Part shown: positions 1 through 64,000 of the stretch, one piece after another
How positions within the stretch are numbered: the stretch's first letter is position 1
Layout: each line of letters opens with the position of its first letter
From: Erythrobacter mangrovi
GTDB lineage: Bacteria > Pseudomonadota > Alphaproteobacteria > Sphingomonadales > Sphingomonadaceae
Assembly (NCBI RefSeq): GCF_013260645.1
Contig: NZ_CP053921.1
Span: 2,405,289 to 2,469,288, forward strand
Length of the DNA stretch: 64,000 nt
Reading direction: 5' to 3'
Position numbers and translations under genes: made by a program
Notes under the pieces: generated by a model
The model's database searches: none
Told to the model about the DNA's origin: nothing
The model's input: only the letters and a program-made list of their open reading frames with translations

Positions 1-1148
1 GGGTGATCTGCGCGCCGATCTGGGCCGAGCGGTCGGATCGTCGCGGACGCAAGGCAATGATGGCGCTCGGCCTGGTTGGCTTCATCGTCAGCTTCTCGCT
101 GTGCGGGCTGATGCTCTGGTTTGGCCTGTCGGGCTATCTCACTGCATTTTGGGCACTGATCCTGTTTGCGGCCTCGCGCAGCCTCTACGGCGGGTTCGGG
201 AGTGCAGCGCCGCCAGCGGTCCAGGCCTATGTCGCCAGCCGGACGCCACGTTCGGAACGCACGCAGGCACTCTCGCTCATTGCCTCCAGTTTCGGACTGG
301 GCACCGTGATCGGCCCCGCCCTCGCCCCACTCATGGTCCTGCCTGGAGTCGGGCTGACCGGCCCGTTCCTGATTTTCGCGCTGATCGGCATCATCACGCT
401 TATTGCACTGCGACTGCGCCTGCCCAACGACGAGCCCCAATTTCCGGCCAAGGGCAAGGCCTACGACCCGTCCTATTCTGGTAGCCCGACGGCCGATCTG
501 TCCGGCCAGTCAGCCGAGGATGAGGGTGACGAAGACCAAGTCGAGCCGCGCAAGCTGCGCTGGTTCGAACCGCGTTTGCGGCCATGGGTCGTCGTCGGAT
601 TGCTGGGCGGGCACGCGCAGGCAATGATTCTGGGTATCGCGGGCTTCCTGGTGCTCGACCGACTTGGGTTGCGAGCTACCCCGTCGGAGGGGACAGGTCC
701 TGTCGGGCTGGTCCTGATGGCGGGTGCGATCGCCACGCTGCTGGCGCAATGGGGCCTGATCCCGCGGTTCGACCTTGGTCCGCGCTCGGCAACGCTGTCG
801 GGGATCGCGGTTGCGGCAATCGGCGTCGCCATGCTTTCGGTGGCGGACGATATCCACCTCATCGCACTCAGCTTCGCAATCGCCTCGCTCGGTTTCGGCC
901 TGTTCCGTCCCGGGTCAACCTCGGGCACGTCGCTCGCGGTGACGCGCGCGGAGCAAGGCCAGGCTTCGGGCATCACGGCGTCGGTCGCCGGAGCGAGCTA
1001 TATCTACGCCCCGGCGCTGGGCGTTTGGCTCTACGGCCATTCCGACTGGTACGGCTTTGGCCTCATCATCGCGCTATGCGCCATCGTCTTCCTCTACGGG
1101 TGGCGCACCCTGCAGGCCGACAGCCAGTTGGTGCGCGACCGGCGCTAG
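1..1148 (+). CDS. MFS transporter, 5' end cut by the window edge
   Basis: Major facilitator superfamily permease of the inner membrane; substrate unknown. The reading frame is open from base 3. The first visible residues (APIWAERSDRRGRK) match the conserved motif A loop between TM2 and TM3, so TM1 and TM2 lie before the window and the apparent GTG at base 3 is not the true start. About ten hydrophobic segments follow, with an acidic central loop near residues 150-190 (SAEDEGDEDQVEP) as usual between the two MFS halves. It ends at TAG 1146-1148 and is convergent with the ArsC-like gene. The family is clear; drug efflux is only one possibility. Confidence 0.8.
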   Translation, partial: VICAPIWAERSDRRGRKAMMALGLVGFIVSFSLCGLMLWFGLSGYLTAFWALILFAASRSLYGGFGSAAPPAVQAYVASRTPRSERTQALSLIASSFGLGTVIGPALAPLMVLPGVGLTGPFLIFALIGIITLIALRLRLPNDEPQFPAKGKAYDPSYSGSPTADLSGQSAEDEGDEDQVEPRKLRWFEPRLRPWVVVGLLGGHAQAMILGIAGFLVLDRLGLRATPSEGTGPVGLVLMAGAIATLLAQWGLIPRFDLGPRSATLSGIAVAAIGVAMLSVADDIHLIALSFAIASLGFGLFRPGSTSGTSLAVTRAEQGQASGITASVAGASYIYAPALGVWLYGHSDWYGFGLIIALCAIVFLYGWRTLQADSQLVRDRR

Positions 1149-1210
1149 AATGCCGGGCGTGACGGCAGGAACCGACCCATCGCGACCACATAGCGATCGC
1201 GAAGCTAGCC

Positions 1211-1555
1211 TTAGAGGATTTCGAGTACCCGGTCCTGTGGACGGCAAAGGCGCACGCCTTTCTCCGTTTCCACCAGCGGACGTTCGATCAGAATCGGGTC
1301 CGTCGCCATCGCGGCAAGTACGGTCTCCGCATCGGCATCGGGCAACCCGCGCTCCTCGGCATCCGTCCCGCGTTTGCGCAGCGCATCGTTCGGCGTGAGT
1401 CCGGCATCGCGGTAGAGCTGCGCCAGCTTTTCGGCTGTCGGTGGATCCTTGAGATACTCGATCACGGTCACCTCGACCTGTGAAAGGTTCTCGAGAATCG
1501 CCAGCGTCTTGCGCGAAGTGCCGCAGTTCGGGTTGTGCCAGATGGTCGCCTTCAT
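1211..1555 (-). CDS. arsC: ArsC-family (arsenate reductase-like) protein
   Basis: Small thioredoxin-fold reductase of the glutaredoxin-linked ArsC family, 114 aa, the usual length. The N-terminal motif NPNCGTSRKT contains the catalytic Cys11 with the following Arg/Lys. The segment ILIERPLVETEKGVRLCRP matches the conserved C-terminal part of the family, where an Arg helps bind the oxyanion. No arsenite pump, ArsR or other ars gene is adjacent, so this may be a stand-alone arsenate reductase or a related ArsC/Spx-type protein of other function. Upstream on the minus strand is GGAGAGTTCCCCCG before the ATG, a fair ribosome-binding site. It is convergent with the MFS gene and divergent from the TonB receptor. 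Confidence 0.85.
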   Translation of the reverse strand: MKATIWHNPNCGTSRKTLAILENLSQVEVTVIEYLKDPPTAEKLAQLYRDAGLTPNDALRKRGTDAEERGLPDADAETVLAAMATDPILIERPLVETEKGVRLCRPQDRVLEIL

Positions 1556-1661
1556 CGGGGGAACTCTCCTTGTATCGACCGCGGACTAAGCGACTGGCGC
1601 GATCAGTGGAAGCGGCTCATCCAAATTTTTCTTCGAAGAATGTCGGATTTGGGCTTGAATG

Positions 1662-1714
1662 TGCGAATGGTTCGCAATAGCAGCCTCCGTGCAGTTGATA
1701 ATCATTCGCAATAG
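1662..1714 (+). promoter_or_regulatory. Fur-like operator region upstream of the TonB receptor
   Basis: Seen: a perfect 6-bp inverted repeat TGCGAA-TGG-TTCGCA at 1662-1676, then GATAATCATTCGCAA at about 1697-1711, whose first ten bases equal part of the classical Fur box. The ten bases TTCGCAATAG occur twice (1671-1680 and 1705-1714). The start codon is at 1725. Iron repression by Fur or a related regulator is inferred from the sequence and the receptor type. Confidence 0.55.
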
Positions 1715-1724
1715 AAAGTCATTC

Positions 1725-3848
1725 ATGTTCACCACCAGCCTTCGCACCACCCTTCTCATGGGCGCCGCCTGCATGACACTGACCAGTCCGGCTTCGGCGG
1801 AAAGCGATCAGCCTGACCGCGACTATCTGCCTAGCGATATTGTGGTGACCGGTGTGCGCAATGGCTATGGCAATGAGGACGGCTCGACTGCCACCAAGAC
1901 GCCGACTCCGCTGATCGATGTCCCGCAATCGGTTACCGCCATCACTCGCGATCAACTCGACGACCAGAATGTAACCGCCCTCAACGAGGCGCTGCGCTTC
2001 GTTCCAGGCGTCTCGATCGAAACCGGCGAAGGACATCGTGACGAGGTTTTCATCCGTGGCCAGCGGACGACAGCCGACTTCTATCTCGACGGTCTTCGCG
2101 ATGACGCCCAGTACTATCGCCCGCTCTACAATGTTGAGCGTGTCGAAGTGCTCAAGGGCGCAAACGCACTGATCTTTGGCCGGGGTGCAGGTGGTGGCGC
2201 GATCAATCGCGTCAGCAAGGTGGCCCAGCTTGGCAAACTACTGCTCGCAGGCTCGGCAAGCGTCGACACCTACGGCGCCTTCAGTCTGGCAGGCGATGTC
2301 TCCGCTCCGGCTGGCAATCAGGTGGCGCTGCGCCTCAATGCAACCTACGAAGAATTCAAGAACCACCGGGACGCCTACGAAGGCCGCTTCATCGGGGTCA
2401 GCCCAACCGCAACGTTCGGACTCGGTGAAGCCACCGAACTCGTACTTAGCTACACTTATGACGACGACGAGCGCGTGACCGATCGCGGCATTCCTTCCTA
2501 TCGCGCTGCGGGTGAAGCCGTGGGTGGGCCGCTCCGCGGCGTGTACAATACCTTCTTCGGCGATCGCGACTTCAACTTCAGCGAAGTGGAGACACATATT
2601 CTACGCAGCCGCCTGACCCACGAGTTCGCCGGCGGCCTCTCAGCCAATGCAACCCTACAATATGCCAACTACGACAAGTATTACGCCAACATCGTCCCGG
2701 GAGCGGCGAGTGACAGCGACAGTGACGGATTGGCCGACCGGGTCAGCCTGTCAGGCTATGACAGCGGCACAGCACGCGAGAACCTGATCGGCCAAGCCAA
2801 TCTGGTGTGGCAAGGCAGCACTGGGACCATCGGCCATACGCTGCTGCTCGGCATTGAAGCCATCCGGCAAGATACCGATGCGGTGCGCAACCAGGCGCGG
2901 TTCGGGGGTGCGACGTCGGTTACCGTGCCAATCGCAGAGCGAATTGCCGTTCCGGCGTTCACGTTGGTTCCGCAACGCGCCTCAACCTCCGAACTGTCGA
3001 CACTCTCGTTCTACATCCAGGACCAGATCGACCTCACCGACTGGCTGCAGGTTATCATCGGGGCGCGCTATGACGAATTCGATCTCGACAGCAACGACAT
3101 TGCCGGCGGCTTCATCGCCTCGCGCAAGGACGATAAGGTAAGCCCGCGCTTCGGCCTGGTGGTGAAGCCGCAGGAAAACCTGTCCCTTTATGCCAGCTAT
3201 TCGGAGAGCTTCCTGCCCGCCTCCGGCGATCAGTTCACCGTACTCAACGCGACCAGCGCAATCATCGATCCCGAGGAATTCGAGACACTTGAGGCGGGTA
3301 TCAAATACGCACCCCGCAACGACCTGCTGCTTACGGCCGCAGTGTTTCGGCTCGAACGGTCAAATACGCCAGTAACCGATCCGACAACCCTGCTGACAGT
3401 GTTGACCGGCAAGAGCCGCGTTCAGGGCTTCGAAGCCGGCCTGGCGGGATCGCTGACCGACCGACTGCATGTGAACCTGGGCTACACCTATCTCGACGGA
3501 AAAGTGATCGAGGGCAGCAACACCATCGCGCTGGGTCAGGAACTGCAGCAACTGCCGCAGCACCAGATTGGCGCATGGGCGCGCTATGATTTTACCGATG
3601 CGTTCGGCGCCGGCGTCGGCCTGGTGCACCAGTCGAGCCAATTCGCAAGCGTCAGCAACCTGGTCGAACTGCCGTCATACACCCGCGTCGACGCGGCGGC
3701 TTATTACACGCTAAACGACCGCGTCAGCCTGCAGCTCAACGTCGAGAACCTGTTCGACGAAGACTATTACGCAAGCGCGCATGGCGACAACAACATCCAG
3801 CCGGGCAAGCCGTTGACGGCCAAGTTCGGTGTGCGCTTCGCGCTCTAA
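1725..3848 (+). CDS. TonB-dependent siderophore receptor
   Basis: Outer-membrane 22-strand receptor, 707 aa, predicted to import ferric siderophores using ExbBD-TonB energy. An upstream in-frame codon at 1659 exists, but ATG 1725 begins a clean signal peptide (MFTTSLRTTLLMGAACMTL, cut after ASA) and is preferred. After it come a TonB-box-like DIVVTG, the plug domain (VPQSVTAITRDQLDDQN, then VERVEVLKGANALIFGRGAGGGAIN) and a long beta-barrel ending in the aromatic terminal strand KFGVRFAL. The plug wording is typical of the siderophore (FhuA/FpvA-like) branch. The upstream sites suggest iron control. Its stop overlaps the stop of the convergent [2Fe-2S] gene. Substrate unknown. Confidence 0.92.
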   Translation: MFTTSLRTTLLMGAACMTLTSPASAESDQPDRDYLPSDIVVTGVRNGYGNEDGSTATKTPTPLIDVPQSVTAITRDQLDDQNVTALNEALRFVPGVSIETGEGHRDEVFIRGQRTTADFYLDGLRDDAQYYRPLYNVERVEVLKGANALIFGRGAGGGAINRVSKVAQLGKLLLAGSASVDTYGAFSLAGDVSAPAGNQVALRLNATYEEFKNHRDAYEGRFIGVSPTATFGLGEATELVLSYTYDDDERVTDRGIPSYRAAGEAVGGPLRGVYNTFFGDRDFNFSEVETHILRSRLTHEFAGGLSANATLQYANYDKYYANIVPGAASDSDSDGLADRVSLSGYDSGTARENLIGQANLVWQGSTGTIGHTLLLGIEAIRQDTDAVRNQARFGGATSVTVPIAERIAVPAFTLVPQRASTSELSTLSFYIQDQIDLTDWLQVIIGARYDEFDLDSNDIAGGFIASRKDDKVSPRFGLVVKPQENLSLYASYSESFLPASGDQFTVLNATSAIIDPEEFETLEAGIKYAPRNDLLLTAAVFRLERSNTPVTDPTTLLTVLTGKSRVQGFEAGLAGSLTDRLHVNLGYTYLDGKVIEGSNTIALGQELQQLPQHQIGAWARYDFTDAFGAGVGLVHQSSQFASVSNLVELPSYTRVDAAAYYTLNDRVSLQLNVENLFDEDYYASAHGDNNIQPGKPLTAKFGVRFAL

Positions 3849-4396
3849 TTATCGGGATTGCCGGGGGCGCTGATGGCGGGAACTTCCCGCGCGGCGTCCT
3901 CGGCACTGATGCCGGGTGACGGGGCAGCGCTGATCCGTTCGCGCCGCCGCTTCACCCGCCCCGCCCGTTCAACAGCGCGAACCAGCCTAGGATAGACCCC
4001 GCAGCGGCACAGGTTGGGGATAGCTGCCTTGATCTCGGCCTCACTCGGCGCCGGGTTCTTGTCCAGCAGCGCGGCCGCCGCCATCACGATCCCCGGCGTG
4101 CAGAACCCGCACTGGATCGCCTGTTCGGCCACCATCGCCTGTTGCACCGGATGCGAGCGATCGCGGCTCAACCCCTCGATCGTGGTGATATACCGACCCT
4201 CGGCCTCGGCGATGGTGATCAGGCAGCTACGCAGCGCCTCGCCATCGACGTGAACCATGCAGGCGCCACAATCCCCCTCGCCACAACCGTATTTGGTGCC
4301 TGTCAGGTTTGCCGCATCGCGCAAGGCCCACAGCAGCGGGGTGTCGGGATCCATCCGAAAGCGGACGGGCCGCCCGTTTACGGTCATGCTGGTCAT
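3845..4396 (-). CDS. [2Fe-2S] subunit of a xanthine dehydrogenase-family oxidoreductase
   Basis: Small iron-sulfur subunit of molybdenum hydroxylases (isoquinoline 1-oxidoreductase alpha / aldehyde oxidoreductase type), 183 aa. Two clusters are visible: the plant-ferredoxin set Cys38, Cys43, Cys46, Cys58 (GCGEGDCGACMVHV, RSCL) and the alpha-helical set Cys96, Cys99, Cys130, Cys132 (CGFCTPG, LCRCG). The last roughly 35 residues are a basic, Pro/Ala-rich extension past the usual end. Normally this subunit sits beside a large molybdopterin subunit; none is present here, and the gene behind it on the same strand is a class II aldolase. It may pair with a large subunit elsewhere or be a remnant. 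Family assignment is firm, partner unknown. Confidence 0.88.
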   Translation of the reverse strand: MTSMTVNGRPVRFRMDPDTPLLWALRDAANLTGTKYGCGEGDCGACMVHVDGEALRSCLITIAEAEGRYITTIEGLSRDRSHPVQQAMVAEQAIQCGFCTPGIVMAAAALLDKNPAPSEAEIKAAIPNLCRCGVYPRLVRAVERAGRVKRRRERISAAPSPGISAEDAAREVPAISAPGNPDN

Positions 4397-4419
4397 GCAG
4401 CGGGCCTATCCCGGGCGGA

Positions 4420-5187
4420 TCAGTATTTCCAGCTGTCGTCGATCTTCGAAACGCGGCGCTTCCACGCTTCGAAGTCGAAAATGCCCGCACCACCTTGCGA
4501 AGCCATCACCGAAAGATCGCGCTGGTGCACGTCCACCACCTCTTTCGAGATGATATTGGCTTCGCCCTGCGACAGCGTGGCAACCTGAATTTCGCAGGCA
4601 CGTTGCAGGGCCCACATCTTCACAAACATGCCGGGAATGGTGCGATCCATGACCACCGGGCCGTGGTTGCGCAGCATCAGGATCGAATGATCGCCAAGAT
4701 TTTCGACCAGCCGTTCGCCTTCTTCCGGGCGCACAGTCACGCCTTCGAAATCGTGGTAGCCGATCTGGCCCTGGAAATTGCAGGCATAGAAATTGGTCGG
4801 CAGCAGTCCGCCCTTGTGGCTGCACACCGCCATCGTCGCGGTGGTGTGCACGTGGCAGATGGCGTTCGCCTTCGCCCCCAGGTGCTTGTGAAAATAGGCG
4901 TGCTGGGTGAAGCCGGCCTTGTTGACCATGTATTGCGAAGGACCGACGTTGTTGCCCTCTACGTCGATCTTGACGAGGTTCGAGGCGGTCACTTCGTCAT
5001 AGAGCAGGCCGAACGGGTTGATCAGGAAGGTATCATCCTCGCCCGGCACCGCGACCGAAATGTGGTTGTAGATGCTCTCACCCCAGCCAAGGTGATCGAA
5101 GATGCGATAGCACGCCGCGAGATCCTGACGCGCCTGCCATTCGGCGTCGCTGCATTCAAAATCGCGGGCTTTGATCTGGGTGGCCAC
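4420..5187 (-). CDS. Class II aldolase/adducin family protein
   Basis: Zinc-dependent class II aldolase/adducin fold, 255 aa, cytoplasmic; the family includes fuculose-phosphate aldolase, ribulose-phosphate epimerase and methylthioribulose dehydratase, plus many proteins of unknown substrate. Seen: YNHISVAVPGEDD near the N-terminus, HVHTTATMAV holding candidate zinc histidines, and LRNHGPVV, a hallmark of the family. I chose GTG at 5185-5187 because GAGGAGA lies about seven bases upstream; a 21-residue longer frame to 5250 lacks such a site and adds unconserved sequence. It lies 23 bp upstream of the [2Fe-2S] gene on the same strand and may be co-transcribed with it. Exact substrate not deducible. 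Confidence 0.85.
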   Translation of the reverse strand: MATQIKARDFECSDAEWQARQDLAACYRIFDHLGWGESIYNHISVAVPGEDDTFLINPFGLLYDEVTASNLVKIDVEGNNVGPSQYMVNKAGFTQHAYFHKHLGAKANAICHVHTTATMAVCSHKGGLLPTNFYACNFQGQIGYHDFEGVTVRPEEGERLVENLGDHSILMLRNHGPVVMDRTIPGMFVKMWALQRACEIQVATLSQGEANIISKEVVDVHQRDLSVMASQGGAGIFDFEAWKRRVSKIDDSWKY

Positions 5188-5309
5188 GGTCGCTCTCCTC
5201 GAAGGTTTTGTTTCAAGACCCGTATCGCACGCGGCTGGCAGTATAGGCAAGCAACGAGAGCCAACTCGGCTCTAGGCAAGCCCGGTCCGGCCCGCTAGGC
5301 GCAGCGCGA

Positions 5310-6677
5310 ATGAGTGAGACGGCCAGACTTTCCCGGGGTAGCATTCGTGGCCATCTCGTAACCCAAACGGTTCCGATGATGATCGGCGTGGCCGCATCCT
5401 CATCCGTTGGCCTGATCGATGCCTATTTCATCGGTCGACTCGGCCCAAGTGAACTCGCCGCGGTCAGCTTCATCTTCCCAATCACTATCGCCATCCTGAG
5501 CCTTGGCGTTGGCGTCATGGTCGGGATCAACTCGGTTATCGCCCGCGCGCTGGGCGAAGGCGACCGCGACCGGGCCGAGCGGCGCGCCAACTTCGGCGCC
5601 ATCTTCGCACTGGCAATCGGTCTTGTCTTCGGCGTGTCGCTGCACTTGCTACTCGAACCGCTGTTCCGGTTGATGCAGGCGCCAGCCAGCCTGCTGCCGC
5701 TGATCCGTGACTACATGGAACCCTTCGCACTCGGCATGCCGCTGCTTCTCCTGCAGATGGCGATGACCGGCATTCTGCGCGGCCAGGGAGAGGCGCGCTA
5801 TACGAGCTACATTTCGCTGACTTATGCGATCGCCAACTGGATCCTCGACCCACTGTTGATCACCGGCGTCGGTGCCTATGAAGGATTTGGTGTCGCGGGC
5901 GCAGCCTATGCCACGCTGGCGGGTTGGGCGCTGGGCATCGCGGTGGCACTGGTCCTTGTTCGCCGTACCTTGCTGCAGATTCATCCGACCTTGGTGCTCA
6001 AGTGCCGGATGCGGGAATCGGCGGCGGCAATCATGCGAGTCGCCGGACCGGCAGCTTTCTCCAATGCGATCAACCCCATCGGCTTGTCAGTGCTGACCGC
6101 TTTGCTTGCCAGCCAGGGCGAAGCGGCGGTTGCAGGATTCGGCGCTGCAGGACGCCTGCAAAGCTTCGCCGTGGTTCCCCTGCTGGCCCTGTCGGGATCG
6201 ATCGGGTCGATCGTCGGGCAGAACTGGGGCGCCAACCAGCCCGACCGTGCGCGCCTGGCCATGCTCGAGGCGGCGCTCTTCTGCATCGTCTACGGTCTTG
6301 CCGTCGCGGTCTTGCTCTTTGCCTTTGGCGACTGGTTCGCTGATTTTTTCACCGATGATTCGGCTGTCATCGAACAGTTCTCCTCCTACCTTGCGATTTC
6401 GGTCTGGGGTTACGCTGGATTTGGCGTGCTGATCGTCGCCAACGGGGCGCTGAATGCCGTCGACCAGGCACGCTATGCCTTGCTGCAAAGTTTCGCTCGC
6501 GTGTTTCTGGTCATGTTGCCGATGGGCTGGTTGTTGCGGCCATTCTGGGGTGCACAGGCCATTTACGCAGCTGAGCTTGCAGCCAACCTGATCGGCGGCG
6601 GATTGGCCGCATTTGTCGCCTGGCTCGTCCTTCAAGCACCGTCGCGAAAGGACGTCGTTCCACGAACCAATCGTTAA
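5310..6677 (+). CDS. MATE family efflux transporter
   Basis: Inner-membrane multidrug and toxin extrusion (MATE) antiporter, 455 aa, the standard length for twelve transmembrane helices. The N-terminal half reads GLIDAYFIGRLGPSELAAVS and the second half has AVAGFGAAGRLQSFAVVPLLAL and GSIVGQNWGANQPDRARLAM, the inverted-repeat equivalents typical of the family. It probably exports cationic drugs or metabolites using a sodium or proton gradient; the substrate cannot be read from sequence. It stands alone between the minus-strand aldolase and cheA, with a 46-bp gap to cheA, so it need not belong to the chemotaxis operon. Confidence 0.9.
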   Translation: MSETARLSRGSIRGHLVTQTVPMMIGVAASSSVGLIDAYFIGRLGPSELAAVSFIFPITIAILSLGVGVMVGINSVIARALGEGDRDRAERRANFGAIFALAIGLVFGVSLHLLLEPLFRLMQAPASLLPLIRDYMEPFALGMPLLLLQMAMTGILRGQGEARYTSYISLTYAIANWILDPLLITGVGAYEGFGVAGAAYATLAGWALGIAVALVLVRRTLLQIHPTLVLKCRMRESAAAIMRVAGPAAFSNAINPIGLSVLTALLASQGEAAVAGFGAAGRLQSFAVVPLLALSGSIGSIVGQNWGANQPDRARLAMLEAALFCIVYGLAVAVLLFAFGDWFADFFTDDSAVIEQFSSYLAISVWGYAGFGVLIVANGALNAVDQARYALLQSFARVFLVMLPMGWLLRPFWGAQAIYAAELAANLIGGGLAAFVAWLVLQAPSRKDVVPRTNR

Positions 6678-6723
6678 CCATCTTACTGCATAGCCGCCTC
6701 AATACGTATCAAGGGCGAATGCT

Positions 6724-9138
6724 ATGGATGACCTGCTGGCCGACTTTGTCGCCGAAACCCGTGAAATGCTGGAGGCCAGCGGCGGCGAAATCGTCGCCTG
6801 GGAGAATGACCCGTCCGACCGGTCGCGGCTCGATACGATTTTCCGGTTCGTCCACACGGTGAAGGGCAACTGCGGCTTCTTCGATTTTCCGCGACTCGAG
6901 AAACTGAGTCACGCGGCCGAGGACGCCCTGGCAGAATGCCGTGCGGGCCGCCGGGAAGCCGATAGGGCGCTGGTTTCCGCCGTTCTCGCCATCATCGACC
7001 GCATCCGCGACATGACCGACGCTATCGAAGCCGGCGAAGAATTCGCTGAAGGTGGCGACGAGGTCCTGATTGCCGCACTGCAGCCCAGCGAGGAAATCGA
7101 GCTTGGTGGCGCGACGGTAATCGAGGAAACTGGTGCAGCGACCCCTGCCATGGCCGCCAATGACGACCTGGAAGCCGAAAAGAACGCCGATGGCGCGCAG
7201 AAAGCTCCACGCGCCGGGGTCCAGCGATCGATTCGCCTCCCAGTCGACCTGCTCGACGAGGTCATGAAGGGCGTTTCGGACATGGTCCTGGCTCGCAACG
7301 ACCTTGCCCGTCGCCTGCGCGAAGTCGGCGAGCAACCCACCATCGATGGGCCTTTCGAACGTCTTTCCGCGATCCTCGCCGACGTGCGCGATTCGATCAC
7401 CCGCATGCGCATGCAACGCCTCGAACATCTGTTCAGTTCGCTGCCCCGCCTCGTCCGCGATCTGTCGAACGAGCTCGGCAAGCAGGTAATGGTCGATTTT
7501 GAAGGTGGCGAAGTCGAACTCGATCGCGAGATGATCGAAATGGTCCGCGATCCGCTGACCCACATCATCCGTAACGCCATCGATCACGGCATCGAAGGAC
7601 CGGGCGAACGCCTGAAGAAGGGCAAGCGCGAAATCGGCCTGCTGCGATTCGCAGCGCGCCAGTCTGGCAACCAGATCAGTATCGTCATTTCCGACGATGG
7701 CCGCGGGATCGATTGTGACCGCCTAGCCGCGAAAGCGGTTGCGGCGGGTCTCTATTCGCAGGCCGAAGTCGAACAAATGTCCGAGCGGCGCAAGCAGCAT
7801 CTCATCTTCGAACCGGGATTGTCGACCGCCGAAAAGGTCAGTTCCGTGTCGGGTCGCGGCGTCGGCATGGATGTGGTGCGCGCGAACATCGAACGCGTCG
7901 GCGGGTCGATCGATCTGGTCAGCAAGCCCGGCGAAGGGACCAGCTTCCACCTCAAGCTGCCACTGACCCTGAGCATCATTGCGGCACTTACCGTGGGTTC
8001 GGGCGGCCAACGCTACGCCATTCCGCGCAGCTATGTCGAAGAGATCGTATTCGGCTCCAGCTCGAACGTGGAGTTTGCCGAAGCCGGTGAACGCCGCCTC
8101 GTCACCTTCCGCGACAAGCGGGTCCCCTGCCTCTCGTTAGGCGACATCCTCGGCACGGAAAGCAATGAGGACGTCATTTGGGAGGAAAAAACGCTGGTCC
8201 TCGTACGGCTCGCGAGCGACGACGTCTTCGCCCTCGCCGTCGACCGGGTGTACGACCATGAGGACGTTGTGGTGAAACCCATCGCTCCTGCGGTCATGGA
8301 CACGCGGCTCTACGCCGGCACCACCCTGCTCGATGATGGACGCCCGATGATGCTACTCGACATGCCGAGTATTGCCGTCTTGCGCTCGCTTGTCAGCGAA
8401 GCGCGGAGCAACTCTCAAGTGATCGACGAAGAAAGAACGGTTACGCGCCGCAAGGCCGCGCAGGTCATGTTGTTCCTTGGTCTCGACGGTCGCTGCCGGG
8501 CGGCCCGCCTCGAAATGGTGCGTCGCATCGACACGGTCTCGCGCGATGCAATCGACATAGACGGCAACCGCATCCAGGCGGTGATCGACGGGTCGATCTT
8601 CTCGCTCGTCGGCCTCGAGTACGGCGATCTGCCCGACGACAAGTGCCGCCTCCTGCGTCTTTCGGATGGTGAGAACGAGGTAGTCTACGCCGTATCCGAA
8701 GTGCTCGATGCGACCGAGATCACGAGCGAGATCGTTCCATTGCTCGACGATCCGTCGATCGAGGGGGTCACGCTGATCGAGGGACGGCCAATCCCGGTCA
8801 TCGACGGCCACGCCCTGTTCGCCCGCCACTGCGCCGCCAAGCGCGACGAACATCCGCTGTCCTGCCGCATCCCCGCATCGAGCGATTGGGCGCGAACCAT
8901 CCTCGAGCCGCTGATCGAAGCGGCCGGCTACCGGGTCATTTCGGACGAATCGGAAGAAGCTGACGTCGCCATCGTGCTGGCCGAACAGGAAGATCTGCCT
9001 GCCGGGACCGCGCGCAACACCATTCGCCTGTGCCAGGACCCGGAAGATGCGGCGGCAGGGCAAGACGCCATCTACCGCTATGATCGCGACGGGTTGCTCG
9101 CCGCACTCAAGCAAGTTCGCCAGGAGAGAACGGCATGA
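6724..9138 (+). CDS. cheA: Chemotaxis histidine kinase CheA with extra C-terminal domains
   Basis: Central autokinase of a chemosensory pathway, 804 aa. Order: Hpt/P1 domain with phospho-acceptor His44 (FVHTVKGN); a low-complexity linker about 115-165 in place of a P2 CheY-binding domain; P3 dimerisation about 166-245; ATPase with N box (NAIDHG from 284), G1 (DDGRGID 324-330) and GRGVGMD (377-383); CheW-like P5 about 415-555. Beyond the usual end are a second CheW-like stretch (about 575-705) and a C-terminal region (about 712-804) that looks like a degenerate receiver fold. The start has AAGGGCG upstream. It overlaps cheW by four bases, implying coupled translation. The core function is certain; the two extra domains are my reading of length and pattern. 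Confidence 0.93.
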   Translation: MDDLLADFVAETREMLEASGGEIVAWENDPSDRSRLDTIFRFVHTVKGNCGFFDFPRLEKLSHAAEDALAECRAGRREADRALVSAVLAIIDRIRDMTDAIEAGEEFAEGGDEVLIAALQPSEEIELGGATVIEETGAATPAMAANDDLEAEKNADGAQKAPRAGVQRSIRLPVDLLDEVMKGVSDMVLARNDLARRLREVGEQPTIDGPFERLSAILADVRDSITRMRMQRLEHLFSSLPRLVRDLSNELGKQVMVDFEGGEVELDREMIEMVRDPLTHIIRNAIDHGIEGPGERLKKGKREIGLLRFAARQSGNQISIVISDDGRGIDCDRLAAKAVAAGLYSQAEVEQMSERRKQHLIFEPGLSTAEKVSSVSGRGVGMDVVRANIERVGGSIDLVSKPGEGTSFHLKLPLTLSIIAALTVGSGGQRYAIPRSYVEEIVFGSSSNVEFAEAGERRLVTFRDKRVPCLSLGDILGTESNEDVIWEEKTLVLVRLASDDVFALAVDRVYDHEDVVVKPIAPAVMDTRLYAGTTLLDDGRPMMLLDMPSIAVLRSLVSEARSNSQVIDEERTVTRRKAAQVMLFLGLDGRCRAARLEMVRRIDTVSRDAIDIDGNRIQAVIDGSIFSLVGLEYGDLPDDKCRLLRLSDGENEVVYAVSEVLDATEITSEIVPLLDDPSIEGVTLIEGRPIPVIDGHALFARHCAAKRDEHPLSCRIPASSDWARTILEPLIEAAGYRVISDESEEADVAIVLAEQEDLPAGTARNTIRLCQDPEDAAAGQDAIYRYDRDGLLAALKQVRQERTA

Positions 9139-9569
9139 CCGAACTGCTACTCATGTGCATGATCGCCGGACGTCGTGCCGCCCTGACGGCCGTCCGCGTC
9201 CAGTCGGTAATCGAGATCGACGAGATTACGCCGATACCGGGCACGCCCGATTTCATACTCGGGCTCACCGCACTGCGCAGCCAGGCACTGACGGTCATCG
9301 ATTCGGCACGCGCGCTGGGTCTCGAAGGACGAGGCGACGTGCGCGATCAACGTGCGGCCGTGGTCGAAGTCGACGGCCATCCCTACGCGCTGCTCGTCGA
9401 CGACGCCTATGACGTGGGCGAAGCGCTGGGTGACCCGGTCGCCGTGCCGGGCGGCTTCGGCCCCGGGTGGCAACGTGCCGCCCGCGGCATGGTCGAGACC
9501 GAGGCCGGTCCGACGCTGCTGGTCGATATCGAAGCTCTCGTTGCCGGTCCGGTCGCCAAGGCCGCTTAA
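9135..9569 (+). CDS. cheW: Chemotaxis coupling protein CheW
   Basis: SH3-like adaptor that bridges chemoreceptors and CheA at the membrane array, 144 aa. The sequence follows the CheW pattern: an opening strand, VQSVIEIDEITPIPGTPDFI, GLTALRSQALTVIDSARALG (the GL.xLRGxxxPVIDL-type motif) and a closing strand TLLVDIEALV. The start ATG overlaps the cheA stop (ATGA at 9135-9138), so the two should be made together. With cheY, cheB and cheR downstream on the same strand it forms a complete minimal pathway. CheZ, CheD and CheC are not seen in the window. Confidence 0.9.
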   Translation: MTELLLMCMIAGRRAALTAVRVQSVIEIDEITPIPGTPDFILGLTALRSQALTVIDSARALGLEGRGDVRDQRAAVVEVDGHPYALLVDDAYDVGEALGDPVAVPGGFGPGWQRAARGMVETEAGPTLLVDIEALVAGPVAKAA

Positions 9570-9624
9570 GCGAATAGTTACCCAAGGCCGCTATGCCGGA
9601 GCAACAGCTTGTGAGGTCACATAT

Positions 9625-9990
9625 ATGAAAACCTGCCTTATCGTCGACGACTCGCGCGTCATCCGGAAAGTTTCGCGGCATATCCTCGAAACGCTCGGCT
9701 TTGCCGTGGAAGAGGCGGAGAACGGCCAGGAAGGGCTCAACAAGTGCCTTGAGTCGATGCCCGACGTGGTCCTGCTCGACTGGAACATGCCGGTCATGAC
9801 CGGCATCGAATTCATCACGCACCTGCGCCAGCGCGACGGTGGCGACAAGCCGAAGGTCGTGTTCTGCACCACCGAAAACGACGTCGCACATATCCGCGAA
9901 GCGATCAGCGCCGGTGCAGACGAATATGTAATGAAGCCGTTCGATCACGAGACTCTGCAGATCAAGCTCCAGCTTGTTGGCATGGCCTGA
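9625..9990 (+). CDS. cheY: Single-domain response regulator CheY
   Basis: Stand-alone receiver domain, 121 aa, phosphorylated by CheA. Seen: acidic pair Asp8-Asp9 (VDDSR), phospho-acceptor Asp52 (LLDWNMPVMTG), a switch Thr in FCTTEN and the conserved Lys in YVMKPFD. ATG 9625 is preceded by GTGAGGT at a suitable distance and matches the usual receiver start; the frame stays open further upstream through cheW but that part is a shadow. Whether it acts on a flagellar motor, pili or another output cannot be decided because no such gene is nearby. Confidence 0.93.
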   Translation: MKTCLIVDDSRVIRKVSRHILETLGFAVEEAENGQEGLNKCLESMPDVVLLDWNMPVMTGIEFITHLRQRDGGDKPKVVFCTTENDVAHIREAISAGADEYVMKPFDHETLQIKLQLVGMA

Positions 9991-10001
9991 GGAGGCCGGG
10001 C

Positions 10002-11090
10002 ATGGGCGCGGTCCTACGCACTGAACGGGTCGACACCGTCGCCACCGGCAAGAAGGTGGTGCGCGTTCTCATTGTCGACGATTCTTTGACCGTTCGCACG
10101 GTCTTCACGCGCATGTTGCAGCGCGAGACCGACATCCGCATCGTCGCCACCGCTAATACTGCCGAACGTGGACTCGACGAACTCGCCGCGCATGAAGTCG
10201 ATGTCGTCATGCTCGACCTCGAGATGCCTGGCATGGGCGGAATCGAGGCGCTGCCGATGATCCAGAAGGCCGCGCCAAAGGCGCAGGTCCTGGTCATTTC
10301 CTCGCTGACTGCAGACGGTGCCGAACATACGGTCCAGGCCTTGTCGCTGGGCGCAGCCGATACCATGCTCAAGCCGCGCCCGGGCGGCTTCAACGATGAC
10401 TATCGTAGCACGCTGCTCGGCAAGATCCGCGCACTCGCCGGTATCGACACCTTGGCGCCTGCTGCGCCAAGCCGGATCGCCGCGACGCCGCGCCGCTCGC
10501 TCAAGCGCGCGCAGGTCGTCGCAATCGGGGCTTCGACGGGTGGAATCCATGCGCTGAACCTGTTCTTGCGCCAGGTTCCGAAGAGCTTCGATCTGCCCAT
10601 CCTGATCACTCAGCACCTGCCGGACAGCTTCATACCGGTGTTCGCCAAGCAGATGGAAATGGCCGCCAATCGACCGGCAATCCTGGCTGACGAAGGGGTG
10701 GAGATCCGTCGTGGCCACATCATCATCGCGCCCGGCCACGGGCACATGGTGGTGCGCAAGTCCGGCGGTCGCCACGTGACCGGTCTCGCCTATCACCCGG
10801 TCAAGAGCGGATGCATGCCGTCGGTAGATCCGATGTTCGAGACTCTTGCCGAGGCCTATGATGGACAAGTCGCGGCTGTCCTGCTCTCGGGCATGGGTCG
10901 TGACGGCACGGACGGGGCGCAGGCAATCGCAGCAGCTGGCGGACCGATCTTCGCTCAGAGTGCCGATACCTGCGCAGTATGGGGCATGCCTCGTGCGGTA
11001 ACCGAGATGGGCCTTGCTGTCGCCGTGCTTCCACCCGAAGAACTTGCCGAGAAAGTGCTCGCCAGCGCTGGGGCAGGCGCATGGGCGTGA
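10002..11090 (+). CDS. cheB: Chemoreceptor methylesterase/deamidase CheB
   Basis: Adaptation enzyme that removes methyl groups from receptor glutamates, 362 aa. An N-terminal receiver domain (LIVDDSLTVR; phospho-acceptor Asp in VMLDLEMPGMGG) is joined to a C-terminal esterase with catalytic Ser in AIGASTGGIHAL, His in ITQHLPDSF and Asp in LSGMGRDGTDGA. All catalytic elements look intact. It follows cheY after 11 bp with AGGAGGCC in front of the start. The last ten bases overlap the cheR start, so methylesterase and methyltransferase are translationally linked. Confidence 0.94.
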   Translation: MGAVLRTERVDTVATGKKVVRVLIVDDSLTVRTVFTRMLQRETDIRIVATANTAERGLDELAAHEVDVVMLDLEMPGMGGIEALPMIQKAAPKAQVLVISSLTADGAEHTVQALSLGAADTMLKPRPGGFNDDYRSTLLGKIRALAGIDTLAPAAPSRIAATPRRSLKRAQVVAIGASTGGIHALNLFLRQVPKSFDLPILITQHLPDSFIPVFAKQMEMAANRPAILADEGVEIRRGHIIIAPGHGHMVVRKSGGRHVTGLAYHPVKSGCMPSVDPMFETLAEAYDGQVAAVLLSGMGRDGTDGAQAIAAAGGPIFAQSADTCAVWGMPRAVTEMGLAVAVLPPEELAEKVLASAGAGAWA

Positions 11091-11944
11091 ATGACGCATC
11101 GCACAAGATCATCTCGGACCTGCTCGAGCAGCGGACCGGCCAGCAGTTGACAGAAAGCCGTCGGTGGCGTGTCTCGACCGCGTTGGCCGGCCTGTTTCGC
11201 GAATTCGGGATCGATAACGTCGAACAGTTGGCCTGCCTGCTGGAGCGTCCAGGCGAGCACCACCTAGCCACCAAGGTGGTCGAGGCTCTGCTCAACAACG
11301 AAACCTACTTCTTCCGCGACCATGTGTATTTCACCACGCTCGCGAACCAAGTCCTGCCCGACCTGGCGCGCAAGCGGCAGGGTACGAAGAAGCTCTCCAT
11401 CTGGTCGGCAGGATGCTCGACTGGCCAGGAGGCGCTGAGCATCGCCATGTTGTTTTGCGAACAGCCGGGCCGCTGGCAGGACTGGCACATCGACATCGTC
11501 GGTACCGATGTCTCGGGCAAGGCGATATCGACCGCAAAATCAGGCTGCTACACCCAGTTCGAGATCCAGCGCGGAATCTCTGTCGCGCAGATGCTGAACT
11601 TTTTCACGGAAACTCCGCGCGGGTGGCAGGCAAGCGATCGAATTTGCTCGATGACCCGCTTCCAGCAGCAGAGCATCCTGGACTTCCCTCCTTTGCCGGG
11701 GCGCTTCGACCTCGTGCTGTGCCGCAATGTGCTGCTCTATTTCGACCCTGACACACGGCGAATGGCCTTCGACCGGCTGGCGGGTGCAACAGCACCCGAC
11801 GGCTATCTGATGCTGGGCGCGGGCGAAACCGTGGTCGGCCAAACCGATCGCTTCGAGTCTTCCGAATGGGGGTCATCGATCTACCGGCCGGCATCGATCA
11901 TTGCACGCGTGGGCGATCCTCCGAAAGTGGTGGCCGGACGCTGA
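11081..11944 (+). CDS. cheR: Chemoreceptor methyltransferase CheR
   Basis: S-adenosylmethionine-dependent methyltransferase that methylates glutamates in chemoreceptor helices, 287 aa. Seen: an N-terminal helical domain, NNETYFFRD (the conserved NxTxFFR), the SAM loop IWSAGCSTGQEALSIAML, and LVLCRNVLLYF. I start at ATG 11081, inside the end of cheB, because it yields the standard CheR N-terminus; a frame open from 10979 would add 34 residues lying over cheB. No C-terminal pentapeptide tether is seen on the neighbouring receptors, so CheR probably docks on the array without one. Confidence 0.93.
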   Translation: MGVNDASHKIISDLLEQRTGQQLTESRRWRVSTALAGLFREFGIDNVEQLACLLERPGEHHLATKVVEALLNNETYFFRDHVYFTTLANQVLPDLARKRQGTKKLSIWSAGCSTGQEALSIAMLFCEQPGRWQDWHIDIVGTDVSGKAISTAKSGCYTQFEIQRGISVAQMLNFFTETPRGWQASDRICSMTRFQQQSILDFPPLPGRFDLVLCRNVLLYFDPDTRRMAFDRLAGATAPDGYLMLGAGETVVGQTDRFESSEWGSSIYRPASIIARVGDPPKVVAGR

Positions 11945-12059
11945 GACAGGCGGGCCAACCTGCTACCAAAGAGGGTAAACCGGCAGTTTACATTTCCTTA
12001 GCCAAACAACGCTAGGCTCAAGGACGAAATAAGTTTCAAGGTCGCAAACGGGGGCATAG

Positions 12060-13592
12060 GTGGTAAGCAGGTTCGATCAGGTACAGGACGACGAGAAAGC
12101 CGTCGTACTCGGCCCGATCGTCGTGCTCGCGACGATCTTCCTCGCCAGCGCTGCGCTTTCGCTCGGAAGCAGGCTGAGCGGTGTTGGACGCCCGGCTTAC
12201 ATTCTGGCCACTGGCTCCATACTCTTTGCAGCTGCCGTCGCCGTGCTGGCGGTGCGCGGCCTTCGCCACCTTCGCGATGTCAACCTCATCAGCCGAAGCG
12301 ACAGCCTGACGCAGCTGCCCAATCGCAGGGCCTTGCATCTCGATATCCAGCGGGAAGAGAAAAGGGGCGAAGAGGTTGCCCTCGCCTTGCTCGACCTGGA
12401 CGGATTCAAATTGGTCAATGACCACTATGGGCATTTCGTCGGCGATGCGGCCATCCGCGAATGCGGCCGGATCTTCGAGGAAATCACCGATGGCGAGGCA
12501 GTAGTCTATCGCCTGGGCGGCGACGAATTCGCCTTGATGATGGCAGGGCCACTTGCCGCCACGCTGCTCGAAGGGATTTGTCGCCGCATCGTCGAACGGC
12601 TGGCCAAGCCGGTCAAGGTTGACGACCGTAGGCTGACACTGGGGGCAAGCATCGGCCTTGCCCGGTCTACACCGCCGGATTTCCAGCCATCTTCCGAACT
12701 GCTGCGCCGTGCCGACGTCGCGATGTATGCGTCGAAGCGCGGTGGCAAGATGCGCTGTACATGGTTTACCGCCGCATTCGACCAGAGCCGCGAGCAGCTC
12801 AAGGAAATGGACGACGAGTTGCGTGCCGCCCTTGCCAACGGTGAGTTCCGCCTTGCCTACCAACCCTTGGTAGACAGCACCACACGAATGGTCGTCGCAG
12901 TCGAATGCCTGCTGCGCTGGGAACGCCCCGACGGAAAGCCCGTCGGCCCGCACATCTTCATCCCAGTTGCGGAAGAAAGCGGCCTGATCAATGCGATTGG
13001 CCTTTGGGTCCTTCGCCAGGCGTGCTGCGATGCGCTGGTGTGGCCGGACATTACGCTGTCGGTGAACATTTCCGCGGCCCAGCTGCGCAATCCTGAGTTC
13101 CCGATCCAGCTTGGTCATATCCTCGAGGAAACCGGCTTCGACCCGGAGCGACTTGAACTGGAAATCACGGAGACCTGCCTGGTGCTCGACCCGATCGTCG
13201 CCGAGCGCAGCCTCTCTGTTATCCGCGGCTTCGGGGTCAAGATCTCGCTCGACGATTTCGGCACAGGCTATGCCTCCATCGGATTCCTGCGCCAGTTCCG
13301 CTTCGAGAAGCTAAAACTCGACCGCAGTCTCGTCGTGCAGGCAGGCGAGGACGATGGCAGCCGGGCAATGATGCTGTCGTCGATCACTGTCGCCCGGGCG
13401 ATGAAGATGGGCGTAACCGCCGAAGGCGTCGAAACCCAGGAACAAGCTGACATGGTCCGCGCCGCCGGCTGCGACCAGATCCAGGGTTGGCTCTACTTCA
13501 AAGCCATGCCCGCAGAAGAGATTCCGCAACATCTAGGCCACCCCGTGGGGGTCGCCACCGTTACGCCTGCAAAGGATTCAAAGGCCGCATGA
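12060..13592 (+). CDS. Membrane GGDEF-EAL cyclic-di-GMP protein
   Basis: Composite diguanylate cyclase/phosphodiesterase, 510 aa, starting at GTG. Two N-terminal hydrophobic helices (about 16-38 and 44-65) anchor it without a recognisable sensor domain. The GGDEF domain has [15 protein letters not shown] and an intact YRLGGDEFA; no clear RxxD inhibitory site lies before it. The EAL motif reads ECL, a tolerated variant, and the rest of the EAL site looks complete ([42 protein letters not shown]). Both activities are therefore possible. Its stop overlaps the start of the next chemoreceptor (ATGA), which links c-di-GMP turnover to this che operon; a PilZ protein is encoded about 8 kb on. Confidence 0.92.
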
Positions 13593-15391
13593 GTTCCCTG
13601 TCCGAAATGGTCGACGGCCTCGTCGCCGAACAAGAGATCGCGTCCGTCGAGGCCGAGCCACACCTCTATGACGATTCGTCCTTCGAACAGATTCGGACCG
13701 TCGAAGAAGACGAGGTTCCCGGAGGATTCAAGGGCTGGATCTATTCCATGTCAGTCGGCCAGAAACTGCGCTCGATCGCCATGGCCAATGTCGGTGCCGT
13801 GGCGTTGAGCGTTCTCGCCACCATCGTTGGTGGATATGTTGCCCTCGATCTCAAGCACGAACGCATGGTCCTATCGGATGCCGCCGTTCGCGCGGCTCAG
13901 TTGGTGTCCTATTCGGCCGAAGGCCGCATGTTCATCCAGCATTATGCGGTAGCGGGAGATCGCGGAGACCTGATCGCAGCGCAAGACGCTTTTCGGCAAG
14001 CAGATCGCCTGCTGACAAGGATTCAAGCCGATGCACGCGAGTTCGCGCCCGAAGCTCTGCCTGGGCTCAAAGACCTCAATTCGAGCCTCGCCAGTATGAC
14101 GTCGCGGGTCGCCGCAGCGCAGCGCTCACGCGGGACACAGGAACAATGGCAGGCCTTCTCCGACAGTTTCTATGTCGAAGGCGGTAAGTTCATCGAACAG
14201 GCGCGGACCCAACGCGAACAACTCGAGCAGATCGGCGTCGAAGCCGATGCACGCGCAGAAGTCGCGATCTCGTGGCTCTTTGCCTTCTTCTGCCTGGTCG
14301 CGGCCGTTGGTGTGCTGACTATCCTGCTCAGCACGCGCTTCCTTGCGCGGGACGTCACCGGGACGCTGCGCCGCATGACTGCCGTCGCCAGCCAGCTCGC
14401 TGCCGGCGAAAAGGATCTGCATATCCCTGCGACACGTCGCCAGGACGAGCTTGGGGAACTGGCCAGAGCGCTGGAAGTCTTCCTCCAGGCTGCCTGGCAG
14501 TTCGAGAAGATGTCGCAGGAACGCGCAGCATTGCGTGCGGAACGCGGCAAGGAAATGGTCCTGATTGCCGAAAGCTTCGAACGCACGGTGGGAGAGGTCG
14601 TCAGCGGCGTGGCCGCCGCCTCCAGCCAGTTGCAGATCACGGCGAGTTCGATGGCAGATGCCGCCGAACATGCCACCGGGCAGACCGCAGTCGTTTCCAG
14701 CTCTATGGAACAGGCCTTCGCCGGCGCTACTGCAGCGGCCGCCGCATCCGATGAATTCGCGATGTCGATCAGCGAGATCAGCCGTCAAGCTTCGCATTCC
14801 GCCGAACTGGCCCGGAAGGCGACCCAGACGGCGACCGATGCGGACCAGACGATCTCCACGCTCGCCACCTCAGCCGACCAGGTCGGCCAGATCGTCGAAC
14901 TGATTCAGTCGATCGCCAAACGCACCAACCTGCTCGCCCTCAATGCCTCGATCGAGGCGGCGCGCGGCGGAGAGGCGGGACGCGGCTTCGCGGTCGTAGC
15001 TAGCGAGGTCAAGGAGCTGGCCGCACAGACCAGCCGCGCGACTGAGGAAGTCGCCGAACAAATCCGCGCGATGCAGAATTCGACCGGTGCCAGTGTCGGT
15101 GCCCTGAGATCGATTGCCGATCAGATCCGCGAACTGGAAACCACCGCAGTTTCGATTGCTAGTGCAGTCGATCAGCAATCGGTTGCTGGTCAGGATCTCG
15201 CACGCAGCATCGATCTCGCAGCTCGATCGACCGACGAGGTTTCCGGCAGTATCGTCAAGGTGCGCGAAACTTCACTAGCGACCGGCGCAGCGGCGCACCA
15301 GGTGCTGACTTCCGCCAACGAGCTGGAAGCACAGGCCGGCACACTCCAGTCGCAGGTTGTTACCTTCTTGCGTCAGGTACGAGCGGCTTAA
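13589..15391 (+). CDS. Methyl-accepting chemotaxis protein with periplasmic domain
   Basis: Transmembrane chemoreceptor, 600 aa. It has a roughly 60-residue cytoplasmic N-terminal extension, TM1 about 61-83, a helical periplasmic region about 84-226, TM2 about 227-248, a HAMP about 249-300 and a cytoplasmic signalling hairpin about 320-600 with its tip around 442-468 ([20 protein letters not shown]). The ATG overlaps the stop of the GGDEF-EAL gene; earlier in-frame codons lie over that gene. The ligand is unknown; the periplasmic part looks like a four-helix-bundle sensor. The last 214 residues are nearly the same as those of the next gene. No CheR-tethering pentapeptide at the C-terminus. 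Confidence 0.93.
14747..15391 (+). repeat. Duplicated chemoreceptor signalling module, copy 1
   Basis: Encodes residues 387-600 of the first receptor. Aligned without gaps to the second receptor (copy at 16170-16814), I count 27 differences in 214 residues, only about ten of them before the last 30 residues. The DNA is also similar but carries many third-position changes, so the copies are not recent. Confidence 0.85.
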
Positions 15392-15467
15392 CTGCTTCTC
15401 AAACTTTCCTTCTTACGGTTGATGATGGCTTAATGGGAAAAGCCGAAACTGGGGGAAGAACAAGGCG

Positions 15468-16814
15468 ATGAATGCTCCGAGCAGTGTAGTTGCGGACGAT
15501 CTCATCCGCGAGATCGCAACGGTGAATGTAGGCCACGTTGGTACGACAGAGGAGAGTCGCACGGCACTGGGCCGTTGGTTCATGTCGTTGACCATTGACC
15601 AGAAGGCCACCTACGCAACCGGCTTCGGCATGGTTAGCCAGGTCCTGTTGGCTGTTCTCGCCTTCTGGGGTTTTGCCGATCCCGCAAACGTCCAGTACGC
15701 GATGATCGGGATAGCGCTGCTCACGGCAAACGGCCTGCTGGGCGGCGTGTTCAGCCTGTCCTTCATCCGCAACAAGGTGATCACGCCGTTCATGCACATC
15801 GCCAACGAGATGCATCGGCTGGCGTCGGGCGCTCGTGATATCGAAGTGACCGGAACCGATCGTACCGATGAGATCGGCGATCTTGCCCGCGCGTTGGAAG
15901 TCTTCACCAAATCGGGTTTCAAACTCGACGAGCTGTTCGCCGGTCGCAAGGAAGCGGCTGAGCGGCGCAAGGCCGAGCTGCGCAAGATGGCCGATGACTT
16001 CGATTCCGGCGTAGGTGAAGTGGTCGGCAATGTCGCGGCAGCCTCCAGCCAATTGCGGTCGACCGCTTCGAGCATGGCCTCCACCGCACAGCAGGCATCG
16101 CAGCAAGCGGACCATGTGATCTCGTCGATGGAGCGTGCGTCGGAGGGTACCACCGCTGCAGCAGCCGCTTCTGACGAGTTTGCCATGTCGATCGGCGAGA
16201 TCAGCCGCCAAGCTTCGCATTCGGCGGAACTGGCCCGCAAGGCCACTGAAACCGCCGCTGGCGCGGACAAGACCATCTCCACCCTCGCCACTTCGGCGGA
16301 TCAGGTCGGACAGATTGTCGAGATGATCCAGTCGATCGCCCAACGTACCAACCTGCTCGCATTGAATGCTTCGATCGAGGCTGCGCGTGGTGGCGAGGCG
16401 GGGCGTGGTTTCGCCGTGGTCGCCAGCGAGGTCAAGGAACTGGCCGCGCAGACCAGCCGCGCGACCGAGGAAGTCGCCGAGCAGATCCGTGCAATGCAGG
16501 AATCGACCGGAGCCAGCGTGGGTGCGCTACGCTCCATCGCCGACCAGATCCGCGAGCTGGAAACCACCGCCGTTTCGATTGCCAGCGCGGTCGACCAGCA
16601 ATCGGTCGCAGGTCAGGACCTGGCGCGCAGCATCGATCTCGCCGCCCGCTCGACCGAGGAAGTGTCGGGTAGCATCGTCGAAGTTCGCGAAACCTCGCTC
16701 GCTACCGGTTCTGCTGCCAGCCAGGTGCTGAGCTCGGCCGAAGCACTTGAAATGCAGGCGGATGCGCTACGCGGCAAGGTCCAGGCCTTCCTTTCGGAAG
16801 TTCGTTCCGGCTAG
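15468..16814 (+). CDS. Methyl-accepting chemotaxis protein lacking a periplasmic sensor
   Basis: Chemoreceptor of 448 aa with a cytoplasmic N-terminus of about 50 residues, two transmembrane helices (about 52-69 and 77-100) joined by only a few residues (DPANVQ), a HAMP-like region about 100-150 and a signalling hairpin to the end. With almost no periplasmic loop it cannot bind an external ligand in the normal way; sensing through the membrane, the N-terminal tail, or cooperation with the larger receptor are possibilities. It follows the first receptor by 76 bp and is the last gene before a strong terminator hairpin. The hairpin tip and methylation helices are almost identical to those of its neighbour. 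Confidence 0.92.
16170..16814 (+). repeat. Duplicated chemoreceptor signalling module, copy 2
   Basis: Encodes residues 235-448 of the second receptor; counterpart of 14747-15391. The two copies lie in tandem, 1423 bp apart, same orientation. Confidence 0.85.
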
Positions 16815-16836
16815 ACTGCCGGATGAACGGGGGGGT

Positions 16837-16865
16837 GCGGCGGTTCGCGAGCTGCGAGCCGCCGC
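16837..16865. terminator. Bidirectional terminator hairpin
   Basis: A 12-bp stem with a single wobble pair (GCGGCGGTTCGC at 16837-16848 with GCGAGCCGCCGC at 16854-16865, five-base loop) sits between the stop of the second receptor and the stop of the convergent propeller-amidohydrolase gene. There is no long T-run, so its strength is uncertain, but the position suits termination from both sides. Confidence 0.65.
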
Positions 16866-16872
16866 CTTCCGT

Positions 16873-19800
16873 TCACTCCCACCAATAGGGCTGGCGGCGA
16901 CTTGTGCCGGTTTCGACCTCATTCATGGTCCGGGCATCGTAAAGACGACCACCCAGCATCACCCGTTCGATCTTGTCCGAATTGCGAATATCGGCACTTG
17001 GATCCTCGGACAGCACCAGAAGATCGGCGAGCTTCCCCACCTCCAGGCTGCCGATATCGCGCGCCATGCCCAGTGACTGGGCGGAGACGATAGTACCCGC
17101 GCGCAGGGCTTCGACCGGCGTCATGCCACCACGTACGAAGCTCCACAGCTCCCAGTGCGATCCGATGCCCGCCTGCTGGCCATGCGCGCCGATGCTGATC
17201 TTGACCCCGCGCTGGCTGAGCTTCTTCGCCTCACGCGCTGCATCGTCATCGACGAAGGCCCATTGCGGCGCCTTCACCCGCCGCGCGGTGTCCGCGATCA
17301 GCTGGCGCGGCGGCGTGTGTGCCATCAGCGGGTTGGCGAAGACATCGGTCGCCTGACGCCAGTAGGGGTCACCCGCGAGCCCGCCGTAGGTGACCACCAG
17401 CGTCGGCGTGTTGTTGGTCTGCGAACCGCCCCAGAACTGCAGCACATCCTCGTAGAAATGCTCGACCGGGACATTGTGCTCAACCGTCGAGTTGCCGTCG
17501 GCGATCAGGTTCATGTCCATCCCGAACAGTGAGCCGCCTTCGGCAACGACCAGCATGTCTTCGGCTCGCGCCGCGGCGACCACCTGCTGGCGCTGCTCGC
17601 GACGAGGCTGGTTGTAGTTCTTTACCGAAACTCCGCCTTGCGCCTTGATCCGCCGGACATGGGCCAGTGCATCATCATAGCTGTCGATGCGCGCATAGAC
17701 GCCTGGAGCCTTGGCCCCGTAGATCACCTCGCCGGTCGAGAAAATGCGCGGTGCCAGCAGCGACCCGGCCCGTTGGCGCTCCGACGCTGCAAATATCATG
17801 CTGGCGCTCGACGACGGATCGTGGATCGTCGTGGTCCCCAGCGCGAGGTTCTGGACCAGCGACCAGTTTTGCTGCGGGACAAGATCGCCCTGCCCCTGCG
17901 CGCCATGCGCATGCGCATCGACCAGGCCCGGCATGATCACCTTGCCACTGGCATCGATCACCTTTGCCCCGGCGGGGACGGCAATTTCCGATGCCGGGCC
18001 GACCGCGGCGATCCGATCGCCTTCGATCACGATTACGCCGTTCTCGATGGCTCCGGCCTCGTCACCCGTCATGGTGAGGATCCGCGCACCGGTTAGGACC
18101 ACGGTACCGCTCGGCTTGTCTGCCGCGATGGTCCGCGCCAGAGAGACGCCGCTTACGGGCGGTTCGAACTTGGGGGCATCCTTGCCCTGCGGTGCGTTGG
18201 CGAACATCGCAGAGGTGGTCGCGCGGAACAGCGTCGGCCCCATTGACCAGGTCAGCGTGCTGCCGCCATCGGTCCAGCCGATGTAATCCGCCCCGCCCTT
18301 GCTGGCGCGGACAACGGGCAGAGCACTGGCCTTCTCGCCCAGGGTCACGGCCTGTCCGCCGGGTAGGAGCTGGGTGACGAAGACTTCGTAATTCTCGCGG
18401 AAGGCCAGCATGTCGCCACGCGGACTAACGCTATAGCCGCTGACGAGTTCACCTTCGGCATGAACCTGGCGCTTGTCGCCGTCGAGCTCGGCAGACAGCA
18501 ACTGCAACTTGCCGCCCGAGCGGCCGAGCATGAAGACGCGATCGCTTTCGGCGCCGAACTGCGGCTCTGACGTATCGCGCGCGATGAGCTGCGGCGTGCC
18601 GCCAGTGCTGGGGACGGCATAAATGCCTTCGTTCTCGGAGTATTCGGGCGAAGTGAGGTAGCCGCCCGAGCGCTTTTCAAACACGATGGTCCGGCCGTCG
18701 GGCGAGAATTGCGGAACGGCATAGTGTCCGCGCATGTCGGTCACCGCGCGGGCACTGCGCCCGGCGGCATCCGCAACCATCACTTGCCCCAAACCACCAT
18801 CGGTCCAGCGGACGAAGGTGATGCGCTTGCCGTCTCGCGACCAGCTCGGCCACAGCTCGAGTGCATCGCCACCATCAGCGAACAGCCTGCGCGGCTCGCC
18901 CCCATTCACCGGCTTGCTGTAGAGTTTGCCAAGGCTTTCAAAGACTACCGTACGGCCATCCGGCGACACGGAAGCGAAGCGGGGAATCTTTGCGGTAAAG
19001 CTTGCCTCACCCACCGCAATCACCGGGTGCGGCGCATCGGCCACGCCACGCGTGTCGTCGACGCGGAAGGGGATCACGGTCGCACCGCTGCCATCGGCGG
19101 AGATGCGCTGAATCTTGCCCCCAGCCCAGGCAACGATGCTGGCGCCGTCAGGCGTCCAGTCCATCAGCGGATAGAAGCCGTAGACCGCCCAGGTTTCCTG
19201 CATATCCAGCTCGAGGTCGCCGTAGATCATACGCTCTACGCCCGTGGCAAGGTCCTTGACCCACAGTTCGGTCTGGTCCTTGTCCCGGCGAATGAAGGCC
19301 AGCTTCTTGCCATCGGGCGAAGGCGAAGGACGCACGGCGCCGCCGAAGCCGCTGGCGACCGTGGTGACCTCGGTCGTCGCCAGGTCATAGCGCTCGATGG
19401 CAAAGGTGCCCTGCGTCGAATCCTGGGCGTATTCGAAGATCGGTCCGCTGGTGACGTTGCGGGTATAGTACACCGCATCTCCCGACGGGGCGTAGGTCGG
19501 TTCACCGAGTTCCTTCTGCAGCGCCTCGCTGGCCCGGGCGACCAGCTTGACGCCGCCACCGCCGGAAACATGGTAGAGCCATATCTCGCCCGTCCCCGCG
19601 CTGCGCTGGGTCGTGAAATGCTTCTTCGCAACGATGTAATTGCCATCGGGCGACCAGCTGGGCTGGTTGAGCAGGCGAAATTCTTCCTTGGTAACCTGGC
19701 GCTTGTCGGTACCGTCCGCGTTCATCACCCAGATATTGTCGCCGCCTGCACGGTCAGAGGTGAAGGCGATGCGCTTGCCGTCGGGCGAGAAGCGTGGCTG

Positions 19801-20193
19801 GACTTCCCAGGCGAGCCCATCGGCAACTCGCGTTGGCGTACCGCCGGTGATCGGCATGGTGTAAATGTCACCCAGCAGCGAAAAGGCCAGCTTCGAGCCG
19901 TCCGGTGAGACGTCGACATCCATCCACGTCCCTTCGTCGGTGCGGATCGGAACCTGCCGGATGGTGGCACCGCGCGGTGCAAGCACGTCCCACTTGTCGT
20001 CTTCCTTCGCCACTCCGGTCGCGGTCGCCGGGGCCGCCTGCACGACCATACCCGATCCATCCTTGGGCCCTTCGCCCTGCGATGCGCCCACTTCCTGTTC
20101 TTCGACAGGATTTGGGCTAGGTTCGGCGTTCTGCGCGAAGGCAGCCTGGCTCGCGAACAGGACCGCGAGGACGGAAGCGATACTCGATTTCAT
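16873..20193 (-). CDS. Exported beta-propeller / amidohydrolase fusion protein
   Basis: Large periplasmic protein, 1106 aa. A signal peptide (MKSSIASVLAVLFASQAAFA) precedes a long region of TolB-like PD40 propeller repeats, about residues 60-680 (for example RFSPDGKRIAFTSDRAGGDN), then an amidohydrolase domain from about 690 to the end with metal motif LVDAHAHG, further histidines in TVEHNVPVEHF and ISIGAHGQ, and the closing EVGKLADLLVLSEDP. I start at ATG 20193 (GGGGAAACC upstream) and not at the frame opening nine codons earlier. The reaction is unknown; relatives hydrolyse peptide-like or cyclic amide bonds. It lies 85 bp downstream of a LacI-type gene on the same strand, which may control it. 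Confidence 0.88.
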   Translation of the reverse strand: MKSSIASVLAVLFASQAAFAQNAEPSPNPVEEQEVGASQGEGPKDGSGMVVQAAPATATGVAKEDDKWDVLAPRGATIRQVPIRTDEGTWMDVDVSPDGSKLAFSLLGDIYTMPITGGTPTRVADGLAWEVQPRFSPDGKRIAFTSDRAGGDNIWVMNADGTDKRQVTKEEFRLLNQPSWSPDGNYIVAKKHFTTQRSAGTGEIWLYHVSGGGGVKLVARASEALQKELGEPTYAPSGDAVYYTRNVTSGPIFEYAQDSTQGTFAIERYDLATTEVTTVASGFGGAVRPSPSPDGKKLAFIRRDKDQTELWVKDLATGVERMIYGDLELDMQETWAVYGFYPLMDWTPDGASIVAWAGGKIQRISADGSGATVIPFRVDDTRGVADAPHPVIAVGEASFTAKIPRFASVSPDGRTVVFESLGKLYSKPVNGGEPRRLFADGGDALELWPSWSRDGKRITFVRWTDGGLGQVMVADAAGRSARAVTDMRGHYAVPQFSPDGRTIVFEKRSGGYLTSPEYSENEGIYAVPSTGGTPQLIARDTSEPQFGAESDRVFMLGRSGGKLQLLSAELDGDKRQVHAEGELVSGYSVSPRGDMLAFRENYEVFVTQLLPGGQAVTLGEKASALPVVRASKGGADYIGWTDGGSTLTWSMGPTLFRATTSAMFANAPQGKDAPKFEPPVSGVSLARTIAADKPSGTVVLTGARILTMTGDEAGAIENGVIVIEGDRIAAVGPASEIAVPAGAKVIDASGKVIMPGLVDAHAHGAQGQGDLVPQQNWSLVQNLALGTTTIHDPSSSASMIFAASERQRAGSLLAPRIFSTGEVIYGAKAPGVYARIDSYDDALAHVRRIKAQGGVSVKNYNQPRREQRQQVVAAARAEDMLVVAEGGSLFGMDMNLIADGNSTVEHNVPVEHFYEDVLQFWGGSQTNNTPTLVVTYGGLAGDPYWRQATDVFANPLMAHTPPRQLIADTARRVKAPQWAFVDDDAAREAKKLSQRGVKISIGAHGQQAGIGSHWELWSFVRGGMTPVEALRAGTIVSAQSLGMARDIGSLEVGKLADLLVLSEDPSADIRNSDKIERVMLGGRLYDARTMNEVETGTSRRQPYWWE

Positions 20194-20278
20194 GCTGGTT
20201 TCCCCAAAAACTCGCCGCATCTCATAGGCGGAGCGGCGCCCGGGGCAAATGTCGTTCGTCGAACCAGATCAGCCGTTC

Positions 20279-21319
20279 TCAGCCAACGCTGGCGCGCTCA
20301 ACCAGCCTTACTGGCACACGGCGTTCAGGCTTTTCACCTTCCCCGGCCAGCGCCGTGTCGACCAACAGCTTCCCCGCCAACGCAAAGTCTGGCTCCAGCG
20401 TGGTCAACGGTGGCGAGCTGAATTCGCCCGAACCGAGGCCGTCGAACCCGATGACCCCGACCTTGCCCGGAACCGATATCCCGCGTGCAGACAGTTCTTC
20501 GAGTGCGCCCAGGGCCATCGCATCGCAGGCGAAGAACAGGCCATCGAAAGCCGTCCCGCCTTCAACCAACGAAGCGATCGCGTTGCGACCTTGCGAAACG
20601 CGGTCCTCGCCTTCGCTCACCATCGGATCGCGCGGCGCAAGGCCCGCAGCCTCCATCGCGGTGCGATATCCTTCGTAGCGTTCGGAGAACTGGCGCTGCG
20701 AAGATGCAGTATCGCCAACGAAGACGATGTCTTTCGCCCCACCCTTGACCAGCCGCTCTACAGCGAGCTGACCGCCCTGTTGGTTGTCCGAACGAACCCA
20801 GACTGCGTCGTCGAACGGCGACCCCCAGAAGGCAATCGCGTCCGTTTCCTGCGCGCACTGGCGGAAGTATTCCCACGCCGCCGCATTGGTCGCGGTGCCG
20901 ATAACCACCACGCCATCGGCCTGCCGCCGCGCGACATAGTGGCCGAAGAAGTCTTCCGGTTGCGCCTGGAACGAGACCAGCGCTTCGTAACCCCGCTCTG
21001 CAGCAGCCGCGCAGGTACTCCCCAGCATGCTGTAGTAAAAAGGGTTGATGCTGGCAGCCCCCTCGCCCGAGCGACCGATCACCACAACCGCTATGGTGCC
21101 CGTTTCACCCTTTCGCAGGCCTGCAGCGCGCGCATTGACGAAATAGCCCAGCTCGGCAGCAGCCTGCTCTACCCGCCGCCTCGTGGCTTCGGTTATCGTT
21201 TCGGATCCCGAGAGCGCCCGGCTGACCGTCGACTGGCTCACTCCGGCGCGTTCGGCGACATCGATCGATGTGACCCGACGCAATTTCGCCTTGTCGTTGT
21301 TCGGCATTCCTCGCCCCAT
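20279..21319 (-). CDS. LacI-family transcriptional regulator
   Basis: DNA-binding repressor, 346 aa. The N-terminal helix-turn-helix with hinge is classical: VTSIDVAERAGVSQSTVSRALSGSETITEATRRRV in outline, followed by ELGYFVNARAAGL. The rest is a periplasmic-binding-protein-like effector domain (FFACDAMALGALEELSARGI, VGVIGFDGLGSGEFSSPPLTTL). An alternative start is the Met four codons on (21307). The effector, probably a sugar-like molecule, is unknown. It is divergent from the PilZ-flippase operon (112-bp gap) and upstream of the propeller-amidohydrolase, so it could control either side. Confidence 0.9.
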   Translation of the reverse strand: MGRGMPNNDKAKLRRVTSIDVAERAGVSQSTVSRALSGSETITEATRRRVEQAAAELGYFVNARAAGLRKGETGTIAVVVIGRSGEGAASINPFYYSMLGSTCAAAAERGYEALVSFQAQPEDFFGHYVARRQADGVVVIGTATNAAAWEYFRQCAQETDAIAFWGSPFDDAVWVRSDNQQGGQLAVERLVKGGAKDIVFVGDTASSQRQFSERYEGYRTAMEAAGLAPRDPMVSEGEDRVSQGRNAIASLVEGGTAFDGLFFACDAMALGALEELSARGISVPGKVGVIGFDGLGSGEFSSPPLTTLEPDFALAGKLLVDTALAGEGEKPERRVPVRLVERASVG

Positions 21320-21431
21320 TGTTCTTCAGCGCTGCCCTAAACCAGTGCGTTGAGGAATGCGATAGGCTCATCCAACGCTTGCACCGGCCGCGGATAGCGG
21401 AGCATAAGAGGAAACGTTGCAGGAAAGAGCT

Positions 21432-21740
21432 ATGTCACGGGATAACCGAAGGGAGGAGCGGTTCGTCGTCGAAGTGGCGGGCCGCTATCGTGCTCGCCAC
21501 GGCGCATCGCGTGACATCTGGATCAAGGATATCTCGGAATACGGTTGCCGTTTCTTCGACAAGTTCTCGATACTTGAGATCGACAGCGAAATACTGATCA
21601 AGGTCGGCAATATCGGACCGATCCCGACCGAAGTAAAATGGCGCGACGGCAGTACGGTGGGGGGCGAGTTCGAGCGCCCGCTTCATCCGAGCGTGCTTGA
21701 CCATATTCGTCGAGAGATGGATCGCAGAGACAGCCTCTGA
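21432..21740 (+). CDS. PilZ domain c-di-GMP-binding protein
   Basis: Small cytoplasmic c-di-GMP receptor, 102 aa. Both ligand-binding signatures are present: an arginine cluster at the N-terminus (RDNRREERF, fitting RxxxR) and DISEYG, fitting (D/N)xSxxG. The domain fills nearly the whole protein. Start ATG 21432 has AGGAAAGAGCT just upstream; a TTG five codons earlier is less likely. The stop is one base before the start of a polysaccharide flippase gene, so the two are almost certainly co-transcribed, suggesting c-di-GMP control of polysaccharide export or synthesis. Confidence 0.88.
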   Translation: MSRDNRREERFVVEVAGRYRARHGASRDIWIKDISEYGCRFFDKFSILEIDSEILIKVGNIGPIPTEVKWRDGSTVGGEFERPLHPSVLDHIRREMDRRDSL

Positions 21741-21741
21741 C

Positions 21742-23121
21742 ATGCAGGGCCCCGCCCAGCGCCGCCTTGTCCAGGCGCTACTTTCCTATCTGATGGGTAT
21801 CGCAACGCGGGTGATCGTGCAGATCGCCGCCCTGCCGATCCTGTTTGCACACTGGACCGCCGAACGCGTCGGCACCTGGATGCTGGTCTACGCCCTGCCC
21901 TCCTATTTCGTAGTGGCTGGCAGCGCTTTTGCCAGCGCGGGGGGAAACCTGGCACTCGCTGCCTCCCGTGAAGAGCGTTGGCCGGAGGCACGGGCTGCAT
22001 TTCGTGCAAGCTGGGTTTGGGCGGCGGCGTCCGGCTTAGCTATTGCGGGACTGTTCTATGCCGCTGCAACGCTGATCCAAGACAGCACTGCCCAGCGGCT
22101 TGGCCTGCTGGGCGCCGACGAACTGCGCGCCTGCGCACTGTGGCTGGGGGTCTATTTCGTCGCCGTTGCCCAAGCTTCGGTGATGCTCGTCCCGATGCGG
22201 GTCGGCGAACGTTACCCGCAGTTCTACACGGTGCAGAACCTTGCCAGCCTTGCCGAAGTCGCGGTGCTCGTCATCTGCGTGCCGCAGAGCACCTCTTACG
22301 AGCTGCTGGCTTTCGGACTGGCGATGCTTCGGACCGTCGTTGCCATTGTCCTAACTCTGCTGGCGTGGCGCGCGAGCCCGATGCTCTTTCGCGGCGCGGC
22401 CACGGCACTAGACCGCAGCCTGCGGGCGATGGCCCTCCCCTCTGCCGCTTTCATGGTCCTGCCGATGGTCTACGTGTTGAACCTGCAGGGATACACGCTG
22501 GTGGTTGGCGCAACCTTTGGGGCAGCGACGGTCGCCGGTTTCGTGGCCACCCGCGTGATCGTCCGCGCGATAGATGTCGTCATGTCGGTCATCTACGCCT
22601 CGCAATTCAACGAGGCCGGCTATCTTGGCGCCGGCAAGCGCGACATCCAGCGCCGCCAGCTGGCGACGATGACCATGGTAACGCTGGCCGGTGTTCTGAC
22701 CTTCTCGGCGGCGCTGGCGTTCGTGGGTCCATGGCTTCAACAGCTGCTCAGTTCCGGCAAGAGCACGTTCGATCCGTTGGTCGCTTTGGTCTTGCTCGCA
22801 TCGGGCCTGATCCGCGCGCTGGCGACCACACCGCAGGCCTTGATCGCCGCCGAAAACATGCATGCGAAGCTGGCGACGAGCTATCTCGCCGTATCGCTTG
22901 CCTGTCTGCCTGTGGCCGCAGGGCTGGCGCTTGCGGGACTGCCGCTGGCAATCGTGCTGCTGGTGCTGATACCCGCCGAACTGGGTCAGGCCATTCCCGC
23001 CTTTCGCATCATCCTGCGTCACCTGGAGTGGGGCAAACGCGACCTTCTGGCAGCACTGTTCCATCGCGACAGGATCGGCGACATGCTCCAGCTCATGCGT
23101 TTTCTCGTGCATCGCCGCTAG
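21742..23121 (+). CDS. Polysaccharide flippase-like membrane protein (Wzx/MOP superfamily)
   Basis: Inner-membrane protein of 459 aa with about twelve hydrophobic helices, resembling lipid-linked oligosaccharide flippases of the MOP superfamily (long hydrophobic stretches, basic N-terminus GPAQRRLVQALL, CASQF-like region YASQFNEAGYLG). It probably moves a lipid-linked sugar unit across the membrane. I start at ATG 21742, one base after the PilZ stop; the frame is open from 21697, but that part overlaps PilZ. The downstream polymerase-like gene supports the role. Sequence signatures in this family are weak, so another MOP-type transporter is possible. Confidence 0.75.
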   Translation: MQGPAQRRLVQALLSYLMGIATRVIVQIAALPILFAHWTAERVGTWMLVYALPSYFVVAGSAFASAGGNLALAASREERWPEARAAFRASWVWAAASGLAIAGLFYAAATLIQDSTAQRLGLLGADELRACALWLGVYFVAVAQASVMLVPMRVGERYPQFYTVQNLASLAEVAVLVICVPQSTSYELLAFGLAMLRTVVAIVLTLLAWRASPMLFRGAATALDRSLRAMALPSAAFMVLPMVYVLNLQGYTLVVGATFGAATVAGFVATRVIVRAIDVVMSVIYASQFNEAGYLGAGKRDIQRRQLATMTMVTLAGVLTFSAALAFVGPWLQQLLSSGKSTFDPLVALVLLASGLIRALATTPQALIAAENMHAKLATSYLAVSLACLPVAAGLALAGLPLAIVLLVLIPAELGQAIPAFRIILRHLEWGKRDLLAALFHRDRIGDMLQLMRFLVHRR

Positions 23122-23163
23122 CGTCGGCTTGCCCGCGCGACCTTACCCCTTAAAGGTCACAGC

Positions 23164-24549
23164 ATGTACGACGTGCTGCTCATCGCATCCTGCGTCCTGT
23201 TCCTGGGCGTGTGCCTTGCCTATGCCAGGCATGAAGCGGCGAGCCTGTTCCATCCGGCGACGATCTACCTGGGATTTCACGGTTTCATCTTTGTGATCCG
23301 GCCGCTGTTCGCGCGCTGGTATCACTTCGATCTGGTCTATCGGGTCTATGATTTCCAGCCCTCGATGGCGAACAAGATCACAGTGATCCTGGGAGCCAAC
23401 TTGGCCATGCTAGTCTTCACCGGCGTCTCCCTAATGATCGCCAACCGGCCAGTTTTACCCGTCCCGTCGCGGGAGGAATTCGATCGCCTGCGCCGCTCCT
23501 TGGCCGGACCGATCATTGCAGCTTTGATCCTGCTCGCGCCGCTCGCAATCGCCTCGCAGCTGGAAGCGTGGTCGCGCCGTGCCGATCCTTATGCCTCGAT
23601 GGCCCGCGACGCCGGCACCGGCATCATGGTCAACGTGAGTGCCAACGGATGGTTCAACGAGGCCGCGCTGATGCTGGCCCCGCTGACCGTCCTTGCCGTG
23701 TGGCTGCTGCGGTTTCGCGCTTCGGCGTGGATCGTATTCGGCCTGTCCAGCCTGCTGATGCTGGGCTCGGGAGGTCGGGGAAGCTTCGTCTTCACCGCGA
23801 TTGCACTGGCAATGCTGTATCTGCTGGAAAGGCGCCGCAGCTGGTTCGACTGGAAGATCGCCGGGCTCGCGCTGGTCAGCCTCGTATCGTTCAACCTGAT
23901 CGTGATCGACCGCGGTGCGGCGGTCCGCGAATTGTTCGGCGCAGACAGCGGCGAAACCTACACCTCCGCGCGCGAGCTCGCACCGCTCGAACATATGGAC
24001 TTCGCCAACCTCGAGTACTTCGAGTTCATAACCTATGCGATCCCGGAGCGGACGGGCAGTTGGGACTATTTCGCGCATAATCTGCAGATCTTCACGGAGC
24101 CTGTCCCCCGAACCCTGTGGAAGGACAAGCCCATCGGCTCACCCGTCAAGTTCTTCGAATTGTGGGATTATGGCACGCCCATCGGGATGACCAATTCACT
24201 GCCAGGCGCAGGTTGGATGTCACTCGGCTATCTCGGGATTGTAGTACAGGCGGCCTTCTTCGCGCTCGTCTACGGGCTGGTCTACTCCCGCCTGCTCACA
24301 CGCTCGCAAGAGCCGTTGCCGCGGCTCGCCTATGTGCTGTTGGCAGCTACCTCACTCGTCGTGTTCCGCGACGGCATCCTGCTGACCCTTTTGCGCCAGC
24401 TGCCCTTCTATTTCGGGCCCTTCCTGCTTGTACTCGCCTTCATGCGGCTCAAATCGCGCCCCACATCGCAATGGGCCCCAGCTCCGTCGCATGTCGAACC
24501 GCCGACCAGCCCCGCAGAGCGGCGTCGCGAACTGGCACGGCGTGCCTGA
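23164..24549 (+). CDS. O-antigen/exopolysaccharide polymerase-like membrane protein
   Basis: Inner-membrane protein of 461 aa with about ten to twelve hydrophobic helices and a larger non-membrane segment near residues 260-340 (containing SYTSARELAPLEHMD-type and PVPRTLWKDKPIGSPVKF sequences). The pattern, with a Pro-Arg-x-Leu-Trp-x-x-Lys-Pro loop followed by SLPGAGWMSLGYLG, is that of Wzy-like repeat-unit polymerases. It follows the flippase-like gene by 42 bp, giving a PilZ-Wzx-Wzy order. No glycosyltransferase or initiating sugar transferase is adjacent. The last 30 residues are polar and rich in Pro, Arg and Ala. Specific polymer unknown. Confidence 0.7.
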   Translation: MYDVLLIASCVLFLGVCLAYARHEAASLFHPATIYLGFHGFIFVIRPLFARWYHFDLVYRVYDFQPSMANKITVILGANLAMLVFTGVSLMIANRPVLPVPSREEFDRLRRSLAGPIIAALILLAPLAIASQLEAWSRRADPYASMARDAGTGIMVNVSANGWFNEAALMLAPLTVLAVWLLRFRASAWIVFGLSSLLMLGSGGRGSFVFTAIALAMLYLLERRRSWFDWKIAGLALVSLVSFNLIVIDRGAAVRELFGADSGETYTSARELAPLEHMDFANLEYFEFITYAIPERTGSWDYFAHNLQIFTEPVPRTLWKDKPIGSPVKFFELWDYGTPIGMTNSLPGAGWMSLGYLGIVVQAAFFALVYGLVYSRLLTRSQEPLPRLAYVLLAATSLVVFRDGILLTLLRQLPFYFGPFLLVLAFMRLKSRPTSQWAPAPSHVEPPTSPAERRRELARRA

Positions 24550-25016
24550 CACGACGTTAGCTCACAGGCGGGGCGCGTAGCTGCGCTTGCCGCCAAGCAG
24601 CCGCGTGTTAAATGCCGTCGACCAGCGCGGCACGATGCACCCCTTCAAATAATGGCGATAGGATCGGGAAAGTTCCTCTCGTTCGAATGCACCGACGGGA
24701 TGGTTGGTCAGGAGCGGCTTACAGGCGGGCAGGTGCAGGACCACGCTCGTTTCGATTGTGCAGAAGGGAGGAAACGCCTGCGTAATGCACGCCGACCGTC
24801 AGCGTGCGATTGTACCCAGTCGCCCTCCATCTTCAACCGTCGCGACACCTTCACAAAAAGCCTGTGGCGAGCGGCGCCACCAGCAATCCATGAAAACGAG
24901 GGGTCATCACACCAGCGTTAGTCGTTCCTGCGGGAGAGGCCAAGAAGTTGCACTTCAAAACCGACTGGCGCTTCCCGCCAGACTAGGTTACGTTTACGTC
25001 AACTGGGAGATTATGG
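24550..25016. other. Intergenic region between the polymerase-like gene and the monooxygenase
   Basis: 467 bp without a convincing gene. A stem-loop (GGCGG...CCGCC with inner GCGC pairs, 24567-24594) follows the polymerase-like gene and may terminate it. On the minus strand a 60-codon open frame, 24562-24744, ends in codons that look like genuine high-GC coding sequence (for example PRWSTAFNTRLLGGKRSY) but starts at GTG without a ribosome-binding site; it may be a gene remnant. An ACGT-type repeat lies just before the monooxygenase start. The middle, 24750-24980, shows nothing I can interpret. Confidence 0.5.
24987..25003. promoter_or_regulatory. Possible operator before the monooxygenase gene
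   Basis: GTTACGTTTACGTCAAC at 24987-25003 is an imperfect inverted repeat of two ACGT half-sites (arms GTTACGT and ACGTCAAC, one base unequal). It ends just before the GGGAG ribosome-binding site. TetR- or MerR-type regulators of acyl-CoA pathways often use ACGT-containing sites; the link is inference only. Confidence 0.3.
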
Positions 25017-26519
25017 ATGAATCAACAGGTGAACGATTTCGACGTTCTTATTGTCGGTGCGGGCATATCGGGCATCGGTATGGCGGCACATATGCGCGAG
25101 AAGGCGCCGGGGCATAGTTTCGCCATCGTCGAGCGGCGCGACAATCTGGGTGGTACCTGGGACCTGTTCCGTTACCCTGGCATCCGTTCCGACAGTGATA
25201 TGCATACGCTCGGCTTCGATTTCGAACCGTGGAAGCACGAAAAGTCGATCGCAGACGGCCCCGCCATTCTCGAATACCTCGACCGGATCGTCGACGAGCG
25301 CGACATTCGCCGCCACATTCGCTTTGGTCAAAAGGTGGTCGCGGCCGACTGGCACGAAAGCGACGCGCGCTGGCACGTCACGCTGGAGACCAGCGAAGGC
25401 GAAAAGAAGCATGTCAGCGCCAATTGGCTTTACCTCGGCTCCGGCTACTACGACTATGACGAGCCCTATGACCCGGGCTTCGATTTCGGCGAATTCGACG
25501 GTCAGGTAATCCACCCGCAATTCTGGCCCAAGGACCTCGACTACGCGGGCAAGAATGTCGTGGTTATCGGATCGGGTGCGACCGCGGTGACGATCGTGCC
25601 ATCGATGTCGGACAAGGCGGCCAAGGTCACCATGCTCCAGCGCACCCCGACCTGGATGTTCAGCCGACCGGCGAAAGACGCCTTTGCCAATACGCTGCGC
25701 AAGATCCTGCCCGAGAAACTGGCCTATCGGATCACTCGCTGGAAGAACATCACGCTTCAGGACATCAGCTTCAAACGTGCCCGCACGCGGCCGGAAAAGG
25801 TCGCTGACTTCCTGCACACGAAGATCCGCAAGATCATGGGCAAGGACTTCGATCTCACGCCCTTCACCCCGCCCTACAACCCGTGGGACCAGCGCCTGTG
25901 CCTGGTGCCCGACGACGACCTGTTCGCCGCCATCAAGAAGGGCAAGGCCGACGTCGTCACCGGCCACATCAAGGCATTCGAGAAGGGTGGCGTGCGGTTG
26001 AGCGACGATCGCTTCCTGCCCGCCGATATCGTTGTCACCGCGACTGGCCTCAAGCTTGCTGTTGCCGGCAAGATCGCGCTGTCGAAGGACGGTGCCCCGA
26101 TCAACCTGGCGGATCACTTCTACTATAAGGGCTGCATGTTCTCGAACGTGCCGAACCTGGCTGTGGTATTCGGTTATCTCAACGCCAGCTGGACGCTGCG
26201 AGCGGATATCAACTCGGACTACATCTGCCGCGTGCTCAATCACCAGAAGGCCACCGGCACCGACGTCGCGGTCCCGGTGCTGCCGACGGACCACAAGCTG
26301 GAAGAAGACGACATCTTCGACTTCTCGAGCGGCTACATCCAGCGCGGCAAGCACATCATGTCAAAGAACGCGGTGGCCTATCCCTGGCGGCTCAACCAGG
26401 AATATGTAATCGACCGCAAGCGGATGAAGGCCGACCCAGTCGACGATGGAATACTGGGGCTTTATCAACATGGTGCCAATGCGCGCGAGCCTGAGGAACA
26501 GCTCGAAGCAGCGGAGTAG
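25017..26519 (+). CDS. Flavin-containing monooxygenase, Baeyer-Villiger type
   Basis: Cytoplasmic FAD/NADPH monooxygenase of 500 aa. FAD-binding fold near the N-terminus (LIVGAGISGIG, then GGTWDLFRYPGIRSDSDMH), the Baeyer-Villiger fingerprint F160-x-G-x3-H166-x3-W170-P171 (FDGQVIHPQFWP), and a second Rossmann motif for NADPH (VVVIGSGATAVT). Such enzymes insert oxygen next to ketones to give esters or lactones, or oxidise N/S atoms. Of two close ATG codons (25013 and 25017) the second is in frame and better spaced from GGGAG. It stands alone with its own upstream repeat. The substrate is unknown; a cyclic or long-chain ketone is plausible. A second family member is at 36678-38228. Confidence 0.9.
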   Translation: MNQQVNDFDVLIVGAGISGIGMAAHMREKAPGHSFAIVERRDNLGGTWDLFRYPGIRSDSDMHTLGFDFEPWKHEKSIADGPAILEYLDRIVDERDIRRHIRFGQKVVAADWHESDARWHVTLETSEGEKKHVSANWLYLGSGYYDYDEPYDPGFDFGEFDGQVIHPQFWPKDLDYAGKNVVVIGSGATAVTIVPSMSDKAAKVTMLQRTPTWMFSRPAKDAFANTLRKILPEKLAYRITRWKNITLQDISFKRARTRPEKVADFLHTKIRKIMGKDFDLTPFTPPYNPWDQRLCLVPDDDLFAAIKKGKADVVTGHIKAFEKGGVRLSDDRFLPADIVVTATGLKLAVAGKIALSKDGAPINLADHFYYKGCMFSNVPNLAVVFGYLNASWTLRADINSDYICRVLNHQKATGTDVAVPVLPTDHKLEEDDIFDFSSGYIQRGKHIMSKNAVAYPWRLNQEYVIDRKRMKADPVDDGILGLYQHGANAREPEEQLEAAE

Positions 26520-26552
26520 CATTCGCGCGCATTGCGCATTACGGCAGCTGGT

Positions 26553-27311
26553 ATGAGCGAACGCATCTATACCGCCGGGCTCGTCGTGATCGGCGACGAG
26601 ATCCTTTCCGGCCGCACGCATGACAAGAATATCGCGCAGGTGGCAAGCTGGCTGCAGGTGCAAGGCATCCGCTTGGCCGAAGTGCGAGTGGTGCCCGACG
26701 TCGTCGAGCGAATCGTCGAGGCGGTCAACGCGCTGCGCGAACAGAACGATTACCTGTTCACCACCGGCGGGATCGGCCCAACCCATGACGACATCACCGT
26801 CGACGCCGTGGCCGAAGCGCTGGGGGTTGGGGTTATGGTTCATCCGGAAGCGCGGGCGATGCTCGAACGCTACTACGGTGGCCGTGGCCTGGAACTGACC
26901 GAAGCGCGGCTGCGCATGGCGCGCGTGCCGGAAGGTGCCGACCTTATCCCCAATCGCATGTCCGGCGCGCCGGGTATCAAGATCGGCAATCTCCACCTGA
27001 TGGCTGGGGTTCCGCACATCACGGCGGGTATGCTCGATGCGTTGACGGGCACGCTCGAAGGCGGGGCGCCGCTACTAACCGAGACGATCGGTTGCTGGAC
27101 GCCCGAGAGCGAAGTTGCCGACATCCTGCGCCAAGTGGAAAAGGCGCATGAGAGCTGTCAGATCGGCAGCTATCCTTTTTTCCGCGAAGGCCGCGTCGGA
27201 GCAAACTTTGTCGTCCGCTCGACCGATGCGGATGAGTTGAAGAGCTGCGTCGACAGCCTGTGCGACGGGCTGGCCACCGCCGGGTTCGACTTTACCCCCG
27301 GGGGAATCTGA
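26553..27311 (+). CDS. CinA-like molybdopterin-binding domain protein
   Basis: Protein of 252 aa matching the N-terminal (MoaB/MogA-like, COG1058) domain of CinA competence/damage-inducible proteins. Seen: TAGLVVIGDEILSGRTHDKN at the start, FTTGGIGPTHDDITVDAVAEALG and the later PNRMSGAPGIKIGNLHLMAGVP. It lacks the C-terminal nicotinamide-nucleotide amidase domain of full-length CinA, as is common for short alphaproteobacterial versions. The domain acts as an ADP-ribose pyrophosphatase-like enzyme in characterised relatives; here only nucleotide or pterin binding can be inferred. I start at ATG 26553; a TTG seven codons earlier is also in frame. It follows the monooxygenase by 33 bp on the same strand. 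Confidence 0.85.
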   Translation: MSERIYTAGLVVIGDEILSGRTHDKNIAQVASWLQVQGIRLAEVRVVPDVVERIVEAVNALREQNDYLFTTGGIGPTHDDITVDAVAEALGVGVMVHPEARAMLERYYGGRGLELTEARLRMARVPEGADLIPNRMSGAPGIKIGNLHLMAGVPHITAGMLDALTGTLEGGAPLLTETIGCWTPESEVADILRQVEKAHESCQIGSYPFFREGRVGANFVVRSTDADELKSCVDSLCDGLATAGFDFTPGGI

Positions 27312-27343
27312 ACCGCCCTTCCCAGCCTGCCAAGGCCGCGATA

Positions 27344-27362
27344 ATCCCCTGTTAGAGGGGAT
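27344..27362 (+). promoter_or_regulatory. Hairpin that would cover the ribosome-binding site of the DUF2339 gene
   Basis: ATCCCCT (27344-27350) pairs perfectly with AGGGGAT (27356-27362) across a five-base loop. The right arm contains AGGGG, the only good ribosome-binding sequence for the ATG at 27369 (eight bases away). In RNA the stem would hide that site. A regulatory role is inferred. Confidence 0.45.
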
Positions 27363-27368
27363 AGGTGT

Positions 27369-30290
27369 ATGGAATGGCTATTCATCTTCGGCCTAGCTGG
27401 CCTCGTCGCCATGCTGTGGAGCCGGCTCGACAAGCTCGAACGCCGCCTCACCGCGCTCGATGAGCTGCAGGATGTAGCAATCGGGCAACTCCGCGATTTG
27501 CACCGTCGCGGCATTGCCCCTCCAAGGCCTCCGGAAGAAGACAGGCCGCTGGCGACCGAACCGGCACCGGAAGTTGCCCCGGAACCGGCACCAGCTCCAA
27601 AGAGGGTCACGGTGCCCTCAGTCTCCCTTCGGCGCAGCGACGGGGAAAGCATCAGAATCGAGCCGCCAGTGCCGGAACCATCCGCGCCCGAGACAGAGCC
27701 CGAGCCTGCATCTGCGCCGTTGCGCGAGCGCTTCCAGTTCGACTTCGAAGAAATCTTCGGCCGCCGCCTCCCGATTTGGGCCGGCGGGGTGACGCTGGCT
27801 GTCGCCGGCGTGTTCCTCGTGAAATATTCGATCGAGCGCGGACTGATCACACCCTTGCTGCGCGTGATCATGGCCTTCGTCTTCGGCGGCGGACTCATTG
27901 CCGGTGCCGAGGCCGCCTATCGCTATCGCGACCGCGTGGCGGACCCACGCGTGGCGCAGGCATTGGCAGGGGCCGGTCTCGCAACGCTCTATGCCGGTTT
28001 CTACCTGGCAGGCACGCAATACGGGTTGATCGGGCAAGGCTTCGCCTTTCTCGGCCTGGCCGCGGTTACCGCGGGCGCGATTGCCCTGTCGTTCCGCTTT
28101 GGCCTGCCAAGCGCCGTGCTGGGGCTGGTCGGAGGTTTCGCCGCCCCCGCGCTGGTTGGTGGCGAGGAAGCGAACATTCCGCTGCTCGCACTCTACCTCG
28201 GCCTCGTCACCGGCGGCCTGACATTTGCCGGACGCGAACAGCGGCGTGAATGGATGGGCATAGCTGCCCTGATCGGCGGCCTTGGCTGGGGCGCGATCCT
28301 CCTGCTGGCCGGCGACCCGGGCGTGTCCGAAATCATTGCGCTTGGCCTCTATTTCACGGTGCTCGGGGTGCTGGTGCCCGCCTTCGCCGCATCCGAGCGT
28401 TTTGAAGTGCCGATTCGCCTTGCGGCGGCCTTGGTAGCCAGCGTCCAGCTCGCCCTGCTTGTCGATCAGGGCGGATATTCGATGCTTGCCTGGGGGCTTT
28501 ACCTCCTGCTCGGCGCGACACTGGCCTTTTTCGGCTGGAAACAACCGCAGATGCGTGAGGGCAATGCGGTCGCAGCCACCGTCGCCTTGCTGCTGGTGGG
28601 AATGTGGCCAGTACAGAATGGCCTCGAATACTTCGCTGTCACCGCGGCGCTGACAGGTGTCTTCGCGCTCGCACCGCTGGTGCATGTCTGGCGCAACGAA
28701 GAGCGCACTATCGACCTATTGCAGGTTGCGCTCGTCCCGGCCGCCATGGCTGCCTTGGCCTATGGCGAGTTCGGGGACTTCTTCGCCGATCGTATCGAGG
28801 TCACACTTGCTGCGGTGACGCTTGCCCTCGGCGCAATCCCGGCTGTTGCCGCATGGCGAATATGGCAGCGTGGCAAGGACGCCACCCTCGCCATCGAGCT
28901 TTGCGTTGCGGCGCTGCTAGCGATGTGTGCCATATGGATGGTTTCGCCGGCATGGCTTGCACCGCTGGCTGCCGGGCTCGTCTTTGCTGCCCTGTTCGTC
29001 CTCCTGCGCGACCGCAGCGAACTTGAACTGCGTGCATTGGTTTGGGGAAGCGCTGTTCTGACTGCGCTCGCCCTGTTCGGCCTGGATGCGCTGGATATCG
29101 AAATCGCCCGACTGGCTGGCGATCCTGACCCTTCGCTCGCCCTGCGCAGCATGCTGCGCTGGGCGGCACCGGCTGCGGCTTTCGTGGTCCTTGCCTGGCA
29201 CGAAGGCGAGAAGGTCGGACGGCAATTGGCGGAGGGCACGGCAACTGTCTTCGTCTACGGCGCCCTGGCCCAAGTCCTCCCCGGCGACGCGCTGGCATGG
29301 ACTGCGGCGGCACTTGCTGGGGGATCGGCCTTCGGCCTGCCAGACAGGCCAGTGGCGCGATACGTCTCCATCGCAATCGCGCTGCTGTGGTCGGTCGACC
29401 CTGCGACACGGTGGATCGGCACTGGCGTGGTCTCGCTGTTCGGAGAGCCGGTCTACGTCGATGCCCTGCCCTCTTTGCGCCAGACCGCGCTCTATATCAT
29501 CCCGGCCATTGCCGGGCTGGCTGTGCTGCGCGGGCAGGCGCGCGAATGGCAAGGGATTGCCTGGCGTGGCGAGTGGCTGGCTGCATTGCCTGCGCTGGTT
29601 GCCCTCCACATCGGCTTCAAGCAGCTCTTCGCCATCGAGACGGTGAGCGCCTTCGTGGAGCAAGGCATGGCCGAGCGTACCCTTTGGGAAAGCCTCCTGC
29701 TTGCAGCAGGCTGGATCCTCTCGACACGCTTCGCATGGGCTGGGCGGCTGCTCATCGCGGCGGCCCTCGCGCACTTCCTGCTCTACAGCGGGCTATTGCA
29801 CAATCCGCTCTGGGACCGGCAGGCGGTGGGCGCGACGCCGATAGCAAACCTCATCCTCGCCGCTTACGCCATCGCCGTCGCCGCCTCCCTGCTGTTGCAC
29901 GGTGCCTTCCCGGATCGCTTGCGCCCCTGGCTCGACGGGCTGGTCGTCACGCTCGTCAGCTTCGGCGCGCTAACCCTGCTGAGGCAGGCCTTTGCCGGGA
30001 ACATCCCGATGGAGGCCGCAATGACCCAGACAGAAGACCTGCTGCGCTCCCTGCTCGGCATCCTCCTCGCAATCGGCTTCCTGCTGCTCGGCAGCCGCCG
30101 TGTTGAGCGTAGCTGGCGGGTCGGTTCGCTGGTCTTGATGGTGCTCGCCGTGGCCAAGGTATTCATCGTCGATGCCGCCGGGCTTGAGGGGCTATTGCGG
30201 ATTGCCAGCTTCATGGCGCTGGGCTTCAGCCTGATCGGCATCGGCTGGCTCTATTCGCGCCAGCTTCGTGCCACGCCGACAGGGGTATAA
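27369..30290 (+). CDS. DUF2339 family large multi-spanning membrane protein
   Basis: Inner-membrane protein of 973 aa. The N-terminus has one hydrophobic helix, a short coiled region (SRLDKLERRLTALDELQD), then a Pro/Glu/Ala-rich linker to about residue 120 and a conserved start of the membrane region (FGRRLPIWAGGVTLAVAGVFLV), after which hydrophobic helices continue almost without break to the end, roughly 25 in all. This is the layout of the DUF2339 predicted membrane proteins, whose function is unknown. It follows the CinA-like gene by 57 bp and is preceded by a hairpin over its ribosome-binding site. Convergent with rplA, with a strong hairpin between them. Confidence 0.85.
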   Translation: MEWLFIFGLAGLVAMLWSRLDKLERRLTALDELQDVAIGQLRDLHRRGIAPPRPPEEDRPLATEPAPEVAPEPAPAPKRVTVPSVSLRRSDGESIRIEPPVPEPSAPETEPEPASAPLRERFQFDFEEIFGRRLPIWAGGVTLAVAGVFLVKYSIERGLITPLLRVIMAFVFGGGLIAGAEAAYRYRDRVADPRVAQALAGAGLATLYAGFYLAGTQYGLIGQGFAFLGLAAVTAGAIALSFRFGLPSAVLGLVGGFAAPALVGGEEANIPLLALYLGLVTGGLTFAGREQRREWMGIAALIGGLGWGAILLLAGDPGVSEIIALGLYFTVLGVLVPAFAASERFEVPIRLAAALVASVQLALLVDQGGYSMLAWGLYLLLGATLAFFGWKQPQMREGNAVAATVALLLVGMWPVQNGLEYFAVTAALTGVFALAPLVHVWRNEERTIDLLQVALVPAAMAALAYGEFGDFFADRIEVTLAAVTLALGAIPAVAAWRIWQRGKDATLAIELCVAALLAMCAIWMVSPAWLAPLAAGLVFAALFVLLRDRSELELRALVWGSAVLTALALFGLDALDIEIARLAGDPDPSLALRSMLRWAAPAAAFVVLAWHEGEKVGRQLAEGTATVFVYGALAQVLPGDALAWTAAALAGGSAFGLPDRPVARYVSIAIALLWSVDPATRWIGTGVVSLFGEPVYVDALPSLRQTALYIIPAIAGLAVLRGQAREWQGIAWRGEWLAALPALVALHIGFKQLFAIETVSAFVEQGMAERTLWESLLLAAGWILSTRFAWAGRLLIAAALAHFLLYSGLLHNPLWDRQAVGATPIANLILAAYAIAVAASLLLHGAFPDRLRPWLDGLVVTLVSFGALTLLRQAFAGNIPMEAAMTQTEDLLRSLLGILLAIGFLLLGSRRVERSWRVGSLVLMVLAVAKVFIVDAAGLEGLLRIASFMALGFSLIGIGWLYSRQLRATPTGV

Positions 30291-30351
30291 CCAAGAGCGG
30301 TGGCCCGAGAAATCAGGGCCGAGGCGCTGGTGCGGCGCGCTTAGGGCATGA

Positions 30352-30387
30352 GAAAGGGCCGGAAGGTTCGCACCCGCCGGCCCTTTC
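30352..30387. terminator. Terminator hairpin between the DUF2339 gene and rplA
   Basis: A perfect 11-bp stem, GAAAGGGCCGG (30352-30362) with CCGGCCCTTTC (30377-30387), 14-base loop, lies between two convergent genes. The minus-strand copy would end the rplK-rplA transcript. The A/T pairs at the base give a short T-run on either strand. Confidence 0.75.
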
Positions 30388-30415
30388 GCATGTTCGGTTC
30401 CGAGTAGGAAAGAGC

Positions 30416-31108
30416 TTAGGCTCCTTCCACCTCCGCCAGGTCGACCTTGAGGCCAGGACCCATCGAGCTGGTCAGCGTGACCTTGCGGACATACTTGCCC
30501 TTGGCACCCGACGGCTTGGCCTTGACCACTGCGTCGGTCAGCGCCTTGAAGTTGGCGATCAGCGCGTCGTCCGAGAACGACAGCTTGCCGAGACCCGAGT
30601 GGATGATGCCCAGCTTTTCGACGCGGAACTCGACCTGGCCGGCCTTGGCGTCCTTGACCGCCTGCTCAACGTTCGGGGTCACGGTGCCGAGCTTCGGGTT
30701 CGGCATCAGGCCCTTGGGGCCGAGGACCTTACCGAGACGGCCGACGACGCCCATCATGTCCGGCGTGGCGATCACGCGGTCATAGTTGAGGTTGCCGTTC
30801 TGCATGTCTTCCATGAGGTCTTCCGCACCGACCTTGTCGGCACCGGCGGCCAGCGCCTTCTCGGCGTTGTCGCCACGGGCGAAGACGGCAACCTTGACGT
30901 CCTTGCCGGTACCCGAGGGCAGCGACACCATGCCGCGGACCATCTGGTCGGCGTGGCGCGGGTCGACACCGAGGTTCATCGCAACTTCGACGGTCTCGTC
31001 GAACTTGCTCTTGTGCTCGCGCAGCGTGGCGAGTGCCTCGGTGACGGTGTAAAGCTTCTCGCCGTCGAGCGCGGCGCGGATCTTCTGCTTCTTGGTCTGC
31101 TTGGCCAT
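30416..31108 (-). CDS. rplA: Large ribosomal subunit protein L1
   Basis: Ribosomal protein L1 (uL1) of the L1 stalk, 230 aa, the normal length. Seen: N-terminus [20 protein letters not shown], then [39 protein letters not shown] and the C-terminal [17 protein letters not shown]. In other bacteria L1 also represses translation of its own operon by binding the rplK leader. The start at 31108 is four bases after rplK, and a longer frame to 31228 overlaps rplK, so it is rejected. Encoded downstream of rplK in the normal order. Confidence 0.98.
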
Positions 31109-31112
31109 GATC

Positions 31113-31544
31113 TTAGCCCTCCACCACTTCGAGGCCCATCGAACGGGCCGAGCCCTCGATGATGCGGGTCGCCATTTCGATATCGTTCGCGTTGAGATCG
31201 GCCATCTTGGTCTGGGCGATCTCGGCAAGCTGCGAGCGCTTAATGGTGCCAGCCTTGACCTTGCCCGGCTCCTTCGAACCCGACTTCAGCTTGGCGGCCT
31301 TCTTGATCAGGAAGGTTGCCGGCGGGGTCTTGGTGACGAAAGTGAACGAACGGTCGGCATAGACGGTGATAATCGTCGGGATCGGCATGCCCTTTTCAAG
31401 GCTGTCGGTCGCAGCGTTGAACGCCTTGCAGAATTCCATGATGTTGACGCCGCGCTGACCCAGCGCAGGGCCGATCGGGGGCGACGGGTTGGCGGTGCCG
31501 GCGGGCACCTGCAACTTGATATAGCCGTCGATCTTCTTGGCCAT
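31113..31544 (-). CDS. rplK: Large ribosomal subunit protein L11
   Basis: Ribosomal protein L11 (uL11) of the GTPase-associated centre, 143 aa. The sequence is canonical: [55 protein letters not shown] and the C-terminal RNA-binding part ending [11 protein letters not shown] strong site (GGAGGCCTC) precedes the ATG. In most bacteria nusG lies immediately upstream in the same operon; here nusG is almost 4 kb away with four opposite-strand genes between, so rplK must have its own promoter in 31545-31990. Confidence 0.98.
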
Positions 31545-32020
31545 GAGAGGCCTCCTTTCTCACTGTTGCCGCGCTCTTTCGAGTTACGGCTCATGGTAAG
31601 CGGTCAAACGGCCTGCCGAGGCAGGCCTCCCGCACGGTTTCCCATGCCTGTCGCTTGGGAAGGCGCGCACATAGCGTCTTCGGCCACGAATGCAAGCGAT
31701 TCGCCGAGGCTACAAAGGGCTGGCCGGTGTTGGAGCGCACCTCCGCCAGCCCTGCTGGATGGAACACATGGAACACTGTCCTAGCAAATGACCTGCCCGC
31801 ACCCCAGCACACCCTTGAGACCCTTGGGTACCAGAAGAATTGCGGGCCTGTGCGTTGCCATGCATCTATCGCCGCATCGCGATATAGGAAAAACACAATG
31901 ATGGAAAACAGCACTTGCGGGATAAGTTTGATTTCCAAACAACAAATGTAATGTTCGATATCAATTCTTAATAAAGTCAAGTCACATCAAATGGAGCTGA
32001 TCGGTTCAAGGAACTTCCAG
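31545..32020. other. Divergent intergenic region between rplK and the pspA-like gene
   Basis: 476 bp between two divergent starts. It should hold the promoter of rplK-rplA on the minus strand and that of the PspA-like gene on the plus strand. The stretch 31750-31990 is visibly richer in A and T than its surroundings (for example TTCTTAATAAAGTCAAG near 31964-31980). Open frames on both strands here (such as 31591-31980 minus) have no ribosome-binding site and no recognisable domain. I cannot place exact promoter boxes. It marks one edge of the insertion in the nusG-rplK region. Confidence 0.5.
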
Positions 32021-32677
32021 ATGATCCATATTGCCGTGCGCGCGCGCGAACTAATCTCGAGCAACGTCGATGCCCTGATTGAAAAGGCCGGCAATCCGGT
32101 GAAAATGTTGCAGCTGCTGCGCACGGAGATCGAGGAAAGCCTGATCACGCTAAATGGCGATCTGGGCAAGGCGCGGCGGCGCCACGAACGGCTGCTGAGT
32201 CAGGCGCAGGCTACCGCGGATGCTGCCGAGGGATGGACCGCCAAGGCCAAATTGGCGATGGACCACAAGCGCGAAGACCTTGCCCGTTCTGCCCTGCTGG
32301 CCCGCGAAGATGGTCGCATGAAGGCAGAGGCTCTGCGCAAGGAGGCCTTGGATCTTGAATCTGAGATCGCCGAACTTGCCGAGGCCTCAGAGAAGTTGGA
32401 GACCAAGCGAGCCGAAGCAATGGCGCGCATTGCGGCCGTACCCACCTCAGACCAAGCTGGAGACACGCGTGCGAGCGGCGACACTAAGGCCGAACGCCAT
32501 CTCGACCGCATCGAACGCATGGAGCGTCGCGTCGATTTCAAGGTCGAGGTTCGCGCCGAACCGACGCCGGCGACTGTCGAGGAGGAAATCGCCGCACTCC
32601 AACGCGATGCCGATCTCGCAGCAGAACTTGCGGCGATGAAGACGACGACTAAGCCAGGCAAGCGCAAAGTCGGCTGA
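32021..32677 (+). CDS. pspA: PspA/IM30 family protein
   Basis: Coiled-coil membrane-stress protein of the PspA/IM30/ESCRT-III family, 218 aa. The N-terminal segment (IHIAVRARELISSNVDALIEKAGNPVKMLQ in outline) matches the amphipathic helix and first helix of PspA, and the rest is a long charged coiled coil (ALRKEALDLESEIAELAE). I choose ATG 32021, with AAGGAAC upstream, over ATG 31991, which has no site and would lengthen the helix beyond the family norm. No pspB, pspC or pspF is nearby, unlike many proteobacteria. It probably binds the inner membrane under stress. First gene of the insert between nusG and rplK. Confidence 0.85.
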   Translation: MIHIAVRARELISSNVDALIEKAGNPVKMLQLLRTEIEESLITLNGDLGKARRRHERLLSQAQATADAAEGWTAKAKLAMDHKREDLARSALLAREDGRMKAEALRKEALDLESEIAELAEASEKLETKRAEAMARIAAVPTSDQAGDTRASGDTKAERHLDRIERMERRVDFKVEVRAEPTPATVEEEIAALQRDADLAAELAAMKTTTKPGKRKVG

Positions 32678-32729
32678 CCGACCACCGCACTACTTGCCCG
32701 ACCCGCAGTCACTGGGTACGGGCGCCCCG

Positions 32730-33104
32730 ATGGCTCGCACCGCGACACCAAGTACGCTATGGATGCTGCTGGCGGCGACGCTTTTCCTGCGCGCGCTCGT
32801 TCCCGTTGGCTGGATGCCCGATACCGGGCGGACCGACGTCATCGTCGCTAAGGTCTGCAACGCCGACTATGTCCTGCGCATTCCGCTAAATCGCGATACC
32901 AAGCCAGAGGACACGGCGGGGCACCAAGACGGTCACTGCCTGTTCGCCGGATTCTCGGGCGATGCCCCGCTTGCATCAACCGCCGTCCTGCTGGCCTTGC
33001 CCCCGCCTGTGGCCGAGCTGCGCATTGTCAGCTTCGCGCGACTCAACCTGGGCCGCATCGCCTACCTCCTGCCGCCGGGCCGCGGGCCACCTGCCACCGC
33101 CTGA
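32730..33104 (+). CDS. Small DUF2946-like protein
   Basis: Protein of 124 aa with an N-terminal hydrophobic helix (TLWMLLAATLFLRALVPVGWMP), resembling the DUF2946 family, which often lies beside copper-related outer-membrane proteins. A central GHQDGHCLF holds the His and Cys residues that could bind metal, and a second hydrophobic stretch follows (STAVLLALPPPVAEL). Start at ATG 32730; a TTG at 32694 would add twelve residues. It is 64 bp upstream of the Met/His-rich outer-membrane gene, with which it probably forms a unit. The family call is moderate and the function is not known. Confidence 0.6.
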   Translation: MARTATPSTLWMLLAATLFLRALVPVGWMPDTGRTDVIVAKVCNADYVLRIPLNRDTKPEDTAGHQDGHCLFAGFSGDAPLASTAVLLALPPPVAELRIVSFARLNLGRIAYLLPPGRGPPATA

Positions 33105-33168
33105 TCGGCGCTTCCCATCATGTTGGGGAGCGCCTCGAGGTGCATTCCCAATGTGACAGGATATTTCA

Positions 33169-34263
33169 ATGAACACGCATTTTGCGCGCGCCTTGTGCGC
33201 GCTCGTTCCGCTTGCCCTTGCCCAATCCGCGCTTGCCGAAGGGGCAGCAGGTGAGGCTGTTGCCCCCTCCGGTGATCTCATCGTGGTTACCCCTGTATCG
33301 CTTCATCCGGCCGCCGGCCTGATGAATGAACACACCCATGACGGCGGCGAATTCATGATCGGATTGCGCTACACCCGCAGTCGTCACTCAGGTGCTAACC
33401 TGTCGGGGACGGAGCCGATCGCCGACGCCGAAATCCTGGCCGCAGGCTACACGGTGCGAGCGCGGGAGATGACCATGGACATGGTCATGCTAGACCTGAT
33501 GTACGCCCCCAACGACAAGCTCACGTTGATGGTCATGCCGCACTGGATGCGGCACGAAATGACCATGGTCGGGATCGATCCGATGAACGCCGGGGCGGGT
33601 GGCATGGATCAGGCGCACCACGGCCTCGCGTTCGGCCAGACCATGACCCATTCAACGCAGGGCTTCGGCGATACGCTGGTTTCGGCCAGCTACCGCATGG
33701 CCAATTCGCCGACCTTCAAGGCGCACGCGACGCTGGGTCTTTGGCTTCCCACAGGCAATATCGATCGCAGAAACCCCGATGGGACCTTCGTCCACTACGG
33801 AATGCAATCGGGAGGCGGCACCTGGGATAGCGAACCCTCGGCAACCGTTTCCGGACAGCTGGGCGCGGTCGGCTATGGTGTACAGGCGAGCTATCGCTGG
33901 CGCTGCGAGAGCAGGAACGCCAGCGGCTTCGCCTTTGGCGACCGGGCCAGTGCGTCCGGATGGTTGAGCTATCTTGTCGACAACGGCTTCAGCCTCACCA
34001 GCCGCCTGACCTGGGAACATGAAGGACAAATCCTGGGTGAATACAGCGGGCCGCACAAGAACGCCTCCCCTTCCGATGGGCAGGAGAACTATGGAGGCTC
34101 CCGTGTGATTGCAGGCCTGGGAGCCAACATCGCCCTACCCTTCGGCGGGCGTGACCGGCCGCAGATCGGGGTCGAGTTCGGCGTGCCACTTTTTCAGGAC
34201 CTAAACGGCGTCCAGCTGCCGGAGGATTGGCGGGCTTCGGTCGCCCTGACCAAGACCTTCTAA
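33169..34263 (+). CDS. Met/His-rich outer-membrane beta-barrel protein
   Basis: Exported protein of 364 aa with a signal peptide (MNTHFARALCALVPLALAQSALA). The mature part begins with PAAGLMNEHTHDGGEFMIGLRY and is unusually rich in Met and His for about 130 residues (MTMDMVMLDLM, MVMPHWMRHEMTM, MDQAHHGLAFGQTMTHS), then turns into alternating barrel strands ending in VALTKTF, a C-terminal Phe as in outer-membrane proteins. It resembles the Phenol_MetA_deg-like transporter group. The Met/His content suggests copper handling, in keeping with the DUF2946-like gene upstream. A distant relative is encoded at 61989-63026 (shared DLNGxQ near the C-terminus). Ligand unproven. Confidence 0.7.
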   Translation: MNTHFARALCALVPLALAQSALAEGAAGEAVAPSGDLIVVTPVSLHPAAGLMNEHTHDGGEFMIGLRYTRSRHSGANLSGTEPIADAEILAAGYTVRAREMTMDMVMLDLMYAPNDKLTLMVMPHWMRHEMTMVGIDPMNAGAGGMDQAHHGLAFGQTMTHSTQGFGDTLVSASYRMANSPTFKAHATLGLWLPTGNIDRRNPDGTFVHYGMQSGGGTWDSEPSATVSGQLGAVGYGVQASYRWRCESRNASGFAFGDRASASGWLSYLVDNGFSLTSRLTWEHEGQILGEYSGPHKNASPSDGQENYGGSRVIAGLGANIALPFGGRDRPQIGVEFGVPLFQDLNGVQLPEDWRASVALTKTF

Positions 34264-34268
34264 TGCTC

Positions 34269-34294
34269 ACGGGGTCGGTTTCGGCCGACCCCGT
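34269..34294 (+). terminator. Terminator after the Met/His-rich gene
   Basis: Perfect 10-bp stem ACGGGGTCGG (34269-34278) with CCGACCCCGT (34285-34294), six-base loop, five bases after the stop codon. No T-run follows on the plus strand. Confidence 0.7.
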
Positions 34295-34386
34295 AATCCC
34301 ATGATCACGGGTGCCTCGTCGTTCCGGATACGCCCCCTGTCGAGCTCTGCTGGTGCATTGCGGGTGACAGGCGTACCAGTCGATCT

Positions 34387-35424
34387 ATGGGGAAGGTTCT
34401 AAAACTCGCTGTGCTGGCACTGTTGGGCGCATCTGCTCCCGCGCTTGCACAAGACGACGGCGAGCGCTCGCCAGAGGTGTCTGCCGCGCGCTCGCCCGTT
34501 CTGCCGCCTGCCGAATTCGACGAAGCCCTGGCGATCGGTGGCGAACAAATCGATGCGCGCAAGCTGCGCAGTCGCATGACGGTGGACGTGCTGATCAACG
34601 GGAAGGGGCCATACAAGTTCGTCGTCGACAGCGGAGCCGACACTTCGGTGATAGGCGAAGGGCTGGCTGGGCGGCTCGCGCTTGAGCCGGGAACGCCGAC
34701 TCTGCTCCACGGGGTTACCGAAAGCGCGATCGTCGACCGTGTCATGGTCGATGAGCTTCAGCTTGGCCCGACCATTTCGACCGCACTTGAGCTTCCCGTC
34801 CTGGAAGAACGCGATCTGGGTGGTGACGGCATGGTCGGGCTCGACGCACTGGTCGAACAGCGCTTGATGATGGATTTCGAAAAACGCCTGATCACAGTCG
34901 ACGATGGACGCGTGCCCGAACCGCTGCGCGATGGAGTGATCGTGGTTACGGGTCGTCTCCAGCGCGGCCAGCTTATCCTGACCAAGGTCAAGGCCGGCAA
35001 ACATCGCGTCGATGCGGTGGTCGACACGGGGAGCGAGATAACGATCGGTAACATCGCCCTGCGCGACAAGCTGCTGCGCCGCGGCAAAACCGATTTTCAG
35101 AAGATCACCGTCTATGGCGTAACCGGGGCTGCGATCGATCTGGATTTCGCGTTCATCAAGGAGCTCAAGCTGGGGCCGATCAAGCTGACCAACGTGCCGA
35201 TCGCCTTCGCTGACATCCCACCCTTCGAGGTTTTCGGGATCGACAAAGAGCCGTCACTACTGCTTGGCACCGATCTGATGGAGAACTTCCGCCGCGTTTC
35301 GCTGGATTTTCATGATCGCAAGGTACGCTTCCAGCTCCGCAAGTGCGAAGCCCGGCTGGTCGTGCGGACCGTCACATCGGCGTCGCGATTGCGGGCGGAA
35401 GAGCGCAGCGCCTGCCAGGAATAG
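34387..35424 (+). CDS. Periplasmic protein with two retropepsin-like aspartic protease domains
   Basis: Exported protein of 345 aa with a signal peptide ([21 protein letters not shown]). Two retropepsin-like units follow in tandem: the first with Asp81 in VVDSGADTS and a later GMVGLDAL, the second with Asp213 in VVDTGSEIT and a later LLLGTDLM. Each unit of such a protease gives one catalytic Asp, so the pair could form an intramolecular dimer like pepsin. The C-terminus is basic and has two cysteines. It ends 24 bp before the convergent nusG stop. Substrate unknown; single-domain relatives are common in this order, the double form less so. Confidence 0.82.
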
Positions 35425-35448
35425 CCCGAGCAGCGCGCTTGAGCGCCC

Positions 35449-35985
35449 TTACTTGACCAGTTCGACCTGCTCGAAGTCCAGCTCGACCGGGGTCGCACGA
35501 CCGAAGATCGAGACCGAAACCTTGACCTTCTGCTTGTCGAAGTCGAGTTCCTCGACGAGGCCGTTGAAGCTCGCGAAGGGGCCGTCGAGCACCTTGACCT
35601 GGTCGCCGATTTCGTAATCGACGCTGACCTGGGTCTTCGGAGCCGCCTTGGCCTCTTCCACACCGCCGAAATAGCGCGCAGCTTCCTTATCAGAAATCGG
35701 CTGCGGCTTGTTGTTGGTACCGAGGAAACCGGTCACCTTGGGGGTGTTCTTGACGAGGTGGTAGACATCGTCGGTCATGTTCAGTTTTGCGAGCACATAG
35801 CCCGGCATGAACTTGCGCTCGACCTGCACCTTCTTGCCACGCTTGACCTCGGTGACGGTCTCGGTCGGTACCTCGACCGCTTCAACGCCTTCGGAAAGGC
35901 CCAGGCGCTCGGCCTCGGATATGATCGAGTCGCGAACCTTGTTCTCGAAGCCGGAGTAGGCGTGGATGATGTACCAGCGTGCCAT
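35449..35985 (-). CDS. nusG: Transcription elongation/antitermination factor NusG
   Basis: NusG binds RNA polymerase and promotes processive elongation and coupling to Rho or the ribosome; 178 aa. Seen: N-terminal NGN domain ([52 protein letters not shown]) and the C-terminal KOW domain ([20 protein letters not shown]). Encoded 40 bp after secE on the minus strand. Downstream, where rplK normally follows, the plus-strand protease gene intervenes. Confidence 0.97.
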
Positions 35986-36025
35986 GTGCGTCAGTTACCC
36001 TGTCGGAAGTTGTATCAGGCGTCGA

Positions 36026-36235
36026 TCAAGCCAGCGTCAGCAGCCACTGCATGACGGCGCTGAACAGCGAGTCGACACCTAGGAAGAAGAAGCCGAGAAT
36101 CAGCATCATGATGAACACGAAGATCGCGGTACGGACCGTTTCCTCGCGGCTCGGCCATACGACCTTGCGCGCTTCAGCGCGCACCTGATTCACGAATTCC
36201 GCAGGGGAAGTCTTGGTATTCTGCTGCTCTGCCAT
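36026..36235 (-). CDS. secE: Preprotein translocase subunit SecE
   Basis: Short single-spanning SecE, 69 aa, essential clamp of the SecYEG channel. It has the conserved amphipathic segment PAEFVNQVRAEARKVVWPSR followed by one transmembrane helix (AIFVFIMMLILGFFFLGVDS). Small single-helix SecE proteins are normal in alphaproteobacteria. First gene of the secE-nusG pair; no tRNA-Trp gene is seen upstream, although one often sits there. Confidence 0.95.
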   Translation of the reverse strand: MAEQQNTKTSPAEFVNQVRAEARKVVWPSREETVRTAIFVFIMMLILGFFFLGVDSLFSAVMQWLLTLA

Positions 36236-36309
36236 GACTGAATTCGATTCTCGCGTAAAATTCGTCGCGTCTTCCGCAACCGGGTCCCTTTCAGGTAGGG
36301 TTCGTCGCC

Positions 36310-36340
36310 GCCCCGGTTCAAGTCCGGGAGGGGCTTTTTT
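36310..36340 (+). terminator. GC hairpin with T-run; T-arm-like sequence
   Basis: On the plus strand CCCGG-TTCAAGT-CCGGG (36312-36328), flanked by GCCCC and GGGGC, is followed by six T (36335-36340). It has the form of a rho-independent terminator, yet no plus-strand gene ends here. The loop TTCAAGT and its closing pairs equal a tRNA T-arm, and CCCT-TTCAGGT-AGGG upstream resembles an anticodon arm, but no acceptor stem can be formed. Confidence 0.4.
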
Positions 36341-36430
36341 GCGATCCCAATGTCGGAAGACGGCTGCGATTTAGGCCGTGTATCGCAAAAACGCAAGCGT
36401 GCGGGAGTGCGTTTCGGGTTGCGCCGGCCG

Positions 36431-36475
36431 GAAAAGTGAGGGGCCGGGCGCTTGTCCAGGGAACCCGACCCCTCA
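36431..36475 (-). terminator. Terminator downstream of the second monooxygenase
   Basis: TGAGGGG (36437-36443) pairs with CCCCTCA (36469-36475), extended inward by CGGG/CCCG after one mismatch. Read on the minus strand the stem is followed by CTTTTCC, suiting an end for the monooxygenase transcript. Confidence 0.6.
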
Positions 36476-36677
36476 TCCACGGGAATGAAGGCATTCCCTG
36501 TGCCGCAAGCCGCCCCAAGGCGGGGTTACGAAAGACCTAGGGAAAATCCCTAGAACCGCCCCTCGTCCACACCAGGACCAACAAAACCAGCGCCGCCAAG
36601 GGCATCAGATCGATTCCCATCGGCAAACCCGCTGCCCGCGTCGCATCAATCAGCCGAGGAGCTAGACTATCCCCGCG

Positions 36678-38228
36678 TCAGGCGGCGACCACCTCTGCAT
36701 CGTCCCGCGCTTCGCCGATCGGATGATCGCCCGAGTAGACGAATTCGGGACCATCGAGATCGATGAGTGGGAAGGCATCGCGCTCGGCCCAGTAATCCTG
36801 GTTGTGGCGCCATTCGAGCTTGGCCCCGCGCCGCGGCATCTTGTCCAGATCGCGCATGAGGTAGCCCGGATTGAAATTCTCGCTCTCGATCCAGGGCAGG
36901 ATTTCCATGTCTTCGTCTTCGGGCGGGAACGCGACCTCGACTTCGGATACGCCCTTCTCGCGCATGTGGTTGAGCAATCCGCAGACGAAATCGCCCATCA
37001 TGTCGACGCGCAAGGTCCAGCTGGCGCGCCAATAGCCCATCACCCAGGCCGAGTTGGGCACGCCCGTGTGAAGCACCCCGCGATAGGTCACGGTCTCAGC
37101 CCAATCGATTGGCTGGCCATCGACAGAGAAAGGAATGCCACCCATCACCAGCAGTCTGAAGCCGGTGCAGGCGACGATCAGGTCGGCCTCGATTTCCTCG
37201 CCCGACGAAACTCGGACGCCCTTTTCGGTAAAGCGATCGATCGTGTCCGTCACCACTGTCAGCTTCCCCGACACTGCGGCCTTGAATACGTCACCTTCAG
37301 GGCAGAACGCCAGGCGTTGCTGCCACACGCGGTATTTCGGGGTGAAGTGTGGTTCGAACTCGAAATCGGGCTTGCCGGTGAACTGCCGTACCGCTTCCTT
37401 GAGTTCCTCGAACACTACGTCGGGTTCTTCCAGGCATCGCTTGGTCATCTGGGCCTGATCGAAATTGATCTGCTGGCGCACAACGCGATGCACCGTCGGT
37501 TCGTCGATTCCGACTTCGCGCAGGCGATCGGCCAGCTCGTTCTTGTTCTCGTTGCAGAAGAAGTAGGTCGGCGAGCGCTGCAGCATGATCACATGCCCGG
37601 CTTTCTCGGCAAAGGCAGGCACCACGGTGGCGGCAGTCGCGCCCGAACCTATCACCAGCACCCGCTTGCCGGCATAGTCGTAATCCGGGTCCCACTGCAT
37701 CGCGTGGACGAAATCGCCCTTGTAGTCTGCCAACCCCTTCTCGCTCCATTCGGGCGGAATGTAGGGCTTCTCGTGATCGTAGTAGCCCTGGCACATCCAC
37801 AGGAAGTTGCAGGTGAAGCGCAGCTCTGCGCCATCCTCCAGCCGGGTCGCCTCGACCGTCCACAGATCGTCGTCGCGCGAATAGGAGCAGGCGGTGATCC
37901 GGTGGCCGTAGAAGATATGGTCCCCAATCCCGTTCTCTTCGATCACCTCGCCCATGTATTTGAGGATTTCATCGCCACTGGCGATCGGCGCGCCGATCCA
38001 CGGTTTGAAACGATAGCCGAAGGTATAGAGATCGGAGTCGGACCGGACGCCGGGGTATTTGTGGGTTTCCCAGGTACCGCCAAACGTGTCCTTCATTTCA
38101 AGGATCGCATAGCTGGCCCAAGGGCACTGTTCCTGCAGGTGATAGGCCGAACCGACCCCCGAAATCCCCGCACCCACGATCAGGACGTCGAAATGCGCTG
38201 CCGGCGCTTTGCCCGATTGCTCAACCAT
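36678..38228 (-). CDS. Flavin-containing monooxygenase, variant Baeyer-Villiger fingerprint
   Basis: FAD/NADPH monooxygenase of 516 aa, second member of the family in the window. FAD motif LIVGAGISGVGSAYHL, then FGGTWETHKYPGVRSDSDLY; NADPH motif VLVIGSGATAATVVPAF. The fingerprint region reads Y169-K-G-D-F-V-H175-A-M-Q-W179-D180, so the usual Phe and Pro are replaced by Tyr and Asp, while Gly, His and Trp are kept. Such variants occur in flavin monooxygenases of uncertain reaction, so ketone oxidation is less certain than for the 25-kb enzyme. GAGGAGAGAGGC precedes the ATG. Not clearly in an operon. Confidence 0.88.
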   Translation of the reverse strand: MVEQSGKAPAAHFDVLIVGAGISGVGSAYHLQEQCPWASYAILEMKDTFGGTWETHKYPGVRSDSDLYTFGYRFKPWIGAPIASGDEILKYMGEVIEENGIGDHIFYGHRITACSYSRDDDLWTVEATRLEDGAELRFTCNFLWMCQGYYDHEKPYIPPEWSEKGLADYKGDFVHAMQWDPDYDYAGKRVLVIGSGATAATVVPAFAEKAGHVIMLQRSPTYFFCNENKNELADRLREVGIDEPTVHRVVRQQINFDQAQMTKRCLEEPDVVFEELKEAVRQFTGKPDFEFEPHFTPKYRVWQQRLAFCPEGDVFKAAVSGKLTVVTDTIDRFTEKGVRVSSGEEIEADLIVACTGFRLLVMGGIPFSVDGQPIDWAETVTYRGVLHTGVPNSAWVMGYWRASWTLRVDMMGDFVCGLLNHMREKGVSEVEVAFPPEDEDMEILPWIESENFNPGYLMRDLDKMPRRGAKLEWRHNQDYWAERDAFPLIDLDGPEFVYSGDHPIGEARDDAEVVAA

Positions 38229-38335
38229 GCCTCTCTCCTCACTCTACCCCGTAGCCATTGCACTCCTATGCGAAGCGCCCGTCAATAGGTCTTTGATTGA
38301 AATCAATCGGGGCAGAGCGAGGGAAAAGTGGGAGG

Positions 38336-40165
38336 TCAGCCGCCGCCGCGAGCGATCCAACGGTCGATCTTGGCTTCCAGCACGGGCAGCGGGAGCGAGC
38401 CCGAGCCGAGCACTTCGCGGTGAAAATCGCGGATGCTGAACTTCTTGCCCAGCTTGTCCTCCGCCCGCTTGCGCAGTTCCTGGATCTTGAGCGCACCCAC
38501 CTTGTAGGCGAGCGCCTGGCTGGGAATGGCGATGTAGCGTTCGACCTCGGCCACAACCTCAGTGCGGGTCATGCCCGAATTTTCCAGCATGAAGTCGATC
38601 GCCTGTTCGCGCGTCCAGCCCTTGGCGTGGATGCCGGTGTCGACCACCAGCCGCATCGCACGCAGCTGTTCGTCCTGCAGCGTGCCGTAGCGGTTCCACG
38701 GATCCTTGTAGAAGCCCATCTCGTAGCCGAGCGTTTCGGCATAGAGTGCCCAGCCTTCGATATAGGCGGTGTTGCCGCCAAAGCGCATGAAGGCGGGCAG
38801 CGCCTCATTCTCCTGCGCCAGGCTGATCTGGAAGTGGTGCCCCGGCGCCCCTTCGTGGAGGTAGAGTGTGACGTTGCCGGTCGTGAGGCGGCTCGGCAAG
38901 TCATAGGCATTGAAATAGAAAGTGCCGGGCCGCGAGGCATCAGGCGTCCCCTGTTCATACGAACCACCTGCCTGGAACTGCTCGATCGACGGATCGTAAG
39001 GCTTGATCTCGAGCGGGGTCCTGGGGAGCACGCTGAAGTAATCGCCGATCTTCGCGTCGACCTGCTTGCCGATGTCGTAATAGCTCTGGGTCAGTGCTTC
39101 GCGGCTCTTCGGCTTGAACTTCGCGTCTGTGCGTACGTAGTCGAAGAATTCGCCCAGCGTACCCTCGAAGCCAACCTCGCCTTTGATCTGCTCCATCCCC
39201 TGCTTGATCCGGGCGACTTCGCTGAGCCCCAGATCGTGCAGGTAGTCGGCGGTGAGCGGCAGTGTGGTCGAGTTGCGGATCATGTTGGCGTAGAGAGCTT
39301 CGCCGCCCTTCATCTGGCTCATACCCACGCTGTCGCGGGCCGCGGCCAGGTATTCGTCGCGCAAGAAGTCGCGCAGGCGCGCATGCACGGCGTAGATTTC
39401 TTTCGTTTTCGCCTCGTAGGCCGCCGACATGCGTGCCTTGTCGGCATCGGAGAAATCCGCCGGGAAGTTCTTGACCGGCATCATGAACTGCGAATCCGCA
39501 ACCGGGATCGCCAGCATGGTATCAAGCTGCTGGATCACGATACCGATGGTCAACTTGGTTTCGACCACCCCCGACTTCATGCCTTCGCGGAATTTGGCGA
39601 TCGCCCGGTCGTGGATAGCGACGTAGTCGTCGTGGCGCGACAGGTTGTCTTCATAGTTTGCCAGCGTCTTGAACGGCGCCGCGCCCTGCCCACTGGCAAA
39701 ATTTGGATAGAAGGTGTGGAAGCCCGAGAAATGGTTGACCGGGCGGACTTCGGTCAGCGCCCGGATCTCATCGCTCTGCCCGCGCAGCGTGGTTTCCTGA
39801 TCGTATTGGAAAACATCGTAAGCGAGCTGGTCGGTCTCGTTGAGCTGGCTGCGGTCGATCTGGGCCAGCAGGGCGAGGTTGAGCTTGGTGTCGAGGCGGG
39901 CGGCGTAGAAAGCGCTGTCAGTGAGAAAATCGCCGACCCGACCGGCATTGCTGTCATCCCCGCGGAACAACCGACCGAGCGGGTTGAGTTCCAGCGCGCG
40001 CGCATCCGATTCGGCAAACAGGGTGTGGAGCTTGTCATGTTCGGTCTGCGCCGCGGCTTGCGCTGCGACCTCTCCGGCACTGTGATGGTCGGCCAGTGCC
40101 GGCGTCGCGAAGGCGGCGAGCGAAAGCGCGGAGGCGCCCAGGAGGGCGGTACGAAGTGCAGTCAT
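38336..40165 (-). CDS. DUF885 family exported metallo-hydrolase
   Basis: Periplasmic protein of 609 aa with a signal peptide (cut near ALA-DHH). It belongs to the DUF885 family, thought to be zinc peptidases distantly like M3/M32 enzymes. The hallmark His437-Glu438-x3-Gly-His443-His444 (LHEGAPGHHFQIS) is intact and the length is normal. Other family segments are GWALYAETLGYEMGFY and the C-terminal IRDFHREVLGSGSLPLPVLE. It lies upstream of an exported amidohydrolase on the opposite side of a 103-bp gap from the next minus-strand gene. A role in peptide scavenging is inferred. Confidence 0.88.
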   Translation of the reverse strand: MTALRTALLGASALSLAAFATPALADHHSAGEVAAQAAAQTEHDKLHTLFAESDARALELNPLGRLFRGDDSNAGRVGDFLTDSAFYAARLDTKLNLALLAQIDRSQLNETDQLAYDVFQYDQETTLRGQSDEIRALTEVRPVNHFSGFHTFYPNFASGQGAAPFKTLANYEDNLSRHDDYVAIHDRAIAKFREGMKSGVVETKLTIGIVIQQLDTMLAIPVADSQFMMPVKNFPADFSDADKARMSAAYEAKTKEIYAVHARLRDFLRDEYLAAARDSVGMSQMKGGEALYANMIRNSTTLPLTADYLHDLGLSEVARIKQGMEQIKGEVGFEGTLGEFFDYVRTDAKFKPKSREALTQSYYDIGKQVDAKIGDYFSVLPRTPLEIKPYDPSIEQFQAGGSYEQGTPDASRPGTFYFNAYDLPSRLTTGNVTLYLHEGAPGHHFQISLAQENEALPAFMRFGGNTAYIEGWALYAETLGYEMGFYKDPWNRYGTLQDEQLRAMRLVVDTGIHAKGWTREQAIDFMLENSGMTRTEVVAEVERYIAIPSQALAYKVGALKIQELRKRAEDKLGKKFSIRDFHREVLGSGSLPLPVLEAKIDRWIARGGG

Positions 40166-40268
40166 GAATTACCCCTGGTTGTGTATTGCCCCGCTATGAC
40201 AGCTCGACGCAGGGGGCAAGCTGCGCACCGGACGACCGGCGCCCAGCCTTCGATGAACGGCGAGCGCC

Positions 40269-41540
40269 CTATTCGATCACCCGACCGCGGACCATCACCC
40301 AATCGACCTTTTCGAGGACGGTCACATCCTTGGTCGGATCTCCGTCCACCGCAATGATGTCAGCCGAGTAGCCTGGGGCAAGACGCCCGATCTGGTTTTC
40401 CATGCCCAGCACGGTGGCAGCAACCGTCGTGGCGCTGGCAAGCGCCTGCCGGTCGCTCATGCCCTGCGCTCGCATCAGGCCGAATTCTTCCGCATTGCGC
40501 CCGTGCAGGAACACGCCGGCATCGGTCCCGAAGGCAATCGGCACACCCCATTTGAGCGCCTTGCCCATGAAGCTGCGCGCCACTTCGGCCACCGCTTCGA
40601 TCTTCGCTTCGACCACGGGGGTGTAGATGCCCTTGCCGAGCCGTTCGGTCACACCCTTGAACGCCATCAGCGTGGGCACCAGCACGGTGCCCCGTTCGCG
40701 CATGGCCTTTGCCGAGGCTTCATCGATATAGGTCCCGTGCTCGATCGTATCGATGCCCGCCCGCGATGCTGCCTCGATACCACGCGCGCCATGCGCGTGG
40801 GCCATGACCTTGAGCCCCAGCGAATGCGCTGTATCGGCGATGCTCTTCATCTCCGCGTCGGTGAAATGCGCCTCCAGCCCACGGCCCTGCTGGCTCAGCA
40901 CGCCGCCGGTGGCGGTGATCTTGATCACGTCGGAGCCGTTCTGGCTGGCCTGTCGCACCTTCTCTGCACATTCGACCGCCCCGGTGCAGGTAAAGCCGGT
41001 GTCGAGCACTTCATTGACCTCGGGGCGGAAGCCGCTGACGTCACCATGCCCGCCGACGATCGACAGCGGTACGCCAGCGGCGATGATACGCGGGCCGGGG
41101 ATGAAGCCCTGCGCCGTGCCCCGACGCAGCGCGAGGCCGTTTTCGGGCCCACTGCCCGCCTCGCGCACGGTGGTGAAGCCTGCCAGTGCAGTGACTCGCG
41201 CGTTCTTGGCACCGACCACTACACCCCATTCGTCGGGCTCGACCGCTTCCTTCCAGAAATCGCCGCCCGGATCGCCCGTCAGGTGGACGTGCAGGTCGAT
41301 CAGGCCCGGGACCACGGTTTTGCCCGCCAGATGTACCATGACCGCGCCTTCGGGCACGGCCTGCCAGCCATCAACGATGCTGACGATGCGCCCGTCGGTC
41401 ACCGTGATGGTCGCCTGTCCGCTCGGCTCGCTCACTGCGTCGGCCAGAACATGTTCGGCATGAATCACCGTGGTCTGCGCCACGGCTGGCATGGCAGTGC
41501 CGGCCAGCAGAACGGCAAGTCCGAGCGCAACTGTCTTCAT
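40269..41540 (-). CDS. Exported amidohydrolase family protein
   Basis: Periplasmic metal-dependent hydrolase of 423 aa with a signal peptide (MKTVALGLAVLLAGTAMPAVA). The amidohydrolase superfamily set is present: LIDLHVHLTG (two metal His), a Lys in DVIKITATGG that could be the carboxylated ligand, MAHAHGARGIEAA and TIEHGTYID, and the Asp in AFGTDAGVFLHG. This subgroup includes Xaa-Pro and Xaa-Arg dipeptidases and prolidase-like enzymes. I start at ATG 41540, preceded by GGAGAGGATTCG; the frame stays open 62 codons upstream but that part overlaps the divergent peptidase promoter. Probably hydrolyses dipeptides. Confidence 0.9.
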   Translation of the reverse strand: MKTVALGLAVLLAGTAMPAVAQTTVIHAEHVLADAVSEPSGQATITVTDGRIVSIVDGWQAVPEGAVMVHLAGKTVVPGLIDLHVHLTGDPGGDFWKEAVEPDEWGVVVGAKNARVTALAGFTTVREAGSGPENGLALRRGTAQGFIPGPRIIAAGVPLSIVGGHGDVSGFRPEVNEVLDTGFTCTGAVECAEKVRQASQNGSDVIKITATGGVLSQQGRGLEAHFTDAEMKSIADTAHSLGLKVMAHAHGARGIEAASRAGIDTIEHGTYIDEASAKAMRERGTVLVPTLMAFKGVTERLGKGIYTPVVEAKIEAVAEVARSFMGKALKWGVPIAFGTDAGVFLHGRNAEEFGLMRAQGMSDRQALASATTVAATVLGMENQIGRLAPGYSADIIAVDGDPTKDVTVLEKVDWVMVRGRVIE

Positions 41541-41659
41541 CGAATCCTCTCCTTTTTCGCGCGACGGTGTGCCCGCTCGGCCTGCTGCCCACAAGCCTCG
41601 CTTTGCCCCTGCCGCCGCGCTCGCTATGTCGGTCGGGAAAGAAAGGTTGAAGATCCCCG

Positions 41660-43750
41660 ATGTCGTTCCGCTTATTCCTGTCTGGCTGGTTGCTGCTGGC
41701 TCTGGCGGTTCCCGCGATTGCAGCACCGACCCGCCCGATGACTGCGGATGACGTCTTGCGGCTGGAAACGGTCAGCTCGGTCGAAATCTCTCCCGACGGC
41801 TCCACGGTCATAGTGACGACTGCGCGGATGCCCGATGTCCTGCGTGGTGAGCCAAACGGGCCCTTCAAACGTCGGCTCCGCCACGCTGCCGGCCCCGATG
41901 ATCTGCGCGACCTCCTGCCGCCGGGCATGAGCGTGACGAGCCTGGGCTTTTCCCCCGACGGGCAGGTCATCAGCTTCCTGTGGGCGGCAGAGGGCGAGCG
42001 ATTGGCCGTCTGGGGAGTTCCCCGCGCTGGAGGCACGTATCGCAAGCTCGCCGAGATCGGCGACGGAAATGTTCTAGCCTATGCCTGGGCCGCAGACGGC
42101 AGCACCTTGTGGCTGATCGCCAGTGCTGCGGTGGACAGGCAGCGCGAGCTGCTCAACCAAGTCGGGTTCGATGCTGTGGTCCATGAGGAAGAACCGCAGC
42201 TGAATCGCCTCTTCTCGGTGCGGGTGGGCGATACGCCCGACCCTGCGCCGCGCGAAGTTGCCGTGCCCGGGTATATCAGCGCGTTGAAGCTTCTGCCCGA
42301 TGGCCGGACAGCAATCTTGCTTAGCGCGCCCTCCCCACTGGTGGACGATAGCTACACCAGCCGCAGGGCGCTTGTGATCGACCTCGCCAGCGGAGAGATC
42401 CTGCGCGAATTGCCTACGCCGACCAAGCTCGGCGATGTGGAGCTTTCGCCGGATGGTCGGCAGCTGGCGATGATCGGCGGGATCGATTCCAGCGACCCCG
42501 ATGCGACGACGTTGCAACTGGCCGACGTCTCGACCGGCACGCTCGTGGCGCTCAATGCCGGCGCGGCCGAGGCGGCCATCGACAGCGAATGGCTCGAGGA
42601 CGGGCGATTGGCGGTCATCATTCACGAGGGTGTGCATTCGGTGCTGCGGATTTATGACGGCACTCGCGCCGCACGTGAGATCGATGGCGGCGATCTGGTG
42701 CTCGCCGAGATCAAGACGGGCGGTGGCCGGATCTTCGTCGAAGGCAGCAATGCCCACCATCCCAACGAGATGTTCGAACTGCGGGATGGCAAATTCCTGC
42801 GTTGGACACACCACAACGCCTGGCTCGACGAGTTGGCCTTCGGGCGCCAGCGCGTGTTCCGCTACAAGGCGCGCGACGGCCAGAAAATCGAAGGGATCCT
42901 GATCGAGCCGGTCGGCGGAATACCCGCGGGCGGTGCACCGCTCATCATCGACGTGCATGGCGGACCCGAGCAGCACGAAACCGGAGGCTGGAACACCGGA
43001 TACAGCGCTCCGGGACAGGTCGCCGCCGGACGCGGGTATGCAGTCTTCCTTCCCAACTATCGCGGTTCGACCGGATACGGCATCGATTTCGCGCGCCAAC
43101 ACCAGGGTCGTTATACCGACCCCGAGTTCACTGACCTGGTGGACGCCAAGCGCGCGCTGGTCGCGGCCGGCATCGCCGACCCCCAGCGGGTCGGCATGAC
43201 CGGGGGTTCCTACGGCGGCTATGCCACCGCCTGGGCCGCGACCGCACAATCGGAGGAGTTCGTCGCTGGGGTCATGTTCGTCGGCATTTCCAACCAGGTC
43301 TCCAAATTCGGGACCACCGACATTCCGCATGAAATGCGCAACGTACACGCGCTCGCCTGGCCCTGGGACGACTGGCAGGGAATGCTCGAAATCAGCCCGA
43401 TCTATTACACCGACCGCGCCAAGACGCCGCTGCTGATCATGCACGGGACCGAGGATGAACGGGTCCCGCCTGGGCAGGCCCTGGAACTCTATCGCGCCAT
43501 AAAGGTGCGCCAGCCCGAAACCCCGCTGCGGCTGGTATTCTATCCGGGCGAAGGGCACGGCAATAGCAGGGCCGCCGCGCGCTACGACTACAATCTCAGG
43601 ATGATCCAGTGGTTCGACGCCTATCTGAAGACCGGAGATCGCAAGGCGCCCTTGCCATCGCCGAGCCTCGGCCTGGTCGCTACACCGGCAGCACGGCCGA
43701 ATGAGCCTGCGCAGCCCCAAGCGATTGCCGATGACACCCAGCTTCCCTAA
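41660..43750 (+). CDS. Exported S9 family (prolyl oligopeptidase-like) serine peptidase
   Basis: Serine peptidase of 696 aa with a signal peptide (MSFRLFLSGWLLLALAVPAIA). An N-terminal propeller with SPDG-type repeats (about 40-400) precedes an alpha/beta-hydrolase domain in which the catalytic set is intact: Ser517 in GGSYGGYATAW, Asp599 in GTEDERVPPG and His633 in YPGEGHGNS. It should cleave short peptides, in the acylaminoacyl-peptidase/dipeptidyl-peptidase group. Divergent from the amidohydrolase gene (119 bp). Only 12 bp separate its stop from crtY, so crtY may be read partly from this promoter. Confidence 0.92.
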   Translation: MSFRLFLSGWLLLALAVPAIAAPTRPMTADDVLRLETVSSVEISPDGSTVIVTTARMPDVLRGEPNGPFKRRLRHAAGPDDLRDLLPPGMSVTSLGFSPDGQVISFLWAAEGERLAVWGVPRAGGTYRKLAEIGDGNVLAYAWAADGSTLWLIASAAVDRQRELLNQVGFDAVVHEEEPQLNRLFSVRVGDTPDPAPREVAVPGYISALKLLPDGRTAILLSAPSPLVDDSYTSRRALVIDLASGEILRELPTPTKLGDVELSPDGRQLAMIGGIDSSDPDATTLQLADVSTGTLVALNAGAAEAAIDSEWLEDGRLAVIIHEGVHSVLRIYDGTRAAREIDGGDLVLAEIKTGGGRIFVEGSNAHHPNEMFELRDGKFLRWTHHNAWLDELAFGRQRVFRYKARDGQKIEGILIEPVGGIPAGGAPLIIDVHGGPEQHETGGWNTGYSAPGQVAAGRGYAVFLPNYRGSTGYGIDFARQHQGRYTDPEFTDLVDAKRALVAAGIADPQRVGMTGGSYGGYATAWAATAQSEEFVAGVMFVGISNQVSKFGTTDIPHEMRNVHALAWPWDDWQGMLEISPIYYTDRAKTPLLIMHGTEDERVPPGQALELYRAIKVRQPETPLRLVFYPGEGHGNSRAAARYDYNLRMIQWFDAYLKTGDRKAPLPSPSLGLVATPAARPNEPAQPQAIADDTQLP

Positions 43751-43762
43751 GCCCCAAACGGG

Positions 43763-44950
43763 ATGAACGGGCGCATGATCGATATGGCCATCGTTGGGGG
43801 CGGGCTGGCCGGGGGGCTGGTCGCGCTGGCGGTGCACCGCGCGCACCCCGAATTGCGCCTCGGCCTGTTCGAGGCCGGCGAAGACTTCGGCGGCAACCAT
43901 CGCTGGAGCTGGTTCGCCAGCGATATCGAGCCCGACGGGGACGCATTGCTGGTCGATTTCCGCAAGACGGAATGGGACCTGGGTTACGAGGTGCGGTTTC
44001 CCGCGCACGCACGCACCCTGGCCTCCCCCTATCGTTCGCTCGGCAGTCGCGATTTCGACGCGGCGCTGCGTCGCCTGCTTCCCCAAGAGACGATCCGCCT
44101 GCGCTCGCAGATTGCCGAACTCGCGACCGATGGCGTGACGCTCGACAGCGGGGAACGGGTGCCCGCACGCGTGGTGATCGACTGCCGCGATGCCGCTCCC
44201 TCACCCCATCTCAACGGCGGATGGCAGGTGTTCATGGGGCGTCATTTGCGAACGCATCGGCCGCATGGCCTCTCGCGCCCGATCGTCATGGATGCGAGCA
44301 TCGCGCAGCATGGCGCCTATCGCTTCGTCTACACCCTGCCACTAGGGGCTCACGACCTCTTCGTCGAAGACACCTATTACGCAGACAGCCCTGTGCTCGA
44401 TCGCAGCGCACTGTCACGGCGGATCGACGAATATTGCGTCGCCATGGGCTGGGAAGGCGACATCGTCGGCGGCGAAACCGGAGTATTGCCGGTCATCACC
44501 GGAGGGGACTTCGCGGCCTATCGGCGCGATCTCGGCCCGTCCGGCGTGGTGCGGATCGGAGCGCGGGGCGGCTTCGTCCATCCGCTGACCAGCTACACCC
44601 TGCCCTTCGCCGTCGCTAATGCCCTGACGGTAGCGCGCGAAGCGACGCTGCCGGGCGAGCAACTCGCCGCCTTGTTCGAAACGCGTGCCCGCGCACATTG
44701 GCGGGACACCGGTTTCTACCGTATGCTTGGCCGGATGCTGTTCGACGGTGCGATACCCGAGGAACGCTATCGCGTGTTCGAACATTTCTACCGGCTACCC
44801 GAACCGCTCATCGAACGGTTTTACGCCGCGCAATCCACGCTGACCGATCGCGCGCGAGTGCTGATCGGCAAACCGCCCATCGCCATTCCGGCAGCGATCC
44901 GTGCGCTGCTTGGCAAGGGTTCGCCGCTCGTCCATGAGGGATCGCAATGA
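43763..44950 (+). CDS. crtY: Lycopene beta-cyclase
   Basis: Flavoprotein that closes the ends of lycopene to beta-ionone rings, giving beta-carotene; 395 aa, membrane-associated. Seen: FAD motif MAIVGGGLAGGLVALAV, GGNHRWSWF (the conserved CrtY GGNHTWSFH region) and the later GFVHPLTSYTLPFAVANAL, typical of bacterial CrtY. Several Met codons lie near the start; ATG 43763 is the first. Its last four bases overlap crtI (ATGA), so translation is coupled. With crtI and crtB it makes a beta-carotene pathway; hydroxylase and ketolase genes are not in the window. Confidence 0.93.
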   Translation: MNGRMIDMAIVGGGLAGGLVALAVHRAHPELRLGLFEAGEDFGGNHRWSWFASDIEPDGDALLVDFRKTEWDLGYEVRFPAHARTLASPYRSLGSRDFDAALRRLLPQETIRLRSQIAELATDGVTLDSGERVPARVVIDCRDAAPSPHLNGGWQVFMGRHLRTHRPHGLSRPIVMDASIAQHGAYRFVYTLPLGAHDLFVEDTYYADSPVLDRSALSRRIDEYCVAMGWEGDIVGGETGVLPVITGGDFAAYRRDLGPSGVVRIGARGGFVHPLTSYTLPFAVANALTVAREATLPGEQLAALFETRARAHWRDTGFYRMLGRMLFDGAIPEERYRVFEHFYRLPEPLIERFYAAQSTLTDRARVLIGKPPIAIPAAIRALLGKGSPLVHEGSQ

Positions 44951-46500
44951 ACGCCGAGACGACGACACCGCCACATGTTTCGGGCGCCGAACAGGCGACC
45001 CCGCTGCCCTATACCGGCCGCACCGCTTGCGTCATCGGCTCGGGCTTCGGTGGACTGGCGCTTGCCATCCGCCTGCAGTCCGCAGGTATCGCCACGACCA
45101 TCGTCGAAGCCCGCGACAAGCCCGGTGGACGGGCCTACTATTGGGAGAAGGACGGCTTCACCTTCGATGCCGGCCCGACGGTAATCACCGACCCCGACTG
45201 CCTGAAGGAACTCTGGGCCCTTTCTGGGCACGATATCGCCGAAGACGTCGAACTGATGCCGGTGATGCCCTTCTATCGGCTCAATTGGCCGGACGGGACC
45301 AGCTTCGACTACTCGAACGATGAGGAAAAGCTGTTCTCCGAAATCGCGACGCTCAATCCAGCGGACGTCGCGGGGTACCAACGGTTCCTCGAATACTCCG
45401 AGGGCGTCTATGAGGAAGGCTACGTCAAGCTCGGCCACGTGCCCTTCCTCGACTTCAAGTCGATGCTCAAGGCGGCACCCGCGCTGGTGAAGAAACAAGC
45501 CTGGCGCAGCGTCTATTCGATCGTTTCGAGCTTCGTCGATAACGAGAAGCTGCGCGAAGCGCTGAGCTTTCATACGCTGCTGGTTGGCGGCAATCCTATG
45601 AAGACCAGCAGCATCTACGCGCTCATTCACAAGCTGGAGATGGACGGCGGCGTGTGGTGGGCCAAGGGCGGAACCAACCGGCTGGTGGCCGGGATGGTGC
45701 GCCATTTCGAACGGCTGGGCGGGACCATGCGCCTGCACGACCCGGTGGTGCACGTGCATACGCTGGGCAAGCTGGCTACCGAAGTGGAGACGCATTCGGG
45801 CTGGCGCCAGCGCTTCGATGCAATCGCCAGCAACGCCGATATCATGCACAGTTACAAGGACTTGCTATCGGGATCGAAACGCGGGGGCGATTATTCGAGG
45901 AGCCTGGCGCGCAAGAGCTTCAGCCCCAGCCTGTTCGTGGTCCATTTCGGTATCGAGGGTACCTGGCCCGGCATTCCGCACCACACCATCCTGTTCGGCC
46001 CGCGTTATGAAGGGCTGCTCGAAGACATCTACGATCACGGCGTCCTGCCGCAGGATTTCTCGATCTACCTCCACCACCCGACCGTGACCGATCCCGGCAT
46101 GGCGCCGGATGGCAAGAGCACTTTCTATGCGCTGATCCCGGTCGCCCACATGGGCAAGCTGGCGGTCGACTGGGCCGAAATGGGCCCGATTCTCGAGAAG
46201 CGCATCCTCGACGAGATCGAGCGCCGCCTCATTCCCGGCCTGCATGAGCGGATCGTGACCAAGTTCCACTACGCCCCACGCGATTTCGCCATGGATCTCA
46301 ACGCTCACCTGGGCAGCGCCTTCAGCCTCGAGCCGTTGCTGACCCAGAGCGCCTGGTTCCGCGGCCATAACCGCGATGACGTGATCGATAATTTCTATCT
46401 CGTGGGGGCTGGCACCCATCCCGGAGCCGGGATACCGGGCGTCGTCGGCAGCGCCAAGGCGACTGCCGGTCTGATGCTAGAGGATTTGCTCACTTCATGA
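44947..46500 (+). CDS. crtI: Phytoene desaturase
   Basis: FAD-dependent desaturase that converts phytoene to lycopene in bacteria; 517 aa. The N-terminal ADP-binding fold (CVIGSGFGGLALAIRLQSAG, then VEARDKPGGRAYYW and FDAGPTVITDP) and the C-terminal signature YLVGAGTHPGAGIPGVVGSA are both canonical. It overlaps crtY upstream and the LOG-type gene downstream by four bases each, so all are one translationally coupled operon. The number of desaturation steps (four or three) cannot be told from sequence alone. Confidence 0.96.
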   Translation: MNAETTTPPHVSGAEQATPLPYTGRTACVIGSGFGGLALAIRLQSAGIATTIVEARDKPGGRAYYWEKDGFTFDAGPTVITDPDCLKELWALSGHDIAEDVELMPVMPFYRLNWPDGTSFDYSNDEEKLFSEIATLNPADVAGYQRFLEYSEGVYEEGYVKLGHVPFLDFKSMLKAAPALVKKQAWRSVYSIVSSFVDNEKLREALSFHTLLVGGNPMKTSSIYALIHKLEMDGGVWWAKGGTNRLVAGMVRHFERLGGTMRLHDPVVHVHTLGKLATEVETHSGWRQRFDAIASNADIMHSYKDLLSGSKRGGDYSRSLARKSFSPSLFVVHFGIEGTWPGIPHHTILFGPRYEGLLEDIYDHGVLPQDFSIYLHHPTVTDPGMAPDGKSTFYALIPVAHMGKLAVDWAEMGPILEKRILDEIERRLIPGLHERIVTKFHYAPRDFAMDLNAHLGSAFSLEPLLTQSAWFRGHNRDDVIDNFYLVGAGTHPGAGIPGVVGSAKATAGLMLEDLLTS

Positions 46501-47078
46501 AACGTCTTGCCGTCTATTGCGGGTCCGCTTCGCCCGATGATCCGCGCTATATCCAACTCGCCTATGACGTAGGACGCGATCTCGCGCAGCGCGGAATCGG
46601 TGTCGTCTATGGCGGGGGCCGACTGGGCCTGATGGGCGCCGTCGCACGCGGCGCACTGGAAGCCGACGGCGAGGTGATCGGGGTAATCCCCGAAGCGCTG
46701 ATCAAGTCGGAAGTGGCTAACCACGACTGCACCGAACTCTATTCGGTTTCCGGCATGCACGAACGCAAGCAGCGTTTCACCGACCTGTCCGATGGGTTCG
46801 TCACCATCCCCGGCGGCGTCGGCACCATGGACGAGTTGTGGGAAGCGATGAGCTGGGCCCAGCTGGGCTACCACCAAAAACCCGTCGGCCTGCTCAACGC
46901 CTTTGGATTCTACGACCATTTGGTCGCCTTCAACCGCCAGATGGCCGAAGTCGGCTTCGTTCGGCCGGCGCACCAGGGCATCCTTATCGCCGACACCTCG
47001 CTCGGCGGACTGCTTGACAAGATGGCCAGCTATATACCGCATACGCCGATCTTCCAGATGAAGGCCGACGACCTCTGA
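46497..47078 (+). CDS. LOG family nucleotide 5'-monophosphate phosphoribohydrolase
   Basis: Rossmann-fold protein of 193 aa of the TIGR00730/LOG (lonely guy) family, which removes ribose-phosphate from nucleoside monophosphates such as cytokinin ribotides or AMP. Both active-site motifs are intact: GGGRLGLMGAVARGAL and PGGVGTMDELWE. It lies inside the carotenoid operon, four-base overlap with crtI before it, and crtB begins at or after its stop. A role in pigment synthesis is not known; co-transcription may be chance or may be conserved in this group. Confidence 0.9.
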   Translation: MKRLAVYCGSASPDDPRYIQLAYDVGRDLAQRGIGVVYGGGRLGLMGAVARGALEADGEVIGVIPEALIKSEVANHDCTELYSVSGMHERKQRFTDLSDGFVTIPGGVGTMDELWEAMSWAQLGYHQKPVGLLNAFGFYDHLVAFNRQMAEVGFVRPAHQGILIADTSLGGLLDKMASYIPHTPIFQMKADDL

Positions 47079-47158
47079 GCAAACCGCGCCCCCTCACCAC
47101 GATCAACCTCCGCCCCACCCCCGCCAGCGCGGGCGGGGGGCGCGAACGGGCGGCACTG

Positions 47159-48094
47159 GTGGAGAAGGCGCGGATTGCGATCAAGGAGGGATCGCAGAGC
47201 TTCGCCGCCGCATCGAAGCTGTTCGACCGTGACACGCGCGAGCGTGCCTGGTTGCTCTATGCCTGGTGCCGCCGTTGTGACGACATTGCCGACAATCAGG
47301 ACAAGGGCGGCCCGCTGGGCGACCAGGGTGACCTCAAGGACGCCGAGGATCGGGTCCAGGCGATCCGCGTGCTGACCCGGCGCGCATTCGAGGAACAGCC
47401 AACCGCCGATCCGGCTTTCGATGGGTTCGGCCTGGTCGCCGACGAATGCGGGCTGACCATGGACCTCGCCAACGACATGATCGGCGGCTTCGCGCTCGAC
47501 GCGGGACGGTGGCAGCCCTCGAACGAAGCCGACATGCTGCGCTATTGCTACCACGTCGCTGGTTCGGTCGGGGTGATGATGGCGCTGGTCATGGGGGTAA
47601 GCCCGGAGGATGGCGAAACGCTCGATCGCGCCTGCGATCTCGGACTGGCGTTCCAGATCGCCAACATCGCCCGTGACATAGTCGAAGATGCCGAAGCCGG
47701 GCGATGCTACCTTCCTGCAGACTGGCTGGCGGAAAAGGGCTGGCAGCCGGGTGAGCACGCCTTGCCCGAGAACCGCGACGCCCTCGCCAGCCTGATGCCG
47801 CAACTGATCGGGTTGATGGAGAAGCACGAACAGGCTTCGAAGCTGGGCGCGGCGCGGCTGCGCTTTCGTCAGCGCTGGGCGGTGCTGGCAGCGGCCAACA
47901 TCTATGGCGCGATCGGGCGCAAGGTGCTGGCGCGCGGCGCCGCTGCATGGAATCAACGGACGCGCGTTAGGCGCGTTGAAAAGCTGCGGCACGTCCTCGC
48001 CGCCTTTGCCGAGGCGCTGCTCAATCGCCCTTCCCCTCCTGATCAGCCAATCCACTGGACTCGTCACGATTTTCGGCCCGTTACCGGGTGGTAA
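47159..48094 (+). CDS. crtB: Phytoene synthase
   Basis: Joins two geranylgeranyl diphosphates to phytoene, the first carotenoid step; 311 aa from GTG 47159. Seen: SQSFAAASKLFDRDTRERAW, the first Asp-rich motif CDDIADNQD, and the second in NIARDIVEDAEAGRCYLP. No ATG is available. The in-frame sequence is open and reads like protein (SKPRPLTTINLRPTP) back to CTG 47075, which overlaps the LOG stop exactly where an ATGA coupling would be expected and has GAAGG about ten bases before it. The true start may therefore be CTG 47075 (28 residues longer); GTG 47159 still keeps the whole conserved domain. Confidence 0.92.
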   Translation: MEKARIAIKEGSQSFAAASKLFDRDTRERAWLLYAWCRRCDDIADNQDKGGPLGDQGDLKDAEDRVQAIRVLTRRAFEEQPTADPAFDGFGLVADECGLTMDLANDMIGGFALDAGRWQPSNEADMLRYCYHVAGSVGVMMALVMGVSPEDGETLDRACDLGLAFQIANIARDIVEDAEAGRCYLPADWLAEKGWQPGEHALPENRDALASLMPQLIGLMEKHEQASKLGAARLRFRQRWAVLAAANIYGAIGRKVLARGAAAWNQRTRVRRVEKLRHVLAAFAEALLNRPSPPDQPIHWTRHDFRPVTGW

Positions 48095-48150
48095 CTTGAA
48101 CCCCCGCGACGCTACGGCTAGCGCCGTTGCGAGAGAGACGGAGTGAGACC

Positions 48151-48615
48151 ATGAAAAGCTGGACGAGCATGCTTGCCGCGGCGGCGCTGTGCCTTGGTAC
48201 GCCCGCGGTGGCGCAAGACGATAGCAACGCGCAGATCCTGCATTCGGTCGATGAATTCCTGCGCGGGCTCAACGAGCGGGACCCGGCAGTGATCGCCGCG
48301 GTTTCGACCGAAGAGGGCCTGCTGGTCTCCCACCGGATTCGCGAAGGCCGCGAAGTGATCCGCATGCGCAGCTTTGCAGAAGACCTCGCCACCATCGGTG
48401 AGGGTGAAGAGACCTTCCGCGAAGTTTATTGGGATCCGACCGTGCTGGTCCGCGGCAATATCGCAGTGGTCTGGGCCGAATACAGTTTCGACCTCGACGG
48501 CAAGCGGACCCATTGCGGGATCGATGTCTTCAACCTGATGAAGATCGAGGGCGCGTGGAAGGTGACCGGCATCCAATACACCGTCGAACCCGACAATTGC
48601 CCCAAGGGACGCTGA
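48151..48615 (+). CDS. Exported SnoaL/DUF4440-like (NTF2-fold) protein
   Basis: Small secreted protein of 154 aa with a signal peptide (MKSWTSMLAAAALCLGTPAVA). The mature part follows the NTF2-like pattern: an opening helix (ILHSVDEFLRGLNERDPAVI), central strands with WDPTVLVRGNIAVVWAEYSF and a last strand WKVTGIQYTVEPD, with two cysteines near the end. Such proteins are enzymes or ligand binders with varied roles; none can be assigned here. ATG 48151 has GGAGTGAGACC upstream. It lies between crtB and the carboxylase, 10 bp before the latter, and may be co-transcribed with it. Confidence 0.75.
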   Translation: MKSWTSMLAAAALCLGTPAVAQDDSNAQILHSVDEFLRGLNERDPAVIAAVSTEEGLLVSHRIREGREVIRMRSFAEDLATIGEGEETFREVYWDPTVLVRGNIAVVWAEYSFDLDGKRTHCGIDVFNLMKIEGAWKVTGIQYTVEPDNCPKGR

Positions 48616-48625
48616 CTTACCTACG

Positions 48626-50557
48626 ATGATCAAGAAACTCCTTATCGCCAATCGCGGCGAGATCGCCTGCCGCATCATGCGCACCGCGCGTGAAATGTAT
48701 ATCGACACGGTAGCGGTCTATTCCGACGCCGATGCCAACGCACTGCATGTGCAGTTGGCGGACGAAGCGGTACATATCGGCCCCTCGCCCGCTGCCGAAA
48801 GCTATCTCATCGGCGAGAAGATCATCGCCGCGGCGAAGGCGACCGGTGCTGATGCAATCCATCCGGGCTACGGTTTTCTGTCAGAGAACGCCGGGTTCGC
48901 GCAGGCAGTAATGGATGCAGGGCTGGTGTGGGTCGGCCCCAAGCCCGAGAGCATCGAAGCGATGGGCCTCAAGGACGCGGCGAAAAAACTGATGCGCGCT
49001 GCAGGCGTGCCCGTAACGCCCGGCTACGAAGGCGAGGACCAGTCGGTCGAACGCCTGAAGAAGGAGGCCGAAGCCATCGGCTATCCGGTGCTGATCAAGG
49101 CAGTCGCTGGCGGCGGCGGCAAGGGGATGCGCAAGGTCGACGCGGCAGAGGACTTCGAAGCCGCGCTGGAAAGCTGCCGTCGCGAGGCCAAGGCAAGCTT
49201 CTCCAATGATGAGGTGCTGCTCGAAAAGTGGATAACCTCGCCGCGCCACATCGAAGTCCAGGTGTTCGGCGATAGCCACGGCAATGTCGTCCACCTGTTC
49301 GAACGCGACTGCTCGCTCCAGCGCCGCCACCAGAAGGTGATCGAGGAAGCCCCCGCTCCCGGCATGGACGAGGCGACGCGCGAGGCGATCTGCGCCGCCG
49401 CCGTGCGCGCCGCGAAGGCGGTCGATTACGAGGGGGCGGGCACGATCGAATTCATTGCCGACGCCAGCGAGGGGCTACGCGCCGATCGCATCTTCTTCAT
49501 GGAGATGAACACCCGGCTGCAGGTCGAACACCCGGTGACCGAGGAAATCACCGGTGTGGACCTGGTCGAATGGCAGCTGCGCGTCGCGAGCGGCGAGCCG
49601 ATCCCGCTCAAGCAGGAAGACCTGTCCATCAACGGCTGGGCGATCGAAGCGCGGCTCTATGCGGAGGACCCGGCGAAAGGGTTTTTGCCGAGCACAGGAC
49701 GGTTGGAGTACTTTTTGCTCGCTGATTGGAGCTCCCGAGTCGAATCCGGTGTTGCGCGTGGAGGCGAGATTTCCCCATTCTACGACCCGATGATTGCGAA
49801 GGTGATCGCACACGGGCCTTCACGAGAGCGCGCAATTGAGAAGCTCAGTAAGGCAATCTCGATGGCGCTTATCTATCCCGTCCGGTCGAACTCCGGCTTT
49901 CTCTGGCGATGCCTTGAAGATGCTGATTTTCAATCAGCAAAGCTTGATACGGGTCTTATCGAAAGAAAGTACAAAGAGCTCATTCCACCTGAGGAGCCTA
50001 GCGACGAGACACTGAGATACGCCGTTACTCGCACCGTTCGAGAGAATCTCATTTTCAGCAAGAATAGCAGCTCATTGTCCCCTTCGGATGTTATTGAGCG
50101 AGAGCATATCCTGGGCTTTCGACTAAACCAGGATACCGAAAATTCGGTGACACTTTATGTGGAGGGTGGAAGTAGCCGGAACGTTGAACACTACCCGCCC
50201 CATTGGCCGGAGAACTCCCCTGATGGTGTTGGCGCGACCGTTCCGAGAGCTGGCTACATTCTAGTCGCCGAAAAAGGGCAAACCTACCGGCTCTCGCTTC
50301 GCTTCGAACCAACGGGCCACCACCATGCCCACGATGGCGACATCATCGCCCCCATGCCGGGCAAGGTCATTGCGGTCGATGTGGCCGATGGCGACGCCGT
50401 CACCGCGGGACAGCGGCTGATGGTGCTCGAGGCGATGAAGATGGAACACGCGCTCACCGCGCCCTTCGACGGGACCGTATCCGGACTGGTGGTCAGCGCC
50501 GGCAGCCAGGTCCAGGTCGAGGCCCTGCTCGCAATTGTCGAGCCCAAAGAAGAATAA
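48626..50557 (+). CDS. Acyl-CoA carboxylase alpha subunit (biotin carboxylase + biotin carrier), mosaic
   Basis: ATP-dependent biotin carboxylase joined to a biotin carrier, 643 aa, of the propionyl/methylcrotonyl-CoA carboxylase type. Residues 1-350 are canonical (IANRGEIACRIMRTAREM, HPGYGFLSENAGF, AVAGGGGKGMR, ERDCSLQRRHQKVIEEAP, FMEMNTRLQVEHPVTE). The biotinyl domain has Lys605 in VLEAMKMEH. Between about residues 352 and 555 (49679-50290) base and codon use change sharply: GC drops to about 40-50% per 60-base line (38% at 49921-49980) against 63-67% either side, with many TTT, TTG and AGA-type codons. The frame is intact. The segment retains FYDPMIAKVIAHG and LDTGLIERKYK, so it is homologous but foreign-looking. 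Confidence 0.93.
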   Translation: MIKKLLIANRGEIACRIMRTAREMYIDTVAVYSDADANALHVQLADEAVHIGPSPAAESYLIGEKIIAAAKATGADAIHPGYGFLSENAGFAQAVMDAGLVWVGPKPESIEAMGLKDAAKKLMRAAGVPVTPGYEGEDQSVERLKKEAEAIGYPVLIKAVAGGGGKGMRKVDAAEDFEAALESCRREAKASFSNDEVLLEKWITSPRHIEVQVFGDSHGNVVHLFERDCSLQRRHQKVIEEAPAPGMDEATREAICAAAVRAAKAVDYEGAGTIEFIADASEGLRADRIFFMEMNTRLQVEHPVTEEITGVDLVEWQLRVASGEPIPLKQEDLSINGWAIEARLYAEDPAKGFLPSTGRLEYFLLADWSSRVESGVARGGEISPFYDPMIAKVIAHGPSRERAIEKLSKAISMALIYPVRSNSGFLWRCLEDADFQSAKLDTGLIERKYKELIPPEEPSDETLRYAVTRTVRENLIFSKNSSSLSPSDVIEREHILGFRLNQDTENSVTLYVEGGSSRNVEHYPPHWPENSPDGVGATVPRAGYILVAEKGQTYRLSLRFEPTGHHHAHDGDIIAPMPGKVIAVDVADGDAVTAGQRLMVLEAMKMEHALTAPFDGTVSGLVVSAGSQVQVEALLAIVEPKEE

Positions 50558-50613
50558 GGCTTCCCTTTCCGCCCGTCCCTTGCGAGCGTGCTGCCTGAGG
50601 AGAGCGGACACGC

Positions 50614-52164
50614 ATGAGCTGGGCCAAGGAACTCGAAGAGCTGCGCCAGCGCGAGGCGCTGGCCGAACAGATGGGCGGCCCGGACAAGGTCGGGCGACAG
50701 CACTCGCGCGGCAAGATGGATGCGCGCGCGCGACTCGCCGCCCTGGTCGATCCGGGCAGCTTTCGCGAGATCGGCAAGATCGCCGGTAAGGGTTCCTATG
50801 ACGAGGACGGCAACCTTGTTGGCGTGCTCCCCGCCCCCTTCCTGTTTGGCAAGGCCACGGTCAATGGCCGCCCGGTAGTGGCGACTGCCGACGACTTCAC
50901 CATTCGCGGCGGTGCGGCCGACGCCGGGATCAGCCGCAAGATGGTGCAGGCGGAAAAGATGGCGCACGAGATGAAGCTGCCCATCATCCGGATGATCGAT
51001 GGCACCGGCGGCGGCGGATCGGTCAAGACGCTCGAACAGATCGGAGCGACCTATATCCCGGCCGTTCCCGGCTGGTCGGATGTGGTGAAGAACCTCGACA
51101 CGGTGCCGGTGGTGGCGCTGGCGCTTGGCCCCACCGCCGGCCTGGGTGCCGCGCGGGTCGTCGCGAGCCATTATTCGATCATGGTCAAGGGGCTCAGCCA
51201 GATCTTCGCCGCCGGTCCCGCCGTGGTCGACGGCCTGGGCGAAAGCTACAAGGGGCCCGAGGATCACCAGCGCGCCAAGGAAGAACTGGGCGGCAGCGAA
51301 ATCCACACGCGCAACGGCGTGGTCGACGACGAGGTGGCCAGTGAAGCGGAGGCCTTCGCTCGCGCGCGCCATTTCCTCGGCTTCATGCCCGAACACGTCG
51401 GTCAGCTCGCCCGCCGCACCAAACCGCACGATGACCCGAACCGGCGCGAGGAGGCGCTGCTCAGCCTCGTCCCGCGCGAGGAGAAGCAGGTCTATTCGAT
51501 GCGCCGCTGCCTCGACATGGTGTTCGACAAGGGCACGGTGTTCGAAATCGGCCGGCTGTGGGGCCGTACCGCGATCACCGCGCTGGCCCGGCTCGACGGC
51601 TGGCCGGTCGCGGTTCTTGCCAGCGATCCGAGCTATCTCGGCGGCTCATGGGACGCCAAGACCAGCGAGAAGGTCGAGCGCTTCGTCAAGCTGGCCGACC
51701 AGTTCCGCCTGCCGATCGTCCACCTGGTCGACAATCCCGGCTTCATGATCGGTCGCGAAGCAGAGATTGCAGGCACCATCCGCTACGGGGTGCAGGCGAT
51801 GAACGCAGTGTACAAGGCCACGGTGCCGCTCGCCTCGATCGTGCTGCGCCGCGCCTATGGCATTGCAGGCAGCGCGATGAGCAATGCCGAAACCTACCAG
51901 TACCGTTACTGCTGGCCGTCGGGCGACTGGGGCTCGCTCCCCATCGCCGGTGGGCTTGAGGTTGCCTACAAGTCCGACTTGGAAGCCGCCGAGGACCCCG
52001 CGGCTGAACTGGCGGCGATCCGGGCGCGGCTGGACAAGGTGACTTCGCCTTTCCGCAGCGCGGAACGGTTCAACGTCGAGGACATCATCGACCCGCGAGA
52101 TACGCGCCCCTTGCTGTGCGAGTTTGCCCAACTCGCCTGGCGCAAACTCGCCAGCGAGGCCTAG
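50614..52164 (+). CDS. Acyl-CoA carboxylase beta subunit (carboxyltransferase)
   Basis: Carboxyltransferase partner of the preceding gene, 516 aa. It transfers CO2 from carboxybiotin to an acyl-CoA, probably propionyl-CoA or a branched enoyl-CoA. Both crotonase-like halves are present: DFTIRGGAADAGISRKM, MIDGTGGGGSVKT, LGPTAGLGAARVV in the N half; LARLDGWPVAVLASDPSYLG, LVDNPGFMIGREAE and YGIAGSAMSNAETYQYRYCW in the C half. TGAGGAGAGCGG lies before the ATG. It follows the alpha gene by 56 bp. Unlike that gene it is uniformly high-GC. Its stop overlaps the convergent MFS gene. Confidence 0.93.
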   Translation: MSWAKELEELRQREALAEQMGGPDKVGRQHSRGKMDARARLAALVDPGSFREIGKIAGKGSYDEDGNLVGVLPAPFLFGKATVNGRPVVATADDFTIRGGAADAGISRKMVQAEKMAHEMKLPIIRMIDGTGGGGSVKTLEQIGATYIPAVPGWSDVVKNLDTVPVVALALGPTAGLGAARVVASHYSIMVKGLSQIFAAGPAVVDGLGESYKGPEDHQRAKEELGGSEIHTRNGVVDDEVASEAEAFARARHFLGFMPEHVGQLARRTKPHDDPNRREEALLSLVPREEKQVYSMRRCLDMVFDKGTVFEIGRLWGRTAITALARLDGWPVAVLASDPSYLGGSWDAKTSEKVERFVKLADQFRLPIVHLVDNPGFMIGREAEIAGTIRYGVQAMNAVYKATVPLASIVLRRAYGIAGSAMSNAETYQYRYCWPSGDWGSLPIAGGLEVAYKSDLEAAEDPAAELAAIRARLDKVTSPFRSAERFNVEDIIDPRDTRPLLCEFAQLAWRKLASEA

Positions 52165-53435
52165 TCCTCGTCCTCATCTTCGGGATCGGGCGGGCCGAAC
52201 AGCGCGCCGCGTTCCGAATAGAGCACGAAGAACAGGCTGGCTCCGGCGGACACCAGCAAGGCCATGGCCAGGGGCCGTGCGGTGCCGTCATAGGCATAGC
52301 CCACCGCCGCACCCAGGGTCGCGCCCGTAGTCATGCGCAGGAAGCTTTGCGCAGAGGAGGCAGCCCCGGCGATATGCTTGAACGGCTGCATCGCGATCGA
52401 ACCGAAATTCGCCCCGATGAAGCCCAGCAAGCTCATGTTCGCCGCCATCAGCGGGACGAAGGTCCACAGCGTCTCGGTCGGGCGCGTGGCGAACCACAGC
52501 TGCATGGCTGCCACCACGATGAACAGGAACAGCGCCGTATGGCTGACCCGCCGCGCACCGAAGTGCTCGACGATGCGGCTGTTCGACCAATTGGCGATCG
52601 CCATGCATCCCGCGCAAATCGCGAACAGCAGGGGGAACTGCTCGCCTGCGCCAAAGGCCTCACCGATCAGCTGCTGGCTGGAGTTGATGAAGCCGAACAG
52701 GGCACCGAACACCAGCGCACTGGCCAGCGTGTACCCGATCGTCGACCGCAGCGTCACCGCGCTGCGCATGTTGCGCGCGATGATCGAGACGTTGATCTCC
52801 TGCCGATCCGCCTCATGCAGCGTTTCGGGAAGACGGAAATAGACCCATGCGGTCATGATGCAGCCGAGCACCGCCATGGCCACGAAGATCCAGCGCCAGT
52901 CGCCCATCGCCAGCAGTATCCCCTGCCCGATGCTGGGAGCCACCGCGGGCACTAGCAGGAAGATGACGAAGATCAGGCTCATCATCCGCGCCATGCGGTC
53001 GCCACCCACCCGGTCACGGATGATCGCCGGGGGAAGCGCGATAATGCCCGCAGCGAAGAAGCCCTGCAGGGCACGCAGCGCAATCATCTGGCTGAAAGTC
53101 TCCGCCGCGGCGCAGGCCAGCGACAGGACGATGTAGCATCCCAGCGCCGCGAACAGCACTGGCCGTCGGCCATAGCGGTCGGCGAATGAGCCGGGAATCA
53201 AAGTGCCGAAGCCTGCCGCAAGCAGGTAGACGCCGACAATGAACTGGCGGTCGTTGCCTTCCGCGCCAAGGCTGTAGGCAAGCTTGTCGAGTGCGGGCAG
53301 GATCGCGTCGATGCCGAAGGCGTTGCACGCCATCAGCAGCGCCATCATCCAGATCAGCTCGCGCTCGCCGATCCGCTGGCCGTGGGCAGCCTCGGCTATG
53401 GGGCGCTCGCCACCGCCATCGGGATCACTTCGCAT
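52161..53435 (-). CDS. MFS efflux transporter, Bcr/CflA-like
   Basis: Twelve-helix major facilitator of 424 aa in the drug efflux Bcr/CflA branch. Seen: TM1 with ACNAFGIDAILPALDKLAY, motif A equivalent GSFADRYGRRPVLFAAL, the motif C-like RALQGFFAAGIIALPPAIIRD and MTTGATLGAAVGYAYDGT. The C-terminus is strongly acidic (DPEDEDED). I start at ATG 53435; a TTG 14 codons earlier is also open but runs toward the divergent dinB. Probably exports small toxic compounds; substrate unknown. Confidence 0.88.
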   Translation of the reverse strand: MRSDPDGGGERPIAEAAHGQRIGERELIWMMALLMACNAFGIDAILPALDKLAYSLGAEGNDRQFIVGVYLLAAGFGTLIPGSFADRYGRRPVLFAALGCYIVLSLACAAAETFSQMIALRALQGFFAAGIIALPPAIIRDRVGGDRMARMMSLIFVIFLLVPAVAPSIGQGILLAMGDWRWIFVAMAVLGCIMTAWVYFRLPETLHEADRQEINVSIIARNMRSAVTLRSTIGYTLASALVFGALFGFINSSQQLIGEAFGAGEQFPLLFAICAGCMAIANWSNSRIVEHFGARRVSHTALFLFIVVAAMQLWFATRPTETLWTFVPLMAANMSLLGFIGANFGSIAMQPFKHIAGAASSAQSFLRMTTGATLGAAVGYAYDGTARPLAMALLVSAGASLFFVLYSERGALFGPPDPEDEDED

Positions 53436-53500
53436 ATGCACAAAGGCGCAACTGACGGACACGGTTCCGCTTTGCAACCCACCGCTCTATCTTGGCACCG

Positions 53501-54619
53501 ATGAGTGGCGCGAAAGACACGGACGATGATGGCGAGGCCGACGGCCTCAGGAAGATCATCCATGTCGACATGGATGCCTTCTTCGCCAGCGTGGAACAGC
53601 GCGACAACCCCGAACTGCGCGGCAAACCCGTTGCCGTTGGCGGCGCGGGCGGGCGCGGCGTGGTCGCCGCGGCCAGCTATGAAGCGCGCAAGTTCGGCGT
53701 ACGCAGCGCCATGCCCTCGGTCACCGCCAAGCGGCTGTGCCCCGACCTCATCTTCGTGCGCCACCGGTTCGATGCCTACAAGGAAGCCAGCCGCCAGATT
53801 CGGGCGATCTTCCACCACCACACCGATCTGGTCGAGCCGCTGAGCCTCGACGAAGCCTATCTCGACGTCACCGAAGACAAGCTCGGCATCGGCAGCGCGA
53901 CGCGGATCGCAGAGCTGATCCGCCAGGAAATCCGCGCCAAGACCCGGCTCACCGCCAGCGCGGGGGTGAGCTACAACAAGTTCCTCGCCAAGATCGCCAG
54001 CGACCAGAACAAGCCCGACGGCATGTGCGTGATCCGCCCCGGCGAAGGTGCAGAGTTCGTCGCCAAGCTGCCGATCCGCCGCTTCCACGGCGTCGGCCCC
54101 AAGGGCGCGGAGAAGATGGCGCGCCTGGGCATCGCCACTGGTGCGGATCTGGCGACCAAGGATATCGCCTGGCTGCGGTCGAACTTCGGCAGCTTTGCCG
54201 ACTATCTCTATCGCGCGGCGCGCGGGATCGACCTCAGGCCGGTGCGCGCCAGCCGCATCCGCAAGTCGGTGGGCGGCGAACGCACCTTCAGCCGCGACCT
54301 GTCCGCCGGCAGCGAGCTGCGCGAGACGATGGAGGATATCATCGACATCGTCTGGACCTCGATCGAAAAGACCGAGGCCAAGGGCCGCACGGTCACGCTC
54401 AAGATGAAATACGCCGACTTCCAGGCGGTGAGCCGCGCAAAGACCGTGGACCGTCCCATCGAAACTAAGGACGAATTTGCCGGGATCGGGCGCGCATTGC
54501 TCGAAGAGATGCTGCCGTTACCCATGCCGATCCGGCTGATGGGACTGACGCTATCCAAGCTCGAGGGAAGCGAGGAGAAGGAAGAACCGCGCGCCGATGC
54601 GCAGCTGAGCCTGCTCTAG
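53501..54619 (+). CDS. dinB: DNA polymerase IV
   Basis: Y-family translesion polymerase, 372 aa. Active-site motifs are intact: IIHVDMDAFFASVEQRD and SLDEAYLDVTED; also SYEARKFGVRSAMPS and the helix-hairpin-helix-like GVGPKGAEKMARLG. The little-finger region follows (ERTFSRDLSAGSEL). The C-terminus ends EEPRADAQLSLL, and QLSLL is a good beta-clamp-binding peptide. ATG 53501 is preferred to TTG 53492. No clear LexA site (GTTC-N7-GTTC) is visible in the 65-bp divergent gap. Stop overlaps that of the convergent Nudix gene. Confidence 0.95.
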   Translation: MSGAKDTDDDGEADGLRKIIHVDMDAFFASVEQRDNPELRGKPVAVGGAGGRGVVAAASYEARKFGVRSAMPSVTAKRLCPDLIFVRHRFDAYKEASRQIRAIFHHHTDLVEPLSLDEAYLDVTEDKLGIGSATRIAELIRQEIRAKTRLTASAGVSYNKFLAKIASDQNKPDGMCVIRPGEGAEFVAKLPIRRFHGVGPKGAEKMARLGIATGADLATKDIAWLRSNFGSFADYLYRAARGIDLRPVRASRIRKSVGGERTFSRDLSAGSELRETMEDIIDIVWTSIEKTEAKGRTVTLKMKYADFQAVSRAKTVDRPIETKDEFAGIGRALLEEMLPLPMPIRLMGLTLSKLEGSEEKEEPRADAQLSLL

Positions 54620-55086
54620 TTCTTCCTCGCCTGCCACAGCTTGAGGCGGGCCTTGGTGCGCGGGCTGAGCGGTTCGGGCAGCGAATGCGTCGGGAAAAAG
54701 CGTGCCTCGATCACTTCGCGCCCATCGGGTCGCGGCATGTCGTTGACGACACCTTCGAAAATATGTGCGGTATGCGGCGCGCCGGAGAGTTCTTCCTCGA
54801 TGAGGCCGACCAGCCTGAGTCCTTCGACCAGGCAGCCGGTTTCCTCGAGCAGTTCGCGCCGGGCAGCCTCTTCAGGCATCTCCTTGCGTCGCATCCCGCC
54901 GCCCGGAAAATACCAGCCCTGCGGGCCGTAGCTGTGCCTGACGAGCAGGATCTGCCCGTCGAAATCGCGGGCAATGATGCTGACACCTTCCCCGGTGATG
55001 CCGCTGGCCTTGCGCCAATAATGCCGCAGGCGATGCCCGAAGTTGAGCGCCAGGCGATGCAGTGGCGGTGGGATCAGGCGAAGCAT
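54616..55086 (-). CDS. Nudix hydrolase
   Basis: Hydrolase of nucleoside-diphosphate-linked compounds, 156 aa. The Nudix box is complete: GGGMRRKEMPEEAARRELLEETG, with the REL-EE-G core. The N-terminus (RLALNFGHRLRHYWRKASG) is basic and may be a lead-in helix. Substrate cannot be predicted. The first 13 bases overlap the end of the 6-phosphogluconolactonase gene on the same strand, so they are probably co-translated. Confidence 0.9.
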   Translation of the reverse strand: MLRLIPPPLHRLALNFGHRLRHYWRKASGITGEGVSIIARDFDGQILLVRHSYGPQGWYFPGGGMRRKEMPEEAARRELLEETGCLVEGLRLVGLIEEELSGAPHTAHIFEGVVNDMPRPDGREVIEARFFPTHSLPEPLSPRTKARLKLWQARKN

Positions 55087-55694
55087 GTTACCGGTTGTTT
55101 AGCGGCCGAGAGCAGCCGTGCAACCGGGAGGTCGTGTTTACCCGCAAGCGCAGATTCGAAAATCTCGCGCTTGTCGGCCCCACGCATGACGAACACAATC
55201 GCATCGCTCGACAGCAACGAGGGCAATGTCAGGCTGATCCGGTCGAATGGCGCCTCGGGAGGCAGTGGATCCGGGGTCAGGCGCAGGATAGCGCGTGGCT
55301 CGTCCACCTGAGGGTCTGTGTTGGGGAAGAGCGAGGCGATATGCCCGTCCGCCCCCATTCCCAGCCAAGCAAGGTCGAAATGCGGGACGGCCTCCATCTC
55401 GGTCAATGTGACCACCTCGACCCCGGCAGGTTCGAACAGCACGCGCAGCTTGCCCGTGTTCGATGCGGGGTGAACTTCGGGCACGATGCGATCGTCCCCA
55501 GGCCACACCACCAGTCGCGACCAGTCGAGATCGCGTTGAAGCAAGCGCTCCATGATCGGGAACGGAGTAGAACCTCCGGGCACTGTGATCGTCACCGGCC
55601 CTTCGCGCGAAGCCATGACGGCAGAGAGCCGTTCCGCCAGCCAATCGGCGATCCGCATATCGTCCGCATTCTCGATTATCGTCACGTCGGTCAT
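55074..55694 (-). CDS. pgl: 6-phosphogluconolactonase
   Basis: Hydrolyses 6-phosphogluconolactone in the pentose-phosphate and Entner-Doudoroff routes; 206 aa, a little shorter than usual. Family motifs: TITVPGGSTPFPIMERLL, VVWPGDDRIVPEVHPASNTG and the GMGADGHIASLFPNT signature near the middle. The frame is open to GTG 55724 (ten more residues); I prefer ATG 55694, which begins just before the conserved sequence, though neither has a strong ribosome-binding site. zwf and edd are not in the window. Confidence 0.92.
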   Translation of the reverse strand: MTDVTIIENADDMRIADWLAERLSAVMASREGPVTITVPGGSTPFPIMERLLQRDLDWSRLVVWPGDDRIVPEVHPASNTGKLRVLFEPAGVEVVTLTEMEAVPHFDLAWLGMGADGHIASLFPNTDPQVDEPRAILRLTPDPLPPEAPFDRISLTLPSLLSSDAIVFVMRGADKREIFESALAGKHDLPVARLLSAAKQPVTCFA

Positions 55695-55769
55695 GCCACG
55701 CTGATACACCAAGGCCGCCCTCACCCAAGAGCGAAGGCAGCCCCGAAGTGGGTGCGCATAGCTATTCGC

Positions 55770-56231
55770 TTACTTCGCGGTCTGGCGCAGGAACCAGATG
55801 CGCTCCTCACAAGAGTCGATCCATTCGTCGACCAGCGCGCTGGTGGCATTGTCGTTTGCCGCCTCGGCCGCGACTTTGAGCGTCTCGAGGCGCTCATGCA
55901 GCGTCTCATTGTCTGACTTGAGCTCGCCGACCATTTCCTCCGGCCCGATCGACGTCGAATCCTGGTCCTTGATCTTCGTATGCTTGGCGATCGAGCCGAT
56001 TGAGGTCAGCGTTTCGCCGTCCTGCTTGCGCGCACGCTCGGCAATAATGTCGACGGTGCCGAACAACTGCTGCGCCTGTTCGTCGAACATCAGGTGGAGA
56101 TCACGAAAACGTGGCCCCGCGACGTGCCAGTGGAAGTTCTTGGTCTTGAGGTAGAGCGCAAAGGTATCGGCAAGCGTGCCATTGAGCGCGGCGATGAGTT
56201 GGGTCTTCGAGTTACTGCTGGCATTGGCCAT
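55770..56231 (-). CDS. dps: Dps family DNA-protection/ferritin-like protein
   Basis: Ferritin-like four-helix protein of 153 aa forming iron-oxidising dodecamers that shield DNA. The ferroxidase residues at the dimer interface are visible: KTKNFHWHVAGPRFRDLHLMFDEQAQQ in outline, with His, Asp and Glu at the family positions. The N-terminus (ANASSNSKTQLIAALNGTLAD) lacks the long Lys-rich tail of E. coli Dps, so direct DNA binding is uncertain. GGGGACGTTTCC precedes the start. The 102-bp upstream stretch is A/T-rich and probably carries a stress promoter, which I could not define. Confidence 0.93.
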   Translation of the reverse strand: MANASSNSKTQLIAALNGTLADTFALYLKTKNFHWHVAGPRFRDLHLMFDEQAQQLFGTVDIIAERARKQDGETLTSIGSIAKHTKIKDQDSTSIGPEEMVGELKSDNETLHERLETLKVAAEAANDNATSALVDEWIDSCEERIWFLRQTAK

Positions 56232-56333
56232 GGAAACGTCCCCTTGTCTGGAATTGCGTTCACATACCCTACGCGCAAGCGGCGCACTTGTTTCCCGATC
56301 AATAAGAGTAACAATAATCGAATTTACCGATTT

Positions 56334-56894
56334 CTATATGAGTCCGCGCGCACTGGCCCCGACGACACAGGCGATCAGGAACAGCACCACGGCCATCACG
56401 ATCCGCAAACGGCGCAGCGGCAGGCGGTGCTCCAAATTCTCGCCCATGGCCCAGCCCAGCGCGACAGCCGCGCCGCCGCCCAACGCCCCACCGAAACCGG
56501 CAAGCGAAGGCGAGGCAAAGACCACCGCGAAAGCCGCAACGAGGAACCGCGAAGCGTCGGTCAACTGCCGCGCGAACAGCACGATAGCAATCGCACCGAG
56601 TGAGCGCGTCGGTTCCTCCGGCTTGCGGAAGCGATGTGGCCAGCCGCATTCGAACGCCGCCAGCAGCAGGGCGATGGCGACGAACATGGTGGAGGCATCC
56701 TGCGACATGCTGGCCGCCAAGCGCCCACCGAACCACGCCGCTGCGAAGGCCGTGCCCGCTGCGCTGGCCAATGCCACCAGCAACAGCGCAGTCGACGCCC
56801 CAAGCCGTTCGCGCAGCGCCGCCACCATCAACTGATCGCGCGCGCCAGTCGCGGCGAGAAAGCTGGCTACCATGGCGAACAGGAATGATGTCAC
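56334..56894 (-). CDS. Small membrane protein, possibly degenerate GDT1/TMEM165-like
   Basis: Inner-membrane protein of 186 aa with about six hydrophobic helices in a two-fold arrangement. The first helix of each half (LAATGARDQLMVAAL and VLFARQLTDASRFLVAAF) sits where GDT1/TMEM165 cation transporters carry E-x-G-D-(K/R)-T, but here the Glu and Gly-Asp are not kept, so transport of Mn or Ca is doubtful. Starts at GTG; a later ATG would shorten it by seven codons. It is 102 bp upstream of dps on the same strand and divergent from the SDR gene. Treat the family name as tentative. Confidence 0.6.
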   Translation of the reverse strand: MTSFLFAMVASFLAATGARDQLMVAALRERLGASTALLLVALASAAGTAFAAAWFGGRLAASMSQDASTMFVAIALLLAAFECGWPHRFRKPEEPTRSLGAIAIVLFARQLTDASRFLVAAFAVVFASPSLAGFGGALGGGAAVALGWAMGENLEHRLPLRRLRIVMAVVLFLIACVVGASARGLI

Positions 56895-56971
56895 GGCGCG
56901 CTTCGGCTCCCCTTTCGCTGCCTACCGCCTTGCGATAGCACGGTAGGCAAAGAAACACAGGGAGAGAGGCG

Positions 56972-57766
56972 ATGGAACTGACACCAGGCATGGCGGCGGT
57001 GGTTACCGGCGGGGCATCGGGGCTTGGCAAGGCGAGTGCGCAGGCACTGGCGGACGCGGGGCTCAAGGTAACGATCTTCGACGTCAACGAGGAAGCCGGC
57101 GAGGCCCATGCCGCGGCGATCGGGGGCACCTTTGCACGGGTCGACATTACCGATGAGGACTCGGTCGTCGCCGGCTTCGAGAAGGCCCGCGCGGCGCACG
57201 GCCAGGAACGCGTGACGATACACTGCGCGATGACCAGCCGCCGCGGCAAGACGCTGGGTTGGGACAAGGAAACCGGCAGCTACAAGCGCCTGGCGACCGA
57301 GGACTACGCCTTCGGGGCAGAGGGTATCCTCGTATCATCCTATCGCATTGCCAGCCATTCGGCGCTGGGCATGGCCAATTCGGAACCGCTCAATGAGGAT
57401 GGCGAACGTGGCTGCATCACCCTTACCGCCAGCGTCGCGGCGCAGGACGGGCAAATCGGACAGGTCATCTACGGCAGTTGCAAGGCGGGCGTGAACGGCC
57501 TCGTCCTGCCGATGGCACGCGATTTGATGGACATCGGCATCCGCGTGAACTCGGTCATGCCCGGCATCTTTGCGACGCCGCTCATGCTCGGCATGAAGGA
57601 TCGCAATCCGGCGATGTGGGCCCAGCTCAACGCCAGCGTCCCCTTCCCCAAGCGCCTCGGCCATCCGGAAGAATTCGCTTCGCTGATCGTCGAGATCGCG
57701 CGCAACAGCTACATCAACGGTCACCAGTTCCGCCTCGACGGTGCAATCCGGATGCCGCCCAAGTAA
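56972..57766 (+). CDS. Short-chain dehydrogenase/reductase (3-hydroxyacyl-CoA dehydrogenase-like)
   Basis: NAD(P)-dependent SDR of 264 aa. Nucleotide motif TGGASGLG (12-19), Asp38 after the second strand (FDVNEE) favouring NAD, and catalytic Ser154, Tyr167, Lys171 (YGSCK). The usual NNAG is replaced by HCAMTSRRG. The wording around GMAAVVTGGASGLG resembles HSD10-type 3-hydroxyacyl-CoA dehydrogenases. With two acyl-CoA dehydrogenases directly downstream it probably works in beta-oxidation of a branched or cyclic acyl-CoA. GGGAGAGAGGCG precedes the ATG. Confidence 0.88.
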   Translation: MELTPGMAAVVTGGASGLGKASAQALADAGLKVTIFDVNEEAGEAHAAAIGGTFARVDITDEDSVVAGFEKARAAHGQERVTIHCAMTSRRGKTLGWDKETGSYKRLATEDYAFGAEGILVSSYRIASHSALGMANSEPLNEDGERGCITLTASVAAQDGQIGQVIYGSCKAGVNGLVLPMARDLMDIGIRVNSVMPGIFATPLMLGMKDRNPAMWAQLNASVPFPKRLGHPEEFASLIVEIARNSYINGHQFRLDGAIRMPPK

Positions 57767-57785
57767 GGCCTTAGGGGAAGCAATC

Positions 57786-58994
57786 ATGCAGATCGAATTC
57801 GGTCCCGAGCTCGAGGCTTTCCGCGCGGAGGTCTGTGCCTTTCTCGATACCGCCCCAACGCCCGAAATTCGCGAGGCAGGGCGCAAGCTCACCAGCGTCT
57901 TCGCGCCGTTCGACCAGGTCATGGCGTGGCATCGCATACTCTATGAAAAAGGCTGGGCCGCACCCAACTGGCCGGTCGAGCATGGCGGGACCGGCTGGTC
58001 GATCGAACAGCGCCATATCTTCGCCGAGGAGTATCGCCGCCGCGACCTGCCGCCCTTGCTGCCGCAGGGCCTCGGCATGGTTGGCCCGCTGCTGATCGAC
58101 ATCGGGACCGAAGAACAGAAGGCGAAATACTTGCCCGGAATCCTCAAGGGCGAAGACTTCTGGGCGCAGGGATATTCGGAACCGAATTCGGGTTCGGACC
58201 TCGCATCGCTCAGCTGCCGCGCCGATCCCGACGGAGACGATTACATCATCAACGGGTCCAAGATCTGGACCACCTATGCCCATCACGCGAACCGGATGTT
58301 CATGCTGGTGCGCACCGACAACACCGGCAAGAAGCAGCAAGGCATCACCTTCCTCCTGCTCGACCGCATCGACTATCCGGGCATGACCATCCGCCCGATC
58401 ATCGGGCTCGACGGCTTTCCCGAGCAGTGCGAGGTGTTCTTCGACAATGTCCGCGTACCCCAATCGGGCCGTGTGGGGGCCGAAAACGACGGCTGGACGG
58501 TCGCCAAGCATCTGCTCAAGCACGAGCGCGGCGGCGGGGCGCAGAGCCCGACGCTTCACCGCGGGATCGAACGCATCCGCGAGGCGGCGCAGACCACCCC
58601 CAGCGGTTTCGGCACCATGCTGGCCGAAGATCCGGTGTTCCTGCGCGACCTGGGCGAGCTAGAGGCGGACATCGCCAGCTTTGAGCACTTCGAGAAACTG
58701 GGTGTCAGCGGCCACCCGATGGCCAACGATCCGGCCTGGCCATCGATGAACAAGACGATGAATTCCGAACTGACCCAACGGATCAGCGTGCTGATGACGC
58801 GGGTCTGCGGCACCGAGGGGCTGCCGCTGCAACATGAGGCATTGCGCGTCGGGGCGAATGTCGAACCACTCGGCAGCGACCTGGAGCTGGTTGCCATGCC
58901 CTATTACCTCAACAGCCGCGCGACGACGATCTACGCCGGATCGAACGAAGTGCAACGCGACCTAATCGCACGCACCGCCGGACGGGGGGTCTGA
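57786..58994 (+). CDS. Acyl-CoA dehydrogenase (large-type subunit)
   Basis: FAD-dependent acyl-CoA dehydrogenase of 402 aa. Seen: FAEEYRRRDLPPLLPQGLGM, GYSEPNSGSDLASLSCRA (flavin/substrate loop), IINGSKIWTTYAHHANRMF and the C-terminal YLNSRATTIYAGSNEVQRDLI in two parts. At the site where medium-chain enzymes carry catalytic Glu (YEG), this one has Ala (YAG), so the base must lie elsewhere or come from another residue. ATG 57786 follows GGGGAAGC; the upstream open frame overlaps the SDR gene. It is followed by a smaller dehydrogenase after 4 bp, the arrangement of heterotetrameric enzymes acting on steroid or terpenoid acyl-CoAs. Confidence 0.9.
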   Translation: MQIEFGPELEAFRAEVCAFLDTAPTPEIREAGRKLTSVFAPFDQVMAWHRILYEKGWAAPNWPVEHGGTGWSIEQRHIFAEEYRRRDLPPLLPQGLGMVGPLLIDIGTEEQKAKYLPGILKGEDFWAQGYSEPNSGSDLASLSCRADPDGDDYIINGSKIWTTYAHHANRMFMLVRTDNTGKKQQGITFLLLDRIDYPGMTIRPIIGLDGFPEQCEVFFDNVRVPQSGRVGAENDGWTVAKHLLKHERGGGAQSPTLHRGIERIREAAQTTPSGFGTMLAEDPVFLRDLGELEADIASFEHFEKLGVSGHPMANDPAWPSMNKTMNSELTQRISVLMTRVCGTEGLPLQHEALRVGANVEPLGSDLELVAMPYYLNSRATTIYAGSNEVQRDLIARTAGRGV

Positions 58995-58998
58995 CGCG

Positions 58999-60087
58999 AT
59001 GGACTTCACCTTCACCGATGAACAGCAGATGCTGCGCGACAGCGTCTCCTCCTTCCTCCAGCGCAGCTATGACTTCGACGCGCGGAACAAGATCGTTCGC
59101 GGGAGCGACGGCTGGTCGCGTGCGGTCTGGGGACAATTGGCGGAGATCGGCCTGCTGGCCCTTCCGATAGCCGAGGACGCAGGCGGCCTTGGCGGTTCGG
59201 CACCCGATCTGGTGGCCATTGCCGAACCCTTCGGCGCCCACCTGCTGGCCGAGCCTTTCCTGGCCACCGCCCTCCTCGCCGCGCCACTCCTGGCGAAGGC
59301 CGGAAGCGGCGAGCTGGAAGCGATCATGGGCGGCAGCAAGATCGCTGCATTGGCATACGAGGAAGGTCACGGCACCGCCGACCCCTCGCAAATCGCGATG
59401 GCTGCAAGGCGCGATGGCCACGGCTTCGTACTCGACGGTGAAAAGCGCATGGTTCTGGCGGGCGCAGATGCTGACCTGCTGCTGGTTGTCGCACGCCTGG
59501 ACGGCAAGCTGGCTCTCTTGGCAGTTGCCTCGGGTCAGGGCGACATCGTGACGACAGGATACCAGACCATCGACGGTCGCCGTGCGGCCAACATCCGTTT
59601 CGCCGCGACCCGTTTGGGCGGCGACGCCCTGCTTTCCGTCGATGTCGAACCCGCCTTGCGCGAAGTGCTCGATACGACACTCCTCGCGCTTTGTGCCGAA
59701 AGTGTCGGCGCGATGGGCGAATTGCTTGCGCGCACCGCAGACTATGCCGCGACCCGCAAGCAGTTCGGGGTACCAATCCTGACATTCCAGGCGGTGGCGC
59801 ATCGCCTTGCCGACATGAAGATTGCCTACACCAAGGCCCGCGCCACCTTGCTCTACACCGCTGCGCTGATGGAGGCGAGGCATGCCGGTGAACGCGACAT
59901 GGCGATCCTCAAGGGTCAGATCGGCAAGCTCGGTCGTGAAGTGGGTGAAGCCGCCATCCAGACGCATGGTGGGGTTGGCATGACCGACGAACTGGCGATC
60001 AGCCATCTGCACAAGCGCATCCTCGCCAACGATGCCTTGCTGGGCAACTCCGAATACCACCTGCGCAAGGTCGGAAACCTGACCTGA
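58999..60087 (+). CDS. Acyl-CoA dehydrogenase (small-type subunit)
   Basis: Second acyl-CoA dehydrogenase, 362 aa. N-terminal helical domain (FTFTDEQQMLRDSVSSFLQR), ESVGAMGELLARTADYAATRKQFG, and a C-terminal QTHGGVGMTDELAISHLHKR. The flavin-binding middle part is divergent and shorter than in the preceding gene, and no Glu stands at the medium-chain catalytic position (LLGNSEYHL). It is most likely the partner of the 402-aa enzyme. Ends the SDR-dehydrogenase-dehydrogenase operon. Substrate unknown. Confidence 0.9.
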   Translation: MDFTFTDEQQMLRDSVSSFLQRSYDFDARNKIVRGSDGWSRAVWGQLAEIGLLALPIAEDAGGLGGSAPDLVAIAEPFGAHLLAEPFLATALLAAPLLAKAGSGELEAIMGGSKIAALAYEEGHGTADPSQIAMAARRDGHGFVLDGEKRMVLAGADADLLLVVARLDGKLALLAVASGQGDIVTTGYQTIDGRRAANIRFAATRLGGDALLSVDVEPALREVLDTTLLALCAESVGAMGELLARTADYAATRKQFGVPILTFQAVAHRLADMKIAYTKARATLLYTAALMEARHAGERDMAILKGQIGKLGREVGEAAIQTHGGVGMTDELAISHLHKRILANDALLGNSEYHLRKVGNLT

Positions 60088-60138
60088 CGCCACACCAGTC
60101 GTGAGCCAAATCCGCCTCGCGTAGGCGTATATGAAAAT

Positions 60139-60172
60139 CCGGCAGCTCTAGCGCGAACGCCAGAACTGCCGG
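60139..60172 (-). terminator. Terminator for the DUF4383 gene
   Basis: CCGGCAG (60139-60145) pairs with CTGCCGG (60166-60172), continued inward by TCT/AGA and GCG/CGC around a CGAA tetraloop, with two mismatches. Read on the minus strand it is followed by ATTTTCAT, so it best serves the minus-strand gene. Confidence 0.65.
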
Positions 60173-60250
60173 ACCAGGAGGGTATCATCGATCACGCGGA
60201 GGGAGGAAGCACGCGGTGCCTCGATCCATCCCACGCGACGTTTGATTCAG

Positions 60251-60622
60251 TTACGCGGTCGCGAGCGCACGCTCACGCGAGATCAGGCCACCGCCCAGGA
60301 TCGCCACGGCCAGGCCGGCGTGCAGCCAGCGGTCGGCCTCGTTGATGTGGATCATGCCGAGCAGCAGGTGGCCTTCGGTCAGGAAGCCCAGGATCGTGAC
60401 GGCGACGTAGCCGATACCGATACCCAGGATGGTTGCCCGCGACTTACCCATCGCAGCGCCGATCAGGAAGACGAAGCCGGTAACGACATGCACCAGGTTG
60501 TGCATGGTGTTCACCGCGAACAGGCCGTCGGGCGAGACGATCGGGTTGGGAACGAAGCCCAGAAGGCCGGTGGCGACGAAGGTGGCGCCCAATACGCGGG
60601 CGAGAAGTTTGGCATCGATCAT
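60251..60622 (-). CDS. DUF4383 family small membrane protein
   Basis: Inner-membrane protein of 123 aa with four hydrophobic helices. The first loop and second helix read GLFAVNTMHNLVHVVTGFVF, the signature of the DUF4383 group, and the last loop holds the conserved His (NEADRWLHAGLAVAILGGG). Function unknown; family members appear near stress and envelope genes. AGGATTACC precedes the start. It stands alone, divergent from the DUF4142-cupredoxin genes. Confidence 0.85.
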   Translation of the reverse strand: MIDAKLLARVLGATFVATGLLGFVPNPIVSPDGLFAVNTMHNLVHVVTGFVFLIGAAMGKSRATILGIGIGYVAVTILGFLTEGHLLLGMIHINEADRWLHAGLAVAILGGGLISRERALATA

Positions 60623-61013
60623 AACGGTAATCCTAGCTGTAGAACGGGTCGACTGAGTATTCAGTGAGGCCCCCAGCTAGGTCGGGTCTTGCGGACCAAA
60701 CTAGGCTTTCTCCTCCGATATGTACGGCAAGCAAAATGTTATGGATGATGCGCATCATCCAGGGCCGTTTCGGCGCTCCCAGGCCCGCCAGGTGAAGTCG
60801 AGCGACCTTGCGAATCAGGGGCGATTCTTTGCGGATGACTGGTCCAATTCGGGTCATTGGCAGCAAATTCGCCCATTTTAATGCAATTCGTCCAAACTCC
60901 GATGCGAGGTGTCCGTGATCCTTGGGCGTCGGTTTTCACCACTTGGAAGACCTGCCAACTGCCCTCTCGTTCGCACGTACGAACGACAGTTCAACCAATG
61001 AAGGAACAGCCTG
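60623..61013. other. Divergent intergenic region upstream of the DUF4142 operon
   Basis: 391 bp between the starts of the DUF4383 and DUF4142 genes. It should carry two promoters. A perfect inverted repeat is at 60967-60986 (separate entry). GGAAG at 60945-60949 and CGTT at 60968-60971 weakly recall an EcfG-type general stress promoter, but with one mismatch and an 18-base spacing. No credible open frame. Confidence 0.5.
60967..60986. promoter_or_regulatory. Perfect inverted repeat before the DUF4142 gene
   Basis: TCGTTCG (60967-60973) and CGAACGA (60980-60986) flank six bases, 28 bases before the ATG at 61014. It could be an operator or a 5' UTR stem. The AraC regulator at the end of this operon is a candidate binder, but AraC sites are usually direct repeats. 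Confidence 0.4.
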
Positions 61014-61544
61014 ATGATCCGCAACCTGACCCGCGTTGCCGCGGCCGCACTCCTGGCTTCGGCCACCATCTCCGCTCCCGCCATGGCCGAAGAAGGCCCG
61101 ACCGATATGCAGATCGCGCATATTGCCTACACCGCCGGCACCCTCGACATTCGCTACGCCCACCTGGCGCTGGCCAAGTCGAACAACCCCGAAGTTCGCA
61201 AGTTCGCCGAACTGATGATCCAGGACCACGCTGCCGTGAACGACCTGGCCGTCGGCCTGCTCACCAAGCTCGGCGCTTCGCCCGAAGACAACGCCACCAG
61301 CCAGCAGCTTATCGCCGACGCGAGCGCCAAGCTGAACGCCATGGCCCAGATGCAGGGCGCCGAATTCGATCGCGCCTATGCCGCCAATGAGCTGGGCTAT
61401 CACCAGTTCGTCAACAAGACCGTCGAAACCGCCTTCATCCCGGCGGTCGACAACAAGGAATTCAAGGATCTGCTCGGCCAAGCGCTTGAAATCTTCAAGG
61501 TGCACGAACAGCATGCCGCACACATGGTGCGAGTGCTCAAGTGA
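61014..61544 (+). CDS. DUF4142 family exported protein
   Basis: Periplasmic helical protein of 176 aa with a signal peptide (cut near AMA-EEG). It matches DUF4142, a ferritin-like four-helix bundle family: TDMQIAHIAYTAGTLDIRYA, SNNPEVRKFAELMIQDHAAV and a final helix KVHEQHAAHMVRVLK. Several His and Glu residues sit on these helices (IQDHAAV, LGYHQFVN, VHEQHAAHM), which could bind metal, but this is not established. A ribosome site GAAGGAACAG precedes the ATG. Its stop overlaps the cupredoxin start (GTGA), so the two are translated together. Confidence 0.88.
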   Translation: MIRNLTRVAAAALLASATISAPAMAEEGPTDMQIAHIAYTAGTLDIRYAHLALAKSNNPEVRKFAELMIQDHAAVNDLAVGLLTKLGASPEDNATSQQLIADASAKLNAMAQMQGAEFDRAYAANELGYHQFVNKTVETAFIPAVDNKEFKDLLGQALEIFKVHEQHAAHMVRVLK

Positions 61545-61927
61545 GGGCCATCGCGCTCAATTTCGTAGCAGGGGGTCGCAATCGCGGCCTCCTGACTATG
61601 GTAGCGGGACTGTGGGCCCTGCTCGCATTTGCGCTGGTGTCCGTATCCCCCGGAGCGCTTTCGGCAAAGACTACGACCAAGCCGCAGGAGCACGTGGTCG
61701 AGATTCATCATTTCAAGTTCTCACCGGCAACTGTGGAAGCCAAGCCGGGTGACACGATCACCTGGAAGAACCTGGACGCGGCCCCGCACACGGCCACGGC
61801 CAAGCAGTGGGATTCGGCCAAGTTGAACCACAGTCAGAGCTGGAGCCTGAAGGTCACCGACAAGGGAACCTTCGAATATATCTGCACCTATCATCCGGCC
61901 ATGAAAGGCAAGGTCGTCGTCAAGTAG
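61541..61927 (+). CDS. Exported cupredoxin (type-1 copper protein)
   Basis: Small blue-copper protein of 128 aa with an N-terminal membrane anchor or signal helix (MVAGLWALLAFALVSVSPGAL). All four type-1 copper ligands are present: His83 (APHTAT), Cys115, His118 and Met121 in CTYHPAMKG. The short C-x2-H-x2-M spacing resembles amicyanin/pseudoazurin-like cupredoxins. It probably carries electrons or copper in the periplasm. The GTG start overlaps the DUF4142 stop by four bases. An outer-membrane protein gene follows. Confidence 0.92.
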   Translation: MRAIALNFVAGGRNRGLLTMVAGLWALLAFALVSVSPGALSAKTTTKPQEHVVEIHHFKFSPATVEAKPGDTITWKNLDAAPHTATAKQWDSAKLNHSQSWSLKVTDKGTFEYICTYHPAMKGKVVVK

Positions 61928-61988
61928 ACGCCCGACCGCCGAACAAGCCGGCGCATTGTCCAACGCCGAATTCCGTAACGAGACCAAG

Positions 61989-63026
61989 ATGCCCAGCCGT
62001 TTGAAGAGATCTGCCCTGCTCTCATCAGCCTTGTTCTGCCTGCTCGGTGCAGAGCCGGCCATGGCCCACCATGTGACCGTGTCCGGGCCAGCCAATGCGG
62101 CTGGCGCGATCACGACCGTGAGTCCGGAAACGGCAAAGGCAGGCGATCTCGTGCTCGGTGTCGAGTTCTACGTGGAAGACTATAGCGCCTTCTCCGACGC
62201 GGAGCTGATCGAATTCGCAGAGGATGACAATGAAGGCGTGCACAATACCGACACTGCCTACATCAGCACGCTTGGTCTCGAATACGGGCTGACCGACCGC
62301 CTGAACCTCAGCCTTTCGCTCCCCTTCATTGTCCGCAACGGCATTCGTGAGGCAGGCCATCATGGCGATGACGGCGACGGGGACGGCAGCGAATCGGAAG
62401 TCGAAACCCTCGGCACGGCCGACGGCATCGGAGACCTGCAGCTGGGCGCGAGGTTCGCCCTGCTGAATCGCGAGAACGACGGCGTGGGAGTCACGCTCCT
62501 CGCCGGATTGAGCGTTCCCACCGGTGCGACGCGCCAGCGGACCAATGGCGGCGAACGGTTCGAATCCGAATTCCAGCCCGGTTCGGGCTCGTGGGACCCT
62601 CGCTTCGGTCTTGCGCTGGGCAAGGATTTCGGTCCGCTCTCCGCCAGCGCAAACGTGCTTTACACACTCAGGACCGAGGGATCGCAGGACACCAATCTGG
62701 GCGATCACCTCGCCTTCAATGCAGGGCTCAGCTGGCGGCTCGGCAAGGGCGCGCACGTCCATGCAGACGGCTCCTTCGAACGCCACGAAGCGCTCGACCT
62801 GATCCTTGAGGTCAACGGTGAGTGGGAAGAACGCGAACGCGTCGGATCGGTTCGCGACATCCATAGCGGAGGCACCCAAATCTTCGTCGCACCCGGGGTG
62901 CGCTATAGTTCCGCAAATGGCTGGTCGATATTTACATCCGTCGGAATACCAGTTCATGAAGACTTGAACGGCATCCAGAACGAAACGGACATCCGCTTCA
63001 AGCTGGGCGCTGGGCTGAATTTTTAG
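61989..63026 (+). CDS. Outer-membrane beta-barrel transporter-like protein
   Basis: Exported protein of 345 aa with a signal peptide (cut near AMA-HHV). After the cut comes HHVTVSGPANAAGAITTVSP, then barrel strands (LEYGLTDRLNLSLSLPF, VGVTLLAGLSVPTGATRQ, FGLALGKDFGPLSASANVL) and a C-terminal Phe (AGLNF). An Asp/Gly-rich acidic loop (GDDGDGDGSESEVE) lies near residue 130 and may bind cations. It resembles the Phenol_MetA_deg-like group and shares PxxxDLNGxQ near the end with the protein at 33169-34263. ATG 61989 is preferred over TTG 61956. It follows the cupredoxin by 61 bp. Confidence 0.75.
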   Translation: MPSRLKRSALLSSALFCLLGAEPAMAHHVTVSGPANAAGAITTVSPETAKAGDLVLGVEFYVEDYSAFSDAELIEFAEDDNEGVHNTDTAYISTLGLEYGLTDRLNLSLSLPFIVRNGIREAGHHGDDGDGDGSESEVETLGTADGIGDLQLGARFALLNRENDGVGVTLLAGLSVPTGATRQRTNGGERFESEFQPGSGSWDPRFGLALGKDFGPLSASANVLYTLRTEGSQDTNLGDHLAFNAGLSWRLGKGAHVHADGSFERHEALDLILEVNGEWEERERVGSVRDIHSGGTQIFVAPGVRYSSANGWSIFTSVGIPVHEDLNGIQNETDIRFKLGAGLNF

Positions 63027-63069
63027 AGGCCTTCCGACGGGTTTGATCGTCGACAGGCCGGAGAGACCG

Positions 63070-63996
63070 ATGAACGTCCTCGATGACATCCTCAGCACGC
63101 TCAACCTCAAGGGCACGCTCTACTTTCGCACCGACCTGAGCCCGCCCTGGGCCGTTACGGTGCCGAATCTGGAACAGGCCGCACGGTTCCACCTATGCGT
63201 GCAAGGGACCTGCCTGGTCGGGTTTGATGACGGTGAGTATGCCGAACTCAAACCGGGGGATCTGATCCTGATCCCACGGGGTCGTTCGCACACGCTTTCG
63301 TGCACGCCGGTTGACGAAGCGCCGCCGCTCGAGACGGTGTTGAGCGATGCGGGCTATGACGGGCGCGGCGTGCTGGTGGTCGGCAAGGGAGATGGCAACG
63401 CCTCGACCCAATTGATTTGCGGGCACTTCACCCTTCGCGACGGTGCGGATCACCCGCTCCTGCGTGCCCTCCCCGACTACCTCCTGACTTGCTCGGCAAC
63501 GCGTGCGCGCGAAGTCTGGCTGGACGAGGTACTGCGGCTGCTGACCCGCAGGATGTTCAGCGAAGGCGATATTGCCGAAGCGACGATCACCCGCCTTTCC
63601 GAAGTCTGCTTCATCGAACTGCTCAGGCTGGGCGTGGGCAGTACGCCGGAAATGGCGTCGATCCTCACCGCCCTGACCGATCGCCAGATCGGCAAGGCCC
63701 TGCAACTCATGCACCGTGAAGCCGACAAGCACTGGACCGTGGGCAGCCTGGCCGGCGAGGTCGGCATGTCGCGCAGCAGCTTCGCCGATCGCTTCAGCGA
63801 ATTGATGGGCATGGGACCGATGAGTTACCTGTCCGAATGGCGCCTGCAAAAGGCCCTCTCGCTGCTGGAAGACACGGGCTGTTCGGTGCAACAGGCGGCT
63901 GCGGGCACCGGATACCAGTCACCCGCCGCATTCACACGCGCCTTCACCACCCGCTTCGGCTATTCCCCGAGGGAGCTCAAGCGCAAGGCGGGTTAG
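63070..63996 (+). CDS. AraC-family transcriptional regulator with cupin sensor
   Basis: Regulator of 308 aa. The N-terminal part is an AraC cupin domain of the Cupin_6 type (TLYFRTDLSPPWAVTVPN, FHLCVQGTCLVGF, LKPGDLILIPRGRSHTLS), and the C-terminal part a double helix-turn-helix (WTVGSLAGEVGMSRSSFADR, then GTGYQSPAAFTRAFTTRFGY-SPREL). ATG 63070 follows GGAGAGACCG. It lies 43 bp after the outer-membrane gene and may regulate this operon. Ligand unknown. The gene is complete, four bases before the window end. Confidence 0.9.
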   Translation: MNVLDDILSTLNLKGTLYFRTDLSPPWAVTVPNLEQAARFHLCVQGTCLVGFDDGEYAELKPGDLILIPRGRSHTLSCTPVDEAPPLETVLSDAGYDGRGVLVVGKGDGNASTQLICGHFTLRDGADHPLLRALPDYLLTCSATRAREVWLDEVLRLLTRRMFSEGDIAEATITRLSEVCFIELLRLGVGSTPEMASILTALTDRQIGKALQLMHREADKHWTVGSLAGEVGMSRSSFADRFSELMGMGPMSYLSEWRLQKALSLLEDTGCSVQQAAAGTGYQSPAAFTRAFTTRFGYSPRELKRKAG

Positions 63997-64000
63997 CGCT

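What the first reader, a model, noticed from the sequence alone, without database searches (positions are those of the whole stretch)
49675..50290. In-frame low-GC mosaic segment inside the acyl-CoA carboxylase alpha gene
Seen: between about 49679 and 50290 GC falls to roughly 40-50% per 60-base line (38% at 49921-49980, 43% at 50041-50100) while lines on both sides have 63-67%. Codons change with it (TTT, TTG, AGA, ATT, GAT become common). The frame and the carboxylase homology are kept (FYDPMIAKVIAHG, LDTGLIERKYK), and the biotin Lys605 downstream is normal. The beta-subunit gene has no such patch. The simplest reading is homologous replacement by DNA from a lower-GC relative, or a very diverged allele; it covers the linker between the carboxylase and biotin domains, which contacts the beta subunit.
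Basis: partly seen in the sequence, partly recalled or inferred. Interest (0 to 1): 0.75.

Follow-up and report, generated by a model that had tools for sequence, protein, structure and literature searches.

The report
Swappable middle of a carboxylase subunit
The middle third of a core metabolic enzyme subunit is repeatedly swapped, as one block, for strongly different versions in related bacteria while both ends and its likely partner proteins stay the same, which is unexpected for an enzyme inside the cell and hints that something unknown selects for variety there.

Summary
The patch is real and part of something larger. In the window gene (48626-50557, biotin carboxylase alpha subunit) residues 352-555 have 53% GC (GC3 56%) against 64-66% (GC3 81%) on both sides. 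In 45 congeners the ends are 88-95% (residues 1-350) and 70-89% (561-643) identical to the window, the middle only 38-57% and 15-31%. At 60% identity the middle forms 25 classes in 46 genes of the genus and 82 in 165 proteins with a conserved N part. Sister-like genes either share a class, under purifying selection (dN/dS 0-0.14), or differ to ~30% amino-acid identity, once with surrounding DNA 95-96% identical. The window's flank sister carries another class. The propionyl-CoA carboxylase alpha paralogue and both candidate beta partners have no such patch. Best reading: recurrent block exchange of old alleles by homologous recombination in the conserved ends; probably under selection for diversity (inferred). 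Seven paper searches showed nothing on it.

The parts
48626..50557 (+). alpha subunit gene (biotin carboxylase - BT - biotin carrier), 643 aa, probably the methylcrotonyl-CoA carboxylase (MCC) alpha subunit
   Evidence: ORF; Pfam; best solved relatives are MCC alpha subunits; only three biotin carboxylases found in the genome
48626..49690 (+). conserved 5' block: Biotin_carb_N and ATP-grasp (residues 1 to ~355)
   Evidence: residues 1-350 88-95% identical in congeners
49694..50332 (+). exchanged cassette, residues ~357-569 (C-terminal subdomain of biotin carboxylase plus BT region), low GC
   Evidence: median maximum-likelihood breakpoints against 50 relatives; GC; classes
50333..50554 (+). 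conserved 3' block: biotin carrier domain with Lys605 (AMKMEH)
   Evidence: residues 561-643 70-89% identical in 45 congeners (fragment L053, 68%, dropped); Lys605
50614..52164 (+). adjacent carboxyltransferase beta subunit, 516 aa, no variable patch; absent from many congeners

Best explanation
The segment is one allele of a swappable cassette inside a core, presumably cytosolic, enzyme subunit. The conserved 5' end (catalytic part of biotin carboxylase) and 3' end (biotin carrier) act as homology arms; double crossovers within them replace the ~640-base middle (biotin carboxylase C-subdomain plus BT region) as a block by an old, already diverged allele, in frame. Shown: many classes, sharp edges, host-like flanks, purifying selection inside classes, one recent swap between sister species, no such patch in the paralogue or in either candidate beta. 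Inferred: homologous recombination as the route (no donor or intermediate seen), and diversifying (negative frequency-dependent) selection as the reason, most plausibly because a phage factor, an interbacterial toxin or another antagonist recognises this surface while enzyme function needs only its few invariant residues. I put ~0.93 on block exchange of old alleles and ~0.45 on antagonist recognition as the driver.
For: 46 of the 58 genes of the genus with this orthologue (window included, fragment G038 dropped) were compared: ends 88-95% and 70-89%, middle 38-57%/15-31% identical to the window; 25 classes at 60% identity. In 165 proteins with an N part at least 88% identical, 12,121 of 13,530 pairs have V below 0.5, 729 lie at 0.5-0.65, 50 at 0.65-0.75 and 630 at 0.75 or more: 82 classes, 56 singletons, Chao1 ~178. 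Of the 40 pairs closest in the N part, 18 have V 0.77-0.96 and 22 have V 0.41-0.48 in DNA. Eleven same-class pairs: dN/dS 0-0.14 in V; five different-class pairs: dN 0.65-0.78, dS 1.5-1.9 or not computable. Edges against 50 relatives: left median residue 357, right 569, log-likelihood gain at least 97 each. Recent swap in a second genus: L389/L219, DNA beside the cassette 94.9% and 96.4% identical in two blast pieces, N part 94.4%, cassette 45.3%. Controls: PCC alpha in 19 congeners 88-97% identical in residues 352-450; 516-aa beta 87-92% (25 congeners); MCC-type beta 89-93% (19 congeners); of 103 ORF pairs near the locus alpha ranks 1st, or 2nd when gap columns are ignored, for 'conserved ends, diverged middle'. 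Genus g78 is clock-like, 0 of 21 pairs with V below 0.5, so the domain need not vary this way.
Against: The peaks are not clean: 286 of 1275 DNA pairs's set have V between 0.5 and 0.75, so some classes are related to each other. No donor close to the window's cassette is known, so transfer is inferred from incongruence. The flank-tree count (25 changes, minimum 24) is nearly forced, as 20 classes are single. Little sign of very recent cassette transfer between sampled species (best V 0.937 against N 0.878). One class holds 40 of 165 proteins, more uneven than simple rare-allele advantage predicts. No point-mutation diversifying selection seen inside classes. In 3 of 9 other pairs the left edge fits at residues 328-331, upstream of the usual place. 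No antagonist identified: no relative of the segment in IMG/VR; phage records give only hits below 60%.
Confidence: 0.8

Rival explanations
1. A single recent homologous replacement in the window's lineage by DNA from a lower-GC relative, otherwise unremarkable.
For: Low GC and GC3; flank sister lacks this allele.
Against: 25 classes in 46 genes of the genus; GC dip of 5 points or more in 24 of 46; no donor.
Confidence: 0.04
2. The middle simply evolves fast because it is a poorly constrained linker.
For: The BT region is also the least conserved part of the PCC alpha paralogue (62-81%); 286 of 1275 pairs are intermediate, which is why I put this at 0.05 and not lower.
Against: Same-class pairs show dN/dS 0-0.14 in the middle; among the 40 closest pairs V is either 0.77-0.96 or 0.41-0.48, none between; edges are sharp; the biotin carboxylase C-subdomain is 88-97% conserved in PCC alpha; genus g78 shows what gradual divergence looks like.
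Confidence: 0.05
3. Neutral hotspot: recombination in the two very conserved ends brings in foreign middles that are tolerated because the module is autonomous; no selection for variety.
For: Very conserved arms, autonomous module, core residues kept in 82 class representatives.
Against: PCC alpha has the same architecture and conserved ends but no exchange; genus g78 is clock-like; among 103 neighbouring ORF pairs only one other gene, a cyclophilin, is comparable.
Confidence: 0.25
4. Partner or substrate matching: the cassette sets affinity for one of two beta subunits or another partner, and lineages switch between specialisations.
For: Alpha probably serves two beta subunits; BT contacts beta in known carboxylases (recalled).
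Against: Both betas are constant; the majority class c3 occurs with (9) and without (4) the 516-aa beta among the 13 of 17 c3 genomes whose longer locus was examined; 82 classes are many for two partners.
Confidence: 0.15

Closest known systems
Methylcrotonyl-CoA carboxylase alpha subunit (PDB 3u9s, 8j4z, 8j7d)
   Same: domain order and fold; best profile and fold matches
   Different: in this lineage the C-subdomain plus BT block exists in many exchanged classes; no such report among the listings of the seven paper searches
Mosaic penicillin-binding proteins (penA in Neisseria, PBP2x in streptococci)
   Same: a core enzyme gene altered in frame by block import from relatives (search listing; details recalled)
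   Different: those are driven by a drug (recalled); here 82 classes with no known driver
Type I restriction specificity subunits (HsdS) and flagellin (recalled)
   Same: conserved arms with an exchanged, anciently diverged middle
   Different: those vary a DNA-recognition or surface-exposed domain; this is a metabolic enzyme subunit
Propionyl-CoA carboxylase alpha of the same genomes
   Same: same domain architecture, same genomes; closest solved relative is PCC alpha 3n6r_A
   Different: no exchange: residues 352-450 88-97% identical in 19 congeners

Membership tests
Biotin-dependent acyl-CoA carboxylase alpha subunit | Biotin_carb_N, ATP-grasp, Biotin_carb_C and biotin carrier domains in this order | tested here: met
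   Pfam hits 1-110, 116-327, 341-446, 572-637
Biotin-dependent acyl-CoA carboxylase alpha subunit | biotinylated lysine in AMKM | tested here: met
   Lys605 in AMKMEH, invariant column in 71 aligned proteins; biotinylation itself not testable
Methylcrotonyl-CoA carboxylase alpha | closest solved relatives are MCC alpha by profile and fold | tested here: met
   3u9s best by profile, 8j7d best by Foldseek
Methylcrotonyl-CoA carboxylase alpha | gene beside MCC beta | tested here: not met
   An MCC-type beta (PDB matches 4q0g, 9yx0, 3u9r) lies at G000:C1:867.9k; only three biotin carboxylase genes were found in the genome and none is there. The window alpha stands beside a 516-aa beta closest to PCC beta
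Methylcrotonyl-CoA carboxylase alpha | carboxylates 3-methylcrotonyl-CoA with MCC beta | not testable with these tools
   needs an enzyme assay
Mosaic gene by homologous recombination | internal block incongruent with both flanks | tested here: met
   window against flank sister, breakpoints, L389/L219
Mosaic gene by homologous recombination | identifiable donor | tested here: not met
   best 41-43% over the whole segment
Diversifying-selection locus (balanced classes) | different classes segregating within one species | not tested
   the genome collection holds one genome per species; nearest is the close pair L389/L219

The most novel reading that the evidence does not exclude
The C-subdomain/BT block of this carboxylase is a recognition locus in an arms race or kin-discrimination system of Sphingomonadales: an unknown phage, toxin or other factor docks on it inside the cell, and lineages escape by swapping the whole block for one of probably more than a hundred old classes (82 seen, Chao1 ~178) while the active parts and the beta partners stay fixed.
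Probability: 0.4. Interest if true: 0.85.

Novelty: new variant of a known kind. Interest (0 to 1): 0.7.

Why it matters
Hypervariable, block-exchanged middles are expected in surface proteins and DNA-specificity subunits, not in a core metabolic enzyme whose paralogue and partners are constant. The locus poses a directly testable question: what inside the cell reads this surface? It also warns that single-gene trees or GC-based calls of 'recent transfer' on this gene can mislead, and it offers natural chimeras for mapping how biotin-dependent carboxylases assemble.

Tried and rejected
Single event: rejected. Relaxed linker: unlikely, though intermediates exist. Gene conversion from a paralogue or silent copy in the same genome: besides the gene itself only 38% and 31% matches, in PCC alpha and AccC. 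Co-variation with the adjacent or the remote beta: not seen (lowest 10-residue block of the MCC-type beta 0.57 at 271-280). Link to presence of the 516-aa beta: not seen (the 20 genomes were chosen partly because their locus lacked it). Papers: (listings and abstract starts only; no paper was opened) named nothing on this gene; one search found no paper. A seryl-tRNA synthetase and a cyclophilin that first looked similar in the neighbourhood scan were checked: the first is an insertion, the second a possible smaller case. Range: genera g78 clock-like (0 of 21 pairs V below 0.5), g37 mixed (15 of 36, counted's printed list; its group 'g81_37' holds one g81 genome and nine g37), g2 18 of 21, g75 14 of 15, g74 5 of 6; g43, g67, g69 one pair each. 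The notebook says 47 alleles and 49 relatives; the right numbers are 46 and 50.

Full report
OBSERVATION. The gene 48626-50557 encodes a 643-aa biotin carboxylase alpha subunit with Biotin_carb_N 1-110, ATP-grasp 116-327, Biotin_carb_C 341-446 and Biotin_lipoyl 572-637. Residues 352-555 have GC 52.9% and GC3 55.9% against 64.1%/80.6% before and 65.9%/80.7% after; one of 1268 windows of 612 bases in the 64 kb is as low, and it lies in the segment.

CONGENERS. All 60 genus genomes searched (the window's included) have biotin carboxylase matches; by my reading of the table 58 have this orthologue (G038 as a fragment), while G006 and G052, both incomplete, show only weaker family matches. I compared 46 of these 58, the window included: those for which loci were returned or fetched; duplicates L039-L041 and the fragment L053 were dropped before class counts. 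Identity of the 45 others to the window: residues 1-350 88-95%, 352-450 38-57%, 451-560 15-31%, 561-643 70-89%. Mean pairwise identity per 10 residues falls at residue ~361 and returns at ~571. At 60% identity the middle falls into 25 classes, 20 of them single; one, c3, has 17 members.

BLOCK EXCHANGE, NOT DRIFT. In codon alignments of 51 genes (46 of the genus plus five from near genera), of the 40 pairs closest in the N part 18 have a middle at 0.77-0.96 and 22 at 0.41-0.48. Over all 1275 pairs 892 are below 0.5, 286 at 0.5-0.75 and 97 at 0.75 or more, so some classes are related to each other and the peaks are not clean. Two-changepoint fits of the window against 50 relatives put the edges at median residues 357 and 569 with gains of at least 97 log units; three of nine other pairs fit a left edge at 328-331. 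Eleven same-class pairs have dN/dS 0.00-0.14 in the middle; five different-class pairs have dN 0.65-0.78 and dS 1.5-1.9 or not computable. On a tree of the flanks (46 rows) the classes need 25 changes; 24 is the minimum, and with 20 single classes this count says little. More telling, the window's sister is L011 (G030), SH-aLRT 98, which carries c3; nt identities N 0.866, middle 0.467, biotin carrier 0.905.

WIDER SAMPLE. Of 238 distinct alpha proteins, 165 have an N part at least 88% identical to the window: 82 classes, 56 singletons, Chao1 ~178. The proteins P0198 and P0225 are 99.1% identical in residues 1-350 and 26% in the middle. They are the best matches of G347 and G452, both at 100%, in a second genus; blast of the two loci gives 96.4% upstream and 94.9% downstream, N part 94.4%, middle 45.3%, biotin carrier 89.5% in DNA. 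In that genus 30 loci (of 74 matching genomes) fall into 24 classes and 97.5% of 435 pairs have V below 0.5. In other genera of the family: g78 0 of 21 pairs, g37 15 of 36, g2 18 of 21, g75 14 of 15, g74 5 of 6. Small named samples of Novosphingobium (5), Sphingopyxis (3) and Caulobacter (2) look clock-like, Sphingomonas exchanged (30 of 55 Sphingomonas pairs printed).

CONTROLS. PCC alpha, same architecture, 19 congeners against the window genome's copy: 88-97% in 352-450 and 62-81% in 451-600. Adjacent 516-aa beta: 87-92% in 25 congeners. MCC-type beta: 89-93% in 19 congeners. In 400 kb around the locus compared with 400 kb of the flank sister G030, 103 ORF pairs of 202 matched passed the length and identity limits; alpha ranks first with gaps counted and second, after a cyclophilin, without.

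WHAT THE ENZYME IS. The genome search found three biotin carboxylase genes (this one, PCC alpha, and one that I take for AccC) and three long carboxyltransferases: one 7 kb from PCC alpha, one MCC-type at 867.9k with no alpha found beside it, and the 516-aa one here. So this alpha is probably the MCC alpha, shared with the 516-aa beta where that exists (inference). Of 39 loci, 25 have the 516-aa beta, 11 lack it, one has a remnant (L037) and two cannot be judged; 13 of 20 genomes, selected partly for its absence at the locus, lack a full copy. Profile and fold searches give MCC alpha first (AlphaFold2 mean pLDDT 88.8).

CONSERVED RESIDUES. Across 82 class representatives the middle keeps R371, Y386-K392, R400, N422, T442 and the GFRLN motif with R499; most else varies. 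This fits a module that must still fold, support biotin carboxylation and meet beta, while its remaining surface is free (inference; no coordinates were inspected).

GC. A dip of 5 points or more occurs in 24 of 46, the window's 12.1 being rank 8; c3 averages 3.5, other classes 7.9 (Mann-Whitney p 0.0015, which ignores relatedness). The largest class looks more adapted to the host than the rest. No donor was found.

DRIVER. Shown is exchange; the cause is inferred. The paralogue, both betas and the clock-like genus argue against mere tolerance. Old classes with purifying selection within and many singletons resemble recognition loci; the one large class and the lack of point-mutation selection do not specially favour it. 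I rank antagonist recognition first (~0.45), neutral hotspot 0.25, partner matching 0.15. Seven paper searches (listings and abstract starts only, open-licence library) gave nothing on this gene; that is no proof that nothing is in print.

Noticed in passing
G000:C1:2535530-2536573 (-), loci L319-L348: A cyclophilin-type peptidyl-prolyl isomerase (PF00160) has a variable middle: residues ~131-210 average 0.18-0.46 pairwise identity in 30 loci (window genome included) between better conserved parts; most pairs lie at 0.1-0.3 with a tail up to 1.0.
   Followed up: partly
G000:C1:2370809-2372086 (+), seryl-tRNA synthetase: 14 of 58 genus genomes with a match show it split, mostly at residue ~222, which reads as an extra insert of roughly 30-60 aa; the window's genome lacks it.
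   Followed up: partly
window 50614-52164: The 516-aa carboxyltransferase beta is accessory: absent at the locus in 11 of 39 congeners and a remnant in one (L037), two not judged, while alpha stays.
   Followed up: partly
L034:7193-7921: In G025 an ORF with RTX calcium-binding nonapeptide repeats (PF00353) sits between alpha and beta.
   Followed up: partly
window 48127-48615: The small ORF just upstream of alpha (only a sub-threshold DUF4440 match) is detected beside alpha in 4 of 39 congener loci, three of them at 30-47% identity.
   Followed up: partly
window 31700-32150: The only other stretch of the window with 612-base windows at 55% GC or less lies around a spacer between opposed ORFs (one looks like ribosomal protein L11, recalled) and seems ordinary.
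   Followed up: yes
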